From positions 1 through 64,000 of IMG/VR virus record IMGVR_UViG_3300027754_005989: a stretch of 64,000 nucleotides of DNA; one strand, given 5' to 3'. A program made the position numbers and the translations under genes. The stretch is from a virus. Shown piece after piece: positions 1-64,000 of the stretch. Positions within the stretch are counted from its first letter, which is position 1. Every line of letters begins with the position of its first letter. A model generated the notes under the pieces. It searched no databases, was not told the origin of the DNA, and saw only the letters and a program-made list of their open reading frames with translations.

Positions 1-950
1 GGTGATGCAGGTTTCGGAGCTCAAGGCGACATAGGTGCTCAGGGTGATGCAGGTTTCGGAGCTCAAGGCGATATAGGTGCTCAAGGTGATGCAGGTTTCG
101 GAGCTCAAGGCGACATAGGTGCTCAGGGTGATGCAGGTTTCGGAGCTCAAGGCGATATAGGTGCTCAAGGTGATGCAGGTTTCGGAGCTCAAGGCGACAT
201 AGGTGCCCAAGGTGATGCAGGTTTCGGAGCTCAAGGAGCTCAAGGAGCTCAAGGAGCTCAAGGAGCTCAAGGTAATGCAGGTTTTGGAGCCCAAGGTGAT
301 ATAGGAGCACAAGGCGATGCTGGTTTCGGATCACAAGGTGACATAGGATCACAAGGTGCTCAGGGTGATGCAGGTTTCGGAGCTCAAGGTGATATAGGCG
401 CTCAGGGTGATATAGGAGCTCAAGGCGACATAGGAGCTCAAGGAGCGCAAGGTGGTGCAGGTTTCGGAGCACAAGGCGACATAGGAGCTCAAGGAGCGCA
501 AGGTGATGCAGGTTTTGGAGCCCAAGGCGATATAGGCGCTCAGGGCGATGCAGGTTTCGGAGCACAAGGCGACATAGGAGCTCAAGGAGCGCAAGGTGAT
601 GCAGGTTTTGGAGCCCAAGGCGATATAGGCGCTCAGGGCGATGCAGGTTTCGGAGCTCAAGGCGACATAGGTGCTCAGGGTGATGCAGGTTTCGGAGCTC
701 AAGGCGATATAGGTGCGCAAGGTGATGCAGGTTTTGGAGCCCAAGGCGATATAGGCGCTCAGGGTGATGCAGGTTTCGGAGCTCAAGGCGACATAGGTGC
801 TCAGGGTGATGCAGGTTTCGGAGCTCAAGGCGATATAGGTGCTCAGGGTGATTCAGGTTTTGGAGCTCAAGGCGATATAGGAGCCCAAGGTGATGCGGGT
901 TTCGGAGCTCAAGGCGATATAGGTGCCCAAGGCGCTATAGGAGCACAAGG
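1..950 (+). repeat. 42-bp tandem repeats encoding interrupted collagen units
   Basis: Near-identical 42-bp units (14 codons, GDAGFGAQGDIGAQ) follow each other through the collagen-like gene, with synonymous changes (GCTCAA/GCCCAA, GACATA/GATATA) and some units lengthened by extra GAQ triplets. From about 1000 to 1120 the repeat shortens to 9-bp and 18-bp GAQ units. Unit gain or loss keeps the frame, so fibre length is likely to vary between relatives. Confidence 0.9.
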
Positions 951-1542
951 CGATCCAAATGGTGCGCAAGGATTCCAAGGCAATCAAGGTGTCCTTGGCG
1001 CACAAGGAGCACAAGGAGCACAAGGAGCACAAGGAGCTCAAGGAGCTCAGGGTGCTCAAGGCGCTCAGGGTGCTCAAGGCGCTCAGGGTGCTCAAGGCGC
1101 TCAGGGTGCTCAAGGCGCTCAGGGATTCCAAGGCAATCAAGGTCTAGGATTGCAAGGATTTCAAGGCAATCAAGGCTCACAAGGAGGAGTAGCAGCAACT
1201 GTTATTTTTTCTCAAGGAACCGATATTCCTTCAAGCTCAAATATCGACAATTATAATATTTCAGCAGGAGCTTTTTTCTGTCTTACTGGCACAACTTCAA
1301 GTGCCATAACTGGATTCGCTAATGGTGTCATTGGTAGATATATTGTTGTTGTAAACAACACGAATAAAAATCAAATATTAAGCCAAGAAAATGCTGCATC
1401 AAGTGCTTCTAATCGTTTCGTGTTAGGTGTTGCCAGCAAGGCGATTGATGTAAATCAAACTGCAACTCTTATTTATGTGGGGGGTTTGACTATTGGCGGG
1501 TCTTCAAATCAATCAAGATGGATTTTGACAAGGCCAAATTGA
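1..1542 (+). CDS. Collagen-like tail fibre or virion adhesin (5' end outside window)
   Basis: Frame 1 is open from the first base to the TGA at 1540, giving 513 visible residues. The first ~390 residues are Gly-X-Y triplets built on units such as GDAGFGAQGDIGAQ, followed by a pure GAQ run and GFQGNQ units. This should form a collagen-type triple helix, regularly interrupted by a Gly-Phe dipeptide. The last ~115 residues are non-repetitive, rich in Ser, Asn, Val and Ile, and resemble the trimeric tips seen at the ends of phage fibres. The role is probably host-surface binding. The start lies upstream of the window. Long open frames on the opposite strand over the repeat are artefacts of the repeat. 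Confidence 0.85.
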   Translation, partial: GDAGFGAQGDIGAQGDAGFGAQGDIGAQGDAGFGAQGDIGAQGDAGFGAQGDIGAQGDAGFGAQGDIGAQGDAGFGAQGAQGAQGAQGAQGNAGFGAQGDIGAQGDAGFGSQGDIGSQGAQGDAGFGAQGDIGAQGDIGAQGDIGAQGAQGGAGFGAQGDIGAQGAQGDAGFGAQGDIGAQGDAGFGAQGDIGAQGAQGDAGFGAQGDIGAQGDAGFGAQGDIGAQGDAGFGAQGDIGAQGDAGFGAQGDIGAQGDAGFGAQGDIGAQGDAGFGAQGDIGAQGDSGFGAQGDIGAQGDAGFGAQGDIGAQGAIGAQGDPNGAQGFQGNQGVLGAQGAQGAQGAQGAQGAQGAQGAQGAQGAQGAQGAQGAQGAQGFQGNQGLGLQGFQGNQGSQGGVAATVIFSQGTDIPSSSNIDNYNISAGAFFCLTGTTSSAITGFANGVIGRYIVVVNNTNKNQILSQENAASSASNRFVLGVASKAIDVNQTATLIYVGGLTIGGSSNQSRWILTRPN

Positions 1543-2413
1543 GCCCAACGGTTTGCTGTGCCAATAATGTTTGTCGAAAAACCGTCAAGTAATCCTCGAG
1601 CCTATTTTTGGGATTCCACTTTATAAAGCGATTAGTGCGACTAGTTTCCGCCAGAGTGTCTAATCCATCTCCTCTTCTCTTTTCAACATAAGAAATATTC
1701 GTTATGTTCATTAGCTTGACAACTTCATTGATGCTGTAGCTTTTCCCAAATCCCAGATCAATTTGCTGCCCAATGTGTTTGCAACTCAGGGCTTCTAACA
1801 ATCCCTCGCAAATATCATCGATGTGCGTGAAGTCTCTCTTTTGTTGGCCATCTCCGTAAATCGTTGTTTTTTTGTTTTCAAGAATATTATTTTCAAGTAT
1901 TCCAATCAAACATGCTTTTTTATCAGTTCTTGGATGATTTCGTCCATACACATTGAAAAGTCTCGTAATCATCACGGGAGTTTGAAAAACCGTGTCGTAG
2001 AATAGGCAATGTTGTTCTGCCATGATTTTTGAATAAGTGTACGGATTTGCATAAAGATTTGATTTAACAGAACTGGAAGAAATGAAATTTACTGGACACT
2101 CAAGCGTTCTGGCAAGCTCAAGAATTTTCAATGTGCCGTTGGCGTTGATGTCTATGACATTTTCTGGATTACTGAAGCTTGATGCAATGCGAGGCAAAGC
2201 TGCGAGGTGGTAAATGTAATCTATTTTTTTATTGCGGAAATCTTTTGGCAGGTCCATGCGAATATCATGCAGCAGTTTTTTTGTTTTCTCATCGATGAAA
2301 TAATCTTGATTAAAATCATTGTCAAGACAGATAACTTCGTGATTTTCTTTAATGAGACTGTTGCAAAGGTTGCTGCCTACATATCCTGCACCGCCGGTCA
2401 CTAAAATTTTCAT
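1490..2413 (-). CDS. NAD-dependent sugar epimerase/dehydratase (SDR family)
   Basis: About 307 residues starting at MKILVTGGAGYVG. The GGAGYVG nucleotide-binding loop opens the Rossmann fold, an acidic residue (LDND) ends beta-2, and the catalytic pair is YTYSK with an upstream SSSSV serine. The family interconverts or dehydrates nucleotide sugars (UDP-glucose 4-epimerase, GDP-mannose 4,6-dehydratase and relatives); the exact substrate cannot be told. The start is moved in from an upstream codon because the beta-strand begins at MKIL. The 3' end overlaps the 3' end of the fibre gene by 53 bp on the other strand. It probably supplies a sugar for the neighbouring glycosyltransferases. Confidence 0.8.
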   Translation of the reverse strand: MKILVTGGAGYVGSNLCNSLIKENHEVICLDNDFNQDYFIDEKTKKLLHDIRMDLPKDFRNKKIDYIYHLAALPRIASSFSNPENVIDINANGTLKILELARTLECPVNFISSSSVKSNLYANPYTYSKIMAEQHCLFYDTVFQTPVMITRLFNVYGRNHPRTDKKACLIGILENNILENKKTTIYGDGQQKRDFTHIDDICEGLLEALSCKHIGQQIDLGFGKSYSINEVVKLMNITNISYVEKRRGDGLDTLAETSRTNRFIKWNPKNRLEDYLTVFRQTLLAQQTVGLNLALSKSILIDLKTRQ

Positions 2414-2476
2414 ATTTGTTCCTAATTGCATATAAGTAAATCAATTGTTTCTCAACTACAATAGTGTGGGGGCCAT

Positions 2477-3262
2477 ATGGAAATTGATAAGTCTCATTTT
2501 GATGAAAGCGTCCATGAATTGATCGATTTGCTGTTGTCTAATCAATGGCCTGATGCTGTGCCTGAATTCCTTATTTGCGGTGATAACGAAGAAGAAAAGA
2601 TTATGCGTGGCGAAGGGATTTTGGATTACATCGGATTCAATTTAAAAGACAAAACAGTTTGCGATTTTGGTTGCGGAGAGGTTCATTTGGCCATCGTTGC
2701 TGCAAAACAGGCCAAGAAAGTTGTTGGATATGATATTAAAGAAAGCGGACCAATTGAATGGACTGCGCATGAAAATTTGACTTTAACTTCAAGTTGCAAC
2801 GAGCTTCTCGTTCATGCTCCTTTTGATTATGTAATAGTCTATGATGTCTTGGATCATTGCTCAAATCCTCAAGATGTGCTTCTGCAAATCAAAGCAATTA
2901 CTCATCCAAAATCGAAAGTCTTTATAAGATTTCATAGTTGGATGAGTCGTCACGCCACGCATTTGTACAGACATTTGAATAAGGCTTGGATACATTTAAT
3001 TTTTACACCAGAAGAACTTGAAAAAATGGGTTTAAAATCAGAATTTGTATATCCATATTTTTATCCTATTGATCAGCAAAACAAATGGATTAAATCCATT
3101 GGTTTTAAAGTTGAAAAATCTGAAATATCAAAAACTATTGTAGAACCTTTTTTTAGCAATCCCAAAATTATGGAGAGATTGCCCTTAAACAGATTTGAAA
3201 ACAAGCTGCCTATTTGGCAAATGGCACAGTCATTCAATGATTATTGGCTTATTTCAGAATAA
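2477..3262 (+). CDS. Class I SAM-dependent methyltransferase
   Basis: 261 residues. Motif I, VCDFGCGEVHLA at about 58-69, is followed by VVGYDIKE, the acidic end of beta-2, and then VIVYDVLDH, the typical post-motif of class I methyltransferases. The substrate is unknown; a methylated sugar or peptide is plausible given the neighbours. It is divergent from the epimerase with a 63-bp gap that must hold both promoters, and convergent with the sulfotransferase-like gene with a 22-bp overlap. Confidence 0.75.
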   Translation: MEIDKSHFDESVHELIDLLLSNQWPDAVPEFLICGDNEEEKIMRGEGILDYIGFNLKDKTVCDFGCGEVHLAIVAAKQAKKVVGYDIKESGPIEWTAHENLTLTSSCNELLVHAPFDYVIVYDVLDHCSNPQDVLLQIKAITHPKSKVFIRFHSWMSRHATHLYRHLNKAWIHLIFTPEELEKMGLKSEFVYPYFYPIDQQNKWIKSIGFKVEKSEISKTIVEPFFSNPKIMERLPLNRFENKLPIWQMAQSFNDYWLISE

Positions 3263-3978
3263 TTGTAACCATAAAATGATGCTTTTTCTAAAAAAGAATC
3301 TCTGATTGATCCTTTTGGAATTTCATCTAAAGTAATATCTTTTTTTCTAATTCCCCAATGATTAGTTTGATTGGAAACATTAAATTTAGGTATTTTTTCT
3401 GTGAGATTTAAAAAATCACAGAGCTCGTTAGATAAACCATTTTCAACCTTGTGAACAAATGATGGTCTTGATTTTGAAATCATATTATTCCATTTGACAT
3501 AAAAATAACACGCTCTTTCAATTGCATTTTCAATCGAAGATATTTCAGGCATAGTTTTAATGACAAATCTTTGCCACAAGATTTGTTGATGGCAAGGATA
3601 GGTAAAAAATTTTGCATCTAAAATTTGTGAGCTTATTACTTTCAAAGGGTCTCTGACCAGATGGATTATCTTGGTGTCATTAAAGATATCATCTTTAAGA
3701 AATGGGGTAGCCATATAGCTGGCATCTGCTGCTATTTTGGATGCATCAAACCAATTCGTATCCAGTTTTTGTCTGTTTCGTGGGTCGATCACGCAGCAGG
3801 GGCTAAGGAAAATTTTTGATCGCCCTGCTAATCGATCTTTGGCTCTTTCCAAGCCATCAAAAGTAAATATAGCTTCATGACCACACATGACACCAACGCT
3901 AGACAGTAGCTTCGCCATATAGGCAGTTCCACATCTGCCCGTGCCTGTAACCAAAAATTTGAGTTTGACTGCATTCAT
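3241..3978 (-). CDS. Sulfotransferase-like protein
   Basis: 245 residues. The N-terminal FLVTGTGRCGTAYMAKLL matches the PAPS-binding 5'-phosphosulfate loop of P-loop sulfotransferases, and IIHLVRDPLKVISS in the middle matches the 3'-phosphate-binding region (RDP...S). This family moves sulfate from PAPS to sugars or other acceptors. Its position beside epimerase and glycosyltransferase genes suggests sulfation of a glycan. No PAPS synthesis gene is visible, so the host would have to supply the donor. Confidence 0.7.
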   Translation of the reverse strand: MNAVKLKFLVTGTGRCGTAYMAKLLSSVGVMCGHEAIFTFDGLERAKDRLAGRSKIFLSPCCVIDPRNRQKLDTNWFDASKIAADASYMATPFLKDDIFNDTKIIHLVRDPLKVISSQILDAKFFTYPCHQQILWQRFVIKTMPEISSIENAIERACYFYVKWNNMISKSRPSFVHKVENGLSNELCDFLNLTEKIPKFNVSNQTNHWGIRKKDITLDEIPKGSIRDSFLEKASFYGYNYSEISQ

Positions 3979-4013
3979 AAAATTGTTCTATGCTTTTTAT
4001 TAGATAAATAAAA

Positions 4014-4196
4014 ATGATTAAAATATCGCAATTTACTTCTTGGAATCATCATAGGAGTGGATGGAATTTTTGCATAGATCAGATTAAACATTTGCATTTT
4101 GACTGTAGAACTACCAATGTTCCGTGGGTAATTCCTGAGAAAAAACCTGCCGGGGGTTTTTATATTAAAATATTGCAAAAAAATTTTCAAAATTAA
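4014..4196 (+). other. Possible remnant gene, 60 codons
   Basis: The 290 bp between divergent genes hold one open frame of 60 codons that reads like protein (SWNHHRSGWNFCIDQIKH, then PWVIPEKKPAGGFY) rather than random sequence. It has no ribosome binding site and ends abruptly, so it may be the N-terminal stub of a longer protein. An opposite-strand frame over the same bases looks random. Coding status is uncertain. Confidence 0.25.
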
Positions 4197-4268
4197 GGTA
4201 ACAATTTGTCAACTTTGTGTTATGGTGATTTTGGAGTTAATTTTTGAGTATGCTAGACAGGAGGACTT

Positions 4269-5300
4269 ATGGCTGCTGCTACTGTTGACAGATCGGTTGA
4301 GTTGGCCAATCAAATTATCGCTAAGCTGGAGCAAGGCATTATTCCTTGGCGAAGCGTTTATGGTGGGGGCGATACTACGGGTGGAGAAACCATCGTCCGT
4401 GCTAAGCCTGCTAATGTGATGAGCCTAAGGCCATACGAAGGTCGCAATTTTTTGTCGGCACTAACAACCATTGGACTGCAAGGCTGGAACAGCGCTTGGT
4501 TTGCCACTTTCAAGCAATGGCAGAGCGAAGACTGCATGGTGCGAAGAGGCGAACGAGCAACTAGCGTTGTAAGCTGGAGGCAAATGCAAACTGGTATTGA
4601 TCCGCTGACTGGTCAGCCAATCATGGAGTTTTTTCAAAGGTGGTTCAATGTATTCAACATTGAACAGGTCGAAGCCGTTAGCGACAATGGCAAGAAGTTC
4701 CTTGAGCTTTCAAGGGAAGTCATTAAAAGCCCTGTAACAGTTGAAAGGGTGCCTATCACCGAAGTTGATGCAAATGGCGATCTTTACCATCAAATTCCGC
4801 TGTTGGATCGCATTCCTTCAGCAATTGGTTGCAACATCCATATTGACGCAGGCTATGTGGAAGCCCGCTACGATGGTGCGACTGACACTATCCAGATGCC
4901 TCCGATGGTGAAATTCATCAGCACCGATGCCTATTACACAACGCTCCTTCATGAGTCTGTCCATGCGACTATGACGCAGGAAAGGTGTGGTCGGTATCAA
5001 AGCGGTGTTGTGCTAGCCGAAAACAATTACGCCAGAGAGGAGTTGGTTGCAGAGTTTGCCTCCATGTTGTTGGCAGATAAGTTTGGTACGGTTGCGCTTT
5101 ACATCGATAATCATGCTGGGTATATCCAACATTGGATTCGTGCCCTGCGTCAAGAGCCCAAGTTCTTGAAAGATATCATGGGCGATGCGGTGAAGGCTCA
5201 AAGATTCATCATGACCAAGCTGGGGCTCAACAATGGCGGGACGACAGAACTGGCGACTGGGGATACCTCTGACGGAGCAGGAGAAGAAGAAGTTGCGTGA
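4269..5300 (+). CDS. ardC: ArdC-like antirestriction protein with zincin domain
   Basis: 343 residues with ribosome binding site AGGAGG 6 bp before the ATG. Residues ~8-135 match the ArdC N-terminal domain (LANQIIAKLEQGIIPW, then YEGRNFL, GWNSAWFATFKQW, VRRGERATSVVSW), known to bind single-stranded DNA. The C-terminal half is a metallopeptidase-like domain with HESVH at 228-232 and a third ligand in EELVAEFAS. ArdC proteins protect incoming DNA from restriction and travel on plasmids and phages. The next gene starts inside its 3' end in another frame. Confidence 0.8.
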   Translation: MAAATVDRSVELANQIIAKLEQGIIPWRSVYGGGDTTGGETIVRAKPANVMSLRPYEGRNFLSALTTIGLQGWNSAWFATFKQWQSEDCMVRRGERATSVVSWRQMQTGIDPLTGQPIMEFFQRWFNVFNIEQVEAVSDNGKKFLELSREVIKSPVTVERVPITEVDANGDLYHQIPLLDRIPSAIGCNIHIDAGYVEARYDGATDTIQMPPMVKFISTDAYYTTLLHESVHATMTQERCGRYQSGVVLAENNYAREELVAEFASMLLADKFGTVALYIDNHAGYIQHWIRALRQEPKFLKDIMGDAVKAQRFIMTKLGLNNGGTTELATGDTSDGAGEEEVA

Positions 5301-5466
5301 GGTCCAAAAGCGAGTCAGAAGTCGTGCCCGCAGCATTTATCATGTTCCTACCGGACAGGTATATGCCAGCGTGCATGACATGGCCCGTTCATTTGGTGTG
5401 AGTTATCATAATTTGTACAGTCGAATTCGGCGTGATGATGGATCGGTTTTTAAATTTGTAGATTGA
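5233..5466 (+). CDS. Small helix-turn-helix-like protein overlapping ardC
   Basis: 77 residues, basic, beginning 68 bp before the end of the ArdC-like gene in another frame. The C-terminal half (YASVHDMARSFGVSYHNLYSRI) looks like a helix-turn-helix of the type found beside homing endonucleases (NUMOD1-like). The N-terminal half is rich in Lys and Arg. Coding is supported because the frame stays open beyond the ArdC stop and ends 5 bp before a terminator. A start after the overlap is also possible. Confidence 0.6.
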   Translation: MAGRQNWRLGIPLTEQEKKKLREVQKRVRSRARSIYHVPTGQVYASVHDMARSFGVSYHNLYSRIRRDDGSVFKFVD

Positions 5467-5470
5467 GTTA

Positions 5471-5511
5471 AGGGGCGACTGACTTTATGCCAGTCGTCCC
5501 TTTATTTTTTT
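5471..5511 (+). terminator. Intrinsic terminator after ardC operon
   Basis: GGGGCGACTG pairs with CAGTCGTCCC (one G-U pair) around a 9-nt loop, followed by TTTATTTTTTT. Confidence 0.85.
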
Positions 5512-5609
5512 GAAAAACCTGTAAATCGGCCATGTGATCTTCTTTGGCTAACAAAACAGTCAAAATTATCAGCATGGAAATAAAAAGGAATATTTCTAAA
5601 ACCAAGTCT

Positions 5610-5732
5610 CTACTTCGCACGGGGTTTTTTTACATCGTTTATGATCACATACAGCGAAACTGCACATGTCGAAAATATTACCATCATTGTCGTTAAAATT
5701 CCCCACAGAAATCCAGAACTGAAATCAGTCAT
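5610..5732 (-). CDS. 40-residue membrane protein
   Basis: Starts MTDFSSGFLWGIL and has one hydrophobic segment of about 20 residues (WGILTTMMVIFSTCAVSLYV) followed by a basic tail (KKPRAK). The ATG is preceded by GAGGTG at the right distance and overlaps the end of the upstream gene by 8 bp, so translation is probably coupled. It is the last of three genes with a papain-like hydrolase and a second membrane peptide. Lysis (a holin or spanin role) is possible but not shown. Confidence 0.6.
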   Translation of the reverse strand: MTDFSSGFLWGILTTMMVIFSTCAVSLYVIINDVKKPRAK

Positions 5733-5892
5733 TTTCAACACCTCTATCAAATACTTCAAGATGTTTCGCCCGAAGTAGGCGATTTTCTTCTAGCACATCA
5801 AGATAGCACATCAGCAAATAAACAAAAAGAACAATCCATAAAATGGTCCATAATGTCTGGTAATGTACGAGTTCTGAAATTAATTTTTTCAT
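5725..5892 (-). CDS. 55-residue membrane protein
   Basis: Starts MKKLISELVHYQ, then one transmembrane stretch (LWTILWIVLFVYLLMCYL), then a charged coiled tail (EENRLLRAKHLEVFDRGVEND). The start ATGA overlaps the stop of the papain-like gene by 4 bp and its end overlaps the next membrane gene by 8 bp. The topology (short N-terminus, one membrane helix, charged C-terminus) would suit an i-spanin or a small regulator, but nothing identifies it. Confidence 0.65.
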   Translation of the reverse strand: MKKLISELVHYQTLWTILWIVLFVYLLMCYLDVLEENRLLRAKHLEVFDRGVEND

Positions 5893-6551
5893 GGGGCATA
5901 GGTGTAAATTATTTTTGTTAATTCTGATGCTATCATGCCTTTTTTGGAATTACCCACAATAGAAATTGGTACATTTGTTGGCAAAGAGGCACCGGAAAAC
6001 AATTTTGTTAAAATATTTCCTATTTTGATTAAGAGGTAAAACCAGTTTGGCACTATGTCTTTGACAAGATATGCTCCGCCTAGATCATAGCCACAATTCA
6101 AGTACATCATTTTAACGGCCTCTGTACAATAAAATGCGTTCGGATCAGTAAAATTAAAATCATAGCTTGGGTCCATGTCCAAAAATCTCTTTATTTGATA
6201 ATCAAGACACAAAACATCTTCATTTTTTAAGTTTTTAAGTCTGTATACGCAGAATTTTGGTGTATCCCAATTGTCAAACCAGTCAATTATTCTTAATTTT
6301 CTGGTTCCCCAATCCGATACATCAATTGCATAGTATTCATCTTTTTCCACTAGGATCAAAGTGCCGTGCGAATAGGAAGAATCTGTGAATTTTTGAATCC
6401 ATCTGCCAAATGGTATTCCCAATGGTCCCTTAACATCAGATGCAGAATATACGATATCGCCTGTTTGAAGTCCGACTTCATTAAGTTTGGCTAAAATTTC
6501 TTTTCTCTTGGTGTAGAGCGGGCCGGGGACAAACATAAAAAAATTCCTCAA
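5889..6551 (-). CDS. Permuted papain-fold hydrolase (YiiX/NlpC-P60-like)
   Basis: 220 residues. GDIVYS at 31-36, SHGTLIL with His62, and FYCTEAV with Cys142 and Glu144 follow the order His before Cys that marks the circularly permuted NlpC/P60-like papain fold (YiiX/YaeF group). Such enzymes cleave amide bonds in cell wall peptides or lipids. The C-terminus has a hydrophobic stretch (NWFYLLIKIGNILTKLF). Ribosome binding site TGAGGAA precedes the ATG. It heads a three-gene coupled operon with two membrane peptides, which suggests action at the envelope, perhaps lysis or superinfection control. Confidence 0.65.
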   Translation of the reverse strand: MRNFFMFVPGPLYTKRKEILAKLNEVGLQTGDIVYSASDVKGPLGIPFGRWIQKFTDSSYSHGTLILVEKDEYYAIDVSDWGTRKLRIIDWFDNWDTPKFCVYRLKNLKNEDVLCLDYQIKRFLDMDPSYDFNFTDPNAFYCTEAVKMMYLNCGYDLGGAYLVKDIVPNWFYLLIKIGNILTKLFSGASLPTNVPISIVGNSKKGMIASELTKIIYTYAP

Positions 6552-6604
6552 TTAATTTTGCAATTTTATTGATTTGATTCGTATTAATATTGGGGGACAA
6601 AATC

Positions 6605-7429
6605 ATGAACACAATTAGAATTATACTTGCTTTTTTTTGTTTTTTCTCGGCAGCTTTATGTTTTAGTCAATTTCGACCAACTATGCCTCCTCGTCCTCCT
6701 CAACCAGCGCCGCTACGACCTCCAGTTGGAAACATGCAAGGTGGTATGAGTGGTATGCAAGGTGGTATGAGTGGTATGAGTGGTATGAGTGGTATGAGTG
6801 GTATGAGTGGTATGAGTGGTATGAGTGGTATGAGTGGTATGAGTGGTATGAGTGGTATGAGTGGTATGAGTGGTATGCAAGGTGGTATGAGTGGTATGCA
6901 AGGTGGTATGATGGGCGGTGGTATGGGTGGAGGAATGATGGGTGGAGGAATGATGGGCGGTGGCATGGGCGGTGGCATGGGCGGTGGCATGGGCGGTGGC
7001 ATGGGCGGTGGCATGGGCGGTGGCATGGGCGGTAATCCCTTTGGGGGCTACATGCCGGGCAACATCATTCGCCCCACAGGAATGGGTGGTCCATACTCCG
7101 TAATTCCAATTCAAAGTGGATACATGTTGGGTGGCGGTGGTGGCATGATGGGGATGGGTGGCGGCGGAATGGGAGGAATGAGCGGCGGCATGGGCATGGG
7201 AGGAATGCAAGGCGGAATGGGTGGCATGATGGGCGGTGGAATGGGCGGTATGTCAGGTAATGGAATTTCTGGCATGAGTGGTTTTGGTCAGTTTGGCATA
7301 GGTGGCGGTGCATTTGGAATTGGAAATTCTGGCATGGGAGGCATGGGTTCTTTTCAAGGCCTTGGACAGATGGGTAGTGGTTTTGGTGGCATGAAAGGCT
7401 TTGGATTCAATGGTGGCTCCGGTTTGTGA
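6605..7429 (+). CDS. Secreted Gly-Met-Ser-rich repeat protein
   Basis: 274 residues from the ATG at 6605, chosen because GGGGGAC lies just upstream. An N-terminal signal-like segment (NTIRIILAFFCFFSAALC) is followed by a Pro-rich linker, about 15 GMS/GMQ units, then GGM units and a Gly-rich tail. Methionine is extraordinarily frequent. No enzymatic motif is present. It could be an exported matrix or coat protein, or a metal-binding or oxidant-quenching protein; Met-rich repeats are known in copper-handling proteins. The next gene starts on a GTG that overlaps the stop codon. Confidence 0.6.
   Translation: MNTIRIILAFFCFFSAALCFSQFRPTMPPRPPQPAPLRPPVGNMQGGMSGMQGGMSGMSGMSGMSGMSGMSGMSGMSGMSGMSGMSGMSGMQGGMSGMQGGMMGGGMGGGMMGGGMMGGGMGGGMGGGMGGGMGGGMGGGMGGNPFGGYMPGNIIRPTGMGGPYSVIPIQSGYMLGGGGGMMGMGGGGMGGMSGGMGMGGMQGGMGGMMGGGMGGMSGNGISGMSGFGQFGIGGGAFGIGNSGMGGMGSFQGLGQMGSGFGGMKGFGFNGGSGL
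6738..6911 (+). repeat. 9-bp tandem repeat GGTATGAGT
   Basis: A nearly perfect run of GGTATGAGT (Gly-Met-Ser), with a few GGTATGCAAGGT units, followed by GGCATGGGCGGT 12-bp units to about 7030. Copy number change keeps the frame. Confidence 0.9.
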
Positions 7430-8187
7430 AGCCCTTAGTCAGGTGGACTTTTGGACCAACAAAATGTCTTGAAGCTGTAGAGTGTTTGCAAAAATCTATT
7501 TGGTATTTTAGAAGACTTTACCAAAAACAATTTGATTTTGTCGTATTAAACAACAGCTTGCGACAATTGGATGTCCCCATACCCGTCATAAATCAAAAAG
7601 ATTATATCATGTCTTTATCGTTTCCGGCTTTCGGTCCAGCTTGGAAGCTTTTTCCTCCACGCTTCAGACCGGAGTCACATGAAATTTTCATTGACAATGA
7701 CTTTATTCTTTACAAAAAACATCCTGTAATTGATAATTTTCTAAAATCTACTGATATGATTTTTTGCACAGAGGGTTTACAAAGGCGTTTTGGTATTTTT
7801 TCTAATCTCATCGATCAACAAACGAAGATAAATACAGGTTTTTTTGGTGTTCCACCCTTTTTTGAACTTGGGAAAAATATAGAAAATTTAATTTCTTTAT
7901 TTAATTTGCCACCATTTTTCAATATAAAAGAGGAATTCATCGACCGTCAAAAAAAAATTGGCAATAATAAAGTATTTTTTGATCACCTTTCAAGATTTGA
8001 CGAGCAGGGCTGCTTATCGGCTATTTTTACAAAACATAAAAATTTACATATTCTACCTCTTAAAGATATTTCTGTATGCTCCAACAAGATGATTTACGGC
8101 AAGTATGGCGCTCATTTTGTTGGAATCAACAATGGTAAAACATGTTTTTTCAATGAATACAAACAACAAAAACTATTAAAAATGTAG
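7426..8187 (+). CDS. Glycosyltransferase-like protein, uncertain
   Basis: 253 residues from a GTG that overlaps the upstream TGA. MKPLVRWTFGPTKCLEAVECLQKSI, split here as MKPLVRWTFG and TKCLEAVECLQKS, resembles the start of GT-A type proteins, and IDNDFIL at about 89 could be a DxD-type metal site. The bases are very AT-rich, like the glycosyltransferase genes that follow. A nucleotide-sugar transferase role is an inference from these features and the neighbourhood. Confidence 0.45.
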   Translation: MKPLVRWTFGPTKCLEAVECLQKSIWYFRRLYQKQFDFVVLNNSLRQLDVPIPVINQKDYIMSLSFPAFGPAWKLFPPRFRPESHEIFIDNDFILYKKHPVIDNFLKSTDMIFCTEGLQRRFGIFSNLIDQQTKINTGFFGVPPFFELGKNIENLISLFNLPPFFNIKEEFIDRQKKIGNNKVFFDHLSRFDEQGCLSAIFTKHKNLHILPLKDISVCSNKMIYGKYGAHFVGINNGKTCFFNEYKQQKLLKM

Positions 8188-8982
8188 TCCATATCTTGTT
8201 TTATACTGTTGTATAAAAGGTTTGTGTGTATTAGTTGGAAATCTCTTTATGCTTTTGCAAGTTTCATCAATCATTTTTTCTGCCAAGTCATCTTTAATTT
8301 TCCATTTATTACAATATCGTATTAAATTAGTCATTGATAGGATTTTGAAATTTTCAATTTCTTGGCCTTCAAAGTTTATTGATCTTTTGTGAGATAAGTG
8401 CAATTCTCCAAAATTAACAAAAAATGGTTTGTGGCCTGCTGATTCAATTGTTTTTGTCATATCATTATCTGCATACCCGTAACCTACATATTTTTCATCC
8501 ATACCATCACATGACCAGTAGTCTTCCTTCCAGAATAATGTGTTGCCGCTAAATAAGTTTTTTTTCTTGATTTCATTTTTTTGACTTCTTGCCTCAGCAA
8601 TATACTTGTAATTGTAGTTTTCTATGTCTGAATCTTCGTAATCTTTTACAAGTTTAAATAGATTTGTTGTTGTGACAAAATGACCCTTTAACATAAATGC
8701 TGATTGCTCTGCAAAATAATTTTTTGGTAAAATTCTGTCGCTGTCTAGAAGTGCAACAAGAGGATATTGAGCTTGTTTGACACCAAAATTGCATTGTTTT
8801 GGTTTGTTGTAAGAATTCATTTTTAAATTAAAACATTTAGCATTTTTAATCGATGGTCCAGCATCTTGCCACACTACGATTATTTCTTTTTTGATTTCTT
8901 TTTCTCTTTTTTCTAAAAATCTTAAAGTTTGCAACAGGTTTTGTAGTCGGCTTTCACAGGCGTAAAATACAAAAGAAATCAT
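8176..8982 (-). CDS. Family 2-like glycosyltransferase
   Basis: 268 residues. The order of elements fits GT-A enzymes: FYACESRLQNLLQTL at the N-terminus, KPKQCNFGVKQAQYPLVALL then DSDR (metal-binding DxD) at about 80, and GYGYADNDM near 165, the acceptor-side motif of galactosyltransferase-like C-terminal domains. It probably adds a sugar to a surface or virion glycan. It lies 3 bp from the KdsB gene in the same operon and overlaps the convergent upstream gene by 12 bp. Confidence 0.7.
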   Translation of the reverse strand: MISFVFYACESRLQNLLQTLRFLEKREKEIKKEIIVVWQDAGPSIKNAKCFNLKMNSYNKPKQCNFGVKQAQYPLVALLDSDRILPKNYFAEQSAFMLKGHFVTTTNLFKLVKDYEDSDIENYNYKYIAEARSQKNEIKKKNLFSGNTLFWKEDYWSCDGMDEKYVGYGYADNDMTKTIESAGHKPFFVNFGELHLSHKRSINFEGQEIENFKILSMTNLIRYCNKWKIKDDLAEKMIDETCKSIKRFPTNTHKPFIQQYKTRYGLHF

Positions 8983-8985
8983 AGT

Positions 8986-9666
8986 TCAAATTTTTCCTAA
9001 ATCTTCTGGTGCGTCTATAGAAACCGTGTCATTCATTTCATGGCATTTTATAGGTATGTTAGTTTCTAAAAATCTTAAAATTTCAACATCTTCTTCTAAT
9101 TCAAGTTGCGATCTTTTGATTTTTGCAAAGGACTCAAGATGTGTCATAAAAAAGCCAAAAACTCCCACATGTTTATAAAATATTTTACCTTTGCTGGGTA
9201 TTAGTGATCGTGAGGCGTATTTTAATATTCTTTGCTTATTAAAAACAATTTTTACGCAGTTGGATTCTTCTGCATTTCTTTTATCTATTTTGCAAAAACC
9301 TGTCGTGACTTCCTTGTTTTTCGGGTCGTGAAGTTTTGTGATATCATGCGGGAACAAAAAAGGTTGATCTCCTTGAACATTGATTATTCGAGTTTTTTTG
9401 TCAACATTCAAAGTTTTTACGGCTTCGTAAACCCTATCGGTTCCAGTTTGATGTTTAAGGTGCGTGATGCAGACTTTAAATTCTTCCTCGACAGTTTGTT
9501 TAATTTTTTCGTCACAAGTCGCTATGATTACATTTTTTTTTCCATATGCCAAAGCAGCATTTCTTGCTGTCTTCAGAATTAAGGGAACGCCATTAATGAG
9601 TTGTAACATTTTGTTTGGAAATCTTTGAGAATTGAGTCTAGCCGGAATGATTATGATAGGATTCAT
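8986..9666 (-). CDS. kdsB: CMP-Kdo synthetase (3-deoxy-manno-octulosonate cytidylyltransferase)
   Basis: 226 residues from MNPIIIIPARLNSQRFPNK, which is the family's CTP-binding opening (PAR-x-x-S-x-R-x-P-x-K). QGDQPF (DxD-like) and KHVGVFGFF, typical of KdsB, follow in order. The enzyme activates Kdo with CTP for lipopolysaccharide or capsule synthesis. The start is set at 9666 because the upstream gene ends 1 bp before. The length is slightly below that of bacterial KdsB. In a phage it would redirect host Kdo or a related keto-sugar acid onto a chosen acceptor. Confidence 0.8.
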   Translation of the reverse strand: MNPIIIIPARLNSQRFPNKMLQLINGVPLILKTARNAALAYGKKNVIIATCDEKIKQTVEEEFKVCITHLKHQTGTDRVYEAVKTLNVDKKTRIINVQGDQPFLFPHDITKLHDPKNKEVTTGFCKIDKRNAEESNCVKIVFNKQRILKYASRSLIPSKGKIFYKHVGVFGFFMTHLESFAKIKRSQLELEEDVEILRFLETNIPIKCHEMNDTVSIDAPEDLGKI

Positions 9667-9667
9667 T

Positions 9668-10348
9668 TCATTTTTCTCCGTAAAATTTGATTGTTGCTTC
9701 ATGTTTTTTTGTAAGTTCTTTTGAACAAAACTCTATTCGTTCTCTAAAGCCTTGCATGTTTCTTTCTCTACTTAAACATGGTACATCATCGGCATACCCA
9801 AAGCCTCCATCATGACCGAGCAAAAAAATTTCTTTAAATCCATACAGAGTCAAAAAATGCAATCCCATGATTGCAGTATCTATAGTCAATAATTCATCGT
9901 TGTTGATTTTTTTTATTATCGCATTTGTTTCAAATTCATCTTGATCTTTTTCAAAAAAAATTATTTTTTCTTGGGGCAAATTTACAATCGAGGCCACAGC
10001 TACTGGCGGTGCGTCTAAACCATCATCAAACAAATAAGAAGGCATAACGAAATGTTCAATTCTATCCCAAGCTTCTGCGCTGTTCATTAATGCATTTTTA
10101 TCAAAAAAAAATGCAAAACGAATTGCGGTTTTGATTTTACAGCAAGCTTCGTTTACTGTTGCATAATTAACGAAACTTGAGAATTTGTGAATGGCGTTAA
10201 GGCTTGGACCTTTTGCTGCAAATAAGATTTTATTTTTGTGATTTATAAACTTCTCAAGATTTGTAGATTTTTCAGGAACTAGTTTATTTTTCGGCAGTTT
10301 AAGCCTACAGTTTTCCACAGCTTTGATATAAGAGTCATCCATTGACAT
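9668..10348 (-). CDS. DUF115/sialyltransferase-like protein
   Basis: 226 residues. ILFAAKGPSLNAIHKF near 41-56 matches the GPSL nucleotide-binding loop of the DUF115 and GT42 sialyltransferase-like group, and IFLLGHDGGFGYADD near 175-190 matches the later LxGxD block. Since the next gene makes a CMP-activated sugar, a CMP-sugar-dependent transferase is a sensible reading, but the family is broad. It overlaps the upstream gene by 14 bp; the second ATG (10342) is an alternative start. Confidence 0.5.
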   Translation of the reverse strand: MSMDDSYIKAVENCRLKLPKNKLVPEKSTNLEKFINHKNKILFAAKGPSLNAIHKFSSFVNYATVNEACCKIKTAIRFAFFFDKNALMNSAEAWDRIEHFVMPSYLFDDGLDAPPVAVASIVNLPQEKIIFFEKDQDEFETNAIIKKINNDELLTIDTAIMGLHFLTLYGFKEIFLLGHDGGFGYADDVPCLSRERNMQGFRERIEFCSKELTKKHEATIKFYGEK

Positions 10349-11522
10349 GAGTCCTATTCAATATTCTTAGAAGTTTATTGTGGGAGCCCGTGTATACAAA
10401 ATTATTGCAGGTAAATTTAATTGGTTCAGCTATGGCTTTTATCAGTCTGTTTTTTTCTAATTCGTCCAATGGTGCGGTTGTAATAATGTTTATGAAATTT
10501 TTGTAACAAACAGCTTGTAAAGTAATTTCCGATTTTGATATTTCATCGTGCAATTCGATACTTGAAATTTTTTTCAAATTAAATGAAACTCTATTGCTCT
10601 CAAATTTAAAAGGTCTGTACCACTTTCCACATTCGCAAATTTGCCATTTATTCTCTATATGTCCTGTGTCATTGTTCCAATAATTTATAAAAGAGCTATT
10701 GAAGTTAAAATAATCTGTGCTTAGTATTTTGCCGTTTATAGTCTGGCTTTCAATGTAAGGCTCATATATGTGCATAGTTTTGCATCTACAGGTGTAAAAT
10801 CCAAATCCTCCGTCCCAACATCGCATGTGATCGCAAAAATAGTCAATTTGTTTATTTTCCACAAGAAGATTTACTTGTTTTTGTTCTGGAGCTTCACAAA
10901 TATTGCTCAATAGGTGACAGATTCTTACTGGTTCTTTTATTACATCCATAAAGATTGATACGAAAGAAAAAGAAGTTAAAAAAATATCAAATTCTTCATG
11001 TGTGAAAATGTTTTTTAGATATTGACAAAATTCTTGTGTTTGCTGTGGGTGATATTGAAAGGAGTGACATTCCGCATGGTCGCTTCCATGACTAAAAAAA
11101 TAATTGTTCCATCTTGGCTTGATAGACTTGTAATAAAAAATATTTTTATTCCAAGTAATTTTTTTGCAATTTTGTATATCTTTTATTCTACTTACCCTTA
11201 AAATCTTTAAAGGTTTTTGTAATAAATTAAATTCTTTCAAAATATGCCGATAGTGATGATTGATTTCTAAATTATAAAATATTTTTTTACTAACCAAATA
11301 TTGAAAAGGATAAGCCATGCTACCGCTGGTCTTAATTTGCTTGCCATTGCGAGCACTAGAGACTAAATTTTCTCTGGTGGAGAAATCTATATTATTCCAA
11401 TAATTTATGATGTTCTTGTTCAGTTTGTCTTTTGTTTCTAAAAGTAAATTTAAATTTTTTGCACAGTCAATCAGCTTGTGATTGAGGAATTGTTCTGCAA
11501 AATCTTTATTTGAAATTAACAT
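10335..11522 (-). CDS. CapK/phenylacetate-CoA ligase-like adenylate-forming protein
   Basis: 395 residues from the ATG at 11522, chosen because the upstream gene ends 1 bp before it. IKTSGSMAYPFQY near residue 75 resembles the TSGSTGxP AMP-binding loop of CapK-type proteins, which occur in capsule and surface polysaccharide loci. A Cys-rich region (CRCKTMH, then CECGKWYRP) may bind metal. The rest is divergent, so the assignment is tentative. Base composition is very AT-rich. Confidence 0.45.
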   Translation of the reverse strand: MLISNKDFAEQFLNHKLIDCAKNLNLLLETKDKLNKNIINYWNNIDFSTRENLVSSARNGKQIKTSGSMAYPFQYLVSKKIFYNLEINHHYRHILKEFNLLQKPLKILRVSRIKDIQNCKKITWNKNIFYYKSIKPRWNNYFFSHGSDHAECHSFQYHPQQTQEFCQYLKNIFTHEEFDIFLTSFSFVSIFMDVIKEPVRICHLLSNICEAPEQKQVNLLVENKQIDYFCDHMRCWDGGFGFYTCRCKTMHIYEPYIESQTINGKILSTDYFNFNSSFINYWNNDTGHIENKWQICECGKWYRPFKFESNRVSFNLKKISSIELHDEISKSEITLQAVCYKNFINIITTAPLDELEKNRLIKAIAEPIKFTCNNFVYTGSHNKLLRILNRTHVNG

Positions 11523-11523
11523 T

Positions 11524-12078
11524 TTATCTTTGTGGATTCGGAATAAATTCTGGAGGTACGACCGGCGGTAAGATTCTAGGTATATCCTCGTATTTTTCAA
11601 CACCAATAATATCTCTAATTTCTTTTAATTTGATTCGTTTCAAATACAGCGGAACATATGATCTTCTGATGTCATCCATGAGATCATATAGGCGAATTCT
11701 CTGGTTTACAACTTGGTACATGTATTCAAATCTTTTTCTTTCCAAATAACTCATAAGATGATAGCCGCTACCTTGATTTCTAATCCAGTCACTTCCATGT
11801 TGCATCAATTGTATAAAAGGCACTTCTCTATTCGTCTCATCAAAATAACACACAAGAAAAGTCTCAGGTAAGTCTTTGTATATCACGAGAACTTCGTTCG
11901 CTTTTTTAATTTCTCTAAATAAACTTGCCAAACAGTAATGGCTTTTTGCCTGTTCCACAGTCAAAATACCTGCATTTTCTATTTCTTGATAAAAAAATTC
12001 CTTCATTGGCACCCAAGTTCTGTCTCCTATCCAGTTGAGCACCATCGATAAAAACATTTTGTAGAGGTAGTTCCTCAT
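11524..12078 (-). CDS. Conserved hypothetical protein of the glycan operon
   Basis: 184 residues, first gene of a five-gene operon (this, CapK-like, DUF115-like, KdsB, glycosyltransferase), each separated by no more than a few bases. It is rich in aromatic and basic residues, with a Pro-rich C-terminus (PRILPPVVPPEFIPNPQR). No family is recognised. The upstream sequence TATATAAAAG has no clear ribosome binding site. Confidence 0.65.
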   Translation of the reverse strand: MRNYLYKMFLSMVLNWIGDRTWVPMKEFFYQEIENAGILTVEQAKSHYCLASLFREIKKANEVLVIYKDLPETFLVCYFDETNREVPFIQLMQHGSDWIRNQGSGYHLMSYLERKRFEYMYQVVNQRIRLYDLMDDIRRSYVPLYLKRIKLKEIRDIIGVEKYEDIPRILPPVVPPEFIPNPQR

Positions 12079-12144
12079 GCTTTTATATACTTTTTTTGAA
12101 AAATAAGCTCAACTAAATTTTTGATTTAAAGTGTAAATATTTCC

Positions 12145-13182
12145 ATGATGACCTATTCACATAGAATGAACCCTTATCTGAGAACTTATTTTGCAGAGGA
12201 TGTCAACACAGAACAGCCTCAACAGAATTCTCAACAGCCTCAACAGCCTCAACAAGCTACTGAAAAGCAGCCGGGTTTTTTCCAGTCCGCAATGCAAGGT
12301 TTTAAACAACAATACCAAGCTCAAAAGAATTTTTCTCCTGAAGAGATCAAAAATTACGAGGCTATGGCGGAAAAAATTAAGCCATCTATTGAAAAAGCAC
12401 AAGAGATTACACATCATATTGATCATTGGTTGCACAAACACGCTGTTGCTAAGCAAGTTGCAATTGCCTGCATCGCAGCAGGTTTGACAGGAGGTGCTGG
12501 TGCAATACCTCTAGCAGCGATCAATTACGCTATTATTAAGTTTGCAAGCAAAGCTGTTGATAAAGCTTTTGATGCAGGCCAAAAAGTCGCTGGACAAGTT
12601 GCACAGTTTAGTGCGCAGCAACAATTTCAACCAGAACATCTTTCTTTTGAAGCCTATTTTCAACAGAGAATGCTCTTGGATGAAAGTTTGTGGTCTGATG
12701 CTGGAAAAATCATGGGCCAAACAGCGGGTTATGTAGCTGGAAAAGCTGCCAAATGGAGCGGCGCTGCTATCAATATGTTTAAGACATTATTGACGGGTCT
12801 TAAAAATCAGGCAAGCAGCATCTTAAAATTTGCTTCGGAAAACAAGTTGGTTGTTGCCAAAGCCGCTATCCTGACCGGAATTTCAATACTTGTCGGTGCT
12901 GGGGTAGGTTCAGCATACAAAGCTTTAACTGATCAAAGTCTTGGCGTGCCGCTTGTAAAAGCAATTCTGGATGTTAAATTGGCAACCGCTGCTGAACTTA
13001 CGGAATTGGTTGGTTCGGAAATGATTTCGGCTGTAAAACATCTGCCACAGGAGCTTCAACATCTCACTCACGCAGCACATGCTTCTGGAGAATTTGCTTC
13101 TAATTTAGGCAAAAGCGGAGGAGCTCATGCTGGAGCTTGGGCTGGTACAGGAGCTTTATCCGGCGTTGCCCTAGGACATTAA
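12145..13182 (+). CDS. Probable virion-associated protein with Gly/Ala hydrophobic segments
   Basis: 345 residues, or 338 from the second Met. A short head (MNPYLRTYFAED) is followed by a Gln-Pro-rich linker and long helices. Two hydrophobic Gly/Ala segments are visible (VAIACIAAGLTGGAGAIPLA and AILTGISILVGAGVGSAYKA), and the C-terminus is rich in His and Gly. It resembles the 430-residue protein at 20164-21456 in composition and plan (linker, GG-rich segments), which suggests related membrane-active internal or tail proteins. Function unknown. Confidence 0.65.
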   Translation: MMTYSHRMNPYLRTYFAEDVNTEQPQQNSQQPQQPQQATEKQPGFFQSAMQGFKQQYQAQKNFSPEEIKNYEAMAEKIKPSIEKAQEITHHIDHWLHKHAVAKQVAIACIAAGLTGGAGAIPLAAINYAIIKFASKAVDKAFDAGQKVAGQVAQFSAQQQFQPEHLSFEAYFQQRMLLDESLWSDAGKIMGQTAGYVAGKAAKWSGAAINMFKTLLTGLKNQASSILKFASENKLVVAKAAILTGISILVGAGVGSAYKALTDQSLGVPLVKAILDVKLATAAELTELVGSEMISAVKHLPQELQHLTHAAHASGEFASNLGKSGGAHAGAWAGTGALSGVALGH

Positions 13183-13262
13183 AATATATAAAATAAAAAA
13201 GATGTAAAATAACTCAATACGACTTGAATAAATAGTAAAAGAGTCTTATAATAGGAGATATT

Positions 13263-14066
13263 ATGTTTGGATTCAGTACCACCCCACTTGCTTGGCCCAC
13301 ATCTACCACAGGCTATTCCAAATATGTTGGCGGATTTGACGAACCGGATGACGGGTTTGCCCTTCATCCGATCATCATCCCCGAATTTGCTATGCAGGGC
13401 GATGTTTACACCACTCTGTACATCAATACTGACGGTTCCATCACATTCGATGCTGGAAATACTGCCCGTGAAGGACAGCCTTCTGAAAACACTCAAATCT
13501 GTGGCAACAGCGATGATCTTTACATTGATCCGGGTGAGATTACCTTGACTGATGCTACGCTCCACAATGCATACTATAAAGTCGGAAGCGGTTACGCTAA
13601 GATTTTGGTATTCCAAGGATACCTTGACGATCATGACAAAGTTGCTTCATACCTGATCAATATCTACCGTGACAGCACCTTCCAATGGGTTGAAACTCGT
13701 TTGAAAGTACAGAACAACAACGATCCAGATTCTGGCCCTTACAACGGTGGCGGTCCCGATGTATCTCAAGCCTCTTCTACAGTAAGCAAAGTGTGGCGTG
13801 GCGACCTAGAAGGCGACAACTGGGAATTCATGGGAGTTGGAAGCGTCTATGGTGCAACCGAAGTCATCAAGACCTGTTCAAACAATGGTTGCGGAGTTTT
13901 GACTGGTAAGATCTGCAAAATTGGAGCCAGTTCCTGCACCTGTGCTCAATGGAAATTCTACACAGCACAATGCACAAGAATCCAACAATCTCTGGGAATT
14001 TGTAGCGGCAACTCTGGCGCTTATGTCCCCGCAGTCACGGTTTGCAACCAAAGACTATTTTCTTAA
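13263..14066 (+). CDS. Probable virion structural protein with Cys-rich tail
   Basis: 267 residues with ribosome binding site TAGGAG. The N-terminal 160 residues are beta-rich (GGFDEPDDGFALHPI, then LYINTDGSITFDAG), similar in feel to NIDO-type adhesion modules. The last 75 residues hold nine or more cysteines (CSNNGCG, CKIGASSCTC), which may form disulfides. Codon use is more G+C-rich than the glycan genes around it, and the gene has its own strong terminator, both fitting a highly expressed structural protein. Confidence 0.6.
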   Translation: MFGFSTTPLAWPTSTTGYSKYVGGFDEPDDGFALHPIIIPEFAMQGDVYTTLYINTDGSITFDAGNTAREGQPSENTQICGNSDDLYIDPGEITLTDATLHNAYYKVGSGYAKILVFQGYLDDHDKVASYLINIYRDSTFQWVETRLKVQNNNDPDSGPYNGGGPDVSQASSTVSKVWRGDLEGDNWEFMGVGSVYGATEVIKTCSNNGCGVLTGKICKIGASSCTCAQWKFYTAQCTRIQQSLGICSGNSGAYVPAVTVCNQRLFS

Positions 14067-14089
14067 CCTATAGCCAAGACTAACATGTT

Positions 14090-14120
14090 GAGTGGGGAAA
14101 TTAATTTCCCCACTCATTTT
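14090..14120 (+). terminator. Intrinsic terminator, perfect 26-nt inverted repeat
   Basis: GAGTGGGGAAATT is followed directly by its complement AATTTCCCCACTC and then ATTTTC. It closes the structural gene and could also serve the convergent operon. Confidence 0.8.
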
Positions 14121-14177
14121 CATTGTTATATGGCTCACTACTCGAATCTTGGTCATACAACGGTCTAAGCCTGCTTC

Positions 14178-14747
14178 TCATCTCCACTTGGGACCGTCAA
14201 ACCAACCAGCAAGACTGTATCGCAGGCCTTTGGTTACCGGATTGGCCTTGTGTCGCAACATAGATGGGAAAAAGATAGCACTACCTTGAGCTTTGGTTCC
14301 AGAATCCAAAGGATTTGTAGCCTCGGTAATCTCGAAGTTACCGCCTTCATATGTCGCAGGATCACTCAACTGAACAATACAACTCATCTTCCTGTGAAAA
14401 AAAGGATCGTTGTTCATCCAGAATACATCATGATGCTCTTTATATTCTCCCTTGTAAGCAGCGTCATATTCTGCCAATTGAATGAAATCTAGCTTGCTCA
14501 AGTGGAAATTAAAATAGTCGTTGTTGGCTTGCATTGCCAGCTTCCACAAATTATCAAAAAGGAAAGCAAACCTTACATCGTCCTTGGGAATAAATCTGAC
14601 CTTGCTTCTTCTATAGACATTATCTACAGTTTCACCACCCGATCCCATGCGAGCATTTATGGGAGGCAAAGTCAACCCATCCTTAATGATTTTTTCACAA
14701 ACTTCTTTGCTAAAGCTTTGATAAAAATAACACCAATCGCCTTTCAT
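14178..14747 (-). CDS. 2OG-Fe(II) oxygenase (PKHD/prolyl hydroxylase type)
   Basis: 189 residues. The iron ligands are visible as H105-x-D107 (EHHDVFW) and a distal His166 (LRHKANP), with Arg176 ten residues on to bind 2-oxoglutarate. The EGGNFEI strand is typical. Such enzymes hydroxylate proteins, sugars or nucleic acids and are common in environmental T4-like phages. It follows a 61-codon gene by 15 bp. Target unknown. Confidence 0.8.
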   Translation of the reverse strand: MKGDWCYFYQSFSKEVCEKIIKDGLTLPPINARMGSGGETVDNVYRRSKVRFIPKDDVRFAFLFDNLWKLAMQANNDYFNFHLSKLDFIQLAEYDAAYKGEYKEHHDVFWMNNDPFFHRKMSCIVQLSDPATYEGGNFEITEATNPLDSGTKAQGSAIFFPSMLRHKANPVTKGLRYSLAGWFDGPKWR

Positions 14748-14762
14748 ATGAAACCTCCTCTT

Positions 14763-14948
14763 TTATGGGAGTATGGTTTCTATTTCTTTTTTGGTATTGA
14801 CGGCGATATTGTAGATTACAGAACTTTCATGTGAATCGCCAAATTGCGACTGGCTATATTCGACTATTTCTGAAATAGTTTTATGCAACAAATTTTTAAG
14901 CTGTTCTTCCACACTTGTAGGTTCGCCAGCCAACGAAAAATTTTCCAT
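14763..14948 (-). CDS. Small acidic hypothetical protein
   Basis: 61 residues, starting MENFSLAGEPTSVEEQLKNL, predicted helical. It lies 15 bp upstream of the oxygenase gene on the same strand. No family recognised. The upstream bases contain only a weak ribosome binding site. Confidence 0.5.
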   Translation of the reverse strand: MENFSLAGEPTSVEEQLKNLLHKTISEIVEYSQSQFGDSHESSVIYNIAVNTKKEIETILP

Positions 14949-15033
14949 GAGGGCTTTTCCCTGCTTGATTTAAAAATCGATTTATCTTAACATTTTACGA
15001 TGTCCTAGCCAATAAAACAAACCGAGAGATGCC

Positions 15034-16161
15034 ATGAAGAACTGCCAAGCGAAATTTGTTTTTAACACGATGGTTTCTAATGAGGCTCATTGTATAACCA
15101 GAATGCTGGATTCAGTTTACAAATACATCGATTATTGGGTTATTCAAGACAATGGCAGCAAAGATGGAACCCAAGAAATAATTCAAAATTATTTTAAGGA
15201 AAAAAACATCCCCGGTTTTATTTATGAAATTCCTTGGAGCGGTTGTATGGGCTCTAATCGTGACCATACCGTGCAAACATGCCTCCAAACAGATCATGGC
15301 TGTGACTGGATTTTGAGAGTTGACGCAGACGAAGTGCTTGAGGTTGATGATGACTTTGATTGGGGAATTTTTGACGATACCAGCATCCAATCGTTTGATG
15401 TCCCTGCAATTTTAGGCATTAATCGGTTCTTCCGATGCTGGTTGTGGAACGCCCGACTTCCTTGGAAGTTCAAACACGACAAGCGCCATGAATGCGTCTA
15501 TCTAGACAAAGACAACATTGGGGAAGGCTTTCAAAGAGTTGCTCTGCCTTTTACTTTTCGACATAACTTGGTGTCCACCGGCAGGACATCCATGAACCCA
15601 TACAAGTATTACATGGATGCATTGGAAATCGAAAAGGAGTTGTTGGTTAATGACACCATGACTACCGATAGTTATCACCTTTACTACATCGCTAAGAGTT
15701 ACCATGATAATATTCCAAGCGATAAGCTGCCCTTTAAGGACGATCACAACGCAGAACTAGCCCGACGAGGCATTTTCTTTTTTAAGAAGTTTCTAGATGT
15801 AAAACATGATTTTTCAACCACCGGGACTCCTAAACACATTGATGAAATGGCTTACACGGCTTGTATGTGGTTGTCACATCTGTACAACATACTTGGTGAT
15901 ACTGCCAACAAGACCGATATCCTGTTGCGTTCTGAGCCTTTCTGCCCCGAAAGAAACGAACATCTGAAGAGATTGTCGTCTATTTATCGGGATTCGGGTC
16001 AGTACGCCAAAATGCTTGAAACTACTACCCGATGGAATTCGCCAGAAAGAGTTAATCCATTCCCAAGATTTGGCGTGTTTGTCGAAGTGGATTCCTATCA
16101 CGACACATCAGGCATGCCCCAGATGATGCACAAAGAGGCATGTGCCTTGAATGGTCAATGA
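15034..16161 (+). CDS. Family 2 glycosyltransferase
   Basis: 375 residues. VSNEAHCITRMLDSV opens a classic GT2 fold, WVIQDNGSKDGTQEII holds the nucleotide-binding DNGSxDGT block, and RVDADEVLE at 95-103 is the metal-binding DxD. The C-terminal 170 residues (ELARRGIFFFKKFLD, LSHLYNILGDTANK) look like helical TPR-type repeats, as in protein-linked GT2 enzymes. It may glycosylate a virion protein. Confidence 0.8.
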   Translation: MKNCQAKFVFNTMVSNEAHCITRMLDSVYKYIDYWVIQDNGSKDGTQEIIQNYFKEKNIPGFIYEIPWSGCMGSNRDHTVQTCLQTDHGCDWILRVDADEVLEVDDDFDWGIFDDTSIQSFDVPAILGINRFFRCWLWNARLPWKFKHDKRHECVYLDKDNIGEGFQRVALPFTFRHNLVSTGRTSMNPYKYYMDALEIEKELLVNDTMTTDSYHLYYIAKSYHDNIPSDKLPFKDDHNAELARRGIFFFKKFLDVKHDFSTTGTPKHIDEMAYTACMWLSHLYNILGDTANKTDILLRSEPFCPERNEHLKRLSSIYRDSGQYAKMLETTTRWNSPERVNPFPRFGVFVEVDSYHDTSGMPQMMHKEACALNGQ

Positions 16162-16234
16162 TCATTTATTCCAGACGATTTGGACAACGCTCTTAACAAA
16201 CTTTAAAGGTATTTTAGGGTTGTTAAGTTCCTCT

Positions 16235-16270
16235 TGTCGCTCGTTGGACTGCTCGGTCCAACGAGCGACA
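16235..16270. terminator. 15-bp perfect hairpin between convergent genes
   Basis: TGTCGCTCGTTGGAC pairs perfectly with GTCCAACGAGCGACA around TGCTCG. There is no U-run on either side, so it may be a bidirectional terminator acting with another factor or an mRNA 3'-end protector. Confidence 0.6.
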
Positions 16271-16292
16271 TATGGTTCCAGTTGTTCGAGTT

Positions 16293-16790
16293 CTAGCCTT
16301 CCACATATCTTTGCATTTCTTCAATTAAATCTTCGACATTGTAGTTGATGTTTAGGTCAGGCTTTTCAATCCTTGCATGGGCGAAAACTTCTAAAGTTTT
16401 GTCAAAACTTGTGTCCAAGCACAAAAAAATCTTCTTGTTGCTAGAGATGTATTTGCCAAAATGCAGCAAATTCGTCTGACAAGTCTTTTCGCTGAAGTAA
16501 AAAACTATTGCATCGGCAGACCTCATGTGTGAATGCTCCCACATGATCTGCTTTTTTATTTCACCCTTAGTGTTGTCCAGTCTGGTTAATTTAGGACAAA
16601 TGAGCGTGAGGTTTTTCATGCTCATAGCCTTCATGAGCGTGTCGCCCTCGTTGTATCGAAAATGATCAATCACCTGTTGCTGCCAGTCCTGACCCCTTCC
16701 AGACAAATAAATTGCAAATTCCAACCTTCCTTGACGGCTGAACCAAGATTCACGGTCATTTTGATTGGAAAAGGCTTCGATCACTCTCAT
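16293..16790 (-). CDS. Nucleoside 2-deoxyribosyltransferase-like protein
   Basis: 165 residues. FAIYLSGRGQDWQQQVI near the N-terminus and MWEHSHMRSADAIVFYF in the middle match the deoxyribosyltransferase-like fold (MWExxxMxxAD-x-I), followed by LLHFGKYI. Members cleave or bind nucleotides and are common in phages. Its start overlaps the stop of the upstream 109-codon gene by 4 bp. Confidence 0.7.
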   Translation of the reverse strand: MRVIEAFSNQNDRESWFSRQGRLEFAIYLSGRGQDWQQQVIDHFRYNEGDTLMKAMSMKNLTLICPKLTRLDNTKGEIKKQIMWEHSHMRSADAIVFYFSEKTCQTNLLHFGKYISSNKKIFLCLDTSFDKTLEVFAHARIEKPDLNINYNVEDLIEEMQRYVEG

Positions 16791-17116
16791 GGCTCATCCT
16801 CTATGTGAAGATCAATAAATTCAATGAACTCGGCAGTAGCCATATTCAAAACAAGTATGCGCATGGCAGGGAAAGTTAATTTAGCATTTTCCAACTGATT
16901 AGACAAGTCTTGAAGGTCTTTCAAGATAAGGTCGTGCTCGATGTAGCCTATAGGCTCTGTAAGAGTTTTTTCTGTGACATAGTCGTGAAAATCATATCTG
17001 TTGTCAAAGTCATAGCAGTTGCAGAATCTCTGATTTTTAGTGTATTGCAACCTGTAAAAATATCGCTTGTCGCTGTAATACTCGAAAAAATAATTTGGAA
17101 TTATGTAATGCATCAC
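16787..17116 (-). CDS. Hypothetical protein
   Basis: 109 residues, rich in Tyr, Phe and Asp in the first half (YIIPNYFFEYYSDKRYF). It is linked by 4-bp ATGA overlaps to the glycosyltransferase-like gene upstream and the deoxyribosyltransferase-like gene downstream, so all three are co-translated. No family recognised. Confidence 0.7.
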   Translation of the reverse strand: MMHYIIPNYFFEYYSDKRYFYRLQYTKNQRFCNCYDFDNRYDFHDYVTEKTLTEPIGYIEHDLILKDLQDLSNQLENAKLTFPAMRILVLNMATAEFIEFIDLHIEDEP

Positions 17117-18138
17117 AAGATGTTTTGCGACAAAACATGCAACATGTTGGAGATATCGTTATAAACCACTTCTTTTTCCTTGCGAATTATCATGCGGTAC
17201 TTTACTTGATCTTCGTCGAGAAATCCTGCCATGTAATTGTTGATGTCTTGTGACACTTGCTCTCTAATAGCCTTATAGTCATAGCTTCCGTTGATTGAAC
17301 TAAACTTGCGTTTACCAATCGGGACATCCACATCACTTGAAGCCGTGCCCTCATCTCCTGAAATTACGATGCAACCACAAGCAGCCATTTCTCTTGGAAT
17401 GCGGTCTCTACCGGGGTGATGTCCAAAATCAATATAAACTTTTGATTTAAGCGCAAGCTGCCTTATCTCTTCTCGACTGAAATTCTCCAACTTGATTACA
17501 ATGCAGTTCATCTCTTCGTATTTTTCAATTATTTTATAGCTGTGAATCAAACCTTTGGCACCATTGTAAAGGATGATGTTGTTTCTTTTATGCAAATTGA
17601 CAAAAAGATCGTAATCTGATTGAAGATAAATTTCATGAGTGTAATCACGCAACATGAAGACGGTACGGGGATCAATCTTACTGCTGTTCACCAAAAAGTC
17701 ATATGCGTATTGAGATTGGCAGGCATGATACATTTTAGGGAGGTTTGGATGATCAAGATTGACGGGTCTGTCGTCGCCCATGCATTCCCAATCTTGCCAC
17801 GGAATTACCCCAAGCCAAAACAAAACCTTCTTGGATTTATAGGGGTCGATGCCTCTTGCCTTGACACATGAATAGATATCTTTATCGCATGGATACCAAT
17901 TAGGTCCCCAGTTAGCGGGGAGGAGGTGAACTTGGTCGGGCTCATCTTCAAGTTCTTCTCTATGTAGAAAGTTTTTAACCCCATAAATTTGATTCCATAG
18001 AGGCACAACTCTGTCGTGTCCCGCTTGTGAATAAATCATGTAGGCATCCTCGCCCAATTCAGTTAACCCAGCGGAAATTTGATGAATCGATTGTTGTCCT
18101 CCAGCATTTCCATAGCCCGAATGCAATAAAAACTTCAT
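17113..18138 (-). CDS. Glycosyltransferase-like protein, paralogue A
   Basis: 341 residues. It is one of three paralogues in the window (see 18479 and 28121). Shared blocks are MKFLLHSGYGNAGGQQSIHQ, NWGPNWYPC, FWLGVIPWQDWE, MYHACQSQYAYDFL, VYIDFGHHPGRDRIPREMAA followed by CGCIVISGDEG, and RKFSSINGSYDY. The late acidic and GC-rich block resembles the donor-binding C-terminal domain of GT-B enzymes. It starts 3 bp after the PGDYG-like gene. Sugar and acceptor unknown. Confidence 0.65.
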   Translation of the reverse strand: MKFLLHSGYGNAGGQQSIHQISAGLTELGEDAYMIYSQAGHDRVVPLWNQIYGVKNFLHREELEDEPDQVHLLPANWGPNWYPCDKDIYSCVKARGIDPYKSKKVLFWLGVIPWQDWECMGDDRPVNLDHPNLPKMYHACQSQYAYDFLVNSSKIDPRTVFMLRDYTHEIYLQSDYDLFVNLHKRNNIILYNGAKGLIHSYKIIEKYEEMNCIVIKLENFSREEIRQLALKSKVYIDFGHHPGRDRIPREMAACGCIVISGDEGTASSDVDVPIGKRKFSSINGSYDYKAIREQVSQDINNYMAGFLDEDQVKYRMIIRKEKEVVYNDISNMLHVLSQNIL

Positions 18139-18140
18139 TT

Positions 18141-18437
18141 TTATTCCTGCTTACAATTTGAAAGAACTATGTCATAAGTGAGTTCAAAAATTTCAAACTT
18201 GCAAGAATAAATTTCACCTGCAATTCCACAAATAATCCAATCAGACAAACCGCTGAACATAGTTCCTTCGAGAGTTCGCAAATAGATTCCATCCTCGTCA
18301 ACTTGCACATCTCCCTTGTGAATGCTAGAAAGCAACCAAGTTGGTAATTCGCTATCGTTTTTGCGTGCATCCAACACATCGGATGTTTTAATTGCTTGAA
18401 TGGTCACCGGCTTTTTGCGTGCATAGACTACTTTCAC
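18141..18437 (-). CDS. PGDYG-like phage protein
   Basis: 98 residues. It begins MKVVYARKKPVTIQAIKTSD and ends with SDWIICGIAGEIYSCKFEIF, the pattern of a widespread small phage family (YRKKPVxVEA ... GDWIIxGxxGExYxCKPxIFxxTYE). The role is unknown. It heads a four-gene operon with paralogue A. The 41-bp gap to the divergent paralogue B must contain both promoters. Confidence 0.75.
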   Translation of the reverse strand: MKVVYARKKPVTIQAIKTSDVLDARKNDSELPTWLLSSIHKGDVQVDEDGIYLRTLEGTMFSGLSDWIICGIAGEIYSCKFEIFELTYDIVLSNCKQE

Positions 18438-18478
18438 GAAAATTCTCCAAATTCTATTGTGGTTTACTCAATCATTAT

Positions 18479-19516
18479 ATGCGATTCAAATTTCATTGTA
18501 CTCGCCATTATTCTGGCGGGCCAGATTGCTTGCATCAATTGGCCGGGGCTGTGAAGAGGCGTGGATACTACTCTGCCATCGTATATCCTCCATTTCAAAT
18601 TGATGGCGTTCTGCCATATTACAAAGAAATTTACGACATTCACGCTGTTGAAACAAGAGATGAAAATATCGATGACCCAGACACAGTACAAGTTTTTCCG
18701 GCGGGATGGGGTCCAGATTATTGGCCTATGAGTCAAGACGCACCTTTTTGCGTAAAACCTTCAGGCAACAACCCATTCAAATCAACCAAAATTATGTATT
18801 GGCTTGGTTTTACAGAGTGGCAATTGTGGCAAAATGCAGGATATGACTGCCCTGTAGACTTACATCATCCCCACTTGCAGAAAATGTACCACGCTTGTCA
18901 GTCGCAATTTATTTACGACTATCTCATAGGCAGCAACTTGATAAATTCTGAACAAATATTTTTTGTCAGAGAACATACAGTTGATGCATTCCTCCACAAT
19001 GAAGAAGACATCCAGAAAAGTCTACCTCACAGAAAAAACATAGTTTTGTATAATCCTGCTAAGGGTCCGCAAAATGCAAATATTTTAATTGATGTATGTA
19101 AAGACATCGATTGTGAATTCATTCCCATTCAAAAAATGAGTCACCAAGAAATTTCAGAATTGGGCATGAAATCAAAAGTTTATATTGATTTTGGGCCTTT
19201 TCCCGGCAGAGAAAAGATACACAGAGAAATGGCTATCTGCGGTTGTACAATTATTACGGGATCTGATGGCTGCTCCAACAATCCAATAGATGTGCCTAGT
19301 GGTTCAAGAAAATTTGCCAGAATCGGGGGACACTATGATTGGATCGCCGTTAAAAAACAAATTATTTGGGATTTGGAAAATCACACCGCAGCCCTTGATG
19401 ATCTGCATATGCGTTACTACAGGCAATCGGTGCGAGAGGAAAAACAGCGTTTTGAAAACGATGTAGATGTCATGATAGATGCACTTAAAAATTATGGAAA
19501 TCTTTGTGGTAGTTGA
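18479..19516 (+). CDS. Glycosyltransferase-like protein, paralogue B
   Basis: 345 residues from the ATG at 18479, chosen because MRFKFHCTRHYSGGPDCLHQ aligns with the starts of its two paralogues; an upstream extension of 29 codons overlaps the divergent gene. It conserves GWGPDYWPM, YWLGFTEWQLWQ, MYHACQSQFIYDYL, VYIDFGPFPGREKIHREMA and CGCTIITGSDG. It is transcribed away from paralogue A, so the pair is divergent and probably arose by duplication. It is followed after 1 bp by an FkbM methyltransferase gene. Confidence 0.65.
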   Translation: MRFKFHCTRHYSGGPDCLHQLAGAVKRRGYYSAIVYPPFQIDGVLPYYKEIYDIHAVETRDENIDDPDTVQVFPAGWGPDYWPMSQDAPFCVKPSGNNPFKSTKIMYWLGFTEWQLWQNAGYDCPVDLHHPHLQKMYHACQSQFIYDYLIGSNLINSEQIFFVREHTVDAFLHNEEDIQKSLPHRKNIVLYNPAKGPQNANILIDVCKDIDCEFIPIQKMSHQEISELGMKSKVYIDFGPFPGREKIHREMAICGCTIITGSDGCSNNPIDVPSGSRKFARIGGHYDWIAVKKQIIWDLENHTAALDDLHMRYYRQSVREEKQRFENDVDVMIDALKNYGNLCGS

Positions 19517-19517
19517 T

Positions 19518-20171
19518 ATGGAATTACTTCATAGATTTATTCAAAACGCAAATAAAATAATTACTAAACCCTACTTCGTCAAGATCGGCGCTAATGATGG
19601 CGTTGCAAACGATCCGTGTGGGCAGCTACTTCTGCAAAATGAATTTTGGAGAGGTTTGTTGATTGAGCCCGTGCCATACTGCGTTGAAAAACTTTCCGCT
19701 GTTTATCACGATAAGAGCAGATTCGCTATACAGGCCAAGGCTGTGTCGGATTTTGCGGGTAAAAAGAGATTTTATTATGTTGACAAGGATGCCAATCTGT
19801 CACAGGATTTACCAGATTGGTATGACCAACTAGGTTCATTTGATAAACAACATATTATAAAGCATTTAAACGGCATATTAGAGCCTTTTATCAAGGAAGT
19901 CGATATCGATTGTGACACTTTGTCTGAAATATTGCGTATCAACGATGTATCAAAGGTTTCGTTGTTGCACATCGACACCGAGGGACACGATCTTAAAGTT
20001 TTACAAAGTTTAAATTTTGATCAAGTGCTTCCATCATGTATTTTGATCGAACACAGACACCTTTCAGAATCTGATAAAGATGATTTGGTGGCTCTTCTAA
20101 ATTATTGGGATTACAAAATCAAATCCTACGAAGAGGATTTTCTTGCATTTCGTTCCAAATTGATTATTTAA
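19518..20171 (+). CDS. FkbM-family methyltransferase
   Basis: 217 residues from MELLHRFIQNANK; the ATG lies 1 bp after the previous stop. FVKIGANDGVANDP is the SAM-binding motif, LLIEPVPYCVEKL the second block, and LLHIDTEGHDLKVLQSL the FkbM signature IDxEGxD. FkbM enzymes O-methylate sugars and natural products, which fits its coupling to paralogue B. It overlaps the convergent gene by 8 bp. Confidence 0.8.
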   Translation: MELLHRFIQNANKIITKPYFVKIGANDGVANDPCGQLLLQNEFWRGLLIEPVPYCVEKLSAVYHDKSRFAIQAKAVSDFAGKKRFYYVDKDANLSQDLPDWYDQLGSFDKQHIIKHLNGILEPFIKEVDIDCDTLSEILRINDVSKVSLLHIDTEGHDLKVLQSLNFDQVLPSCILIEHRHLSESDKDDLVALLNYWDYKIKSYEEDFLAFRSKLII

Positions 20172-21456
20172 CTTTGTTCCAATTCTTTCTCATGTAATCA
20201 GTAATTCCACTTGGTCTTCCAATTACCTGTCCTGTTTCTGGATCAACTTTTGAAAACAAATTGCGAGCAGACTTAATATAAGAATTTCCATCTTGGCTGT
20301 TGTATATTGTTTGTCCGCTGGGACCATTTGTTGTTACAAACTTGCCGAACTTATCATTATAAGCGTAATCTCCAGAAATTCCAGAAGGAGTCGTATATTG
20401 GGCTGTTGTGCCTTCTCCACCAGTAAGTGCTGAATTATCGACTTTACCGCTGGAGAATCCCTTTGCTTGTGAAGTCTCTTGATTGCCAAGATATTCTCCA
20501 GCATTACTGCCAGTAACGCTGTCATCTCCTAAAGTTGCTGAATTATCAACTTTACCGCTGGAGAATCCCTTTACTTGCGATGATGGTCTATTCCCTCTCG
20601 TTTGTTCAGGCTCTGGTTTTGGTTGTTCCTTGGCAGGCTGTGATGCTTGAGTGCTTGGCGTAAATGCTTGTTGAAGTTTCGATGCACCATATACGCCAGT
20701 TGCTGCTCCAGCAGCACCGGCTGCTGCATTCAAGACTGCTGCTTTTTTAGGATTTTGGGTGGCCCACACCTGTAGTGAGTCCATACTTTTTGCTATTGAC
20801 CGTCTTAATCCTTGGTCTTGATTCAGTATTGGAACTTTTTCAATCACCTTGCCAAGCCATTTTAGTCCGGGTATGCCCTTAAGCGTGCCTGATAACCCAC
20901 CGCCTTGTTTTAAAGACTTATCCAGAACTCCATTACGATATTTGTCTAGTTGATTGGCGATTTTGCCAGTATTGTCTAGAGAATTTTTGATTTTTGCAAC
21001 GATATTTAAATATTTTGAAGCTGCTGGATCGGCAGATAATTTTGTTTTATGTTCTTCGTCAGAAATTTTTTCAGAGGGGCTTTTTGAGATCAATGCTATC
21101 AACTTATCAATCGCTTGTTGAGCCTGTTTATGTACAGGCTCCATAGGCTCTACCCGTGCGCCTTGAAATAACTTGCCCATAACACCAGATGCAGCTTTAC
21201 CGGCTAGACCTCCAGCAACACCTCCTGCGATTGTACCCACAGGACCTAATGCCGATCCTAATGTGGCACCCGCTGCTGCTGCGCCCATCTCTGTGCTAGT
21301 TTTGGCTGGGTTGTAATTCCAACCCTCTTCATTGATGATATCAAAAACTTGATTTAATGCTGCCACATCAACATTTGATTCGATTAAATGATTTGCCAAT
21401 TCTTGTCGAACTGATTTGTAATCTTGTGACAAGGCATATTCGTTGAAATTTCGCAT
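20164..21456 (-). CDS. Probable capsid-internal protein with CTS-like N-terminus and repeats
   Basis: 430 residues. The first residues, MRNFNEYALSQDYKSVRQEL, resemble a T4 capsid-targeting sequence, with RQE at 18-20 as a possible gp21-type cleavage point. Gly/Ala-rich stretches (GATLGSALGPVGTIAGGVAG) follow, then helices, and a C-terminal repeat AKGFSSGKVDNSA occurs twice. The end (YIKSARNLFSKVDPETGQV) is basic. No ribosome binding site is visible; TAATAAATATGTC lies directly before the ATG. Likely an internal or injected virion protein, inferred from the tag and composition. Confidence 0.55.
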   Translation of the reverse strand: MRNFNEYALSQDYKSVRQELANHLIESNVDVAALNQVFDIINEEGWNYNPAKTSTEMGAAAAGATLGSALGPVGTIAGGVAGGLAGKAASGVMGKLFQGARVEPMEPVHKQAQQAIDKLIALISKSPSEKISDEEHKTKLSADPAASKYLNIVAKIKNSLDNTGKIANQLDKYRNGVLDKSLKQGGGLSGTLKGIPGLKWLGKVIEKVPILNQDQGLRRSIAKSMDSLQVWATQNPKKAAVLNAAAGAAGAATGVYGASKLQQAFTPSTQASQPAKEQPKPEPEQTRGNRPSSQVKGFSSGKVDNSATLGDDSVTGSNAGEYLGNQETSQAKGFSSGKVDNSALTGGEGTTAQYTTPSGISGDYAYNDKFGKFVTTNGPSGQTIYNSQDGNSYIKSARNLFSKVDPETGQVIGRPSGITDYMRKNWNKVK

Positions 21457-21471
21457 GACATATTTATTACT

Positions 21472-21561
21472 TTAATTGTGTTTTCTTTGTCGCTCATTTC
21501 GCATCCACTTAAAATTCAAATTAGCCATTGTACTTATAAAATTCACAAAATTTTCTTTCAT
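21472..21561 (-). CDS. 29-residue basic peptide coupled to CWS array
   Basis: Starts MKENFVNFISTMANLNFKWM and ends RNERQRKHN. Its ATGA overlaps the stop of the last array gene by 4 bp, and it ends 15 bp before the next gene. The overlap argues for translation; function unknown. Confidence 0.4.
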   Translation of the reverse strand: MKENFVNFISTMANLNFKWMRNERQRKHN

Positions 21562-21746
21562 TGATTACTTCTCCAATCAGATGACCAAGACCAAGACATA
21601 GACCAATACATAGACCTAGGCCAAGACAAAGATAAAGATAAAGACCCAGACCAAAACCTAGACCCAGACCTAGACCAGCATTCTGATTTTGAAGTATTAA
21701 ATCCAAAGCAATTGTTGTAGCTAAAGCTATTTGTTTTAAGGTTCAT
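21558..21746 (-). CDS. CWS-repeat microprotein, minus array unit 5
   Basis: 62 residues: head MNLKTNSFSYNNCFGFNTSK, then SECWS and a tail of alternating Ser with Arg, Gly, Leu, Trp or Met, ending SSDWRSNQ. It overlaps unit 4 and the next small gene by ATGA. Conserved Cys13 and Cys23 and the CFGF block mark the family. No known domain. Confidence 0.6.
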   Translation of the reverse strand: MNLKTNSFSYNNCFGFNTSKSECWSRSGSRFWSGSLSLSLSWPRSMYWSMSWSWSSDWRSNQ

Positions 21747-21988
21747 TGACTAGTGCTCCAATGTTTAGAACAAGCCCCAGACCCAGCCCCAGACCCAGAC
21801 CAAAACATAGAACTAGACCAAAAATTAGACAAAGACCTAGGACTAGACCAATGCCAAGACATATGCCTAGAACTAGACCTATACCTACACAAAAACCAAC
21901 ACATAGATCTAGAAGACCAGCATAGAGATTTTGTATTATTAAATCCAAAACAATAATTATTAGTATTACCAATTGATTTAAGGATCAT
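21743..21988 (-). CDS. CWS-repeat microprotein, minus array unit 4
   Basis: 81 residues: head MILKSIGNTNNYCFGFNNTK, SLCWS, then a longer and more diverged Ser/Trp/Arg tail with GSGAGSGA near the end and terminal SKHWSTSQ. It overlaps both neighbours by 4 bp. It is the longest unit of the minus-strand array. Confidence 0.6.
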   Translation of the reverse strand: MILKSIGNTNNYCFGFNNTKSLCWSSRSMCWFLCRYRSSSRHMSWHWSSPRSLSNFWSSSMFWSGSGAGSGACSKHWSTSQ

Positions 21989-22167
21989 TGATTACTGCTC
22001 CAATTAGTTGACCAAGACTCATGCTTAGACCAAGACATAGACCAAAAATACCAAGTCCAAGACCAAGACCTAGGCCAAGAATCAGACCTAGAAATAGAAA
22101 AGCAATTTGATTTTGAATTATCAAGTCCAAAACATTTGTTGTTGCTAAAGGAATTTGCTTTAAACAT
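21985..22167 (-). CDS. CWS-repeat microprotein, minus array unit 3
   Basis: 60 residues from MFKANSFSNNKCFGLDNSK, with SNCFS in place of CWS, a tail of Trp-Ser/Arg-Ser pairs and the end TNWSSNQ. The start ATG shares one base with the TAA stop of unit 2. The MFK start, aligned with MILK in the other units, is preferred over an upstream non-ATG codon. Confidence 0.6.
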   Translation of the reverse strand: MFKANSFSNNKCFGLDNSKSNCFSISRSDSWPRSWSWTWYFWSMSWSKHESWSTNWSSNQ

Positions 22168-22271
22168 TATTGTCCTGTACTCCAAGATCTAGACCTAGAC
22201 CAGCATTTTGATTTTGAATATTTAAATCCAAAGCAATTGTTGTCGCTAAAGCTATTTGTTTTAAGGATCAT
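22167..22271 (-). CDS. CWS-repeat microprotein, minus array unit 2 (short)
   Basis: 34 residues: MILKTNSFSDNNCFGFKYSK, SKCWS, a tail of only RSRSWS and the end TGQ. It is the minimal form of the family: full head, almost no repeat. Confidence 0.55.
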   Translation of the reverse strand: MILKTNSFSDNNCFGFKYSKSKCWSRSRSWSTGQ

Positions 22272-22412
22272 ATATTTTTAATCCAATGAGCTGAACAAAA
22301 CCAAGACCAATGCCAAGACATAGACCAATGCCAAGACATAGACCAGCATTTTTATTTTGGATTATTAAAACCAAAACATTTGTTGTCTAAGGCTATTTGT
22401 TTTAAGGATCAT
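22268..22412 (-). pseudogene. Broken CWS-repeat unit 1 of the minus array
   Basis: It begins ATGATCCTTAAAACAAATAG like the other units, but a one-base loss in the SNN region shifts the frame and an in-frame TAA precedes the CWS segment. The tail (CWSMSWHWSMSWHWSWF, then SAHWIKNI) is still intact in its own frame and ends with the ATGA overlap to unit 2. It starts 5 bp after the RNA ligase gene. Confidence 0.55.
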
Positions 22413-22416
22413 CGGT

Positions 22417-23409
22417 TTATGTCAAACCATACATCTCATTCAAAATTTTTACACTCCAAGAAGACTTTCCTAGAGCTATTGATTTACATGGTGCTATAGG
22501 TCGCAAAACCAAACCTTCTGCTGGTTTTCCATTTTGATATTTTTGGGTTTTAGCCATATCAATAAGATCCTGTATGCTGTGTTTTTGAACTCCTCTGTAA
22601 ACTAATGGTGCAATAGGAATAGCATTCGTATTGCAAAATACTAATAGTTCATCATAATTAGAAAACCTATTTTCAGATATAAAATATAAATTGAAAACAG
22701 CAAGCTCTACATCTTTAATTCCAGTTGGATTGTCTTGTATTCCTTGTCCGTAAACCTCTCCTTGAATGCAAATGTCTTTGCCAAAAGATGATAGTTTTTC
22801 ATCAATTTTATATTTTCTGACAATATTCCAGAAAGCATTATTGCCATCTTGTAGCTCAAGATTTCGACTACATGAACCAAACACCCCATCTTTAACGAAA
22901 AATGTACCACTACTTCCATCTATTTTCTGAGTAATGTAAACCTCTTTATCTGCAACTTCTATAATAGAAGCAGGATAATTCCTAAGATTATCCTCATCAG
23001 TTTTAATAAGAAAATTAGGAAAATTTCCTTTAGCATTCCCAGCAAGTTGAAGAGGAACAGGCTTTTCATAATGCCTAGCTTTAATAATATTGCTTACATC
23101 TGTTCCTTCTTCTATTGTTGTGTTGAAATTAGGGAATTGTTCCAATATTTTTATTGGAAAACAAATTCCTTGACTAATTTGTCCTCGAAGTCGAATCGGT
23201 TTGATGCGATAATTCTTAGATGCTAAGAAATCAAAAGAGGGATGTGGATCTACAATGCTATCTATGTTTATGTAAACAACAAGGTCTTCAGGTTTAAATT
23301 CTTCTTTTTTACAAACCACTTGCCAGCCTAATACGGTTACAAGTTCTAATGCTGTTGCATTAGGATGTTCATCAATAGATATAATTTTTTCTATTGTTGC
23401 AATTTTCAA
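22417..23409 (-). CDS. RNA ligase (DRB0094/Rnl5-like)
   Basis: 330 residues. An N-terminal OB-like domain (VVYINIDSIVDP, YRIKPIRLRGQISQG) precedes the nucleotidyltransferase core: motif I KIDGSS with Lys162, motif III-like IQGEVYGQG near 220, motif IV AEGLVLRP near 304 and motif V SWSVKILNEMY at the end. The N-terminal domain order matches the DRB0094 family. It seals nicks or breaks in RNA by lysine adenylation. A phage copy could repair host-cleaved tRNA. The CWS array follows 5 bp downstream. Confidence 0.85.
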   Translation of the reverse strand: MKIATIEKIISIDEHPNATALELVTVLGWQVVCKKEEFKPEDLVVYINIDSIVDPHPSFDFLASKNYRIKPIRLRGQISQGICFPIKILEQFPNFNTTIEEGTDVSNIIKARHYEKPVPLQLAGNAKGNFPNFLIKTDEDNLRNYPASIIEVADKEVYITQKIDGSSGTFFVKDGVFGSCSRNLELQDGNNAFWNIVRKYKIDEKLSSFGKDICIQGEVYGQGIQDNPTGIKDVELAVFNLYFISENRFSNYDELLVFCNTNAIPIAPLVYRGVQKHSIQDLIDMAKTQKYQNGKPAEGLVLRPIAPCKSIALGKSSWSVKILNEMYGLT

Positions 23410-23439
23410 ACTAAGTTCTCCGAATGTTTTAACACAACA

Positions 23440-23730
23440 CTATGCAACTGTCCCATCCGGTAAATATTCGACATAAAATTTGAATTTGATTCCTTTTTGC
23501 AAGGACAGTATTTCGCTCCATTGACCGGTTGCGTCTTGGTAAATAACTCGTTTATTGCCATATTCTGAGTAGATTTCCGCAAAAACATTTTCTGCATCAT
23601 TTGTCAAAGTTCTTGAACCCGTGTCTAGGTCGATCAGAAAGACACGGTCTTCATCTACTGCAACAACTTTGTAATCAGCTTTGCACATTTTTTTGGCCTC
23701 GGCCCATCTAAGCAGCGATTCAATGGACAT
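23440..23730 (-). CDS. Hypothetical protein
   Basis: 96 residues, starting MSIESLLRWAEAKKMCKADY and ending with a beta-rich segment (GIKFKFYVEYLPDGTVA). It follows the gene at 23734 by 3 bp and precedes the RNA ligase by 30 bp, so all are probably in one operon. No family recognised. Confidence 0.7.
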   Translation of the reverse strand: MSIESLLRWAEAKKMCKADYKVVAVDEDRVFLIDLDTGSRTLTNDAENVFAEIYSEYGNKRVIYQDATGQWSEILSLQKGIKFKFYVEYLPDGTVA

Positions 23731-23733
23731 ATA

Positions 23734-24099
23734 TTAACTCCACCACTTGTGGTTTTCAACGACTTTTTCCAAACCGTCATAGTCCTGAATGTGCCACCCT
23801 TCGGTTGAATCGAATGGTATTTTTATGATTTTGGGATCGGACAAGCTGTTTTTGGCCTTGTCTCCCAACTCTCGCACCACCGAGATCACAACAGGGCTAG
23901 TACGAATCTTGATTTCGTTCAAGATCCTAAACTTCTTGGAAAACATGTCAGGGTCCAATAAGGCGAAGTCCGCCTGTGGATCAAGGGGCTTGAAGTTTTG
24001 GTCAAATGTTGTGCAACTTAGTCCCAATTCACAACAGCGTTCGATTGCTGCGTCTGAAATTCCAAAGCCCCCATAACATGCGTTAATTATCACTTCCAT
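23734..24099 (-). CDS. Conserved phage protein (INACYGGFG family)
   Basis: 121 residues. The opening MEVIINACYGGFGISDAAI is a block I recognise from many phage and bacterial hypothetical proteins; its function is unknown to me. The C-terminal half (IRTSPVVISVVRELGDKA, FDSTEGWHIQDYDGLEKV) is also typical. It overlaps the upstream 55-codon gene by 17 bp. Confidence 0.75.
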   Translation of the reverse strand: MEVIINACYGGFGISDAAIERCCELGLSCTTFDQNFKPLDPQADFALLDPDMFSKKFRILNEIKIRTSPVVISVVRELGDKAKNSLSDPKIIKIPFDSTEGWHIQDYDGLEKVVENHKWWS

Positions 24100-24250
24100 T
24101 TTTTGATCTCTTTATTTCCTTGGAAAATGACTTTACACCCATGAAATCATCTCTTGTGATTTCTTGCCATTCGCCGTTATGTTTTATCTTTATCGTGACC
24201 TTATTCTCTTTAATTAATTCGACAATTTGAACATCAATGTAGTTAAACAT
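24083..24250 (-). CDS. 55-residue hypothetical protein
   Basis: Starts MFNYIDVQIVELIKENKVT; beta-rich with a basic end. The ribosome binding site GAGGGA lies 6 bp before the ATG, and the 3' end overlaps the next gene by 17 bp. No family recognised. Confidence 0.6.
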   Translation of the reverse strand: MFNYIDVQIVELIKENKVTIKIKHNGEWQEITRDDFMGVKSFSKEIKRSKNGSDN

Positions 24251-24324
24251 GGTAATCCCTCACGGTATTTGCTCAACACCTTGTTGGCGATTTGATATTA
24301 ACATGTTTTTGATTTATGTAAACA

Positions 24325-24810
24325 TCAAAGAGCATAAACTGTGACGGGAATTTCAGACCATAGTCGCACAATCATGCTTTCAATAATCGTCCAATTGCCA
24401 CCAGCCAATCCAGAACCAAACTTAGGACAGGCTATCTGCACTTTTTTGCCAGATTGGATAAGTTCAATTGCTTTCTCTCGAACTTTATTCATGCAGGTTT
24501 GCAATTCAATATATTGCAAACATATTGTTGCTTGATAAGCCAAAGTGGAATTATTTATGCCATTTTGGGCGTACATATTGCAAATTATGATGGGTAGATT
24601 TCCATCCTGTACGAACTGGACAACACCAAGCTTGTCGTCTTTTTTTTGAAAAAATGCTGCCACAGCTTCTGGGAATCTTTTGCCTAAAGGAACTACAAAT
24701 CCTGCGCCCCATTTGTGGACATTGTTGCAAACATGAGGTAAAAGCAAAACCTTTGGACCCTTGATAAGCGATTCAATATCAGCAAATAGGTCGCCAGTTT
24801 TGTATATCAT
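24325..24810 (-). CDS. Macro domain protein (ADP-ribose phosphatase-like)
   Basis: 161 residues. PHVCNNVHKWGAGFVVPLGK is the ADP-ribose-binding block with catalytic-type Asn and Gly residues, NMYAQNGI the central strand, and CPKFGSGLAGGNWTIIESMI the phosphate loop. Poa1-like macro domains remove ADP-ribose or its 1''-phosphate, a by-product of tRNA splicing or NAD-using defence. The presence of an RNA ligase nearby is consistent with RNA repair. It starts directly after the gene upstream. Confidence 0.8.
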   Translation of the reverse strand: MIYKTGDLFADIESLIKGPKVLLLPHVCNNVHKWGAGFVVPLGKRFPEAVAAFFQKKDDKLGVVQFVQDGNLPIIICNMYAQNGINNSTLAYQATICLQYIELQTCMNKVREKAIELIQSGKKVQIACPKFGSGLAGGNWTIIESMIVRLWSEIPVTVYAL

Positions 24811-25041
24811 TTATTTAAGATCCATTGATGGAGACCAGTCATCATAAATACTCCTTAATCTCGGCGCTCTCTTATGGATTTCCAACACCTTTTTTATAGG
24901 CCCCGTGTAATTACTTTCAAAACCCGTGATTTTTCCAACCCAAGTCTTGAAGTTTTTGGCGCTTGGCAAAACAACAAGATCACCAATGACAACTTCAAAA
25001 TCGCACTCATAAGAATATTTTTCATCAATAACTACTTTCAT
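24811..25041 (-). CDS. Small hypothetical protein
   Basis: 76 residues from MKVVIDEKYSYECDFEVVIG, preferred because GGAAG lies 6 bp upstream; a longer form would start at 25068. The sequence GDLVVLPSAKNFKTWVGKIT suggests a small SH3-like barrel. It overlaps the acetyltransferase gene by 17 bp and abuts the macro-domain gene. Confidence 0.65.
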   Translation of the reverse strand: MKVVIDEKYSYECDFEVVIGDLVVLPSAKNFKTWVGKITGFESNYTGPIKKVLEIHKRAPRLRSIYDDWSPSMDLK

Positions 25042-25591
25042 TCCACACTTCCGGCAAATATCTGTCAATGAAATGTTGGATGTTCGGAGAGCTTAAAAGT
25101 GGCACAGCCTGTCTGATCTTTTCAACTTCCCAATCCCACCATTTAATTTTCAGCATGGCATCGATCTGTTCGTCAGAGAATCTTTTTCTGATGATTTTTG
25201 CAGGATTTCCACCAACAATCGTGTAGGGTGGTACATCTTTCACAACATGAGAATTTGCTCCGATAACGGCCCCGTCACCCACGGTCACTCCACTCATGAA
25301 CATTGCGTGATTACCTACAAACACATCGTTTCCAATTGTCACATTCCCACGATTGAGTGGCATGCCTTTGGGATCGTGTGGGAAAATATCCTTGTTTTCA
25401 AATCCAAAAGGATATGTTGATATCCATGATGTGTCATGATCACCAAAAATCGCACCTATACACCACCCAAGACTGCAAAATTTTCCAGTAATAAAAATAT
25501 CATCGCAACCACCGGTCGTCCAAATTGTGAGATGATCAGTTCCGTAAGAATATTCTCCGAACTGCGTGATTGTTTTGATGTCAACAGGCAT
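25025..25591 (-). CDS. Hexapeptide-repeat acetyltransferase (CatB-like), copy 1
   Basis: 188 residues. Left-handed beta-helix hexapeptides are plain (VTIGNDVFVGNHAMFMSGV, then VGDGAVIGANSHVV), followed by VPPYTIVGGNPAKIIRKRF, the standard C-terminal signature of xenobiotic/sugar O-acetyltransferases. The catalytic His is probably in IFGDHDTSW. A close paralogue lies at 25934 on the other strand. Probable substrate: a sugar of a surface glycan. Confidence 0.85.
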   Translation of the reverse strand: MPVDIKTITQFGEYSYGTDHLTIWTTGGCDDIFITGKFCSLGWCIGAIFGDHDTSWISTYPFGFENKDIFPHDPKGMPLNRGNVTIGNDVFVGNHAMFMSGVTVGDGAVIGANSHVVKDVPPYTIVGGNPAKIIRKRFSDEQIDAMLKIKWWDWEVEKIRQAVPLLSSPNIQHFIDRYLPEVWNESSY

Positions 25592-25605
25592 TTTTGACTC
25601 CAATT

Positions 25606-25860
25606 TTAAATATCAGAGTGCCTATGATGGGAAATTATTTTATCCAATTCAAAAAGTCTTTCTAAGTCATTTTCGACCGCATCAACTTCGTGCCATGCTG
25701 CGGTCAATTTCTGACGAATGGAGTCATTTTGATCGGCACTTGTTTCCATTTCAGCAAGTACCAAACAAATGTTTTTCATCAACGATTCAGAGTAATTATC
25801 ACACAACTGATCACCCCGCATATGAAGCCTGCCAAAAAAATTTGCGTGATTGTTTTCCAT
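25606..25860 (-). CDS. Hypothetical helical protein
   Basis: 84 residues, acidic, helical (CLVLAEMETSADQNDSIRQK, AWHEVDAVENDLERLFELDK). It lies 14 bp upstream of acetyltransferase copy 1. No family recognised. Confidence 0.6.
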   Translation of the reverse strand: MENNHANFFGRLHMRGDQLCDNYSESLMKNICLVLAEMETSADQNDSIRQKLTAAWHEVDAVENDLERLFELDKIISHHRHSDI

Positions 25861-25933
25861 TTCATTAAAATAACTCCAAAACTAATTTAAAATAAATCTC
25901 TCTGAATTGCAAGAAGAAATCAAGAAGGACAAA

Positions 25934-26458
25934 ATGGCCATAGAGACCAAGTATTCTTATAACATTGAAAACATTCAGTTATTTTCCGACCCTGAATCCA
26001 CCAGTTGGATTCACATCGGCAAATTTTGCTCAATCGGCCCAAATATAAAGGCTTATGTTTCTGGACACAACATGCAAATGATTTCTACATATCCATTTTT
26101 AAGGCACAAAGAGGAATTTCCCAAAGGCAGGCACAATAACGCATCCAAAGGCGATATTGTAATTGGAAATGATGTGTGGATCGGTGCCAGATCAATACTC
26201 TTGAATGGTGTCAAAATTGGAGATGGAGCTATTATTGGCGCAGGCTCGGTGGTTTGCAAAGACATTGCACCCTACACCGTGGCAGCGGGCAATCCCTGTA
26301 AGCCAATTCGCAAAAGATATTCAGATGAACAGATTGATGCCCTGCTGAAAATACAATGGTGGACTTGGGATCATCCAAAGATTAACGAAGCCCTGCCATT
26401 GCTTCAGAGCAACGATGTGCAGGGCTTCATAGACAAATATTTGCCAAAATTAGGATAA
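25934..26458 (+). CDS. Hexapeptide-repeat acetyltransferase (CatB-like), copy 2
   Basis: 174 residues from the ATG at 25934, chosen for the AGAAGGAC ribosome binding site just upstream. It shares with copy 1 the blocks KFCSIGPNIKAYVSGHNMQM (catalytic-type His), IVIGNDVWIGARSILLNGV, IGDGAIIGAGSVV, APYTVAAGNPCKPIRKRYS, and the C-terminal FIDKYLP. The two copies are about 40% alike by eye and face away from each other around a short gene. Confidence 0.85.
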   Translation: MAIETKYSYNIENIQLFSDPESTSWIHIGKFCSIGPNIKAYVSGHNMQMISTYPFLRHKEEFPKGRHNNASKGDIVIGNDVWIGARSILLNGVKIGDGAIIGAGSVVCKDIAPYTVAAGNPCKPIRKRYSDEQIDALLKIQWWTWDHPKINEALPLLQSNDVQGFIDKYLPKLG

Positions 26459-26469
26459 GTCGGCAATGT

Positions 26470-26751
26470 TCACTCTCCCACTAATTCCAAATCTTTGATC
26501 CATACAATCTCGCCAGCATCGTTTATGCGCACAAGCTCGAATTCCGGCTCTTGTAGACCTGCTTTCAGATATTCCTGTGCCAGTTTTTCGTGACTGATTT
26601 TGGCATTGTTGATGCTGTCGAAATATAGAACTAAGTCAGAGTATTCTTTTACTGTGATGTCTACAAAGTCCTCACTTACGATATACCTGCTATTTTTGAA
26701 ACGCAGACACAATATCTCATGGAAGGCGGGTGGTTTTATTACAGCGTTCAT
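26470..26751 (-). CDS. Small protein of the AGLQxP family, copy 1
   Basis: 93 residues. The block KLAQEYLKAGLQEPEFELV recurs in related form in two other small proteins of the window (27274 and 31003), always after a helix and before a beta-strand. The N-terminus reads MNAVIKPPAFHEILCLRFKN. The role is unknown. It ends 11 bp from the convergent acetyltransferase. Confidence 0.6.
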   Translation of the reverse strand: MNAVIKPPAFHEILCLRFKNSRYIVSEDFVDITVKEYSDLVLYFDSINNAKISHEKLAQEYLKAGLQEPEFELVRINDAGEIVWIKDLELVGE

Positions 26752-26840
26752 GCAATTCTCCTTGTTTACAAACTTAACACGGAATGCTAAAACCGTTCCT
26801 AAAAATCTACCTAAATCTACTCATGAGTCATAAATAATAT

Positions 26841-27272
26841 ATGAACTTCAAAATATGGCTGGAAAATCAAGAACCACTAAAAACACTACAAGAATTAAAC
26901 AACCTTGTACCAGAAATCATTCGAGCAGCACAACAAGCTTATAACTCTTGGGCACAAAATGATGACGGAATAGATGACGAATTGGGAGTAGGAGGTATCT
27001 GTCAAGACATAGCTAGCGAAATATGCGGGGTTATCAGCAATCATGGATTTGATTGCACCACAGTATCACAGGAAATAGGAGAACAACATGTTTATACAGT
27101 TGTCAAACTGGAAGAAGGCGTATATGAAATAGATATACCGCCCAGCGTCTACGAAACAGGAGGTGGATATAGCTGGAGAAAAATACACAATATAATATTC
27201 AATAAAAATCACTTGATTATTCATAAAATAGACGGCGATCCAGAAAGCTTTGATAACTACACCGGATACTAA
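26841..27272 (+). CDS. Papain/transglutaminase-like protein with CTS-like N-terminus
   Basis: 143 residues. MNFKIWLENQEPLKTLQELN resembles a capsid-targeting tag (LQE is a possible cleavage point). The remainder has GVGGICQDIASEICGVI, then EQHVYTVV and YEIDIPP: the order Cys, His, Asp fits a small transglutaminase- or papain-like fold found in phages. Catalytic activity is an inference. No ribosome binding site is visible; CATAAATAATAT lies directly before the ATG. Confidence 0.55.
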   Translation: MNFKIWLENQEPLKTLQELNNLVPEIIRAAQQAYNSWAQNDDGIDDELGVGGICQDIASEICGVISNHGFDCTTVSQEIGEQHVYTVVKLEEGVYEIDIPPSVYETGGGYSWRKIHNIIFNKNHLIIHKIDGDPESFDNYTGY

Positions 27273-27273
27273 T

Positions 27274-27762
27274 CTAATTTGGACGAAAAGCTTTAGGCAA
27301 AATTAATTTCTTTCCGAAAATATATGGGACAGTTGTTGTAGCAACAATAAGTTCCATATCTGGAAGCTTTATTCCAGCTTCAGCCCACTTCTCTTCCAGC
27401 TTATCGTACACTTCAATGGCTTGTTCGATATTATTGTATTCGAGTTCAAAATTGCCGATTTCTTCGTCCTTGTGCCACTCATTGCTCATCATGTCTCTGG
27501 CTTCCGCAAATCTACCACCCACAAACCGAAGCTTGAAACAATAATTGTCAATATAATTGCAATTCATATACTCCCAATCAATCTGATGCCAAAGTAGATC
27601 TTTCTTGTTGGTCTGTTGTTGCAACGACATCCTCACAGCGGCGACCAAATGACTGCCCTTAAACCAGACGCATTGAAGATATCCCCACGACCGGAATAAT
27701 GCTTCAATTATTCCTTGTGGGCTTTCTGTAAGGTTGTCGAGTTGCTTTACATTCGCATTCAC
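27274..27762 (-). CDS. Protein of the AGLQxP family, copy 2
   Basis: About 162 residues. The start is uncertain: a GTG at 27762 is used because the longer frame would run into the divergent gene at 27821. The C-terminal part holds YDKLEEKWAEAGIKLPDMEL, the family block. The middle has aromatic and Cys residues (WEYMNCNYIDNYCFKLRF). Function unknown. Confidence 0.55.
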   Translation of the reverse strand: MNANVKQLDNLTESPQGIIEALFRSWGYLQCVWFKGSHLVAAVRMSLQQQTNKKDLLWHQIDWEYMNCNYIDNYCFKLRFVGGRFAEARDMMSNEWHKDEEIGNFELEYNNIEQAIEVYDKLEEKWAEAGIKLPDMELIVATTTVPYIFGKKLILPKAFRPN

Positions 27763-27820
27763 TTGTAGTATACACTCGGAGTTGTGCAAAAAATTCACAT
27801 CAAAAATAGGGAGTCTTAAT

Positions 27821-28141
27821 ATGGCTTTAAATAAAGACATAGTCTTCAATGCCTTTGTTCGCAAACGGAATCTTACAGATGCTGAACTTGCTGAATACAC
27901 GGGCATTCATGGCAATAGTGTTCGTCCTGTTCGTCTTAGCCTCGAAAGGCTTGGAGCTATTCGCAAAACTGAGAAAAAAAGGCAAGGCTATAGAGTTTAT
28001 GAGGTCAACAAGGATTATGACTTCACAAAAACTCAAAAAAAGCCAAGCTATTCCTCTCTGTTCACGGCTCTTTGCAAGCAGCGCAAAATGCACAGAGAGG
28101 CTATTGAAAAGATTAACAAGTTATTGAACAGGATCTCCTAG
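27821..28141 (+). CDS. Winged-helix-like DNA-binding protein
   Basis: 106 residues from MALNKDIVFNAFVRKRNLTD with ribosome binding site AGGGAG. LTDAELAEYTGIHGNSVRPV then LSLERLGAIRKTEK forms a helix-turn-helix plus wing (GYRVYEVN). It is a likely small transcription regulator. It overlaps the convergent paralogue C by 21 bp. Confidence 0.7.
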   Translation: MALNKDIVFNAFVRKRNLTDAELAEYTGIHGNSVRPVRLSLERLGAIRKTEKKRQGYRVYEVNKDYDFTKTQKKPSYSSLFTALCKQRKMHREAIEKINKLLNRIS

Positions 28142-29137
28142 AATATTGAGCATATGCCCAATGTCCTTCAGAGCAACAGTTTTTTCACGGCCTACTGATG
28201 ACCTGTATTCTACCATGTGAGTCTCCACAAGAGCTTCTTCATGGTGAGACAGGTCATATCTTATTTGCTCACGAATTGCCAAATAATCATAGTGACCTGC
28301 CAGTCTAGGAAACTTGCGTCTGCCGTTGGGGACATCGACAGGATTACCGCTAGCTCCCTCGTCGCCGGTAATGACTGTACAACCACAAGCAGCCATTTCC
28401 CTGTGCATTTTCTCTCTGCCTCCAAAAGGCCCGAAATCGATACAAACCTTCGCTCTTAGTCCCCACATTCGCATTTCTTCGTGCGTCATATTGATCAACG
28501 GCACGAATTTTATGTCACCGCATAATTCCATGATTTTGCCAGTATGTTCAATTCCTTTGGTTGGGTTGTAGACAACTATGTCTTCTCTTTTTGCGCCATC
28601 AAGAACTGTAGGCTCATCATGAATGAATATAGGATTGGTGTAATCTCGCAGAAAAAATAATTTATTTTCAGGTATTTGACCGCTACCTGCAAGAAAGTCA
28701 TATGCACGCTGTGATGCACAGGCGTGAAAACACAACTGCAAATTGGGATGACTCAAATCGGGCCAAGCATCTTGTTCAATAGCCCAATCTTGCCAGAGGC
28801 CAACTCCCAACCAGCACATGATCTTCTTTGACTTATAAAGATTTTCACCTTCAAAATGCAGGCAACTTGGCGTATCCGGCGAGAATTGATACCAGTTTGG
28901 CCCCCAACCCGCTGGCATCATTTGAACTGTGTCGGGATCATCACGGTTTTCTTCTCTGGTTTCACGAAATCGCAGCCCGTATCTGCTTGCAAAAGGTTCC
29001 AATATGGGAAAAAGATCAGACACAGGTTCGTATATCATCGCTGCATACTTGCCTATTTCCAGAAGCATTCCACATGTTTGGTGCATCGCATCTGCGCCAC
29101 CACGGTTGTTATATGAACTATGAATCTTGAATCGCAT
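28121..29137 (-). CDS. Glycosyltransferase-like protein, paralogue C
   Basis: 338 residues from the ATG at 29137 (ribosome binding site TAGGAG). It shares all family blocks with 17113 and 18479: MRFKIHSSYNNRGGADAMHQ, GWGPNWYQF, CWLGVGLWQDWA, CFHACASQRAYDFLAGS, VCIDFGPFGGREKMHREMAA, CGCTVITGDEG, RKFPRLAGHYDY. It lies 23 bp from the divergent methyltransferase-RmlC fusion gene, so sugar modification is a likely theme. Confidence 0.65.
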   Translation of the reverse strand: MRFKIHSSYNNRGGADAMHQTCGMLLEIGKYAAMIYEPVSDLFPILEPFASRYGLRFRETREENRDDPDTVQMMPAGWGPNWYQFSPDTPSCLHFEGENLYKSKKIMCWLGVGLWQDWAIEQDAWPDLSHPNLQLCFHACASQRAYDFLAGSGQIPENKLFFLRDYTNPIFIHDEPTVLDGAKREDIVVYNPTKGIEHTGKIMELCGDIKFVPLINMTHEEMRMWGLRAKVCIDFGPFGGREKMHREMAACGCTVITGDEGASGNPVDVPNGRRKFPRLAGHYDYLAIREQIRYDLSHHEEALVETHMVEYRSSVGREKTVALKDIGHMLNILGDPVQ

Positions 29138-29160
29138 CAAATCACTCCTAAAATAAAACT

Positions 29161-30213
29161 ATGAGCAATTACATAGACCATCTGCCAACTTGGGAAGAGT
29201 TAGCCAAATCCCATGATTTTTCCCGCTGTACCGTGCTTGAATACGGTTGTGGAGTCGGCACCAAAACTCTTTGTAAACTATTTAAAAAATGCGTCAGCGT
29301 TGAATTATATCATGAAGACTTTTTGTTGCCAAATTGGTTTCAACAATTATCAGATGATCTTGAACAAAACCAAATAAGCAACTGGTGCGGAAAGCTAGTC
29401 CGTGTAGACGGCTCAATTTGTCAAATCGAAGATGAAATTCGTAAAAACAATTTAATCCAAACTAGAAATCTTGATTCGCCATCCAAGGATTTTCTTAAAC
29501 AGGTTGTTCAAAGTGACATCGAAAAACATCGTCCCGATGTCGTCTTTGTTGATCCGGGTATTCATTTGCGGGGAGAAATCGCAAGAATAATCATGGAAAA
29601 TTACTGGTCGCCTCTAGTTGTACTCCACGATTACAACTGGCAAGATGACAGGTATGGCTACCATCTGCTGAAAGACATTTCTAATTATTCTTTGAGCGTT
29701 CCGATTCCGGGTGGTCTTGGCACAGCGGTCTACTCTCAATCCGTCACAGATTGCCTTGTCAAAAATCTCACAAAATTCAAAGATAATCGGGGATTTTTTT
29801 CTGAAATATTCAACCAGAATAATTTTGATTTTGTAGTAAAACAAATCAATCATAGTCACAGCAAAAAGGGAACTCTAAGAGGCATTCACAAAGCGCCATT
29901 TGAAAAGCTTGTCACATGCGTTAGTGGTCGTATTTTGGATGTGTGCGTTGATTTACGGCCAGAAAGTCCCACTTATCTTCATCATGTGGCTGTGGAACTC
30001 AACGAGCAGAATGGATTGCAATTACTGGTTCCCAAGAATTGCGGTCATGCTTTTTTGGCGTTAGAAGAGGCCACAATCATCTACAGCCAGTCAGATGTGT
30101 ACTGCCCCAGAAAGGAATCGTCTGTAAGATTTGATGATCCAAAAGTCGGGATCAAATGGCCTATCATGGAATACATCATTTCTGATAAAGACCTTGCGAA
30201 TCCTAGCCTTTAG
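29161..30213 (+). CDS. Methyltransferase-RmlC fusion protein
   Basis: 350 residues. The first ~195 form a SAM-binding domain (VLEYGCGVGTKTLCKLF at 25-41, acidic VSVELYHEDF, then VVFVDPG and PLVVLHDYNW). Residues ~203-345 match dTDP-4-dehydrorhamnose 3,5-epimerase: DNRGFFSEIF, GTLRGIHKAP with catalytic-type His243, KLVTCVSGRILDVCVDLR, VPKNCGHAFLALEEATIIY and RFDDPKVGIKWP. The frame is unbroken across the join. A fused enzyme would epimerise and methylate one keto-sugar; each activity is inferred from motifs. It overlaps the convergent oxygenase by 11 bp. Confidence 0.75.
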   Translation: MSNYIDHLPTWEELAKSHDFSRCTVLEYGCGVGTKTLCKLFKKCVSVELYHEDFLLPNWFQQLSDDLEQNQISNWCGKLVRVDGSICQIEDEIRKNNLIQTRNLDSPSKDFLKQVVQSDIEKHRPDVVFVDPGIHLRGEIARIIMENYWSPLVVLHDYNWQDDRYGYHLLKDISNYSLSVPIPGGLGTAVYSQSVTDCLVKNLTKFKDNRGFFSEIFNQNNFDFVVKQINHSHSKKGTLRGIHKAPFEKLVTCVSGRILDVCVDLRPESPTYLHHVAVELNEQNGLQLLVPKNCGHAFLALEEATIIYSQSDVYCPRKESSVRFDDPKVGIKWPIMEYIISDKDLANPSL

Positions 30214-30913
30214 GGTCATACCAAACTGCTTCCGTGGCAAATCCGCTGGCATCGTCAGACGGTGTATTGGTGAAATAATACATGGCAATAGAGTATCGAC
30301 ATACATCTTCAGGACACATCAAAACATCTGGGTGACCATGTAGTGCTTTGTCAGTAGTGTTGAAAAGCACGGCACGATTGAATATAGGCAAGACTTCGAC
30401 CTTTTTCTCCATGCTGTGATATTCAAACAATTGCAATGAACCGCCCCACTCGGGTTGCCACTCACGGTTCAAATACAGCAACAAGTTCACCCTGCGAAAC
30501 ATTTGATTGTTCATAGGGTGCATGGCGTAATCTGTATGAATTCCTAGTTTTCCCCCGCTGGCAATTTTATGCAAACCACCACCAGTCATGCTCAAATCGG
30601 GAACTAAACCCTGAATTCCAGTCAAATCCTCAACAAATTTGATAAATCGTGGTGAATTCAGATAGTCCAGCAATAATCGTGTTAAATCGGGTATTTGTTC
30701 CAGATTTCTTTGGTCGCTCGGTGTGTTCCACTTTTTCACTTGAAATTTGTGGTCGTTACCTTCCCTCCCCCAATCTTTAAAATTGACAATTTCGTCAACA
30801 ACCGTATTCAAAAATTTTTCATTTTGAATAAAGTTATCAATTGCGATATAAGGGAAAGGCAATGCAGAAGCATAGTTGGTGTGAAGCTGTCTGCCTAACT
30901 TGTGATTTATCAT
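30203..30913 (-). CDS. 2OG-Fe(II) oxygenase
   Basis: 236 residues. Iron ligands H126-x-D128 (GIHTDYAMHP) and distal His192 or His194 (LHGHPD), with Arg206 (CRYSIAMYYF) for 2-oxoglutarate. RRVNLLLYLN and WGGSLQLF are typical of the prolyl-4-hydroxylase-like group found near glycosyltransferases. It is unrelated in detail to the 189-residue oxygenase at 14178. It probably hydroxylates a sugar or protein side chain. Confidence 0.8.
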   Translation of the reverse strand: MINHKLGRQLHTNYASALPFPYIAIDNFIQNEKFLNTVVDEIVNFKDWGREGNDHKFQVKKWNTPSDQRNLEQIPDLTRLLLDYLNSPRFIKFVEDLTGIQGLVPDLSMTGGGLHKIASGGKLGIHTDYAMHPMNNQMFRRVNLLLYLNREWQPEWGGSLQLFEYHSMEKKVEVLPIFNRAVLFNTTDKALHGHPDVLMCPEDVCRYSIAMYYFTNTPSDDASGFATEAVWYDPKG

Positions 30914-31002
30914 GAAGATAAATAAGTAAATTTTTTATTTTTTGACAAGTTTGTGTTAAAGTACAAAATCCAATGAGTTTTTAAATCCTTTGGAAATGCT
31001 TG

Positions 31003-31353
31003 ATGAATTATTTCTTTGATTCAACTGATTGCAAGATAATCACACAAAGTCAGGCATATGTCATTCCACGATCAATCGGACAAGAAATCAGAAAACAACC
31101 TTGTTTTTTGATGTTTGATTCCGGCAGGGTCGTTTCATTTTGGGATTTGAGCAACCAGCATTACTCTTGTGACATTGAAAATCAGATCATTTCGGTTAAC
31201 TCCACTCTTCAAGTACGCAAAGTGATCAACGATCTTAAAAAGGCATACTCTGAGGCTGGATTGCAAATTCCGGGTCTGTCGCTTATTTTCTGTCGGATAA
31301 GTCTCGTAGGAAAAAACCCTGTAATTAGCCATGAACATAAATTCTTTACTTGA
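31003..31353 (+). CDS. Small protein of the AGLQxP family, copy 3
   Basis: 116 residues from the ATG at 31003. The block DLKKAYSEAGLQIPGLSLIF matches copies 1 and 2, preceded by a beta-rich half (CFLMFDSGRVVSFWDLSNQ). It overlaps the acetyltransferase gene by 23 bp. Function unknown. Confidence 0.55.
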   Translation: MNYFFDSTDCKIITQSQAYVIPRSIGQEIRKQPCFLMFDSGRVVSFWDLSNQHYSCDIENQIISVNSTLQVRKVINDLKKAYSEAGLQIPGLSLIFCRISLVGKNPVISHEHKFFT

Positions 31354-31669
31354 TCAAATCAAAAACACCTATTCAGATGTTGCCATCTATGCCAAGGAAG
31401 ACTCTCTTGTAATCAACCTTAATTACATCAAAGTCCCAGAAGCGCATCAGAACAAAGGAATTGGCTCTAAAATCATAGAAATTTTGCAGGAATATGCTAC
31501 AAACGCATCGAAGGCAATTGTCATAGAGCCGATGCCACAAAAAGGCAAAATTCTGGCTTTAAAACGATTTTATAAGAGACATGGCTTTGTCCCTAACTCT
31601 GGAAATTATTTTGTAGTTTCTTTCAACAGAAAGTGGACTGAGACTTGGTATTGGAGACCGAATTTTTAG
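31331..31669 (+). CDS. GNAT-family N-acetyltransferase
   Basis: 112 residues. VPEAHQNKGIGSKIIEILQE is the acetyl-CoA-binding motif A (Q-x-x-G-x-G), with a beta-strand before it and RFYKRHGFVPN, the usual motif B, after it. It is shorter than most GNATs because the N-terminal strands are compact. The acceptor is unknown. Confidence 0.75.
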   Translation: MNINSLLDQIKNTYSDVAIYAKEDSLVINLNYIKVPEAHQNKGIGSKIIEILQEYATNASKAIVIEPMPQKGKILALKRFYKRHGFVPNSGNYFVVSFNRKWTETWYWRPNF

Positions 31670-31725
31670 AACTTCGGATTAGAAGTTTTTTGACGAATAT
31701 TTGCCAATTCACAGTAAATAAAAAC

Positions 31726-32595
31726 ATGATAAAATCTTTTCTTGAATATTTGGCTGAAGCCACTAAGGGCAACCAGCCCAAGATCAAAATCGTTGCCATT
31801 CAGGGATCGCCAAGAACAATAGATTCTTGTTCAGGTGGAGATTCCAAAACTTCTTTTTTACTCAAGAAGGCAATCGATAGTCTTTCCAACGATATTGTCG
31901 TAGATTTGATTGATTTGAAAGTGATGGATACCGATCCTCAGGTTCGACCTTGTAAGGGTTGTATAGGCACTTCCAACGGCTTTCATTGCCATTTCCCATG
32001 CAGTTGTTATGACAAGGACGATGGCACCAACGATTTAATGCATGAAGAAAATGTATATGAAAGAATGCAAAAAGCAGATGGCTTTGTGGTTTTCACTCCT
32101 GTGCATTGGTCTGGACCTAGCAGTCAAGTTAAGGCATTTTTCGACAGGTTGGTTTGTGTTAATCTGACTCTGACAAGAGAAGATGCCAAGAAGCTTTACG
32201 GCAAAGATATCAAAGACCCGAAGAAGACTATCGCTGCTGAACAATCTGGAAAGTATAGGGATTTGCTAAAAAATCACTTTGAAGGTAAGTTCGGAGCTTT
32301 TTTCATTCACGGTGATGACGGAGCAAATGATTACAACAATGGCAAAATTCCCCTGTCGATGGCACAACATAAGTCAATGGATTACATGAGCCCCAAAGAG
32401 GGGATCATGCCTATTGTCAACCAATGCAGATATTCTGGTATTTTTGTGCATGAAGATTGCATTCATGGGCAAGTTTTTGGTTACAAAAAACCATATAGTC
32501 AAAATAATATCGACATTAAGAAAAGCGAAATGATTGAAAAAGCTTCAAAATTAGTCGATTGTCTTGTCCAACACATTCGTAAATCCAAAAATTGA
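31726..32595 (+). CDS. Flavodoxin-fold NAD(P)H reductase with CTS-like N-terminus
   Basis: 289 residues from MIKSFLEYLAEATKGNQ, a tag nearly identical in pattern to the T4 capsid-targeting sequence with LAE followed by Ala as a cleavage site. The rest is an NADPH-dependent FMN reductase or iron-sulfur flavoprotein: IVAIQGSPRTIDSCSGGDSK (FMN phosphate loop), CKGCIGTSNGFHCHFPC (Cys-rich insert), FVVFTPVHWSGPSSQVKAF (flavin ring loop). A redox enzyme with a packaging tag may be injected with the DNA. Confidence 0.75.
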   Translation: MIKSFLEYLAEATKGNQPKIKIVAIQGSPRTIDSCSGGDSKTSFLLKKAIDSLSNDIVVDLIDLKVMDTDPQVRPCKGCIGTSNGFHCHFPCSCYDKDDGTNDLMHEENVYERMQKADGFVVFTPVHWSGPSSQVKAFFDRLVCVNLTLTREDAKKLYGKDIKDPKKTIAAEQSGKYRDLLKNHFEGKFGAFFIHGDDGANDYNNGKIPLSMAQHKSMDYMSPKEGIMPIVNQCRYSGIFVHEDCIHGQVFGYKKPYSQNNIDIKKSEMIEKASKLVDCLVQHIRKSKN

Positions 32596-32675
32596 GCTTA
32601 TGTTGCAGCAACATAAATTCATGTTATACTGCTTCTGTTCTTGTCCCGAAGGCCATGCTTAAGAAAGTTAAAAAC

Positions 32676-32978
32676 ATGTCAGATGAAATTGTTATGCCAG
32701 AGATCAAGCACTCTGAAAAGATGCGAGATAGTTTGAAGAATTTCGTAGGCCAGCCAATCGCAATACTTTGTGCACGATTTAATTATCGTGGCATCTTGAG
32801 TCATGTTGGCGATGATCATCTTGTTTTGGCGCAGGCCCGTGCTGTGGAATCCAGCGGCGCAAGTAGCCAAGAACGACCTACTAATGAGGACGCTATAGGT
32901 TGCTCTATTTTTATTAGTCTTAATGCTGTCGAATTGGTATATTGGCCTCGTTGGGCATATGCCTCTTTGGATGACTGA
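32676..32978 (+). CDS. Hypothetical protein
   Basis: 100 residues from MSDEIVMPEIKHSEKMRDSL; an ATG 21 bp upstream (32655) is an alternative. The middle (IAILCARFNYRGILSHVGDD then HLVLAQARAVESSG) is beta-rich, like a small Sm-like barrel. It is followed at 29 bp by the next gene. No family recognised. Confidence 0.6.
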   Translation: MSDEIVMPEIKHSEKMRDSLKNFVGQPIAILCARFNYRGILSHVGDDHLVLAQARAVESSGASSQERPTNEDAIGCSIFISLNAVELVYWPRWAYASLDD

Positions 32979-33006
32979 TATAACTTCGACACTCAGGAAT
33001 TCACTC

Positions 33007-33615
33007 ATGAAGAACACGGGATATGAGGCTTGGAAGGCTCGTTTGGATTTTATGTCCAAAGAGTTTCCTTTTACAACTCATAAGCAGGGCATCGTCACGA
33101 TCAAAAATGAAGATGGTGCCCTTCATGCTGATGATCAACCTGCTTGGCGTTCTCCCACAAGAATCATGTGGTTTCAGAACAACAGAAAGAATGGCATAGA
33201 TGCGGACATATACGGAACAATCACCTATTACTACGAAAATATCCGTATTCCTCCTAAGTTTCATGCTGCCGTCAAAAATCCAAGCTTGCTCACCTTAGAG
33301 GAAGTCCTTGGTCATCCCAATCAAGAAGTTCGCTTCGTAGGGATGAAAATAATTGGGTTTGATGCGATTCGTAAAAGCAAGAACGCAAAAACCATTCACC
33401 GGGACAATAAAACCGGAGCAGAACTATTCCATGTCATGGGTATTTTTGAGGAACCCGTAGCCTTTGTATCGGTTCTCAACAGCACACCTGAGTCTGATGG
33501 GACATTTAAAAGATATTTTCTCTGCGTTCCATCGGACAAAAAAACTTGTCGGTCTGCAATAGCTTGGACCTTCAGGATGGAAGAAGATGAATATAGTCCA
33601 TCTGTGGAAACTTGA
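33007..33615 (+). CDS. DUF6745-like protein
   Basis: 202 residues from MKNTGYEAWKARLDFMSKEF with ribosome binding site CAGGAA. The blocks LHADDQPAWRSPTRIMWFQN and WFQNNRKNGIDADIYG, then LTLEEVLGHPNQEVRFVGM, recall the DUF6745 group (x-LHxDDxPA) found in phages and bacteria. Its function is not known. Confidence 0.55.
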   Translation: MKNTGYEAWKARLDFMSKEFPFTTHKQGIVTIKNEDGALHADDQPAWRSPTRIMWFQNNRKNGIDADIYGTITYYYENIRIPPKFHAAVKNPSLLTLEEVLGHPNQEVRFVGMKIIGFDAIRKSKNAKTIHRDNKTGAELFHVMGIFEEPVAFVSVLNSTPESDGTFKRYFLCVPSDKKTCRSAIAWTFRMEEDEYSPSVET

Positions 33616-33647
33616 GGTTTGTTACTATTTAAATTTAGAGGTATATT

Positions 33648-33977
33648 ATGACCAATTTTCAAGCTCGTCAAGGCGACATCATGTTTCGTAGCTGCGACTC
33701 TCCGAACATTACCAAGATGCGCAAAAAGAACGATAATATCCTTGCTCTGGGAGAGGTCACAGGACACTCCCACGCCGTAAAGTCCCATGAAGCAGGCACT
33801 TACGATAGTTATGTCGATGAAAACGGCGACATTTACATGTTGTCTACAGACAAAAACTTTGTCGTTGAACACGATGAACACAATCCTATTACCATGCCCA
33901 AGGGCGAATGGATTTGTGTCAGCAGGCAGATAGAGTTTGACCCTGTAGCAAACTCTCGTAGAATTGTTGCTGATTAA
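33648..33977 (+). CDS. Conserved phage protein (LALGEVTGHSH family)
   Basis: 109 residues. RQGDIMFRSC, LALGEVTGHSHAV and VEHDEHNPITMPKGEW form the recognisable pattern of a common small phage/plasmid protein of unknown function (QGDVL ... GExTGHxH ... HxEHxPIxLPxG). A terminator-like hairpin follows. Confidence 0.7.
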   Translation: MTNFQARQGDIMFRSCDSPNITKMRKKNDNILALGEVTGHSHAVKSHEAGTYDSYVDENGDIYMLSTDKNFVVEHDEHNPITMPKGEWICVSRQIEFDPVANSRRIVAD

Positions 33978-33985
33978 GAAATTTT

Positions 33986-34018
33986 AAAAAAGCCTCACGA
34001 TAAAAAGTGAAGTTTTTC
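33986..34018 (+). terminator. Probable intrinsic terminator
   Basis: AAAAAGCCTCAC and GTGAAGTTTTT flank GATAAAAA; one mismatch in the stem. The T-run lies inside the 3' arm. Confidence 0.5.
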
Positions 34019-34030
34019 GTTTCTATCAAT

Positions 34031-34074
34031 CTAATTTAATCCCATAGTCACTAACTACTATGGGATTAAATTAG
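34031..34074 (+). promoter_or_regulatory. 18-bp perfect hairpin immediately upstream of a ribosome binding site
   Basis: CTAATTTAATCCCATAGT pairs perfectly with ACTATGGGATTAAATTAG around an 8-nt loop CACTAACT. The 3' arm runs into AGAGG, the ribosome binding site of the gene at 34083, so the structure may control translation or mark an mRNA processing end. Confidence 0.7.
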
Positions 34075-34082
34075 AGGTTTTT

Positions 34083-34472
34083 ATGAAGAATTTCAGAGAA
34101 TGGGTTGCAGATCGTGGCGGAGCTCCCTATAGGATTGGCAGAGAAGAGCAAGAATTGCTTCAAATGTCGCTCATTCGTTTTGTGAACAAGGCTGGAGTGA
34201 CAGGCTTAATGAAGGATATGAAACCTCTCAACAATGGTTTCACTATGGCATTCAGTCCCAACGAGACTGGTGGTCGCACGGTAGTGAAAGTTTATCTGGA
34301 TGAGGCTCCCTTTAAACCCAAAAGACAAGGCGACCTGCCTCCCAATTTAAAAGCTGATGTGATGATATTTAACAGTCGTCGTGATAGTCTCATGAGACAG
34401 CCTGTCCGCACCATGCGTGATTTACACCCCACAGAACTGTCTGCCCTGCTGTCCCAAATGGCTATGCGATAA
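34083..34472 (+). CDS. Hypothetical protein with CTS-like N-terminus
   Basis: 129 residues. MKNFREWVADRGGAPYRI fits the shared M-[KR]-x-F-x-E-[WF]-[LV] head. The rest is basic with a beta-rich middle (RTVVKVYLDEAPFKPKR) and no known motif. The stem-loop described at 34031 lies directly upstream. Possibly packaged in the head. Confidence 0.6.
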   Translation: MKNFREWVADRGGAPYRIGREEQELLQMSLIRFVNKAGVTGLMKDMKPLNNGFTMAFSPNETGGRTVVKVYLDEAPFKPKRQGDLPPNLKADVMIFNSRRDSLMRQPVRTMRDLHPTELSALLSQMAMR

Positions 34473-34474
34473 TT

Positions 34475-34573
34475 CTAGCGACATGAACTAGCATCAGTCA
34501 ACCGTGTAGGTGTGTCGGACGATGGTGATTGTGTAGTTTTAGCGGGCAAAGAATTCACATCTTCTCTTGTCAT
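34475..34573 (-). CDS. 32-residue peptide sharing a head with the gene at 43531
   Basis: Starts MTREDVNSLPAKTTQ and ends LTDASSCR. The ATGA overlaps the stop of the Ntn-hydrolase-like gene by 4 bp. The first 25 bases of the coding region are identical to those of the 90-codon gene at 43531-43803. It is either a coupled peptide or a truncated duplicate. Confidence 0.4.
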   Translation of the reverse strand: MTREDVNSLPAKTTQSPSSDTPTRLTDASSCR

Positions 34574-35406
34574 GAAATAGTAACCTTTAATTTTGCCTTA
34601 TAGCCCTTAGGTAAAAGATTTTTGACACCCATCAACTCGCCTTCCTTGTCATCCATTCTGACAATCACCTCTTTGCGACTCAGATTCAACAATATTTGAC
34701 CAGTAGTCTGCATGTTGTGCTCTGTTTTAGTCCTATAAGGATTTAGGAAAGGGTCTTGGACATATTTCTTTTTCAAAATATTCAAGACATCCATCGGATT
34801 CTTTGCAGATTGCAACTTCTCCTGCGCTAGCTCCATTCTGCTGTGTGATGACTCTTTCCTCTTGCCACGAGTATATCCTAAACCCGTATGATGGATTCCG
34901 TGATTTGACCTGACTATGATTTTTTGATTCGACTTTTCTATGATTGGTTCATACTTGCGGGAAACCTCAAGCACATATGTCTCTTCCCCATCGCTGACTA
35001 TAGTTTGTCCAGTTAAAGGCGTGCCACCATTTTTATTGCCCAATAAACACTCAACCACATCTTCAATTTTTTTATATGTTAATGCCTTGCGTATCTTCTT
35101 GCCGTCCTTGGTCATCTTCTTTTTCTTGACACCGCCTATCTTTGATTCTTTGGACTCTTTCTCGTCTATAAAAACCAACAGACTGCTGTTCACGATGCCG
35201 ATGCCGTGCTCGTTCATCCCCTCACTCCAGTCCGTCTCGGTGTCATACCAGAGAACAACCTCGGTGCCTTCAATTAACTCATGCAGAATTTCAACTTTAG
35301 CCTTGTAGCCACGATCACGGTTTTTGGCCAAAACAAGTCCTTGAGGCAGGTCTACCGCTGAAACAACACATTCATTGATCTCGTTGATAAATTGTTTAAA
35401 ATCCAT
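34570..35406 (-). CDS. Ntn-hydrolase (C45/choloylglycine-hydrolase-like) with CTS-like propeptide
   Basis: 278 residues. The head MDFKQFINEINE is followed directly by CVVSAVDLPQGLVLAKNRD. The pattern Cys, then beta-hairpin, then [KG]NRD is that of Cys-nucleophile Ntn hydrolases (linear amide hydrolases, acyl-CoA:6-APA acyltransferases). The later GMNEHGIGIVNSSL block and the Asn in RSNHGIHH fit too. In this family Cys must become N-terminal; here INE before Cys13 also fits a T4 gp21-type cleavage site. Ribosome binding site AGAGGG. It is probably a virion-packaged amidase or acylase. Confidence 0.7.
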   Translation of the reverse strand: MDFKQFINEINECVVSAVDLPQGLVLAKNRDRGYKAKVEILHELIEGTEVVLWYDTETDWSEGMNEHGIGIVNSSLLVFIDEKESKESKIGGVKKKKMTKDGKKIRKALTYKKIEDVVECLLGNKNGGTPLTGQTIVSDGEETYVLEVSRKYEPIIEKSNQKIIVRSNHGIHHTGLGYTRGKRKESSHSRMELAQEKLQSAKNPMDVLNILKKKYVQDPFLNPYRTKTEHNMQTTGQILLNLSRKEVIVRMDDKEGELMGVKNLLPKGYKAKLKVTIS

Positions 35407-35432
35407 TTATTTTTCCCTCTTATTTTTATGTA

Positions 35433-35675
35433 TTAAAATCGTAGAAAAATAAAGAATAATATAGTTTCAAGAAAGGGCACGGTACTTACAAAACAAGATA
35501 AAATTTTGTTTTTAATATTTAGGGAAAGCACAGCACTTGAAAGACACACAAATGGAAAGCAAAAAAACATCGATGACAAAAAATCACCCGATGTTCCAGC
35601 CAGTAGACAAGGTATAAAAAACAAAACACCAGCCAATATGTTAATCGTGGTCATTAACCATATGATTTTATCCAT
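35433..35675 (-). CDS. Small membrane protein
   Basis: 80 residues with two or three hydrophobic segments (IIWLMTTINILAGVLFFIPC; FLSSMFFCFPFVCLSSAVLS; TVPFLETILFFIFLRF) and almost no soluble domain. It lies 26 bp upstream of the Ntn-hydrolase gene. Function unknown. Confidence 0.55.
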   Translation of the reverse strand: MDKIIWLMTTINILAGVLFFIPCLLAGTSGDFLSSMFFCFPFVCLSSAVLSLNIKNKILSCFVSTVPFLETILFFIFLRF

Positions 35676-35727
35676 GCAATATTAATTGTTTTTGCTGTCT
35701 GTTTTTCTGCCTGACCTTGCATTTGTA

Positions 35728-36411
35728 TTACAATCCTTGCGCCAAATTCCTCAGCAATTCACGATTGTCGTACATCACAATATCATCGAAACCTTCGCTT
35801 GGAGATACCTCCTCAAAACTTGAAAACATCCTGTCAAAAGCAGAATCCGGTATAGTCTTCGACCCACCAGAATCTCGAATCTCTTTGGCTCTCTTCGCAG
35901 CAACTTTTTTAATCACATCCTCTGACCCTTGGAATGGGAAAATGACCGCAACCTTGTGGAAGCCCTCTTCTTGTCCTTTGACGGCCTCTAATGCACTTTT
36001 ACGAGCTTTAACATTCATGTTGGTCATGTCAACGACAATATTCTGACCAGATTCGACTGCTCTTGAAATTCTCTGACGCAGAATAGAGTTGATTTGATTG
36101 TTTGCCTGCACGATCTTGTCATAAGACATAGGTTGCCAAGTCATAAAAGCTGGAGATGCAAATACCCGACCATACTTGGGATGGTTGTCGCCAACTTGAG
36201 AATTTGGAGGAGGAACCATAAACATGTCGTCATAAGTCATTTGCAATCTGCCAGCAACACGGTCAACTATGATGTCTCTGTTGATGATGTAAGGCTCATC
36301 ATGAAAATTGTTTTCAATCCAAGTAGACTTTCCAACAGATGGAGGTCCAACCAAAACAAATATTTTCCTCTTACCATCAGCTTTTTCGACCCATTGAGCG
36401 AATGCCTTCAT
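35728..36411 (-). CDS. P-loop polynucleotide kinase-like protein with CTS-like N-terminus
   Basis: 227 residues from MKAFAQWVEKADGKRK (ribosome binding site AGAGG). FVLVGPPSVGKSTWIENNF is Walker A, YIINRDIIVD the next strand, and NIVVDMTNMNVKARKSAL the Walker-B-like and lid region typical of AAA_33/zeta-toxin/Pnk kinases. The N-terminal eight residues match the shared tag. It may phosphorylate RNA ends (with the RNA ligase at 22417) or another small target. It overlaps the upstream membrane gene by 4 bp. Confidence 0.7.
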   Translation of the reverse strand: MKAFAQWVEKADGKRKIFVLVGPPSVGKSTWIENNFHDEPYIINRDIIVDRVAGRLQMTYDDMFMVPPPNSQVGDNHPKYGRVFASPAFMTWQPMSYDKIVQANNQINSILRQRISRAVESGQNIVVDMTNMNVKARKSALEAVKGQEEGFHKVAVIFPFQGSEDVIKKVAAKRAKEIRDSGGSKTIPDSAFDRMFSSFEEVSPSEGFDDIVMYDNRELLRNLAQGL

Positions 36412-36653
36412 GTCTTTTCCTCTTTGTCTGTATGTGACCAAATATAATAGCCCCTTAAATGCATAATGATAAACACGCAGTTCATCATCATGCAGGCTAG
36501 ACTTTCTACCATGAAACCTAAAATAATACCAAAGGTATTGCCTGTAACCCCAAAAAGGAAACCTAAACGATTTTTATTGCCCACAAGCCAGAGTTGTGTC
36601 ACTACAACCAAAAAAATGATCCAATCTACACCGTAATATTTGAAAATGTTCAT
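36408..36653 (-). CDS. PnuC-like small membrane protein
   Basis: 81 residues with two or three membrane segments. YYGVDWIIFLVVVTQLWLVG, NKNRLGFLFGVTGNTFGI and CVFIIMHLRGYYIW follow the pattern of a small family resembling half of the nicotinamide riboside transporter PnuC. The start of the kinase gene overlaps its end by ATGA. An NAD-precursor role is only a possibility. Confidence 0.55.
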   Translation of the reverse strand: MNIFKYYGVDWIIFLVVVTQLWLVGNKNRLGFLFGVTGNTFGIILGFMVESLACMMMNCVFIIMHLRGYYIWSHTDKEEKT

Positions 36654-36702
36654 TTTTTATTTGGCTACACATTGTGGATTGTCGGCGGTAAATCCATAAA
36701 AT

Positions 36703-37077
36703 TCAAAAAACATTGTCATCGCTGCTTTCCTTGGGCTTCTGGCTGATCATATGCCGGATGGTTCTGGCGATCTGCTCCAAAGCCTCCGCTGTTTGCTCGT
36801 CAGCTTGTCCCAAATAAATCTGGATTCTATTGTATTTGTCGGCACGGCGATCTTTTACCTCGACTGCTGTGCCATAAACTTGCGCAATCAATTCGTCACC
36901 ATACTTGTGCTGATTCTGGGCAATAGTCAGACTCACTCTGCCTTCCAAATGCAACTTTTTAGTCTTGTAAGCCACTTCCCCACGGCAATTTTCCATGCTC
37001 CTCTCCCACATGTGAAATGTGATGCCGTGAGCCATATCGTTCTGTCGTGTGTCTCTTCGTCGATTCCAAGCACTCAT
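36703..37077 (-). CDS. Hypothetical protein
   Basis: 124 residues. It is rich in Arg at the start (MSAWNRRRDTRQNDMAHGIT) with a beta-rich middle (GRVSLTIAQNQHKYGDELI) and a helical end. First gene of a minus-strand group with the PnuC-like and kinase genes. Family not recognised. Confidence 0.6.
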   Translation of the reverse strand: MSAWNRRRDTRQNDMAHGITFHMWERSMENCRGEVAYKTKKLHLEGRVSLTIAQNQHKYGDELIAQVYGTAVEVKDRRADKYNRIQIYLGQADEQTAEALEQIARTIRHMISQKPKESSDDNVF

Positions 37078-37494
37078 CGCAATCTCCTAAAATTTTTATG
37101 ATCTTATCACCTTACCACAAAAATTTCAAAAAAAAACTAGGCAAATAAACCTACGACATTGTCCACCACTTTTCTTTGCCGAACATACGCAAATTAACAC
37201 AAAATCCTTGCAATACAAAATCTCTTTCTTTAGAATCGTTTATCATGATTTTTCGCAACACAAGCTGGTCCAACACAACACTTTTTAGTGCTGATTTTTT
37301 GTATAGCTTCGCATTTAAAACAGATATAGATTATTCAATGAATTGGCGCAGTTTTCATCAAGTCTCAGTCGAATACCCACCTCAAATTTTTGCCTCTAAC
37401 TGCCAATCCAGCCGTTGCTGGAGCAACCTCTGATTTACAAACCAAATAAATGATGTTAAGTTTGCCGTGACTGTATTCAAGCACGGAGACCTAC
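37078..37494. other. 417-bp intergenic region between divergent operons
   Basis: AT-rich. It holds ACTAGGCAAAT at about 37137 (also found near 45305 and 45423), and one weak + frame (37245-37436, starting MIFRNTSWSNTTLFSADFL) without a ribosome binding site. It must contain the promoters of both flanking groups; I see no conserved box. Confidence 0.5.
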
Positions 37495-37722
37495 ATGGAA
37501 GTCCAAGTCAACGATATTGTTCAAATCAATCCAGAAGTCAACCACCACGACGGTTTCTGGGCCGGAAACCTACTTGTAGTCACAGAAGTCAAAAGTTGGG
37601 GAGTTCAAGGTTATTGCAGAACACCTGAAGGCTATGCATATATGCGCCTCAAAAATGACCAATACGAAAAAGTTGGAGCTTTAGTCTGGACTCCTGAAAG
37701 CATAGTTAAGGAGAAATCATGA
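37495..37722 (+). CDS. Conserved small phage protein
   Basis: 75 residues. VNDIVQINPEVNHHDGFWAG then LLVVTEVKSWGVQGYCRTPE is a pattern known from many phages (GDIVQIxPExN ... FWAGxxLVVTExKxWGxQG). It probably forms a small beta-barrel; the role is unknown. The next gene overlaps by 4 bp. Confidence 0.75.
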   Translation: MEVQVNDIVQINPEVNHHDGFWAGNLLVVTEVKSWGVQGYCRTPEGYAYMRLKNDQYEKVGALVWTPESIVKEKS

Positions 37723-37904
37723 ATGCACCAGATGGAGAAATGAAACTTGTGGTTTGGAAAGAAGAAAAAAACAAATGGCTATGGCAGATCGAAGAAAATG
37801 GCAAAAAAATAAAAGGTCGAAATGTGGATGGCAAAGCAGAATCATTTCAAGAAGCATATACCGCAGCTAAAAAGAGATTGCTGCAAGAAAAAAGAAAAGA
37901 GTAG
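37719..37904 (+). CDS. Small basic hypothetical protein
   Basis: 61 residues, starting MNAPDGEMKLVVWKEEKNKW. A beta-hairpin (WLWQIEENGKKIKG) followed by a helix (SFQEAYTAAKKRLLQEK) resembles many small phage regulators. It is coupled to the upstream gene by ATGA. Confidence 0.65.
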   Translation: MNAPDGEMKLVVWKEEKNKWLWQIEENGKKIKGRNVDGKAESFQEAYTAAKKRLLQEKRKE

Positions 37905-37966
37905 CAATCAAAGGTTGTTCTAGCACTCAAAAAACACTATCCTCCAAGTTTTACAAGGAGGAAGAA

Positions 37967-38722
37967 ATGGGAATTCATAGAGGCACCACAAGACCAGATG
38001 GCAAAATGTTTTGGGCATATCGATTCAGATACGGCAAAAAAACAGAAATTTGGATCAAACCAGAACAGTACCAAAGACGAGAAAACACACGAATTGCCTA
38101 CTCAAAGAATAGAAACAATAAAATGCGTGAAAAACTTCAAGATATTCCTCCTGAAGAAAAAAATTATGTGGGAAAATATTGTCCTGAAAAAGGACTTTAT
38201 TTTTTAAAATATTATGTCAGCGGAAACGCAGTATACGGCACTTTAGAAGAACTCAAAACCTTCAGGTTGGCCCAAAAGAAAAGAAATAGAGAATATCTTG
38301 ATCGCTGCAAGGAACAGTTTCCATTACCCAATCTGTCTTTTGGCGATCAACACCCAAACGATCCAAACCTCTTTGTAATCGCTGTCCGTAGGAATAAATT
38401 ATTTTTTGGCTCCCGTGAACAATATGAATCTAAAAGACAAAGACTTAACGAATCCTATAAAAGATACAAGCAAAAAAATCGAGAAATAATCAAGATCAAA
38501 AATAAAAAAATTACTGAAGAAAAAACAAAGTTCCTTAATGAAAATCCTCACCTTAAAAGGTTCAGAGGTGATATTGATCCCCTTTTCAATAAGATATTCT
38601 GGGGATATAACTCCAGACACAACGAAGTCTGGCTTAAACCCGATGTTTACCATCAGAGAAGATTGCGGGCCAATAAAAGGACAAGCTTGCTTAAAAAGAA
38701 CAAAAAACTACCACAGCAATAA
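37967..38722 (+). CDS. Four-repeat basic protein
   Basis: 251 residues with ribosome binding site AAGGAGG. Four imperfect repeats of 50-75 residues share the plan RG-x-x-xP-x(5)-FWxYxxRxxKxEVWLxPExY-x-xRR: see RGTTRPDGKMFWAYRF, GKYCPEKGLYFLKYYV, FGDQHPNDPNLFVIAV and RGDIDPLFNKIFWGYNSR. It is very basic between repeats, which suggests nucleic acid binding. Similar repeats occur near phage HNH endonucleases, but no nuclease motif is present here. It ends 3 bp before the plus-strand CWS array. Confidence 0.65.
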   Translation: MGIHRGTTRPDGKMFWAYRFRYGKKTEIWIKPEQYQRRENTRIAYSKNRNNKMREKLQDIPPEEKNYVGKYCPEKGLYFLKYYVSGNAVYGTLEELKTFRLAQKKRNREYLDRCKEQFPLPNLSFGDQHPNDPNLFVIAVRRNKLFFGSREQYESKRQRLNESYKRYKQKNREIIKIKNKKITEEKTKFLNENPHLKRFRGDIDPLFNKIFWGYNSRHNEVWLKPDVYHQRRLRANKRTSLLKKNKKLPQQ

Positions 38723-38725
38723 TCA

Positions 38726-38908
38726 ATGATCCTTAAAGCAAATACTTATAGCAACAACAATTGTTTTGGATTTGATAATCCAAAATCAATTTGCTGGTCT
38801 ATTTCTAGGTCTTGGTCTTTGTCTTGGCTTTGGTCTTGGTCTTGGTCTTGGTCTTGGTCTAGGTCTGGGTGGTGGTCATCTCATGGAGCAGCAATATATG
38901 ATCCTTAA
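38726..38908 (+). CDS. CWS-repeat microprotein, plus array unit a
   Basis: 60 residues: head MILKANTYSNNNCFGFDNPK, SICWS, then a tail of Ser-Trp and Ser-Arg pairs ending SSHGAAIYDP. The stop lies 8 bp beyond the start of unit b, so the C-terminus differs from the usual HWSxN ending. Confidence 0.6.
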   Translation: MILKANTYSNNNCFGFDNPKSICWSISRSWSLSWLWSWSWSWSWSRSGWWSSHGAAIYDP

Positions 38909-39113
38909 ATCAAATTCATATAGCAATAACAATTGCTTTGGATTTAATACTCCAAAATCAAATTGCTGGTCTATGTCTAGGTCTAGGTCTTGGTCTAGGG
39001 ATTGGGATTGGGATTGGTCTATGTCTATGTCTATGGATTGGTCTTGGTCTAGGTCTATGTCTAGGTCTAGGTCTTGGTCTTTTTGGTCTAAACATTGGAG
39101 TGCCAATATATGA
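38898..39113 (+). CDS. CWS-repeat microprotein, plus array unit b
   Basis: 71 residues: MILKSNSYSNNNCFGFNTPK, SNCWS, a tail with RDWDWDW and MSMSM segments and the end FWSKHWSANI. It overlaps unit c by ATGA. Codons for the conserved Cys vary (TGT/TGC) between units while the residue does not, which argues that this frame is translated. Confidence 0.6.
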   Translation: MILKSNSYSNNNCFGFNTPKSNCWSMSRSRSWSRDWDWDWSMSMSMDWSWSRSMSRSRSWSFWSKHWSANI

Positions 39114-39343
39114 TCCTTAAAGCAAATACTTATAGCAATAACAGATGCTTTGGATTTAATACTCCAAAATCAAATTGCTGGTCTAGGTCTTGGTCTGGGT
39201 CTAGGTCTATGTTTAGGTCTATGTCTTGGTCTTGGTCTTGGTCTTGGTCTTGGTCTATGTCTATGTCTTGGTCTAGGTCTATGTCTAGGTCTATGTCTAG
39301 GTCTTGGTCTTTTTGGTCTAAACATTGGAGTGCCAATATATGA
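39110..39343 (+). CDS. CWS-repeat microprotein, plus array unit c
   Basis: 77 residues: MILKANTYSNNRCFGFNTPK, SNCWS, then the longest regular tail (WSWSWSWSWS, MSMSWSRSMSRSMS) and the end FWSKHWSANI, identical to that of unit b. It overlaps unit d by ATGA. Confidence 0.6.
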   Translation: MILKANTYSNNRCFGFNTPKSNCWSRSWSGSRSMFRSMSWSWSWSWSWSMSMSWSRSMSRSMSRSWSFWSKHWSANI

Positions 39344-39576
39344 TCCTTAAAGCAAATACTTATAGCAACAACAAATGTTTTGGATTTAAATATCCAAAAT
39401 CAAATTGCTGGTCTAGGTCTTGGTCTGGGTCTAGGTCTATGTTTAGGTCTATGTCTTGGTCTTGGTCTTGGTCTTGGTCTATGTCTTGGTCTAGGGATTG
39501 GTCTATGTCTAGGTCTTGGACTTATTCTTTGTCTAGGTGTGAGTGGTGGTCATCTCATTGGAGCAGTAGCATATGA
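39340..39576 (+). CDS. CWS-repeat microprotein, plus array unit d
   Basis: 78 residues: MILKANTYSNNKCFGFKYPK, SNCWS, a Trp/Arg/Met-Ser tail, then SLSRCEWWSSHWSSSI. It has a third Cys near the end. It overlaps unit e by ATGA. Confidence 0.6.
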   Translation: MILKANTYSNNKCFGFKYPKSNCWSRSWSGSRSMFRSMSWSWSWSWSMSWSRDWSMSRSWTYSLSRCEWWSSHWSSSI

Positions 39577-39752
39577 TCTTTAAAACAGCCGCTCATATTG
39601 ATAATTATTGTTTTGGATTTAATAATTCAAAATCTCTGTGCTGGTCTAATTCTAAATATAATTCTAATTCTTGGTCTTGGCTTTTTCCTTGGTCTCAGCT
39701 TTGGGTTAGATTTAAATCTAGATCTTGGTCTAGGTCTAGGTCTAGGTATTAG
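39573..39752 (+). CDS. CWS-repeat microprotein, plus array unit e (diverged, early stop)
   Basis: 59 residues: MIFKTAAHIDNYCFGFNNSK, SLCWS, then an irregular tail. A TAG interrupts the tail just before a stretch that would read WSTHWSNNQ, the normal C-terminus, in another frame, so this unit is slightly damaged. The gap to unit f is 26 bp instead of an overlap. Confidence 0.5.
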   Translation: MIFKTAAHIDNYCFGFNNSKSLCWSNSKYNSNSWSWLFPWSQLWVRFKSRSWSRSRSRY

Positions 39753-39778
39753 TGGTCAACTCATTGGAGTAATAATCA

Positions 39779-39901
39779 ATGATCCTTAAAACAAATAGCC
39801 ATAGCAATAACAGATGCTTTGGATTTAATAATCCAAAATCAAATTGCTGGTCTTGGTCTGGGGCTTGGTCTTGTTCTAAACATTGGAGCAGCAATCAATG
39901 A
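39779..39901 (+). CDS. CWS-repeat microprotein, plus array unit f (short)
   Basis: 40 residues: MILKTNSHSNNRCFGFNNPK, SNCWS, a tail of only WSGAWS, then CSKHWSSNQ. It is the last unit, 14 bp before the end of the convergent glycosyltransferase gene. Confidence 0.55.
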   Translation: MILKTNSHSNNRCFGFNNPKSNCWSWSGAWSCSKHWSSNQ

Positions 39902-39914
39902 TAATCAATGAATT

Positions 39915-40916
39915 TCATGATTTCCTAACTAGATTTCCAAAGAATTGAGAAGTAGCATTATTCCAAGTATAATTTTTAAGCACATGCTCTCTGCAATTGT
40001 TATTTTGAATAAGATCATGACATTCTTTAACCGCAAAGCTCAAGTCAAAATTGGCACAACCTATTCGCTTGCCTCCTGCAACTATTTCACCAGCCCCTTT
40101 ACAATCGTAACAAGCTACTGGTAGTCCACAAGACATTGCTTCGATGTTGACCAGTCCAAATGTATCAAATTTGCTTGGGAAAACAAAGATGTCATGGGAA
40201 GCTAATTCGACAGCCAACTCTTCACCATGCAAGAATCCGGTAAATCTTACATCAGGGTGATAAAAAATACAATTTTCAAGACTTATTCCATCTCCAATTA
40301 TTGTCTTTTCATATCTGTTATCCAATTCTAGAAAATTTTTAATGCCTTTCTCTGGACTCACTCTACCACAATACACTAATTTCTTTCTTTGATTTCTTTC
40401 TTTTGGAATAGGCTTAAATAGCTCTGTGTCTACTCCCCTGCTCCATATTTTTATAGGTGCAGTAAATCCATAAGATTTAAGTATTAGTATATTTTGCTCA
40501 GTAGTAGCCATTACACATTCAGACTTATTATGAAACCATCTCAAATATTTCTTGGATAATCTTAGTCCAAATCCAAATGTTTTATAGAAGAAGTTTGGAA
40601 TATCTGTGTGATAAGCTGTGGTGAATTTATAACCTTTTTTAATACAATATTTTCTAACAGCTAATCCAATTATTCCTTCTGTGCTGATGTGAACATAATC
40701 AGCCCATTCTATTTTATCTTTGATTGTTTTAGTTCTGACCCAGTATGGAGAAAATACATCTTTGGTGAATGGAACTTTGAAACACCAGTAATCAGATGGA
40801 CAAATAACTTTTATAGTATGCCCCATCTCTTCTAATGTTTTTATTGTATTTTTTAATGTATTAACAACACCGTTCACTTGTGGCTCCCAAGCATCTGTAG
40901 CTATAAGTATATTCAT
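39915..40916 (-). CDS. GT4-family glycosyltransferase (mannosyltransferase MgtA-like)
   Basis: 333 residues from MNILIATDAWEPQVNGVVNT, the family opening (DxWxPQxNGVxxT). TTAYHTDIPNF follows, then WSRGVDTELFKP, VYCGRVSPEKGIKNFLEL and the donor-binding E-x7-E block (FPSKFDTFGLVNIEAMSCGL). It uses a nucleotide-activated sugar to extend a glycan or glycolipid. The start overlaps the stop of the phosphoesterase gene by 4 bp; such GT4 plus LpxH-like pairs also occur in bacteria. Confidence 0.85.
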   Translation of the reverse strand: MNILIATDAWEPQVNGVVNTLKNTIKTLEEMGHTIKVICPSDYWCFKVPFTKDVFSPYWVRTKTIKDKIEWADYVHISTEGIIGLAVRKYCIKKGYKFTTAYHTDIPNFFYKTFGFGLRLSKKYLRWFHNKSECVMATTEQNILILKSYGFTAPIKIWSRGVDTELFKPIPKERNQRKKLVYCGRVSPEKGIKNFLELDNRYEKTIIGDGISLENCIFYHPDVRFTGFLHGEELAVELASHDIFVFPSKFDTFGLVNIEAMSCGLPVACYDCKGAGEIVAGGKRIGCANFDLSFAVKECHDLIQNNNCREHVLKNYTWNNATSQFFGNLVRKS

Positions 40917-41590
40917 ATATCGTTCAAATGAACTGCTCCTTCCATTATGGTTAAATAAGAACAAGGTTTATCAGTCCAGCAACCGGAATTGCCGTACCAT
41001 ATACCTTCTACTAAAGTTGTTTCTTGGAAATGAGTATGACCGCAACAAACTATATCCGCTCCTTTATCTTTCGCATACTTCAACGCTTCTTTCTTTATTC
41101 TGTCACTATTTCTTAGGAATGTTTTACTGTTCTTTTTGGCATAGACAGCGAGAGAATGAGTTCTATCTATTTTCTGCATCAACCAATATATTCCATCAGC
41201 AAAATAAGTAAATATTGGATACTGTTGAATGAAACTGTCAAAACTATCTCCATGTAAACAAATTACTTTTTTATCGCCACTCTCAAAAACAAATTCTTGC
41301 GTAAATTCTAATCCTAAAAGATTGCTGACGAATTCATAATGCCCATCGTGATTGCCGTTAATCCAAACTACTTCTGTTTTTTTAGATAATTTTCTAAGGT
41401 CTTTTAAAATGTGCCAATGTGATTTTGGTAATTTGTTGAAATTTAAACAATCAAATAAATCTCCATTGACAATTAGCTTTTGAGTTTGTATTTTATCATC
41501 TTGTATCTTTTTCAAAAACTTGTCCAAAGCTTCCGCTTGGCAAACATCAGAGCCGAGGTGAATGTCAGATATGATGATCGCATCAAACAT
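40913..41590 (-). CDS. LpxH-like metallophosphoesterase
   Basis: 225 residues. The metal motifs are all present: ISDIHLGSD (D-x-H), NGDLFD (GD), INGNHDG (GNHD), CLHGDSFD (H) and CCGHTHFQE (GHTH). The helical insert FADGIYWLMQKIDRTHSLAV resembles the lipid-contacting part of UDP-2,3-diacylglucosamine hydrolases. Its coupling to a GT4 glycosyltransferase supports a role in glycolipid or envelope modification. Confidence 0.85.
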   Translation of the reverse strand: MFDAIIISDIHLGSDVCQAEALDKFLKKIQDDKIQTQKLIVNGDLFDCLNFNKLPKSHWHILKDLRKLSKKTEVVWINGNHDGHYEFVSNLLGLEFTQEFVFESGDKKVICLHGDSFDSFIQQYPIFTYFADGIYWLMQKIDRTHSLAVYAKKNSKTFLRNSDRIKKEALKYAKDKGADIVCCGHTHFQETTLVEGIWYGNSGCWTDKPCSYLTIMEGAVHLNDI

Positions 41591-41646
41591 AATATATTTA
41601 ATGCAAATTACTTCTGAAGTTTTGTTAAAATATAATTAAGATATAA

Positions 41647-41889
41647 AGAAGGTTTTGCGATGCTCTTTTTTGGCTGTTCTCTCCTGATGTGGAAATCGAT
41701 GAACTAAAATGGCATCGGGATAGGGAAGATCGTTGGGTTATGCCTTTGGGTGACAATAATTGGCAATATTAAGAAGATAATCAGCTTCCTAGAACAATAA
41801 AAGAAAAGATATACATAAAATAAGGAACTTGTCATAGAGTAATCAAAGGAACAACAGATTTGAAAATATTGATAGAAAAAAAAGAATAG
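41647..41889 (+). pseudogene. Cupin-like phage protein gene broken by two TAA codons
   Basis: One frame reads RRFCDALFWLFSPDVEIDEL, KWHRDREDRWVMPL, WQY-stop-EDNQLPRTIKE, then IK-stop-GTCHRVIKGTTDLKI to a TAG. The pattern WHRDxEDR ... DNxLP ... GxxHRVIKG is that of a common small phage cupin-like protein. The two internal stops (41770 and 41821) are in the same frame, and no ATG remains upstream. TAA, TAG and TGA all end other genes here, so recoding is unlikely. Confidence 0.65.
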
Positions 41890-41898
41890 TGAACATTA

Positions 41899-41934
41899 AA
41901 AAACTACTTCAATAATTTTTTATTGAAGTAGTTT
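41899..41934 (-). terminator. Intrinsic terminator of the fibre-like gene
   Basis: AAACTACTTCAATA pairs perfectly with TATTGAAGTAGTTT around a 6-nt A/T loop; on the minus strand the stem is followed by a T-run, as expected for the gene ending at 41953. Confidence 0.8.
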
Positions 41935-41952
41935 AATAGTGCGCTGATAATA

Positions 41953-42978
41953 TCAGGAGTTGGTTCCAAAAGGCATGCTAGGTGTTTGTCCTGAGTCTGT
42001 AATAACATCACCTTGAATCCAATATGCATTTCCTAGACTAGTTGCTACTACATAACTACCTATTATTCCCCCGGTTCTATTATTTGTACCATATTCTATT
42101 TTATTATTTCCAGTAGATGCAGCAAAAGTTCTAACATCATTAGTAGCATCTTTGTGTAGAGTTAAGCTTCCGGTCATAGTATCGGTAAATGGATAACATT
42201 GGATGAAGAACTGATCGGGTCGAACAGTAGTGAGAAAGTGAAAAGTTTGTCCAATAGTAGTAGTGTTTAGTGCTGGTAGTGTAATGAATCCATTTATATT
42301 ATCTAAGACAAACAATTTGCCATTATCTGATGCAGATATTTGGTGAACGGAAAGAGACACAACGGAATCTGTATAGGAGACAATAGCAGTTGGGTTGAAA
42401 TTTCCGAGAGAAGGTAATCCAGCACTAATTGGCACCCATCCCCCACTAGATTTGAAGTAAAGAACATCTCCATTACGAGTTAAGCTTCCAGTATCGCCTT
42501 CCAATACAGGTAGTGCTCCTAAGTTTGGCAAATTCATAGTGGCATCTTTTCCGAATTTCCATTGATGTTCAGTAGTTAATCGATTTGTTCTAATATAAAT
42601 ATTGTCATTGTGATTAACATCAAGATGACGGTCATCATTGCCAATAATCAAGTCACCTTCATCTCCACTAGAGATGTGTATGTGTGGAGCATCATAAGCA
42701 CTAGTGGGATATATTCTAATATATTGTCCATATCCTATTGCTTCAGAGGTATTATTTGGAACTAAAGTAATCTCTCCGTTTGGAGAAATGCTAGTTGCGC
42801 CTTGAGGAGTGGTATTGAATCCAATTTCTCCATTTTCTCCAACAATTTTTAAGTGATTAAAAGTTATATCTCCTAATACATTTACTGCTAGATTTTGTGG
42901 TTTTATATTATTTTGAATTCTTGGAAAAATCTTTTCTACTGAACCGGGTCCCGATCCTTCGCTTGATGTAGCTCCCAT
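41953..42978 (-). CDS. Tail fibre or virion decoration protein
   Basis: 341 residues. The N-terminal half is beta-rich with Gly turns (GDITFNHLKIVGENGEIGF, HIHISSGDEGDLIIGNDDRH), as in phage fibre shafts. The second half (FVLDNINGFITLPALNTTTIG, then NAYWIQGDVITDSG at the end) resembles the generic C-terminal fibre tip also seen in the collagen-like gene. It sits between a broken gene and a TnpB relic, so this segment was probably rearranged. Confidence 0.65.
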   Translation of the reverse strand: MGATSSEGSGPGSVEKIFPRIQNNIKPQNLAVNVLGDITFNHLKIVGENGEIGFNTTPQGATSISPNGEITLVPNNTSEAIGYGQYIRIYPTSAYDAPHIHISSGDEGDLIIGNDDRHLDVNHNDNIYIRTNRLTTEHQWKFGKDATMNLPNLGALPVLEGDTGSLTRNGDVLYFKSSGGWVPISAGLPSLGNFNPTAIVSYTDSVVSLSVHQISASDNGKLFVLDNINGFITLPALNTTTIGQTFHFLTTVRPDQFFIQCYPFTDTMTGSLTLHKDATNDVRTFAASTGNNKIEYGTNNRTGGIIGSYVVATSLGNAYWIQGDVITDSGQTPSMPFGTNS

Positions 42979-43021
42979 GATTATCTCCTTTTGGAAGAAT
43001 ATACAAATTATATATTATTGA

Positions 43022-43156
43022 CTATTTATATTTCAGTTTGATTTGTTTAGAAAATTCAAGTGTAACTGTGGGTTTGAGATTGACAGGGACTTGAATGCTG
43101 CGCTAAAATTAAGAGATACCGTAAGTTTCAAACCCGTTAGTGAGAGAAATGTCTGA
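43022..43156 (+). pseudogene. TnpB (IS200/IS605-type) 3' remnant
   Basis: The frame reads FKCNCGFEIDRDLNAALKLR then DTVSFKPVSERNV and stops. C-x-CG-x(3)-DRD-x-NAAxxL is the C-terminal zinc-ribbon and DRD active-site block of TnpB proteins. The first zinc-binding Cys pair and everything upstream is missing. It is a decayed insertion sequence or TnpB-type gene. Confidence 0.7.
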
Positions 43157-43343
43157 TGTTGATTACCAACGGACATGACTGTGCGATATTTAGCTTAATA
43201 TACTCTGGTAGCCATAACTGGAAGAACAACTGGTGCTTATGCGATACTAGAGCAATGACATCCAGATCAGCGTTGGTCTTTTCGCATAATTGGCAAATGA
43301 ATATAAGTTGCAGCCAGAAGAACGATTCGTCTCTGTGGGGAAT

Positions 43344-43574
43344 CTAAATTCTGCCGTATTGTTGGAGAATTTTTTTCATTTCATCTTTGTTTTCTGCATT
43401 ATCAAGCAAATATTTAACATCATAAGCAGACAATTTTTTTATTTTTTCTGAACCTAATATTTTTGCCATTTCATTTTTGTCTTTTGCATAACGAAGCAAA
43501 TAATAAGCATTATTATCAGTTAATTCTTTTTTATATTGAAGAATTAAGTTTGCTATTGCATCTTTGTTTATCAT
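43344..43574 (-). CDS. Small repeat protein
   Basis: 76 residues with two copies of a ~30-residue unit: NAYYLLRYAKDKNEMAKILG and VKYLLDNAENKDEMKKILQQ. The unit (LLxxAxxKxEMxKIL) is helical and recurs in phage proteins as a scaffold repeat. It overlaps the upstream gene by 44 bp. Confidence 0.55.
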   Translation of the reverse strand: MINKDAIANLILQYKKELTDNNAYYLLRYAKDKNEMAKILGSEKIKKLSAYDVKYLLDNAENKDEMKKILQQYGRI

Positions 43575-43803
43575 CTTTTACAAAAGCAATTTTCCGCTTA
43601 TTAAATCCTTGCTCTTGATGGGTAACAACTTCCCACTCGCCATCTTCTAAGGAAAATAAAGTATTAAATTCAAAATCTGGATAAATTCTACTTTCCGCAA
43701 TTTCTTTATTGACATGATGAAATCTTATATCTACTTCATCAGGTTTTGTAATTTTTGTACAGAATGATTCGTTTTGCCAAGAATTCACATCTTCTCTTGT
43801 CAT
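43531..43803 (-). CDS. Hypothetical protein with MTREDVNS head
   Basis: 90 residues. The first 25 bp of the reading frame are identical to those of the 32-codon gene at 34475. The middle (RFHHVNKEIAESRIYPDFEF, EDGEWEVVTHQEQGFNKRKI) is not recognised. The next gene starts inside its 3' end. Confidence 0.55.
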   Translation of the reverse strand: MTREDVNSWQNESFCTKITKPDEVDIRFHHVNKEIAESRIYPDFEFNTLFSLEDGEWEVVTHQEQGFNKRKIAFVKDDKQRCNSKLNSSI

Positions 43804-43944
43804 CGAAAATCATCCTCATAGGCACAATAAATTATGTTCCTCTTAATTATATTCTGGTTTGACGAAAAAAGCAAAGACTTTCTATTGATATTTTTTTTGG
43901 TTAAAGTTAGGGTGGTTTTTCTTGGCTCAAGGATCATGTTTAGG

Positions 43945-45270
43945 TCACAGCCTCGTCCATCCTCTCGCTCTAGCATCTTCAGGGTCTTGTTTCCCAGCCC
44001 AATAACGATAGGTGTCCACAGGCACCTGCGCTATATCCTTGACTGCACCCCTCACAACCTTTTTCGTCTTTTCAAAACCACGGGTAAAATCACCAATATT
44101 CGCAATCTGCACCCTCAAATCATTAGGGAATTTCTCCACAGCATCTGACATCCTGTCGGGCTCGGAGGTTTCAGGGCTGTTAATCAAATCGGAATAAATC
44201 CTCTTAGCTAACCGGCGTTGCTCTTTAATACCCATTTCCACAAAATTGGAAACAATATAGTTGGCCTCTTCAAAATCAACTGGACGACTACTTTTTCTTA
44301 TTTCACCATTCTTGATAGTTGACATAATAATGACAAGTTGACCTCTCGAATCTTCAAGTCCAGCATTGATTGAAATCCAAGGCGCTGAGACAAGAATGTT
44401 CCTGACTTCCGACCTAACAAGTTCGCTATAAGGCAAACTACCACCCATTACCAATATTTTTCCCGAGAAGCTTTTTATATTCTCAGTCTTCGCAACACGA
44501 ACTCTTTCCCGCTCCTCTGCCTCCTCTTGACGAATCCGAGATTCCTCTTGCCCAATCCGATTCGACTCACGCTCCGCAGCTATGCGAGCATTCTCTCGAC
44601 GCTCCCTCCTCTTGAATACACTATCATTATAATCTCTTTCTGTTTTACTAAATTTATTCATAATCAAATTCTTCTTCTCTTCCAAATCACTCAATGTCCT
44701 CCTGTCAGTCGCAAATCCAGTTCCACTATTGATCCTGTCGTAAATTCTTCCTATCGCCTTTTCCACTTTTACAAGCTCGATCTTAGCCGTCTGCATCTTG
44801 TATGCAGGCATCACATTTGCAACTAAATCCACCTCTCTCACTTTGTCCTTCGCCAAATACAAATAAGGAGAAACCATCAAAAATCCAGCACCACTAGGAG
44901 GATTAGGTCTTAAGAAACTTCTGTAGAAAAGATCGTAAGGTATTGCCATCCCCTCTTCAGCAGGACTAAATTTCAAACCATTTACCTTCTCAGTCTTAAA
45001 TAATTTCTGCACACAAGACAATAATTTGTTGTAAACGGCAGTTGAACTAGTTCCAGATGTATTGGTAGTCCTAGTACCACGAGGACCTTCAAAATATACA
45101 CTCCAAACATAGTCCACACCTTGTTCAAAACCCTTGGTCATCTTCACTTTGTATTCCTTGCCATCATGCTTGAAACTGCATAAAATCAAAGAACCTCGAA
45201 CCTCGAAATCCAAATCTTCCGCAGATAATGTCATCGCCTCCATAAATTGCAAATAATCAGCAAAATTCAT
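43945..45270 (-). CDS. Large hypothetical protein with CTS-like N-terminus and coiled coil
   Basis: 441 residues from MNFADYLQFMEAMTLSAEDL; the run GGGGGGGGTGGAT before the ATG is the ribosome binding site. FME followed by Ala12 fits a T4 gp21-type cleavage point. Residues ~170-265 form a charged coiled coil (ERRENARIAAERESNRIG, EESRIRQEEAEERERVR). The tail is basic and ends in DPEDARARGWTRL. No enzyme motif is seen. Probably a capsid-internal or scaffold-linked protein. Confidence 0.6.
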   Translation of the reverse strand: MNFADYLQFMEAMTLSAEDLDFEVRGSLILCSFKHDGKEYKVKMTKGFEQGVDYVWSVYFEGPRGTRTTNTSGTSSTAVYNKLLSCVQKLFKTEKVNGLKFSPAEEGMAIPYDLFYRSFLRPNPPSGAGFLMVSPYLYLAKDKVREVDLVANVMPAYKMQTAKIELVKVEKAIGRIYDRINSGTGFATDRRTLSDLEEKKNLIMNKFSKTERDYNDSVFKRRERRENARIAAERESNRIGQEESRIRQEEAEERERVRVAKTENIKSFSGKILVMGGSLPYSELVRSEVRNILVSAPWISINAGLEDSRGQLVIIMSTIKNGEIRKSSRPVDFEEANYIVSNFVEMGIKEQRRLAKRIYSDLINSPETSEPDRMSDAVEKFPNDLRVQIANIGDFTRGFEKTKKVVRGAVKDIAQVPVDTYRYWAGKQDPEDARARGWTRL

Positions 45271-45301
45271 ATCCACCCCCCCCATTAAACTCTCTACTAA
45301 A

Positions 45302-45438
45302 CTATCTAGGCAAATTGCAACCCACTTTACATCGATATCAAACCATCTTAAAACCTATATGACACTCTTCACTAAAGGAAACTAACCCATGAATACCATA
45401 AAACTAATTCGCCCACCGGCTATCTAGGCAAATTGTAA
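45302..45438. repeat. Duplicated 19-bp motif CTATCTAGGCAAATTGNAA
   Basis: Copies at 45302-45320 and 45420-45438 flank the 195-bp divergent promoter region of two CTS-tagged genes, on the same strand, 118 bp apart. A partial copy (ACTAGGCAAAT) occurs at 37137. Possible promoter or regulator site. Confidence 0.55.
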
Positions 45439-45465
45439 ACCACCTGCTGATTCATATATAATTTC

Positions 45466-46812
45466 ATGAAAAACTTTATAGAATTCTTGGCACAAAGAGA
45501 TCCCAATCTATTACAAGAATATATAGATTTAGCTAGCCTGTCAGAAAACTCTTGGTATAAATACATGATACCATTAATGCTAGGAGCACAAGCAAATGCT
45601 CAATCAGCAACTCCTACAGAAATAGGAGCACACGCAATTGATCAACCAAGAACTCCTACAGAACTTGTCCAAAAACAAAACTATAATCAAACGCAAAACT
45701 ACAATAAAGGTTTTAAAGATATAACAAAAGCAAATACTGAAAAAGAAATCTATAGCCGAATGTTTCACCAAGGAACAACAATTGATGACCTAATCAAAAA
45801 TACAAAAAGCAAAGGATTTGAACAAAAATCTAAAAAAGTTGACGATAAAATCAATGCTATGAAATTGCCACAAAATTTCAGAACCAATATCCCACTAACT
45901 CATATCGAAGATAACTACAAACCAGAAGAAATACTATTTAGAAAAATAGTAAATCCATATGAAACACTCAAATCAACTATACCAGATCCAGAAAAGTTTC
46001 AAAAAGATTACAATAATTTAAAAAGTAATCCAGATGATATAGGATTTGCTATGAATAAAGATAGATTAATGAATAACAAAGTTCTTTTAATCGTTGTTAC
46101 AGATCAAGCTATGAAAAGATTCAATCCAAATGCAGAAGGATACGCCTCAAGACTATCAACAGCAGATGATCAAACTGATATTAACACAGTAGTTTTACCA
46201 AAAAGAGCAGTAAAAGAAATTAAAGATGGAAAAATTACACTAACCGATGAAGGAGAACAAACTCTCAGACATGAACTAAGACACACAACACAGGAAGGTA
46301 AACCCGGAGAAAGATCACAAAACTCCATGTCAACATACGATACAGGATGGTATAAGCATTACATGAATGATCCACTAGAAATCGGAGTAAGATTAGGAGA
46401 ATTAAAAAACCATCTATCAACCAAAACTCTATTGCAATTGACCAGCCATAATCCAACTCATAATGATAATATAAAAGAAATTATCAAAGATGTTGGAGGA
46501 AATGAAAAAGAATTGCTCAAATTGTTTATGGGACTAAATCAATATAAAAATACTACAATAAAAAAAGAAAAAATCACAGGAATTGACGCACTTCAAAAAT
46601 CATTTCTCAATTCCGGCAAGGTTACTGTGAACTCAAAGGACAATACAATAAAATATATAAAAGAAAAATTGGCAAAATCTAATGATGATATAGATAGTCT
46701 TTTTAAACATTATGAAAAACTATCAGATCAAGAAAAAGAAGCACTAATGAAAGAACTTCTTGATAATTATGACAATGTAGTAAAAAATGATACCAAAACA
46801 TTTAACACCTAA
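45466..46812 (+). CDS. Zinc metallopeptidase-like protein with CTS-like N-terminus
   Basis: 448 residues. MKNFIEFLAQRDPNLLQEYI carries the shared tag, with LLQE at 15-18 as a possible cleavage site. The core has TLRHELRHTTQ (HExxH zinc-binding motif near residue 270) followed by DPLEIGVRLGE (third ligand Glu). The extra segments are Lys- and Asn-rich. The bases are very AT-rich. No ribosome binding site is visible; CATATATAATTTC precedes the ATG. It could be an injected protease. Confidence 0.7.
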   Translation: MKNFIEFLAQRDPNLLQEYIDLASLSENSWYKYMIPLMLGAQANAQSATPTEIGAHAIDQPRTPTELVQKQNYNQTQNYNKGFKDITKANTEKEIYSRMFHQGTTIDDLIKNTKSKGFEQKSKKVDDKINAMKLPQNFRTNIPLTHIEDNYKPEEILFRKIVNPYETLKSTIPDPEKFQKDYNNLKSNPDDIGFAMNKDRLMNNKVLLIVVTDQAMKRFNPNAEGYASRLSTADDQTDINTVVLPKRAVKEIKDGKITLTDEGEQTLRHELRHTTQEGKPGERSQNSMSTYDTGWYKHYMNDPLEIGVRLGELKNHLSTKTLLQLTSHNPTHNDNIKEIIKDVGGNEKELLKLFMGLNQYKNTTIKKEKITGIDALQKSFLNSGKVTVNSKDNTIKYIKEKLAKSNDDIDSLFKHYEKLSDQEKEALMKELLDNYDNVVKNDTKTFNT

Positions 46813-46858
46813 ATCAACAAAATATCATTGTTGATTTGAAATTACTTAAACAATAAGA

Positions 46859-46943
46859 GGAAAAGTATCCAAGAGGACAAAGGATTTTGACCGTAAGTCA
46901 AAAGGGCTGAGACCATTCGTGAGTTCGACTCTCACCTTTTCCA
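46859..46943 (+). tRNA. tRNA-Tyr (GTA), atypical anticodon loop
   Basis: A complete cloverleaf can be drawn: acceptor GGAAAAG/CTTTTCC, D stem TCC/GGA with GG in the loop, anticodon stem TTTGA/TCAAA, a 16-nt class II variable arm, T stem GTGAG/CTCAC with TTCGACT. The anticodon loop is CCGTAAG, giving anticodon GTA (Tyr). Unusually, position 33 is C instead of the near-universal T, and positions 32 and 38 (C and G) could pair and shrink the loop. CCA is not encoded. Confidence 0.8.
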
Positions 46944-46976
46944 TTAATTGCGCTCGTTGCTTAAAGGAGATTTAGT

Positions 46977-47354
46977 ATGGAAGATCGTAATAATAAAAAA
47001 TCTGAATCTTGTGCCGTTCTATGTCCCCTGAAAATGACCGAAAAAGCAATAGTTAGGGTTAAATCAATTATTTTAGAAGCAGATTACGATACTCCTGTTT
47101 ATCTTAGAGTAAAAGTACAAGGAGGAGGTTGCAGCGGATTTCAAAACAAACTGGATCTAGACCCAAATTATAACGATAAACTTGATCATTTGTTTAATTT
47201 TGATGGCATTGGAGTAATTGTTGATAGAAGAAGTATGCTTTATCTAGAAGATGCTGAAGTTGATTTTCATGATGAATTTAATAAGAATGGATTCTCAGTA
47301 AATAATCCAGCAGCAAAAACCACTTGCGGTTGCGGAAGTAGCTACTCAGTTTGA
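46977..47354 (+). CDS. IscA/ErpA-like A-type Fe-S carrier
   Basis: 125 residues with ribosome binding site AAAGGAGA. The family cysteines are all visible: GGGCSGFQ in the middle and TTCGCGSSYSV at the end (C-G-C). The fold order (helix, VYLRVKVQGGG, IGVIVDRRSMLYLEDAEVDF, NGFSVNNPAA) matches A-type carriers, which deliver Fe-S clusters to apo-enzymes. An N-terminal extension of ~20 residues (MEDRNNKKSESCAVLCPLK) carries two extra cysteines. It lies 33 bp after the tRNA gene. Confidence 0.85.
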   Translation: MEDRNNKKSESCAVLCPLKMTEKAIVRVKSIILEADYDTPVYLRVKVQGGGCSGFQNKLDLDPNYNDKLDHLFNFDGIGVIVDRRSMLYLEDAEVDFHDEFNKNGFSVNNPAAKTTCGCGSSYSV

Positions 47355-47363
47355 ATAATTAAT

Positions 47364-47466
47364 ATACTCTACACAACACACGCAGAATACTCTACACAAC
47401 CCTGTGGAATACTCTACACAACCCTGTGGAATACTCTACACAACACACGCAGAATACTCTACACAA
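47364..47466 (+). repeat. Five iteron-like 22-23 bp direct repeats
   Basis: Units start ATACTCTACACAA and end either CACACGCAGA or CCCTGTGGA in the order A-B-B-A-partial, with no spacers. They are followed by two copies of ATCCTTTCACAA. Tight direct repeats of this size are typical of replication-initiator binding sites. Confidence 0.75.
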
Positions 47467-48515
47467 ATCCTTTCACAAATCCTTTCACAAATACCCTTCA
47501 CAATTTCAATACACACAATCATGATCAGATGTCATCAGAAAGGCCTTAAATTTCACTTATAAGAGGACTTCATAGAAAAATTGACTCTATACCTTGATTT
47601 TGTGAAGAAGCCGTAAAAGTGGCCAAATACACACAGGTAGCATGTGAACATATTTTTTCTGTGAAGCAATATCTGCAAAGCACCTAAAAGTCATATGTTT
47701 TTTTTGTGAAGGGTAAATTGGGAAGGCAAAGTGACTTGTGAAGTTAAAAATAATAGAGATACTGTGAATCTCCACAAGTCGCTATTAAATTACCCACAGA
47801 ACACCACCCTCACCCACAAGGCTCCACATGTCAACACATGTCATAGGAAGGAGTTGGAGGTGCTTTGAATGATGGTAATGCTGTGGATCGCTGTGGAAAG
47901 AGCTTGTTTTAAGGAGAGTATGCACAAGGACTGGTTTTTGGAACTTGTGAAAGGGGCTTTTGGAGTGAATATAATGAAAAACACGGGTTTTGCATGTAGT
48001 GCTGAAAGGCTTGTGAGAAAGGGCTTAAAGGGGATTTGAGGGGGAGACCCGAAATTTTGACCTAAGAAGGGTCAAGCCAGCACCCCATTTTCTCCCCAAT
48101 TACTCCACAATTCCCCCCTAAACAACTACATTTCCTCCAAACTAAGTCCTTATATACCAAGGACTTACGGCGACAAACCCTAATTGTCAACTCAAAATAT
48201 CTCTAAAGAAAAAACTACCAATCAAGTCCATAATTTTCTCTCAATTTGCTATACCAGGAGGGGACAATTCAAGAATAAACTACAAAGTTGGTGTGGAAAG
48301 CAAATTTTAAGGACATTTTAGACTTATGTAGTAGTAAAATTGAATTTGTGAAGGGTTATTGAGAGTAAAATAGTGCATAATTAATTCCAAAGTGCCTCTA
48401 GAGGGGTGTGTAAGGGGTTGTGAATGGCCAAAAGGGTATTGGATTGTGAGTCAGAGTCTTCACAAAAGCCTTAAAAACAAGGGGAATTGCTGTGGAAGGG
48501 TTGCCAGAGCTTATC
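47467..48515. other. Non-coding region rich in TGTGGA/TGTGAAG motifs; candidate origin or control region
   Basis: About 1.05 kb with no credible gene; frames here are short and without ribosome binding sites. The motifs TGTGGA, TGTGAAG and their complements (CCACA, TTCACA) recur many times on both strands, several next to A/T runs, for example near 47605, 47650, 47705, 47890 and 48345. It separates the AT-rich accessory part from the promoter-element module. Function is inferred from position and repeats. Confidence 0.45.
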
Positions 48516-48559
48516 CAGAGGGAAGTCAGAGGGAAGTCAGAGGGAAGTCAGAGGGAATT
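48516..48559 (+). repeat. Four 11-bp tandem repeats CAGAGGGAAGT
   Basis: Three exact copies and one with AATT at its end, without spacers, just upstream of the first promoter-like elements. Confidence 0.85.
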
Positions 48560-48597
48560 GCCAGAGACTTGAGGTGCTGTGAGGATAAGAATAGCCT

Positions 48598-48645
48598 AAT
48601 TGTACCTACAGATGGCGAATTTTTTAGGATAATTGTACCTACAGG
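48598..48645 (+). promoter_or_regulatory. Two P1 elements (AATTGTACCTACAG)
   Basis: Copies at 48598-48611 and 48631-48645, 33 bp apart, upstream of the RuvB-like gene. The second lies 41 bp before a P2 element. Confidence 0.7.
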
Positions 48646-48670
48646 ACTTTTTTTGGGAAATTTCTGTGGT

Positions 48671-48699
48671 TAATTGTATTTTTGAAACGAAACTTCCTG
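48671..48699 (+). promoter_or_regulatory. P2 element upstream of the RuvB-like gene
   Basis: TTAATTGTATTTTTGAAACG followed by AAACTTCC, the element shared by about twelve genes of this module; the coding region starts 27 bp downstream after AAAGGGGG. Confidence 0.7.
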
Positions 48700-48725
48700 T
48701 TGTCTTATGAAAGGGGGATTCTCTA

Positions 48726-49802
48726 ATGCAAAGCCACTTTGTATTCTTTGGTTCCAAGGATTCTAAGTCCCGTCCTGAGCCTACAGACCTTGAGAAAAGG
48801 GCCAAGATTGACCGAAACAATCCAACAGCACCATTTTCCCGGTTCGTCGGGAATGATCGTGCTGTGAAGAAACTACAGGTAGCAGCATACAAGGCCTTGG
48901 GTCATCCTAACCATATGATGCGAGACTTGAGTTTCGCCATATATGGCCCCGCAAGCGCAGGCAAGACTACCCTTGCCCGCCTGTATGCCGAAACTGTGCA
49001 GTTGCCTTTCCTTGAGGTAAGTCCAAAATCACTCAAAACAGCCGATGATCTGTTCGATCAGATCAAAGTTGTCCTGAAGGATGCTGGCATTCCCCTAGTG
49101 GAAGGCAAGACAAATCACTATAAGCTACCTCCAATAGTGATTTTTATTGATGAAGTCCATGCTCTTGTGGACAGCGTGGTGCAAGGTCTGCTCAAAGCAA
49201 CCGAGTACAACGATGCAATTCTAGCAACTGAGAGTGGTAAAGTCCTTGATTGCTATGCAGCAACATGGATGATCGCCACTACAGATGAGGGAAAGTTGTT
49301 CGATGCCTTCAGAACTAGATTCAGCCCTGTGCAGTTGAAATATCTTACAAAGGATGAATTGTCCAAGATCGTTCACAAGGCTCACCCAGATTTGACATCT
49401 GAGGTGTGCGGTATTGTGGCGCACTACAACTCAAGAGTTCCACGCAAGGCACTTGAGTTTGCCCGCTACATGAAGCTTGTGCGTGAGATGGACAAGTCTA
49501 TTGATTGGAGCGAGATTGCACAGCAGGTGGCTGAGGACGAGGGTATTGACAAGTTTGGGATGTCAGAAGTCCACTTTAAGGTTCTGAAGTCCCTTGCTAC
49601 CGGCCCCGTGGCCCAGAGTCGAATGACGACTGTTGTAGGTAGAAAAATAGATGAGGTTGAGAAGTTTATCATGCCTTGGCTGATGACCGAGACTGATGAC
49701 CAACCAGCATTAGTTGGAGTTAGCCGTAGGGGTTATGTGCTGACTGATGCTGGGCGAGAACAACTCTCGCTCCGTGGGATTGATACAGCAATTGCTGCAT
49801 AG
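48726..49802 (+). CDS. ruvB: RuvB-like Holliday junction branch migration ATPase
   Basis: 358 residues. FSRFVGNDRAVKKLQVA, Walker A YGPASAGKTTLARLYAE at 73-89, Walker B VIFIDEVHAL at 138-147, sensor 1 WMIATTDEGKLFDAFRTRF and sensor 2 NSRVPRKALEFA follow RuvB order. The C-terminal winged helix (VGVSRRGYVLTDAGREQL) is present. RuvB drives branch migration of recombination intermediates, normally with RuvA; neither RuvA nor RuvC is in the window. The length is close to bacterial RuvB. Confidence 0.8.
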   Translation: MQSHFVFFGSKDSKSRPEPTDLEKRAKIDRNNPTAPFSRFVGNDRAVKKLQVAAYKALGHPNHMMRDLSFAIYGPASAGKTTLARLYAETVQLPFLEVSPKSLKTADDLFDQIKVVLKDAGIPLVEGKTNHYKLPPIVIFIDEVHALVDSVVQGLLKATEYNDAILATESGKVLDCYAATWMIATTDEGKLFDAFRTRFSPVQLKYLTKDELSKIVHKAHPDLTSEVCGIVAHYNSRVPRKALEFARYMKLVREMDKSIDWSEIAQQVAEDEGIDKFGMSEVHFKVLKSLATGPVAQSRMTTVVGRKIDEVEKFIMPWLMTETDDQPALVGVSRRGYVLTDAGREQLSLRGIDTAIAA

Positions 49803-49865
49803 TGATATCGGCTAGAAGCTTCAGTCATAGGCTTCTAGCCGATTTTTTCTGTTGGGATTTAGGGG

Positions 49866-49880
49866 AATTGTACCTACAGG
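49866..49880 (+). promoter_or_regulatory. P1 element
   Basis: AATTGTACCTACAGG followed by ATAAATGTCAAAAAA; its AATTGTA core is 41 bp before that of the next P2 element. Confidence 0.7.
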
Positions 49881-49904
49881 ATAAATGTCAAAAAACTCCT
49901 GAAT

Positions 49905-49943
49905 TTAATTGTATTTTTGAAACGGAACTTCCGTATCACTTTG
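49905..49943 (+). promoter_or_regulatory. P2 element
   Basis: TTAATTGTATTTTTGAAACG, then GAACTTCCGTATCACTTTG. ACGGAA-C-TTCCGT forms a perfect inverted repeat around one base. The gene start is 37 bp downstream. Confidence 0.75.
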
Positions 49944-49979
49944 TCAGGTTTCAATTTAAAGAATTTAAAGGAGTTTGCA

Positions 49980-50282
49980 ATGATCCCTTCTTTCAAAAAA
50001 CTGTCAGAAAGTTTTGGCCCCCTGAAGGCGAAAATTGTGCGAAAGATAATGGAAAATTTCCATAATAGGGGCCGGTCGGGGTGTTACAAAACAATGGAGC
50101 AGATTGATGTTGTTCTGAATGGTCATGGAGTCGAATTCATCGATGCTGGGAAAGGCCGCAAAAGTCCCGCCATCACTTATGTGAACATGGGCGACACTTA
50201 CGATTGTACGGTCATGTGGGTAAATGGAAGTTTTAGAGTAGGGTGTTGGGGCGATATTGTAGAGCAGGGCAACTACGCCTGA
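49980..50282 (+). CDS. Hypothetical protein
   Basis: 100 residues from MIPSFKKLSESFGPLKAKIV with ribosome binding site AAAGGAG. A helical start is followed by a beta-rich half (SPAITYVNMGDTYDCTVMWV, GSFRVGCWGDIV). No family recognised. Monocistronic, under its own P2 element. Confidence 0.7.
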   Translation: MIPSFKKLSESFGPLKAKIVRKIMENFHNRGRSGCYKTMEQIDVVLNGHGVEFIDAGKGRKSPAITYVNMGDTYDCTVMWVNGSFRVGCWGDIVEQGNYA

Positions 50283-50302
50283 TTCCAAAAAAATTCCTGA
50301 AT

Positions 50303-50341
50303 TTAATTGTATTTTTCAGACGGAACTTCCGTATCACTTTG
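50303..50341 (+). promoter_or_regulatory. P2 element
   Basis: TTAATTGTATTTTTCAGACG, then GAACTTCCGTATCACTTTG; 29 bp before the next coding region. Confidence 0.75.
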
Positions 50342-50369
50342 TAAGGGTCAAATAACGAAGGAGTTTGTA

Positions 50370-50639
50370 ATGAGCAATCGAGCATTTATCGAATCTGTAA
50401 CTGTAACAGACAATAAGACTAAAGAAGAAGGTTCTTTTATAAAGATTTATGACGATTATGGAACAGCTTATATCTCAGTAGAAAATGCTATAGATGATGA
50501 TTTTGCTATTTTGAAAGCAGCAACTTCATCGTTTGATGAGGTCGCCAAGGGCATTCTTGACCATGTTAATGAAATGGAAAAAGGATTGCACATATGTGGA
50601 ACATGGTACAACTGGGATGAAATTAAAGATATGTTCTAA
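50370..50639 (+). CDS. Hypothetical acidic protein
   Basis: 89 residues from MSNRAFIESVTVTDNKTKEE with ribosome binding site GAAGGAG. Beta-rich first half (GSFIKIYDDYGTAYISVENA) and helical second half ending TWYNWDEIKDMF. More AT-rich than its neighbours. Unknown function. Confidence 0.7.
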   Translation: MSNRAFIESVTVTDNKTKEEGSFIKIYDDYGTAYISVENAIDDDFAILKAATSSFDEVAKGILDHVNEMEKGLHICGTWYNWDEIKDMF

Positions 50640-50650
50640 AATTCCTGAAT

Positions 50651-50689
50651 TTAATTGTATTTTTGAAACGGAACTTCCGTATCACTTTG
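50651..50689 (+). promoter_or_regulatory. P2 element
   Basis: TTAATTGTATTTTTGAAACG, then GAACTTCCGTATCACTTTG; 31 bp before the next coding region. Confidence 0.75.
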
Positions 50690-50719
50690 TAAGGTTCAAA
50701 TAAAGAAAAGGAAAAGATC

Positions 50720-51136
50720 ATGACCATCACTTTGACCGGAAAAAATGCAATCGAGTATATCAAGGCTGTCATTCGGCCACGGATGGACGAAAACATCCCC
50801 GGTTTGATGATTTTCGGAAACGAGGTTGACGGGGATGGCGTGGAAAATGCCACCCTTGGGCATGCCATCGATGCTGCCGACGAGGACGGCAGCTTGGTTT
50901 CTTACGGCTTAACGGAAAAAACCACCAATGCGGAATTTTTCACGATGGCCGAAACCGCAGCAGGTTCTTTTAGACTCGAAAAAATCGAAAAAGGAATCGC
51001 TAGCGTGACTTGGGATGCTGATCAAATAGATTGGCAGGAAATTATTCCACCAATGTTCCGGGGTCATGAAGAAGAAATAAAAGGATTGGCGGAACAATGC
51101 TACCAAAAATGGATGAAAGAGGATGAAGGAGTCTGA
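50720..51136 (+). CDS. Hypothetical acidic protein
   Basis: 138 residues, starting MTITLTGKNAIEYIKAVIRP, acidic (ENATLGHAIDAADEDGSLV). Two ribosome-binding-like AAGGAAAAG stretches precede the ATG. The end is helical (EEEIKGLAEQCYQKWMKEDE). Unknown function; a strong terminator follows. Confidence 0.7.
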   Translation: MTITLTGKNAIEYIKAVIRPRMDENIPGLMIFGNEVDGDGVENATLGHAIDAADEDGSLVSYGLTEKTTNAEFFTMAETAAGSFRLEKIEKGIASVTWDADQIDWQEIIPPMFRGHEEEIKGLAEQCYQKWMKEDEGV

Positions 51137-51152
51137 GTTTATCGCTATTCAC

Positions 51153-51195
51153 AAAGACTGACAGAGGAATAAACTCCTCTGTCAGTCTTTTTTTA
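51153..51195 (+). terminator. Intrinsic terminator
   Basis: AAAGACTGACAGAGGA pairs with TCCTCTGTCAGTCTTT around ATAAAC, followed by a T-run. Confidence 0.9.
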
Positions 51196-51212
51196 TTTGC
51201 ATTCTTTAGGGG

Positions 51213-51227
51213 AATTGTACCTACAGG
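51213..51227 (+). promoter_or_regulatory. P1 element
   Basis: AATTGTACCTACAGG followed by ATAAATGTCAAAAAA, 42 bp upstream of the next P2 core. Confidence 0.7.
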
Positions 51228-51252
51228 ATAAATGTCAAAAAAATTCCTGAAT

Positions 51253-51291
51253 TTAATTGTATTTTTGGAACGGAACTTCCGTATCACTTTG
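51253..51291 (+). promoter_or_regulatory. P2 element
   Basis: TTAATTGTATTTTTGGAACG, then GAACTTCCGTATCACTTTG; 41 bp before the next coding region. Confidence 0.75.
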
Positions 51292-51331
51292 TCAGAAGCA
51301 ATTTACTAAGGTTTAAACAATAGGAGTGCCC

Positions 51332-51514
51332 ATGCTGGTTTCAAAAGATTATTACACCTGTGATGATGCTATGGTAGTAACCATAGAAGGAGTTTTTGAA
51401 GGCAAGGAAGCAGAATGGGATGGCTGCACTTCCCATACTGATAAGAGAATCGAATGGGAACAAGAGCCAGAAGATGGCTGGGTTTACAAAGATTTTAGTT
51501 TTCGAGCGAATTAG
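51332..51514 (+). CDS. Small acidic hypothetical protein
   Basis: 60 residues from MLVSKDYYTCDDAMVVTIEG with ribosome binding site TAGGAG. Rich in Glu, Asp and Trp (WEQEPEDGWVYKDFSF). First gene of a group of four under one P1/P2 pair. Unknown function. Confidence 0.65.
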   Translation: MLVSKDYYTCDDAMVVTIEGVFEGKEAEWDGCTSHTDKRIEWEQEPEDGWVYKDFSFRAN

Positions 51515-51564
51515 GAGCCTTGACGAATAAGGTTCAACCAACGAAAAGGAAAAGGAAAAGATCA

Positions 51565-51738
51565 ATGAAAATTATCAGCAGTCATTTAACACGAGCATCT
51601 GCCCGTAATTCAGCAAAACGGGGCCAAAGGGTAATCAAGGCCGGGTTTTTCTCAAATGGATCATTCGGACTATTCAGTCCCGGCAATCATCATGGTGGTT
51701 TGGTTTTGATTCATGTTTGGCATGTTGTTTCAAACTAA
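51565..51738 (+). CDS. Small basic hypothetical protein
   Basis: 57 residues from MKIISSHLTRASARNSAKRG with ribosome binding site AAAAGGAAAAG. Basic start and a Gly/His-rich hydrophobic end (HHGGLVLIHVWHVVSN). Unknown function. Confidence 0.6.
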   Translation: MKIISSHLTRASARNSAKRGQRVIKAGFFSNGSFGLFSPGNHHGGLVLIHVWHVVSN

Positions 51739-51757
51739 GGTTCAATAAAAAGGAGTT

Positions 51758-52006
51758 ATGAACATGAAAGATTACGCCGCCGTAGTGGTGGAAGTTATGG
51801 CCGGAGCTTCGGCTGGAGAGGGTTGGGATGCCAACCGCTCATTCTGGGCCGATGAAGATGGGGCATGGGATGGCCTACAGGTTGGGGAACATGTGATGGT
51901 GGATGGGGAGTTATATGTAAAATACGGGGAGTGGGAGGAATACTCCTGTGGGGTCGATTGTTGTGGTTGGGCCAATTTTGGCCTAGCTAAAGTCACTTTC
52001 AAGTGA
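51758..52006 (+). CDS. Hypothetical acidic protein
   Basis: 82 residues, starting MNMKDYAAVVVEVMAGASAG with ribosome binding site AAAGGAG; the second ATG (51764) is an alternative start. Rich in Trp and acidic residues, with CGVDCCGW near the end. Unknown function. Confidence 0.65.
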   Translation: MNMKDYAAVVVEVMAGASAGEGWDANRSFWADEDGAWDGLQVGEHVMVDGELYVKYGEWEEYSCGVDCCGWANFGLAKVTFK

Positions 52007-52054
52007 CTCAATCCACTTCTTGGGATTTCAAAAAGTTAAAAAGAGGAATTCGCA

Positions 52055-52462
52055 ATGATCAAGGGATTGGCTTATACATGCGCTCCGATTCTTGGCCTTA
52101 AAGAAGCCAAGGATCGGAAGAAAGTGCTAGATGATTATCGAAAACTGGGACAGGAGGAGGCCGAGTTGCTCCTGACCCAGCGTCTTGATGATTTGGAATA
52201 TATTGATCTTGGCAACAACGAGGGGTTGCCTGCCGATGATTGGATGATTGCTCAGATCGGCGGTGGTGACGGCAAGGTTGTCTTGCACCCTTATACATAC
52301 AATGAGGAAAGTCCAATGATGGACGATTACCTAAAGCCTGAAAAAAGCTACACCACCCAAGGCGACCCCGTTTGGGTATGCAAAGGTTTTGCCTTGGAGA
52401 TCCACGAGGCAGAACTAAGGCGCATTCACCCGTGGTTGAAAGCAATCAATATCATCAAATAG
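52055..52462 (+). CDS. Hypothetical protein
   Basis: 135 residues, starting MIKGLAYTCAPILGLKEAKD with ribosome binding site AGAGGAA. Helical start and mixed alpha/beta end (YTTQGDPVWVCKGFALEIHE). No family recognised. A UUCG terminator closes the transcript. Confidence 0.7.
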   Translation: MIKGLAYTCAPILGLKEAKDRKKVLDDYRKLGQEEAELLLTQRLDDLEYIDLGNNEGLPADDWMIAQIGGGDGKVVLHPYTYNEESPMMDDYLKPEKSYTTQGDPVWVCKGFALEIHEAELRRIHPWLKAINIIK

Positions 52463-52465
52463 CAG

Positions 52466-52494
52466 GAGGGGGCTTCGGCCCCCTCTTTTTTTTT
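52466..52494 (+). terminator. UUCG-tetraloop intrinsic terminator
   Basis: GAGGGGGC-TTCG-GCCCCCTC followed by nine T residues. Confidence 0.95.
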
Positions 52495-52546
52495 GGCAAT
52501 TTTAGCTCCTTTCAATAATATTGATCCATAGATACATGCTGTACTT

Positions 52547-52879
52547 TCAACGATCCTCCTGCTTTGCCCGCACACAGTACCTCAGATGGAAAAAGTTGTT
52601 GCCAGTAGGGTGCAAATCCATGCCAAATTCCTGCAATCCGTAAAGTTTATACACATAGGTCTTGGCATCAGTTCGCTCCAGTTCTGCCTTGATTTGTTCA
52701 AGATTGCCAAACTTACTTGTCGTGCATTGAGCCGGTTGACCATCCTCATCCATGAATGTTGCTTCTTGGACAATACGAAACTTAGCGTCAATCAGCGACA
52801 ACGGTAACTCTTGTTTGGACTGAATGGTTTTTTGAGCCGCCAGAAACGCTCTTTGCTCGATGTTTGTTGTTTCACTCAT
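52547..52879 (-). CDS. Hypothetical protein, only minus-strand gene of this module
   Basis: 110 residues, starting MSETTNIEQRAFLAAQKTIQ. Helical start, then mixed beta/helix (KFGNLEQIKAELERTDAKTY) and a beta-rich end. Its own P1 element lies upstream on the minus strand. Unknown function. Confidence 0.65.
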   Translation of the reverse strand: MSETTNIEQRAFLAAQKTIQSKQELPLSLIDAKFRIVQEATFMDEDGQPAQCTTSKFGNLEQIKAELERTDAKTYVYKLYGLQEFGMDLHPTGNNFFHLRYCVRAKQEDR

Positions 52880-52966
52880 ATTGCAACATCCTCTTTGGTT
52901 TCGCTAAAATTTTTAAACCTTATAAACTGTACTATACCAGCAAGTACAGCCTTCAACAATTTTTTA

Positions 52967-52983
52967 TCCTGTAGGTACAATTT
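52967..52983 (-). promoter_or_regulatory. P1 element on the minus strand
   Basis: Read on the minus strand: AAATTGTACCTACAGGATAA. It points at the only minus-strand gene of the module, about 90 bp downstream, which supports a promoter role for P1. Confidence 0.7.
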
Positions 52984-53072
52984 GTCTAAAACTTCTGAAA
53001 GTTTTCGAGATACTCTAAATTATTTCGTGTTAGATTGTAGATAATTGCAATAACGAAATTAGGAGTATGTCC

Positions 53073-53738
53073 ATGAGAAATTTTAGTGAATGGCTAAGTG
53101 ATTTTTCAGAAGTAAGTGATATTAAAATATGTGAATCCAGTTTAACCCGCATGATGTCCCTTCAGAATTCCCCTTGGTGCATCATTACAGCATACCGCAA
53201 GAAGAATTCTGACGGTACAGTTAGAAACAGAGATCAGAACATCGCTGCCAACAGGGTTCTTCGTGGAAAGTTGAACAGCATGAAGATGGGAGTACATCAG
53301 TTGATTGGGCATTGGCGTGAGTGTAAGGACAGCAATATTCCATACCCTCAATGTCCTGAAGAGATGAAAGTCGATGTAATTGAGCGGTCTTACTTTGTGG
53401 CGAAACCCCCAGAAGTGGAAATTGAAGATTTTGAAACGCTTATGCTTCAACTGTGCCGTGAATTTAACCAAGATGGAGTTTTGCTGAGTGATGGGCAATC
53501 CGTCAAGCTTGCCTATCCAAGCGGTGAAAAGGATGTAATTGGCAGCAGCAATATGGCATTGAACAAGGTTGCTCAGGCTTATAGTCAGCACATCATGAAG
53601 CAGAATGTTCCATTTGTGTTTGAAGGGTTTCAACAATTTCATGGGAATGCTGCACGGCAAGGTTCTTCCAAGAGCGGGCTAACCCTTCCACCCTTGGATG
53701 AGAACTTTGTTGTCCTTGCCGCAAAACAATTAAACTAG
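53073..53738 (+). CDS. Hypothetical protein with CTS-like N-terminus
   Basis: 221 residues from the second ATG, which is better spaced from AGGAG than the one 6 bp upstream. MRNFSEWLSDFSEVSDI shows the shared tag. The body is alpha/beta (ANRVLRGKLNSMKMGVHQLI, EDFETLMLQLCREFNQDG) without a recognised family. It is the only clear tag carrier in the P1/P2 module and lacks a P2 element. Confidence 0.6.
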   Translation: MRNFSEWLSDFSEVSDIKICESSLTRMMSLQNSPWCIITAYRKKNSDGTVRNRDQNIAANRVLRGKLNSMKMGVHQLIGHWRECKDSNIPYPQCPEEMKVDVIERSYFVAKPPEVEIEDFETLMLQLCREFNQDGVLLSDGQSVKLAYPSGEKDVIGSSNMALNKVAQAYSQHIMKQNVPFVFEGFQQFHGNAARQGSSKSGLTLPPLDENFVVLAAKQLN

Positions 53739-53763
53739 CATTTATAAATTCTTAAATCCTTAA

Positions 53764-53799
53764 ACCAGCGGGAGTTATGACTCTCGTTGGTTTTTTTTT
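53764..53799 (+). terminator. Intrinsic terminator
   Basis: ACCAGCGGGAGT pairs with ACTCTCGTTGGT (two G-U pairs) around TATG, then nine T residues. Confidence 0.85.
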
Positions 53800-53813
53800 G
53801 GAATTTAATTGTA

Positions 53814-53851
53814 TTTTTCAAACAAAACTTCCTGTAGCACTATAGGTTCCA
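53814..53851 (+). promoter_or_regulatory. P2 element
   Basis: TTAATTGTATTTTTCAAACA, then AAACTTCCTGTAGCACTATAG; 21 bp before the next coding region. Confidence 0.7.
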
Positions 53852-53871
53852 TTACTTTGGAGGAAGTTTCC

Positions 53872-54186
53872 ATGAAATGTCAATGGTGCGTAAAGGCTCC
53901 CGCCGAAAAGGCCGCTGGCGAGTTGTCTGTTTGTAGCAATTGTTACAAGAACATTCAACAGTACCACAAATGTAATGTTTGTGGTTGTGAGATTGATGCA
54001 GACCTTGCGAGGTTTCGTCGCAAGCGTTTTGAAACTGGCACTTGCCTGAGCGCAAGTTGCTCCCGCAAGGAATTGATTGCGAGGGGCAGCGTTTGTTGCG
54101 AGCGGGCGAAGTTGCGTAACTGCTCCTGCGCTCGTAGTTTAGAGTGTGATCGGCATGGCATCCGTTGTACCGGAACCCACAACTAA
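53872..54186 (+). CDS. Cys-rich zinc-finger-like protein
   Basis: 104 residues from MKCQWCVKAPAEKAAGELSV with ribosome binding site GGAGGAAG. Four or more CxxC-type pairs (CQWC, CSNC, CNVCGC, CCERAKLRNCSC) suggest two or three zinc-binding knuckles. Basic overall; probably binds nucleic acid or protein. Function unknown. Confidence 0.7.
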   Translation: MKCQWCVKAPAEKAAGELSVCSNCYKNIQQYHKCNVCGCEIDADLARFRRKRFETGTCLSASCSRKELIARGSVCCERAKLRNCSCARSLECDRHGIRCTGTHN

Positions 54187-54196
54187 GGAGTATTCA

Positions 54197-54595
54197 ATGA
54201 ACCTGCAAATTTCCAATCGAAAGTTAGCTGTTGCTCGTAAGTCTCAAATTTTGGCTTTGGCCAAGGCTGGCAAGCCTCGTCCCAACAGCAAGGATTCCGC
54301 CCTAGGAAAGGCATTGAGGAAATACATCACCAATGGCAGCACCAGCTATGATGGTGAATTCAAGAAAGAAGTTTTGCGGGTTGCCCCAGAGGGATGGTTC
54401 CGCAACGAGGCGGAAAAAAAGAAGGCGAAGCTGGTTAAGATGGCTAAGGCTGGAAAGCCTCGTCCAAGCTTTTCCACTTCTTTGGGTAAGGCATTGAAGT
54501 TTTACACTTCCCATTCCCATACCGCTTACTGTAAAGAAACCACCTTGGAGTTGTTATCAATAGCTCCACATTGGTTTCGACGGGCAGTAATTTGA
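54197..54595 (+). CDS. Two-repeat hypothetical protein
   Basis: 132 residues from MNLQISNRKLAVARKSQILA with ribosome binding site AAGGAG. Two ~55-residue repeats share LAKAGKPRP, then LGKAL-x-x-YTS, then a C-terminal AP-x-WF (APEGWF and APHWF). The repeat occurs in other phages as a small DNA-associated domain, but the function is unknown. It follows the zinc-finger gene by 10 bp. Confidence 0.7.
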   Translation: MNLQISNRKLAVARKSQILALAKAGKPRPNSKDSALGKALRKYITNGSTSYDGEFKKEVLRVAPEGWFRNEAEKKKAKLVKMAKAGKPRPSFSTSLGKALKFYTSHSHTAYCKETTLELLSIAPHWFRRAVI

Positions 54596-54645
54596 TGCAA
54601 GTCCTTTTATTGTAAGGACTTAAAAATTACAATAAATTACTGAAT

Positions 54646-54684
54646 TTAATTGTATTTTTCAAACGAAACTTCCAGTATCACTTT
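54646..54684 (+). promoter_or_regulatory. P2 element
   Basis: TTAATTGTATTTTTCAAACG, then AAACTTCCAGTATCACTTTG; 34 bp before the next coding region. A short hairpin (AAGTCCTT/AAGGACTT, 54599-54621) lies upstream. Confidence 0.75.
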
Positions 54685-54717
54685 GGAGAGACAGTTTTAA
54701 CCAGTAAGGAGACTGCA

Positions 54718-55272
54718 ATGTCTGACTACACATCTGCCCCAGCATGTCAACTCCTCGCAACGCATTGCTGCGTTTGCGGGCGACCCCTAGTTGACGCAAT
54801 TAGCGTCAGCTTGGGTATCGGCCCTGAGTGCAGGGGCGGGGCCAATGGCGGGATCACTTCCGAGCAGCAGGAAGCTGCAAACAAAATCACCTTCCTTGCT
54901 GCAATTGCAGCGCAGGAGGGGAAGATTGAGGAGGTGCGGGGTCATGCCGATGCCTTGCGGGTGCTGGGACTCAGCGTTTTGGCAGAAAAGGTGGCCGAGA
55001 GGTTCACCAAAGCCGAAAGGCAGGCCAAAATCTCCATCGTTGAGGATGGCGATATCCTCAAGGTGGACACCCCTTTCCGCCGTGGCGATAAGGATGCCTT
55101 TATTGCGGCATGGAGGGGCATTCCCGGTCGCCGTTACAAGAACGGGGCCAACTTGATCCCCAAGTCTGAAAAGCAGGCCTTGTATGGCCTGCTCCAGCAG
55201 TTCTTCCCCGGCCAGTATGCTGTGGGGCCGAAGGGGGTTTTCCGAATTCCCAAGCCAGAAGTCGAGGCCTAA
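54718..55272 (+). CDS. Zinc-finger protein with a C-terminal domain duplicated downstream
   Basis: 184 residues, starting MSDYTSAPACQLLATHCCVC. CCVCGRPLVDAISVSLGIGP then ECR is a DUF6011-type zinc finger. The C-terminal ~65 residues (TPFRRGDKDAFIAAWRGIPG, NGANLIPKSEKQALYGLLQQ, FPGQYAVGPKGVF) resemble the small domain found at the N-terminus of HARP/SNF2-like proteins. This last part is repeated at 55668-55862. It ends in a strong terminator. Confidence 0.75.
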   Translation: MSDYTSAPACQLLATHCCVCGRPLVDAISVSLGIGPECRGGANGGITSEQQEAANKITFLAAIAAQEGKIEEVRGHADALRVLGLSVLAEKVAERFTKAERQAKISIVEDGDILKVDTPFRRGDKDAFIAAWRGIPGRRYKNGANLIPKSEKQALYGLLQQFFPGQYAVGPKGVFRIPKPEVEA

Positions 55273-55281
55273 GCCTCACTC

Positions 55282-55311
55282 AGCCCCCTAGGCAACTAGG
55301 GGGCTTTTTTA
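55282..55311 (+). terminator. Intrinsic terminator
   Basis: AGCCCCCTAG-GCAA-CTAGGGGGCT followed by TTTTT. Confidence 0.95.
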
Positions 55312-55349
55312 TTTGTGCAGGACATTTTTTTTAACATGGGAGGTCAATT

Positions 55350-55625
55350 ATGGCTAAGAAATACAAGTTGATCTGCAAGCTGACCCGTCCTGTTGTAACG
55401 AACGAGGGCGATTTCATACCTGCTGGCACCCCTTGTGAGGTGCTGCGTTGGGATAAAACAGAAAACGGTAAGATCGAGGTCCGCACCAAGGCGTATATGT
55501 ACGCTGACGATCTTGGCGAGGATCGTAATGGGCCTGTTCCCGTTGTAAACACGGGATTGATCATAGCGGTCGATCCGATTGACCTTGAGTACAAGGATTC
55601 TTTTTCAATCAATTCTGTGGAGTAA
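55350..55625 (+). CDS. Hypothetical beta-rich protein
   Basis: 91 residues, starting MAKKYKLICKLTRPVVTNEG with ribosome binding site GGGAGG. It looks like a small SH3-type barrel (DFIPAGTPCEVLRWDKTENG). Function unknown. The chimeric pseudogene starts 5 bp after its stop. Confidence 0.7.
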   Translation: MAKKYKLICKLTRPVVTNEGDFIPAGTPCEVLRWDKTENGKIEVRTKAYMYADDLGEDRNGPVPVVNTGLIIAVDPIDLEYKDSFSINSVE

Positions 55626-55630
55626 CTGAG

Positions 55631-55865
55631 ATGAAAATGAAAGTCGATGCTGACAAGGTTATTGATCTTTACCCCTTTCCGCCGTGGCGATAAGGATGCC
55701 TTCATTGCTGCGTGGAGAGGAATTCCCGGTCGCCGTTACAAGAACGGGGCCAACTTGATCCCTAGAACTGAGAAGCAGGCCTTGTATGGCCTGCTCCAGC
55801 AATTCTTCCCCGGCCAGTATGCTGTGGGGCCGAAAGGGGTTTTCCGAATTCCCAAGCCGGAATAA
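55631..55865 (+). pseudogene. Chimeric duplicate: 5' end of the 55974 gene joined to the 3' end of the 54718 gene
   Basis: The first ~40 bp repeat the start of the 76-codon gene at 55974 (MKMKVDADKVIDL). At about 55668 the sequence switches to a near-identical copy of the last ~195 bp of the 54718 gene. The join is out of frame, so translation from the ATG ends at WR after 20 codons. The domain part stays open from an internal ATG at 55647 without a ribosome binding site. It looks like a recombination scar. Confidence 0.75.
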
Positions 55866-55885
55866 ATTCCAAAATATTCCTGAAT

Positions 55886-55922
55886 TTAATTGTATTTTTG
55901 AAACGGAACTTCCGTATCACTA
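55886..55922 (+). promoter_or_regulatory. P2 element
   Basis: TTAATTGTATTTTTGAAACG, then GAACTTCCGTATCACTATG; 52 bp before the next coding region. Confidence 0.75.
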
Positions 55923-55973
55923 TGAAGGGAGCCACTAGAGAGCTACCTTCAAGGACACCTTGGAGCAACTGAG

Positions 55974-56204
55974 ATGAAAATGAAAGTTGATGCCAGCAAG
56001 GTTATTGATCTTTTGGTTGCTGCCTACAGGGAGCGACTTGAGGACGATGGCGATCTTGTTGCCGATGAGTTGGGCGAAAACTGGCCCAACGAGATCGAGC
56101 GGGTCGAATATGATCCCGCAAAAGACGAAATCAAATTCATCCCATCTGAGGAAGGACTTGAAACCCTTCCCCAATCCTTTGTTCGCCAACTCAAGGAGAT
56201 TTGA
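55974..56204 (+). CDS. Hypothetical acidic protein
   Basis: 76 residues, starting MKMKVDASKVIDLLVAAYRE. Helix, then beta-hairpin (IERVEYDPAKDEIKFIPSEE), then helix. The ribosome binding site is CTTGGAGC. The first 40 bp are duplicated at 55631. The next gene starts 1 bp after the stop. Confidence 0.7.
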   Translation: MKMKVDASKVIDLLVAAYRERLEDDGDLVADELGENWPNEIERVEYDPAKDEIKFIPSEEGLETLPQSFVRQLKEI

Positions 56205-56205
56205 T

Positions 56206-56757
56206 ATGAAATTGCGAATTGGAAGTGCTTCCCCTTGGGGCAGAATTCACCATCTAAAGGAAGTTGCGGAGGGCATATTGAAGGCTTCAACGGCATCTCA
56301 CGGGGGGATTAAGCTTTCCTCCGGCCGGAATCGTCAAATGCCCGCAGCATTCAAGGTTGCGGGAGGGTGGTACGAGGAGGATTGCGAGGCATCGAAGGTT
56401 ATCGCAGTTTTTCATGAACACTTCGACCCAAAGGAGGTGGATTATGCGGTTGGAGGCCTCAAGAATTGGTATCCAGTTGAGTACGAACTGTGGTCCGGCA
56501 ACAAAGTTGCCTTGGAGGAATCGCTTGTTCTTCAGGAGAAACGATTCCTTGAAGTAAACTATGACAAGTTTCTTGTGTGTGCTGCTTGGGGAGACTGGCG
56601 GACGAATGTTCCCAAGGGCATGGTTGGGGTGCAGGCCCGCCTGAATAATGCGACTGGAACTGATAAGTATTTCTTGGTGCCAGCCGAAGAGTACGCCAAC
56701 AGGCAGCACCAGTTTGTGATCGACATAGATCGTCACAAAGAAATAGATTCTATCTGA
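56206..56757 (+). CDS. DUF7007-like protein
   Basis: 183 residues, starting MKLRIGSASPWGRIHHLKEV with ribosome binding site AAGGAGA. SPWGRIHHLKEVAEGILK, STASHGGIKLSSGRN and GGWYEEDCEASKVIAVF follow the pattern of a domain common on plasmids and in large phage polyvalent proteins (SPWG ... THSHGGxxLS ... GWYEED). The C-terminal half (LVCAAWGDWRTNVPKGMVGV) is less conserved. Function unknown; often found with antirestriction genes. Confidence 0.65.
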   Translation: MKLRIGSASPWGRIHHLKEVAEGILKASTASHGGIKLSSGRNRQMPAAFKVAGGWYEEDCEASKVIAVFHEHFDPKEVDYAVGGLKNWYPVEYELWSGNKVALEESLVLQEKRFLEVNYDKFLVCAAWGDWRTNVPKGMVGVQARLNNATGTDKYFLVPAEEYANRQHQFVIDIDRHKEIDSI

Positions 56758-56782
56758 AGATAGATTCTGCCAGAGATATGCC

Positions 56783-56814
56783 AGAGGGATGCAACAGCAT
56801 CCCTCTTTTTTTTG
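56783..56814 (+). terminator. Intrinsic terminator
   Basis: AGAGGGATGC-AACA-GCATCCCTCT followed by a T-run. Confidence 0.95.
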
Positions 56815-56829
56815 TCCAGAATTTAGACT

Positions 56830-56844
56830 GATTGTACCTACAGG
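56830..56844 (+). promoter_or_regulatory. P1-like element
   Basis: GATTGTACCTACAGG, with its first base changed, 62 bp before the next P2 core. Confidence 0.6.
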
Positions 56845-56890
56845 CCCCCTTGCGGGAAAGTAAGGAAAATATTTTAAAAAATTCTGCAAT

Positions 56891-56930
56891 TTAATTGTAT
56901 TTTTAAAACGGAACTTCCTGTAAAGCTTTG
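56891..56930 (+). promoter_or_regulatory. P2 element at the head of the ubiquitin-like operon
   Basis: TTAATTGTATTTTTAAAACG, then GAACTTCCTGTAAAGCTTTG; 27 bp before the next coding region. Confidence 0.75.
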
Positions 56931-56956
56931 TCAGAAGTAATCTAAAGGAGTAACCC

Positions 56957-57763
56957 ATGCGTCAAGCATTGTTTTTGCTGGCAGATGAGATCAGCAAGGC
57001 TGTTCTCAAGCAGTCTTACAAGAACATCCCTGACCAGATCAAGGCTGGGATGTTATTGCATGAGCAGAAACCATTTTACAACAAGAATGTGGGTCTGACC
57101 CACCTTGTTGTTGTGGCTATCCTGCACCAAATTTTTCATGAAAGGGGTGTAAAGTACAAATCTAGTGAGGTGCTGGAATTACCAGCAGTCAGGAACGCCT
57201 TGCTGGTAAAACATACCTTCAAGACTGCTGAAGGTAAACTGTTTTTTGCGGGCGGGATGTCTACCTTCACCCCTGACCCCATTGATGCACTTGCTGGAAA
57301 CATATTGAATTTTTTCGTGGAGAATGGTTGCCATAACTGTGGTTATGGCACCATCAAGACCGAGGATGACTTGGTTTGTCCCGTCTGTCTTGATGGAGAA
57401 GTCCGCAAGAAAATGTTGGCAGTATATGGGTCTTCTTTTGCTGATGAATCTTGGCATATCCTGAGTGAAGCGATTGGTCCAGATTGTAGCGAGATGCTTC
57501 TGGATTTATCATCTTTCACTCACAAGTATCAAACAAGTAAGCACTTTCTGAAAGCGGTGACAGCTTTGATGTTCAAGGATGAGGATCACGATGTTGATCC
57601 TCAATCTGAGGGGCTGTTGGAAGAAGAGTTTGGCACTTTCATCAGCGCCGATCTTGAAAAGCTTCTTGACATTCCTTTCCCGATGGGGACCGCCAAGCAA
57701 ATCCTCGAGCAGGTGGACGAGTCGTACGACGATGACTTGGGTTTTAAAGGCAACGACGAATAA
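56957..57763 (+). CDS. Zinc-ribbon protein heading the ubiquitin-like cassette
   Basis: 268 residues with ribosome binding site AAAGGAG. The N-terminal half is helical (LLADEISKAVLKQSYKNIPD). CHNCGYGTIKTEDDLVCPVC near 124-143 is a zinc ribbon, and the acidic C-terminus ends in DESYDDDLGFKGNDE. It lies 31 bp before the E2-like gene under one P2 element, so a role in the same pathway is likely (in PRTRC systems protein E or F sits here). No family is recognised. Confidence 0.7.
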   Translation: MRQALFLLADEISKAVLKQSYKNIPDQIKAGMLLHEQKPFYNKNVGLTHLVVVAILHQIFHERGVKYKSSEVLELPAVRNALLVKHTFKTAEGKLFFAGGMSTFTPDPIDALAGNILNFFVENGCHNCGYGTIKTEDDLVCPVCLDGEVRKKMLAVYGSSFADESWHILSEAIGPDCSEMLLDLSSFTHKYQTSKHFLKAVTALMFKDEDHDVDPQSEGLLEEEFGTFISADLEKLLDIPFPMGTAKQILEQVDESYDDDLGFKGNDE

Positions 57764-57794
57764 TTTTTCTAAACGCAAGAAAAGGAGTGCAACC

Positions 57795-59237
57795 ATGAGT
57801 TCAAGTGAAGTTGTTGACAAAGTCGTCAAAAGGATGCAATGGCAAGAAGATCGGCAGATGATGTCGATTCTTGATGCAATCACGGAAGGAACCGTGAGAG
57901 GTATCAGAGAAAGCCTGAAGGTTACTGTTGAGGAACAGACCGCTGGAGCGGTTCAGGCATTTGTCTCTGACACTAGTGTGCGTCTCATTGATGTGGCAAC
58001 TTCTTGGACTAACGAGCAGTCCAAGAAGTTGATTGTATTTCCTGTTGGCACACGCTATGTGCAGAGGGATGATAAGAGTACCAACATCGTCATTGAGGAA
58101 GCGCCTCGTTGCAGACGGGTCGCTTTCAATGACCGAAATGGTGATGTCAAGCATTATTATGTTTCCTTGCCATACATCCAGTATGTCATCACCTTTAGTA
58201 AACACGGGCGTGGTGAAAAGTTTCGGCAGATGAAAATCAGTTGTAGCAAGCAACCAATCGATTCATTGACATCGATTGTTTATGATCTTCCTTTGCCGAA
58301 CATGGGTTATGGAAACCGCTTTGGTGTATGTACTGGAGGCAGTTCAAGTGGCATGGAATTGCCTGAAGGGAGCGATGCTTTCACCGAGAAGTGTGAAACG
58401 CTGATCACTAGTTTTTGGAGCAGCGAGTTCAACACCGATCTCAGTTCCAATTTGGTGAGCTTCTTTCAGAAGAATTTTGGCTACGATACTCTGGAGGGGC
58501 AGCACCCTATTCAGCGTATTCACAATTGCTTCAGCAATTGGGCAGAGGTTTCCAAGCAGCACCCAATGTGGTCTTTGGGTGCTGATGTGAAATTGCCACA
58601 GGAGGCAGGGTGGCAGCTTGGTAGGCTCATCGATAGCGACTTGACCAGTCGTGGCAGCAAGGCAGCGATGACTCGCAACCTGAAACAACAGGTTACCGAG
58701 GGGTTGTTTGCCTTGTCTACTAATGCTGTCGATGCCATGCGGACTCTTTCCATCGAGGAACAGGGTCAGCTTTTGGCCAACAAGCAGAAGTTGGCTGAGT
58801 GTTATCGTAGCAATCTTCATTCCGCCTATTCGGTTCTTGAAGCCGAGACTATGGCTGGCTTTGAGGAATTCAAGTTGAAGGAGTTGGAGAAGGTTCAACA
58901 GGATCGTCGCAAGGTCGATGAGATGGTGCGAAAGATCGCTGAGGACCGTCAGAAGTTTGATTTAGAGATGCTCAAGACCAAGATTGAGCTTTCTGCTGTC
59001 CACAAATTTTTGGAGGCTGAAAAGGTCAAGGTTGCGCTAATACAGGCGCAGGCAGAGGAGATCATTGCTCGTGGTGTTGTTGCTATTGAGCCTGTAGTCA
59101 AGCGTGGTCGTGGTCGGCCTCGCAAGGAAAAGCCTCCTGTTCCTCTGGGACCGGATGGCCAACCCATCAATCGGGGTCGTGGTCGGCCCCGCAAGACCCC
59201 GATTGTTCTTCGTCACGCATCACTTATGAGGAGCTAA
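57795..59237 (+). CDS. Putative PRTRC-B/E2-like protein with coiled coil and AT-hooks
   Basis: 480 residues from MSSSEVVDKVVKRMQWQEDR with ribosome binding site AAAGGAG. VYDLPLPNMGYGNRFGVCTG at 162-181 matches the block of Prok-E2_D/PRTRC-B proteins (LPNxxxxGxVCxG) with Cys179 as the possible active site, followed by FWSSEFNTDL. A coiled coil (LKELEKVQQDRRKVDEMVRK) comes next, then two AT-hooks (KRGRGRPRKE and NRGRGRPRKT). The next gene, a JAMM peptidase, starts 1 bp downstream. The E2 assignment rests on a short motif plus gene order. Confidence 0.6.
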   Translation: MSSSEVVDKVVKRMQWQEDRQMMSILDAITEGTVRGIRESLKVTVEEQTAGAVQAFVSDTSVRLIDVATSWTNEQSKKLIVFPVGTRYVQRDDKSTNIVIEEAPRCRRVAFNDRNGDVKHYYVSLPYIQYVITFSKHGRGEKFRQMKISCSKQPIDSLTSIVYDLPLPNMGYGNRFGVCTGGSSSGMELPEGSDAFTEKCETLITSFWSSEFNTDLSSNLVSFFQKNFGYDTLEGQHPIQRIHNCFSNWAEVSKQHPMWSLGADVKLPQEAGWQLGRLIDSDLTSRGSKAAMTRNLKQQVTEGLFALSTNAVDAMRTLSIEEQGQLLANKQKLAECYRSNLHSAYSVLEAETMAGFEEFKLKELEKVQQDRRKVDEMVRKIAEDRQKFDLEMLKTKIELSAVHKFLEAEKVKVALIQAQAEEIIARGVVAIEPVVKRGRGRPRKEKPPVPLGPDGQPINRGRGRPRKTPIVLRHASLMRS

Positions 59238-59238
59238 G

Positions 59239-60264
59239 ATGATTAATTTTCCCGTGTTCCTGAATATTCCCGGCACCAAGCTGCCTGAAACCGGAATCTA
59301 CTATGTGGTTGCCAAGGACGGCATCTACATGAGGACAGACAGGAACTTTGGAAGTGCATTGGTCAAGGTTGAAGAAATTCCTCACCTTGCTGCTGCTCCC
59401 ACTCAAGCAAGTTTCAACCTTCCCAAGATTCCAGCAACGATCATTGGGCAGGCATTGATGTTCTTCCGTGAAGTGTTCGTTGAGTACAAAACGGAGAGCT
59501 ATTTGACCCTTCTGTATTCCAAGAAATTGGGTCAGTATCGTCTGTGGTGCCCCAAACAGGAAGTCAGCTACAGTTCTGTCAGCTATGACAGAACTGACAG
59601 CGTTCCTGTCGAGGAGCGGAATTACATGGGTAGCGATGGTCCCGGCTGGCAAAATGTGGGGACTATTCACTCCCATTGTGACTTCTCAGCTTTCCACAGC
59701 GGTACGGATGAGTTTGATGAATCCACCTTTGATGGAATTCACATCACCCTTGGCCATGTGAACCGCAATGATTTCAGCATTGTGGCTAGCATTGCCATCA
59801 ACGACAACCGCTTCCCGAAGGCGATTGCCGATGTGTGTGATGGTGTGCCCAACACTTCTTCCGAAGTTGTTGAGGAAGAGGGAGATGGTCCATTCAAAGG
59901 TCAGATATTCAAGCGTCAAGAGTTGTACCACCGTCTTGCGCTGAACGACGAGCAGCAGGCATGGTTGGAAAACGAATTGGAGATAACCATCCGAAATGAA
60001 TGGTTGCCCAAGGTCACTAGAAAGATCTCGAGACACCCCAAGGGAATTAGTCGCCTTGGACTGAGCGTGGAAGAGGTAGAGTGTGAGGAGTTCGAGTTCG
60101 ATGGACTGGAGCAGGGCTTGTTCCCTGACTCCGGTCCAAGGATCGAAGATGGAATATATGTTGATGAAGATGAGATATCATTTGATCCTACTGAACGGCA
60201 ACTCCGTAGTTTTGGATATCGTCGTGATGAACATGGTTTCAAGTATCGGCATGAAGGTGATTAG
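59239..60264 (+). CDS. JAMM/MPN metallopeptidase (PRTRC-A-like deconjugase)
   Basis: 341 residues. FFREVFVEYKTESYLTLLY supplies the catalytic Glu region, and VGTIHSHCDFSAFHSGTDEF carries the JAMM zinc motif: His144, His146 and, eleven residues on, Asp157. Family members cleave isopeptide or peptide bonds after ubiquitin-like proteins. The long acidic C-terminal part (VEECEEFE-type segments, FDGLEQGLFPDSGPRIEDG) is extra. Ribosome binding site GAGGAG overlaps the end of the E2-like gene. It is followed by the E1 gene with its own P2 element. Confidence 0.75.
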   Translation: MINFPVFLNIPGTKLPETGIYYVVAKDGIYMRTDRNFGSALVKVEEIPHLAAAPTQASFNLPKIPATIIGQALMFFREVFVEYKTESYLTLLYSKKLGQYRLWCPKQEVSYSSVSYDRTDSVPVEERNYMGSDGPGWQNVGTIHSHCDFSAFHSGTDEFDESTFDGIHITLGHVNRNDFSIVASIAINDNRFPKAIADVCDGVPNTSSEVVEEEGDGPFKGQIFKRQELYHRLALNDEQQAWLENELEITIRNEWLPKVTRKISRHPKGISRLGLSVEEVECEEFEFDGLEQGLFPDSGPRIEDGIYVDEDEISFDPTERQLRSFGYRRDEHGFKYRHEGD

Positions 60265-60284
60265 TTCGGAAAATATTTTTTGAG

Positions 60285-60323
60285 TTAATTGTATTTTTGA
60301 AACGAAACTTCCTGTAGTCCTTT
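60285..60323 (+). promoter_or_regulatory. P2 element inside the ubiquitin-like cassette
   Basis: TTAATTGTATTTTTGAAACG, then AAACTTCCTGTAGTCCTTTG; 13 bp before the E1 coding region. It gives E1 and Ubl a separate start. Confidence 0.75.
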
Positions 60324-60335
60324 GTGGAGGTGTTA

Positions 60336-61073
60336 ATGGCAAACAACATCAAGGTGATTGGTGCTGGTGGCATAGGACTGTGCGTGTTGCCGGTCCTATG
60401 CCGGTTTTTAAACTTCGAGGACGAGACTTTTCCCGAACCTGTTCTCACCGTGGTTGACGGCGACCAGTACGAGGAGAATAATCGTGCTCGTCAAGAGTTC
60501 GAGGATTGTGGCCCCAAGTCAACCATCACGGTTGAGAGGTTGAGGGGTCAATTTCCTCGAATTGAGTTTAGAGACAAGTCCGAGTTCGTTGATGATGCGA
60601 ATGTCGGATTGATTGTCCGTGAAGGAGATGTGGTTTTACTCTGTGTGGACAACCACAAGAGTAGGAAGATCGTGAGTGATCGTGCTTGTCAGTTGCGCAA
60701 TGTCACCGTGATTAGTGGTGGTAATGACCGGACTGACGGCAATGTGCTCATCCACATTCGTCGTGGCGGGGTTGACTTGACCCCGCCATTGGCGAGTCAC
60801 TACCATCCCGAGATCAGTAATCCTACTGATCTCCATCCTCATGAGCACAATCAGCCGGGGAGTTGTTCCCGGCTTGCTGAGGAAGTTCCTCAGTTGGTGA
60901 TCATGAATAATCTAATCGCTGCAAAAATGCTTGCAGCTTTTTACACTCTCACCGATCCCGTGTTATATTCGGAACAGGTGGAAAAAAAACCGCATCGATA
61001 TGCGGAGGTGCTGTGTGATCTCAGCACTTTGACTAGTGTAGTTCGTGACCGGCATGTAAAAAGAGGAGCATGA
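60336..61073 (+). CDS. ThiF/E1-like ubiquitin-activating enzyme (PRTRC-ThiF-like)
   Basis: 245 residues with ribosome binding site GGAGG. IKVIGAGGIG at 5-14 is the ATP loop; VVDGDQYEENNRARQEF at 39-55 supplies the E1 D-x-D, E-x-x-N and R-Q residues; VLLCVDNHKSRK has the late Asp105; PGSCSRLAEEVPQLVIMN places a candidate catalytic Cys177 before a helix, as in PRTRC ThiF proteins. It adenylates the C-terminal Gly of a ubiquitin-like protein. The Ubl gene follows with overlapping or adjacent start. Confidence 0.85.
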   Translation: MANNIKVIGAGGIGLCVLPVLCRFLNFEDETFPEPVLTVVDGDQYEENNRARQEFEDCGPKSTITVERLRGQFPRIEFRDKSEFVDDANVGLIVREGDVVLLCVDNHKSRKIVSDRACQLRNVTVISGGNDRTDGNVLIHIRRGGVDLTPPLASHYHPEISNPTDLHPHEHNQPGSCSRLAEEVPQLVIMNNLIAAKMLAAFYTLTDPVLYSEQVEKKPHRYAEVLCDLSTLTSVVRDRHVKRGA

Positions 61074-61075
61074 AA

Positions 61076-61381
61076 ATGAGCGACCAAAATCAGAACCCCA
61101 CCAATGGTTTTGCCAACAGCCCTGATGCCCAGAGTGTCGATGTTCTAGGTGTGTTGAGCGGGTTACAGGCAAGCAACTGCAAGGTTGTTCACGGTGCTGC
61201 CGAGGGCATCCACCCAGTTGCCCTAAATAGCGTGAGTGCTGTTCGTGGGACATTTTCGGTGGCATACAACATCCCCGCTGACGCTTTGTCCTTTGTGGAT
61301 GGAGTTTCGGTTGCGGAAGATTACATCCTCCAGCCTAACGAAACGCTGGAGTTCATCAAGCAGGCGGGCGTGAAGGGTTAA
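61076..61381 (+). CDS. Ubiquitin-like modifier candidate ending in Gly
   Basis: 101 residues from the second ATG, better spaced from AGAGGAG than the one at 61070 (which overlaps the E1 stop). After a ~30-residue disordered start, the fold-like part has GTFSVAYNIPADALSFVDGV then SVAEDYILQPNETLEFIKQA and the terminal GVKG. The pattern nG-x-x-V-x-x-D-Y-x-L-x(4)-L-E-F-I-x-x-x-G-x-KG matches MoaD/ThiS-type beta-grasp proteins and PRTRC-C. The exposed C-terminal Gly is what E1 needs. Confidence 0.7.
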   Translation: MSDQNQNPTNGFANSPDAQSVDVLGVLSGLQASNCKVVHGAAEGIHPVALNSVSAVRGTFSVAYNIPADALSFVDGVSVAEDYILQPNETLEFIKQAGVKG

Positions 61382-61404
61382 TCGCCCTTCGCCCGTTCTC
61401 TCTG

Positions 61405-61441
61405 CCCCCGCAAGGCCCACAAAGCCTTGCGGGGGTTTTTT
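61405..61441 (+). terminator. Intrinsic terminator closing the ubiquitin-like cassette
   Basis: CCCCCGCAAGGC pairs with GCCTTGCGGGGG around CCACAAA, followed by six T residues. Confidence 0.95.
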
Positions 61442-61492
61442 ATGTCGGGACCAAACTGCAAGCCTCAGAAAAATTCTAGAAAAAAATTGAAT

Positions 61493-61531
61493 TTAATTGT
61501 ATTTTTGAAACAGAACTTCCTTATCACTTTG
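61493..61531 (+). promoter_or_regulatory. P2 element
   Basis: TTAATTGTATTTTTGAAACA, then GAACTTCCTTATCACTTTG; 29 bp before the next coding region. Confidence 0.75.
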
Positions 61532-61559
61532 TATAGAGTTAAACAAAAGGAGGTGAGCC

Positions 61560-61898
61560 ATGACCAGTTCAGATCGCACTCCCAGCTACATTATCAAGGC
61601 TGTCCGTGCAGGGGCCAAAAAGGACAAAATTCTCGCCACCTATGCCGATGGGAGCACCGTGCTAGTGGTCAAGTCGGGAGGCAGCAAGTATGACCGGTTG
61701 GCAATTTACGGTCTATGTTCTAGGTGTCCTGAGTGGATTACAGGCACGGGCAAGAAAGGCTACTACTTCTGCCGCCTTGGGCCGAGCAGGAGCGTCAAGC
61801 TCCTTGATGGCGGGTTCAGTTGGAGTTACCCCAAGCCCGGTAAATTCGAGGGCTACCCGCTGGTCGGCTTGGTCACCATCGAAGATACCGCAGAATAG
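61560..61898 (+). CDS. Hypothetical protein
   Basis: 112 residues, starting MTSSDRTPSYIIKAVRAGAK with ribosome binding site AAAGGAGG. Beta-rich start (ILATYADGSTVLVVKSGGSK), a Cys pair (LCSRCPEWI) and a Trp/Tyr-rich end. The DNA around the Cys pair resembles, in another frame, part of the Ubl gene upstream. Function unknown. Confidence 0.65.
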   Translation: MTSSDRTPSYIIKAVRAGAKKDKILATYADGSTVLVVKSGGSKYDRLAIYGLCSRCPEWITGTGKKGYYFCRLGPSRSVKLLDGGFSWSYPKPGKFEGYPLVGLVTIEDTAE

Positions 61899-61931
61899 AT
61901 ACCGATGTACGCTAAACAAGGGAGCAACACC

Positions 61932-62483
61932 ATGACCATTGCATTCAACTCTTTCGTGCGTCGTCAGACGGCAGAATCTCCTTTCTCTCACTTCTCTCGT
62001 TGGACTTTGTCCGATGAGAAGGTTTTAGAAATGGTCCAAGCCAACTTGGAAAAGGCCAAGAAGGGCTACAGGGACGGGGTGATTTTGGTCCCTGTGGCCC
62101 CTGAAGGGTTCTTCTCCAGCGTCATCCAGCTTCAAGCTGGTGACAAGCTGCATGGCGAGTTCAAAGCCCGCCGTGATGGGGAAGAGCCCCGCAAAACTCT
62201 CCACGCCAATGGGCAGAAGATCGCTGCCCAGAGTGTGGATGTTGTCCTCTACAGCAAAGAGGTGCTGGCTGAGGGCAAGGAAAACAGCACGGATGCTGAT
62301 TGGGAAATAGTCAGCTTCAATGCTAGTCCAGAAGTTGGTGAGATGCCGATCCAACCTGACACATTAATCGCTAACCACTTCCAGTTAAGTGGTGGAACGG
62401 CGACGAACATGAGTGACTCCGAATTCGTGGAGGCTCTCAAACAGTCTGTCCTGTATTGGAAGGACAAGGCTTTGGTTGGTTGA
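61932..62483 (+). CDS. DUF3228-like protein
   Basis: 183 residues from MTIAFNSFVRRQTAESPFSH with ribosome binding site GGGAG. The blocks KKGYRDGVILVPVAPEGFFS, FKARRDGEEPRKTLHANGQK and VDVVLYSKEVLAEGKENSTD, then ADWEIVSFNA and LSGGTATNMSDSEFVEAL, follow the DUF3228 family order. Its function is not known. Confidence 0.7.
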   Translation: MTIAFNSFVRRQTAESPFSHFSRWTLSDEKVLEMVQANLEKAKKGYRDGVILVPVAPEGFFSSVIQLQAGDKLHGEFKARRDGEEPRKTLHANGQKIAAQSVDVVLYSKEVLAEGKENSTDADWEIVSFNASPEVGEMPIQPDTLIANHFQLSGGTATNMSDSEFVEALKQSVLYWKDKALVG

Positions 62484-62504
62484 TTTCAACAAGGAGGAAA
62501 TCTG

Positions 62505-62696
62505 ATGCTTCACCGCATGGATAATGGTGACATTTTGAATGTCAGTCACATCGTTAGCATCACCTTGAGTGGCGACTTCACAGTAGTTGCCTTGGTCAAC
62601 TCTCAAGAGTTTCATTACCGTGGCGACATTCGCAGCAAGTTGTTGATGGACTTCAACATCGTTCTAACCTCTCATGACAAAAGGAGTCAAATATGA
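62505..62696 (+). CDS. Small hypothetical protein
   Basis: 63 residues, starting MLHRMDNGDILNVSHIVSIT with ribosome binding site AAGGAGG. Beta-rich (LSGDFTVVALVNSQEFHYRG); may be a small barrel. It overlaps the next gene by ATGA. Confidence 0.65.
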   Translation: MLHRMDNGDILNVSHIVSITLSGDFTVVALVNSQEFHYRGDIRSKLLMDFNIVLTSHDKRSQI

Positions 62697-62914
62697 AAAT
62701 TGCACATGTGAGCTTCTCCAACTGGGGAGGCGTGGTGGAAGCCATGCTTATCCCCAAGGATGAGGAGGCAAGGGTCAAGTGGGTACGAATCCCCACAAAG
62801 CGGGTCAAGCACCCACACCGCAAGGCTCTGCGTTGGCTTGCGGCAAACCACCCACAGGCTAGCCATAGTTACCATGTGGAAACAGGTGCGTGTGGCCCCT
62901 GCGAGTACAACTGA
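62693..62914 (+). CDS. Small basic hypothetical protein
   Basis: 73 residues, starting MKIAHVSFSNWGGVVEAMLI. Basic middle (RIPTKRVKHPHRKALRWLAA) and a Cys pair near the end (GACGPCEYN). It is coupled to the upstream gene. Function unknown. Confidence 0.65.
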   Translation: MKIAHVSFSNWGGVVEAMLIPKDEEARVKWVRIPTKRVKHPHRKALRWLAANHPQASHSYHVETGACGPCEYN

Positions 62915-62985
62915 GAAAAGGTGGAGATTTTTGTTGATTTATCGTCCCAGATCGTGTTAAGGTAAGTTTGTCGCAGGGTGTCTGG

Positions 62986-63165
62986 GGGGTTGTAACTAAA
63001 CCCCTGTTGTAGTTGTGAGGTTTTTTCTTTTCCCTCTTACGATAAAAGCCTATAGGGATAAGCTCCTCCCTATCACCAGATATACATGGAAAAGCTTTTA
63101 TACCAACTGAATCAGAACAGGAATCGGTTCTGATGCTACAACAACAGCCCCTGCAACCTTTTTTT
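62986..63165 (+). ncRNA. Candidate structured RNA with closing helix and U-run
   Basis: No gene lies between 62915 and 63288. Perfect helices can be drawn: GGGGTT/AACCCC (62986/62999), closing helix TGTTGTAG/CTACAACA (63005/63136), ATAAAAGC/GCTTTTAT (63042/63094) enclosing ATAGGGA/TCCCTAT (63052/63067), and ATCAGAAC/GTTCTGAT (63111/63127). Seven T residues (63159-63165) follow. The nested set makes a multi-branch fold that is unlikely by chance. It could be a phage small RNA or a leader; strand and ends are inferred from the T-run. Confidence 0.4.
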
Positions 63166-63192
63166 CACCAAAAGTCAAAAAACTTTTGCGTG

Positions 63193-63220
63193 TAATTGTA
63201 TTTAAGTCACAAAACTTCCG
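63193..63220 (+). promoter_or_regulatory. Diverged P2 element
   Basis: TAATTGTATTTAAGTCACAA, then AACTTCCG; shorter and less conserved than the other copies, 69 bp before the coding region at 63289. Confidence 0.5.
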
Positions 63221-63267
63221 ATTAGACATTAGGCAACCTGCACTTTGCAAGTTGCCTAATGTCTAAT
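63221..63267 (+). promoter_or_regulatory. 21-bp hairpin in the 5' leader of the DUF6717-like gene
   Basis: ATTAGACATTAGGCAACCTGC pairs with GCAAGTTGCCTAATGTCTAAT (one mismatch) around ACTTT. It sits between the P2 element and the ribosome binding site AAGGAG. Confidence 0.7.
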
Positions 63268-63288
63268 TTTAATCTTAAGGAGTTTCTC

Positions 63289-63747
63289 ATGAATTGGATC
63301 AATGATGTTTTTTCCGTTCTAAGCGCACGAAATGCACCTATCAATAAGAAAGTCAAAAAGCCCGTGCCGACCAACAGTATCCTGACTCTGTATCCTTACA
63401 AGTCTTATGGCACTTGGGTGTTTGATGACGCTGCTACAGGACTTGTCCGAGAAGCTTTTGTTCAAGGCATCCCAGAAATTCTAGAGAAAGCTCTTGAAGA
63501 TGCTGGCATACCTCTAGACGAGGCAGAAGATGGTTGCAGCCTAGTGTTCAGCAAAAATAAGTTCCCAGATGCTACTGTCGTGCTTACACGCCTTGAAGGT
63601 GACAAGTTTAACAAGAGCTATGAGGGTAACTGGTACGAATCTCAAGATGGACTGAAGGGGTGGTTGTGCCCCGCTCTGTTCTGTTACTTCCAAGAGGCCC
63701 CTGAGAAAATCTACTGCAAAGTAGGTTGCAAGCCCAAGAAAAAGTAA
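63289..63747 (+). CDS. DUF6717-like protein
   Basis: 152 residues from MNWINDVFSVLSARNAPINK with ribosome binding site AAGGAG. LYPYKSYGTWVFDDAATGLV then REAFVQGIPEILEKALEDAG is the pattern of the DUF6717 family (YGTWVFDDxxxGLVxExFVxG). An upstream ATG at 63259 would add ten residues (MSNFNLKEFL), which resemble the tag of other proteins, but the ribosome binding site lies within that stretch. Function unknown. Confidence 0.7.
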   Translation: MNWINDVFSVLSARNAPINKKVKKPVPTNSILTLYPYKSYGTWVFDDAATGLVREAFVQGIPEILEKALEDAGIPLDEAEDGCSLVFSKNKFPDATVVLTRLEGDKFNKSYEGNWYESQDGLKGWLCPALFCYFQEAPEKIYCKVGCKPKKK

Positions 63748-63762
63748 TTAATTTAATTTTCA

Positions 63763-63795
63763 GAACCCACAGAAATGTTCTGTGGGTTCTTTTTT
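63763..63795 (+). terminator. Intrinsic terminator
   Basis: GAACCCACAGAA-ATG-TTCTGTGGGTTC followed by six T residues. Confidence 0.95.
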
Positions 63796-63822
63796 CACAG
63801 TTCAACCAAATAGGAGACGCAA

Positions 63823-64000
63823 ATGAGCACAAGAGCCACTTACGAATTCAAAGACAAAAAAGCGCCAACCTTTTGTGTTTATATCCATCACGATGGGTAT
63901 CCAGATGGTGCTGCTGCATACTTCTACAACACCCTCATCAACCCCAGCAAAGGAAACTTTGCAACGCAATTTATTCGGTGCAATGAAGGCGCAGAACTAA
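63823..64000 (+). CDS. Conserved phage protein, 3' end outside window
   Basis: 59 residues visible, starting MSTRATYEFKDKKAPTFCVY with ribosome binding site TAGGAGA. VYIHHDGYPDGAAAYFYNTL is a pattern common in phage and plasmid proteins (YxHxDGYPxGAAxY). The frame is open to the window edge. Function unknown. Confidence 0.75.
   Translation, partial: MSTRATYEFKDKKAPTFCVYIHHDGYPDGAAAYFYNTLINPSKGNFATQFIRCNEGAEL

Follow-up and report, generated by a model that had tools for sequence, protein, structure and literature searches.

What do the small tandem genes at 38726-39901 encode, and on what do their products act? The window, by which we mean the whole stretch analysed, covers the opening 64 kb of a virus record of 144,066 bp. 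The original prediction had placed six consecutive small genes in this segment, each with a constant head and a tail in which Ser occupies every second position (Ser-X tail). All six ORFs were present on the plus strand (array A).

38726..38908, plus strand: unit A1, 60 aa
38898..39113, plus strand: unit A2, 71 aa, with GGAG 9 nt before its ATG
39110..39343, plus strand: unit A3, 77 aa, overlapping A2 through ATGA
39340..39576, plus strand: unit A4, 78 aa, overlapping A3 through ATGA
39573..39752, plus strand: unit A5, 59 aa, with a diverged head (MIFKTAAHIDNYCFGF)
39779..39901, plus strand: unit A6, 40 aa, with the shortest tail of array A

The ATGA overlap of stop and start codons, predicted for the whole array, was found at A2/A3, A3/A4, and A4/A5. 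It was lacking at A1/A2, which overlap by 11 nt, and at A5/A6, which are separated by a 26-nt gap. The end motif of A1 has lost one T (CATTGG), so that the gene reads 11 nt into A2, and A5 meets an early TAG ahead of its end motif, 26 nt short of A6. In A2 to A6 the GGAG lies exactly 9 nt ahead of the ATG and is encoded by the conserved end codons TGG-AGN. The Shine-Dalgarno of the next unit therefore lies inside the preceding gene, and conservation of the W-S end motif could be explained by this GGAG with no function of the peptide needed. A second array that the prediction did not mention was located at 22412-21558 on the minus strand and consists of five units, the first of which is dead (array B).

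22365..22412, minus strand: unit B1, dead through a head frameshift and a TAA
22167..22271, minus strand: unit B2, 34 aa
21985..22167, minus strand: unit B3, 60 aa (MFKANSFSNNKCFGL...)
21743..21988, minus strand: unit B4, 81 aa
21558..21746, minus strand: unit B5, 62 aa

Repeat DNA was still recognisable from B1 up to the start of B2. Across the record, unit matches were obtained at 12 places with E <= 1, eleven of them with E <= 1e-5, which exceeds chance.

The head shared by these units reads MILKxNxxSNNxCFGFxxPKSxCWS. Nine of its residues (K4, N11, C13, F14, G15, K20, S21, C23, and S25) were invariant among the 10 readable units of both arrays. Cys13 and Cys23 had been described as fixed although their codons vary. 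Both residues were indeed invariant and C13 was encoded by TGT and TGC; the codon of C23 was constant within the window and varied only after a sister phage was added. A codon test on 12 heads gave a pN/pS of 0.68 with a column-permutation p of 0.196. The sister phage, IMGVR_UViG_3300027754_005796 (172,833 bp), carried the same head at two loci with one intact unit at each, accompanied by decayed units and head-only remnants. The stretches L009 7771-8260 and L015 1288-1730 of this phage contained, between them, decayed units, orphan MILK heads that open following genes, and a unit without a head that runs into the beginning of a different gene. Units are thus often born and lost, and intact ones persist. 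A degenerate pattern search for the CFGF head returned the sister phage only, plus one unrelated gene seen twice. Since the tail type is common to many phages and the heads are lineage-specific, it is the Ser-X tail that characterises the family, and the CFGF/CWS head is of local occurrence. The head DNA also contains a palindrome, TTTTGGA...TCCAAAA (38764-38785 in the window and at the same place in other heads). A corresponding RNA hairpin was considered and rejected: it has six pairs, compensatory changes were not found, and one sequence was broken. The palindrome is maintained by the codons of F-G-F and P-K.

The tails behind the window heads had TCT in the Ser slot 128 times, and the X slot held W (72), R (31), and M (22). 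The predicted alternation of Ser with Trp, Arg, or Met accordingly stood for these tails, but the wider class also uses Gly. When the tail by itself was used as a DNA pattern, at least 119 stretches of GGTCTN-coded Ser-X tails were detected in IMG/VR, part of which are chance or pure repeats. Most of them, read in the Ser-X frame, open with a short head that is usually basic, continue with Ser-X repeats, and end at a stop. An ATG lay upstream in frame, at a median distance of 34 nt, in 181 of 225 tracts versus 17 in the GLGL frame, and the stop codon followed a median of 8 nt past the tract end. The GLGL frame, which seldom has a start and whose stop is more distant, was rejected. Variants within the tracts avoided nonsense codons. 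NAG occurred as GAG 46, CAG 22, and AAG 10 times, with no TAG among 78, and NGA as GGA 10, AGA 5, and CGA 2 times, with no TGA among 17, although one NGG codon in three begins with T. If hexamers are independent, finding no TAG would by itself have a probability of about 1e-14. Because nonsense codons are avoided and in-frame ATGs precede the tracts, we conclude from the sequence that the Ser-X tail genes are translated in this frame. Together with the three ATGA junctions, this agreed with the predicted coupling of translated tandem units. Searches of Pfam, PHROG, and the literature gave no description of Ser-X microproteins, as the original prediction had supposed. Contigs frequently ended inside or just before an array (L254, L261, L272, L286, L298, L311, and L313), which suggests that arrays break assemblies. 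The module is probably undercounted, because most of its genes carry no annotation or name and many contigs break off within arrays.

A scan of the same kind over 84,980 bacterial and archaeal genomes yielded 110 stretches (L137-L246), nearly all pure microsatellites. These share the GGTCTN periodicity of the phage tracts but have neither a short head with a start codon nor stop avoidance. A simple hexanucleotide microsatellite was therefore rejected as a description of the phage tracts, which are mixed and avoid stops, and a cellular origin of the class was rejected on the same scan. Four MAG contigs (L147, L194, L196, and L200) were exceptions among the cellular tracts and held arrays of the phage class; by title, two are Patescibacteria, one Halanaerobiales, and one Thaumarchaeota, and each of these MAGs also has a match to the partner family described below. 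They are possibly a hint of the host or misbinned phage.

We further investigated the neighbours of the Ser-X genes. By BLAST, 56 of 83 upstream neighbours belonged to one family, an uncharacterised gene of 85-115 aa. A reverse search, whose sole query was a close subset of this family and which made no use of the repeats, fetched 80 loci; several pairs among these are the same or near-identical, and the loci do not stand for 80 independent phages. In 75 of the 80, a Ser-X microprotein on the same strand started no more than 400 nt downstream. As for the remainder, two near-identical loci (L251 and L252) had Ser-X genes farther downstream, and three contigs end there. A stricter scan found Ser-X genes downstream in 61 of 77 cases, upstream in 2, and on the other strand in 4. 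No fusion of the partner with a Ser-X gene was seen in the loci scanned, and the partner gene was absent from 8 of 23 searched viral records with tail-pattern hits, several being fragments or chance repeats. The same pairing was present in GenBank, where UOF82383.1 (in MW202825) and UOF78858.1 (in MW202573), both from environmental phages, are Ser-X microproteins whose genes come immediately after one of the partner family. They are listed only as 'hypothetical protein' and differ from the window units in their heads (MILKRLG and MNAAIIRAGLD) and in a serine codon that is mostly TCG. In MW202825 (L247), which is flagged UNVERIFIED_CONTAM, a third Ser-X start at about 6021-6053 runs directly into AGATCGGAAGAGCGTCGTGTAGGGAAAGAG, which resembles an Illumina adapter.

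The AlphaFold2 model of the partner family, built with 48 members, had a pLDDT of 92 and consisted of a helix followed by strands. Its leading PDB matches in Foldseek were Sm/LSm proteins with TM scores of about 0.55-0.66. The E-values were modest (2.7e-3 here; the best values in Foldseek overall were 2.7e-3 and 4.3e-4), so the assignment relies on how consistently Sm/LSm proteins were matched, and the partner is predicted to adopt an Sm/LSm fold. No convincing Pfam or PHROG match was obtained, and the Sm/LSm/Hfq family models in Pfam were not hit. Compared to Sm, LSm, and Hfq proteins, the partner shares the predicted helix and five-strand Sm-type fold, with Sm and LSm chains as its PDB matches. 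It differs in an identity of only about 20%, in the lack of a Pfam match, and in its distribution, which here was confined to phages plus a small number of MAG contigs.

A diverged member of this Sm-like family was detected in the window itself.

32676..32978, plus strand: diverged Sm-fold homologue (profile E 2.4e-9; hhalign 95.8%)

Its model was weaker than that of the family (pLDDT 68), and the listed matches were again Sm/LSm. The phage thus has an Sm-fold gene in its genome, though not immediately upstream of its arrays: array A begins 5.7 kb downstream on the same strand, and array B is about 10 kb off. A profile search did not find the homologue in the sister phage. The window protein fetched 23 loci, ten of which (about seven distinct phages) had Ser-X genes within 8 kb, and at least two further records (G057 and G061) had them elsewhere in the record. 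The placement of array A recurred in two loci (L337 and L340), whose Ser-X genes followed the Sm-like gene on its own strand at a distance of 3.4-5.6 kb. In phages with Sm-like genes of the window type, some Ser-X genes had bridging heads of the form MILK.N.FS..CWS (MILRTNSFSQIECWSLF, MILKHNSFSQIECWAVF, MIIKTNIFSSVKCWS, and MILKQNNFSHIRCWN), and the window head, as a sequence, reads like MILK.N.FS...CWS with an inserted CFGF..PK stretch. Two genes of 230 and 109 aa adjoin the homologue at 32923-33977. The 109-aa gene corresponds to phrog_27831, of unknown function, and both recur near the Sm-like gene in other large phages.

The nature of the partner and the spread of the heads bear on the proposal of the original prediction that the units are RiPP-like precursors with a constant leader and a variable core. 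The constant head, the variable Ser-rich tail, and the two fixed Cys of the window branch resemble such a precursor. However, neither radical SAM nor LanC-like genes were found in the window phage or the sister phage, the two phages with this head, most members of the wider class have no Cys, and the constant partner is Sm-like and not a modifying enzyme. We therefore did not retain the proposal and regard it as very improbable. The antigenic role that the original prediction named beside it gained no support either, as nothing found spoke for or against antigenic variation.

The dominant serine codon differed between phages and was TCT, TCG, TCA, AGC, or AGT. Since TCN and AGY are not linked by one silent change, the Ser-X pattern is conserved as protein. 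This codon switch beside the same partner gene is the strongest single result of our analysis. It also bears on whether the DNA matters and the peptide is incidental, either through the GGTCT pentamer or through targeted mutation by a diversity-generating retroelement (DGR). GGTCT could act as a decoy for an enzyme recognising AGACC. In the TCT-dominated set, the third base of Ser was 96% constant (T), whereas the first base of X, at which changes alter the amino acid, was close to random, as such a DNA-level element might produce. GGTCT as a DNA site was rejected, since TCG, TCA, AGC, or AGT hexamers take its place beside the same gene in other phages. A DGR is contradicted by the lack of a reverse transcriptase in all 50 records searched and by the conserved adenines of AGC, AGT, and TCA serine codons, contrary to adenine-specific mutagenesis. 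Taken together, there is very little chance that a DNA-level element explains the arrays. Among eight near-identical pairs, X position 1 had changed 8 times and Ser position 3 twice, which are few events. The variable first base of X would fit diversifying selection for a mixed composition, and a targeted process other than a DGR may lie behind it.

The composition of the products was determined at 133 loci, with 219 ORFs in all. Their median length was 64 aa and their median net charge +10, and they consisted of 39% S, 14% R, 13% G, and 12% W. Within an ORF, X was about 27% W, 28% R, and 30% G, near 1:1:1, and the order of neighbouring X residues was near random. Six-residue words recurred within one ORF five times above expectation, and units on the same contig shared more words than unrelated units did. 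Between near-identical relatives there were six indels of 6, 6, 12, 18, 48, and 72 nt, all multiples of six, in agreement with the predicted change of length without frame loss. Thus, tails change by slippage and block exchange. Block repeats of this kind, together with the decayed units and head remnants, would also be left by a selfish or neutral slippage-prone repeat with a functionless product, kept open by its operon position. Such an element would not account for the avoidance of nonsense codons, nor for one protein pattern written in differing serine codons next to the same gene, and the cellular tracts, where pure repeats prevail, have no such heads. We consider it improbable.

We tentatively favour the reading, with a somewhat less than even chance of being right, that cationic and probably disordered Ser-X peptides act on RNA together with the phage Sm-like protein. 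Its basis, shown above, is the translated frame, the protein-level pattern, the pairing with the Sm-fold gene, and the six-base change of length. The microprotein would consist of a lineage-specific head and a Ser-X repeat with X mostly W, R, G, or M. Its target would be nucleic acid, probably RNA, with the phage-encoded Sm-fold protein taking part. The tail, encoded separately and variable in length, would bind or condense RNA as a sticker-and-spacer sequence in which Arg and Trp are the stickers and Ser and Gly the spacers. Disorder of the tail, physical contact with the Sm-like protein, and a role in infection would all follow from this proposal. Against it, the near-random order of X offers no binding site to point at, and the window arrays are not adjacent to their Sm-like gene. 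The modest Foldseek E-values, the missing hit to Sm models in Pfam, the sister phage and the eight other records in which the Sm-like gene was not found, and the lack of gene fusions among the loci scanned also speak against it. A protamine-like peptide that packages or condenses phage DNA would likewise be Arg- and Ser-rich and highly positive. However, high Trp content is unusual for genome-condensing proteins such as protamine, and the partner's fold is best known for RNA, so we think this rather unlikely.

The main rival to action on RNA is a host-directed cationic peptide rich in Trp and Arg, which would block some host process or perturb membranes and would share only its timing with the Sm-like neighbour. 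Small phage proteins frequently target the host, and the small size, the charge, and the abundant Trp and Arg are in keeping with such a role. But the heads have no evident signal or membrane segment, Ser makes up 39% of residues, and a partner gene that is constant across lineages is poorly explained by shared timing alone. This rival is doubtful, though a real contender.

The RNA reading may extend further, to a ribonucleoprotein module of many phage lineages in which the Sm-fold protein and the Ser-X array jointly form RNA-protein condensates during infection; we regard this extension as possible but on balance unlikely. In it, the residue order of Ser-X is near random and the composition is held. 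Arg-rich disordered tails are known from the RS domains of SR proteins and the RG tails of eukaryotic Sm proteins. The Ser-X microproteins resemble these in the alternation of Ser or Gly with Arg, in positive charge, and in association with a Sm-type protein. They differ in being separate tandem genes and in having Trp as frequent as Arg; this is a resemblance, and no homology is claimed. If condensates do form, the module would be a phage counterpart, reached by convergence, of Sm cores that bear Arg-rich tails. We found no description of protein sequences of this kind, in which Ser recurs at every second residue and Trp, Arg, and Gly share the places between at about 1:1:1. That such sequences are constantly paired, in uncultivated phages, with an Sm-fold gene gives a concrete, testable prediction on phage RNA biology. 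Moreover, a selected amino-acid pattern with a nearly free residue order bears on whether composition alone can be functional.

The window holds other repeats besides the two arrays. Collagen-like repeats of the Gly-Ala-Gln-Gly type (GGAGCTCAAGGCGATATA units) occupy 1-1125, and another repeat region with Gly/Met-coding units (GTGGTATGA and ATGGGCGGTGGC) lies at 6741-7221. The single tRNA gene of the window, a tRNA-Tyr, is located at 46859-46943.
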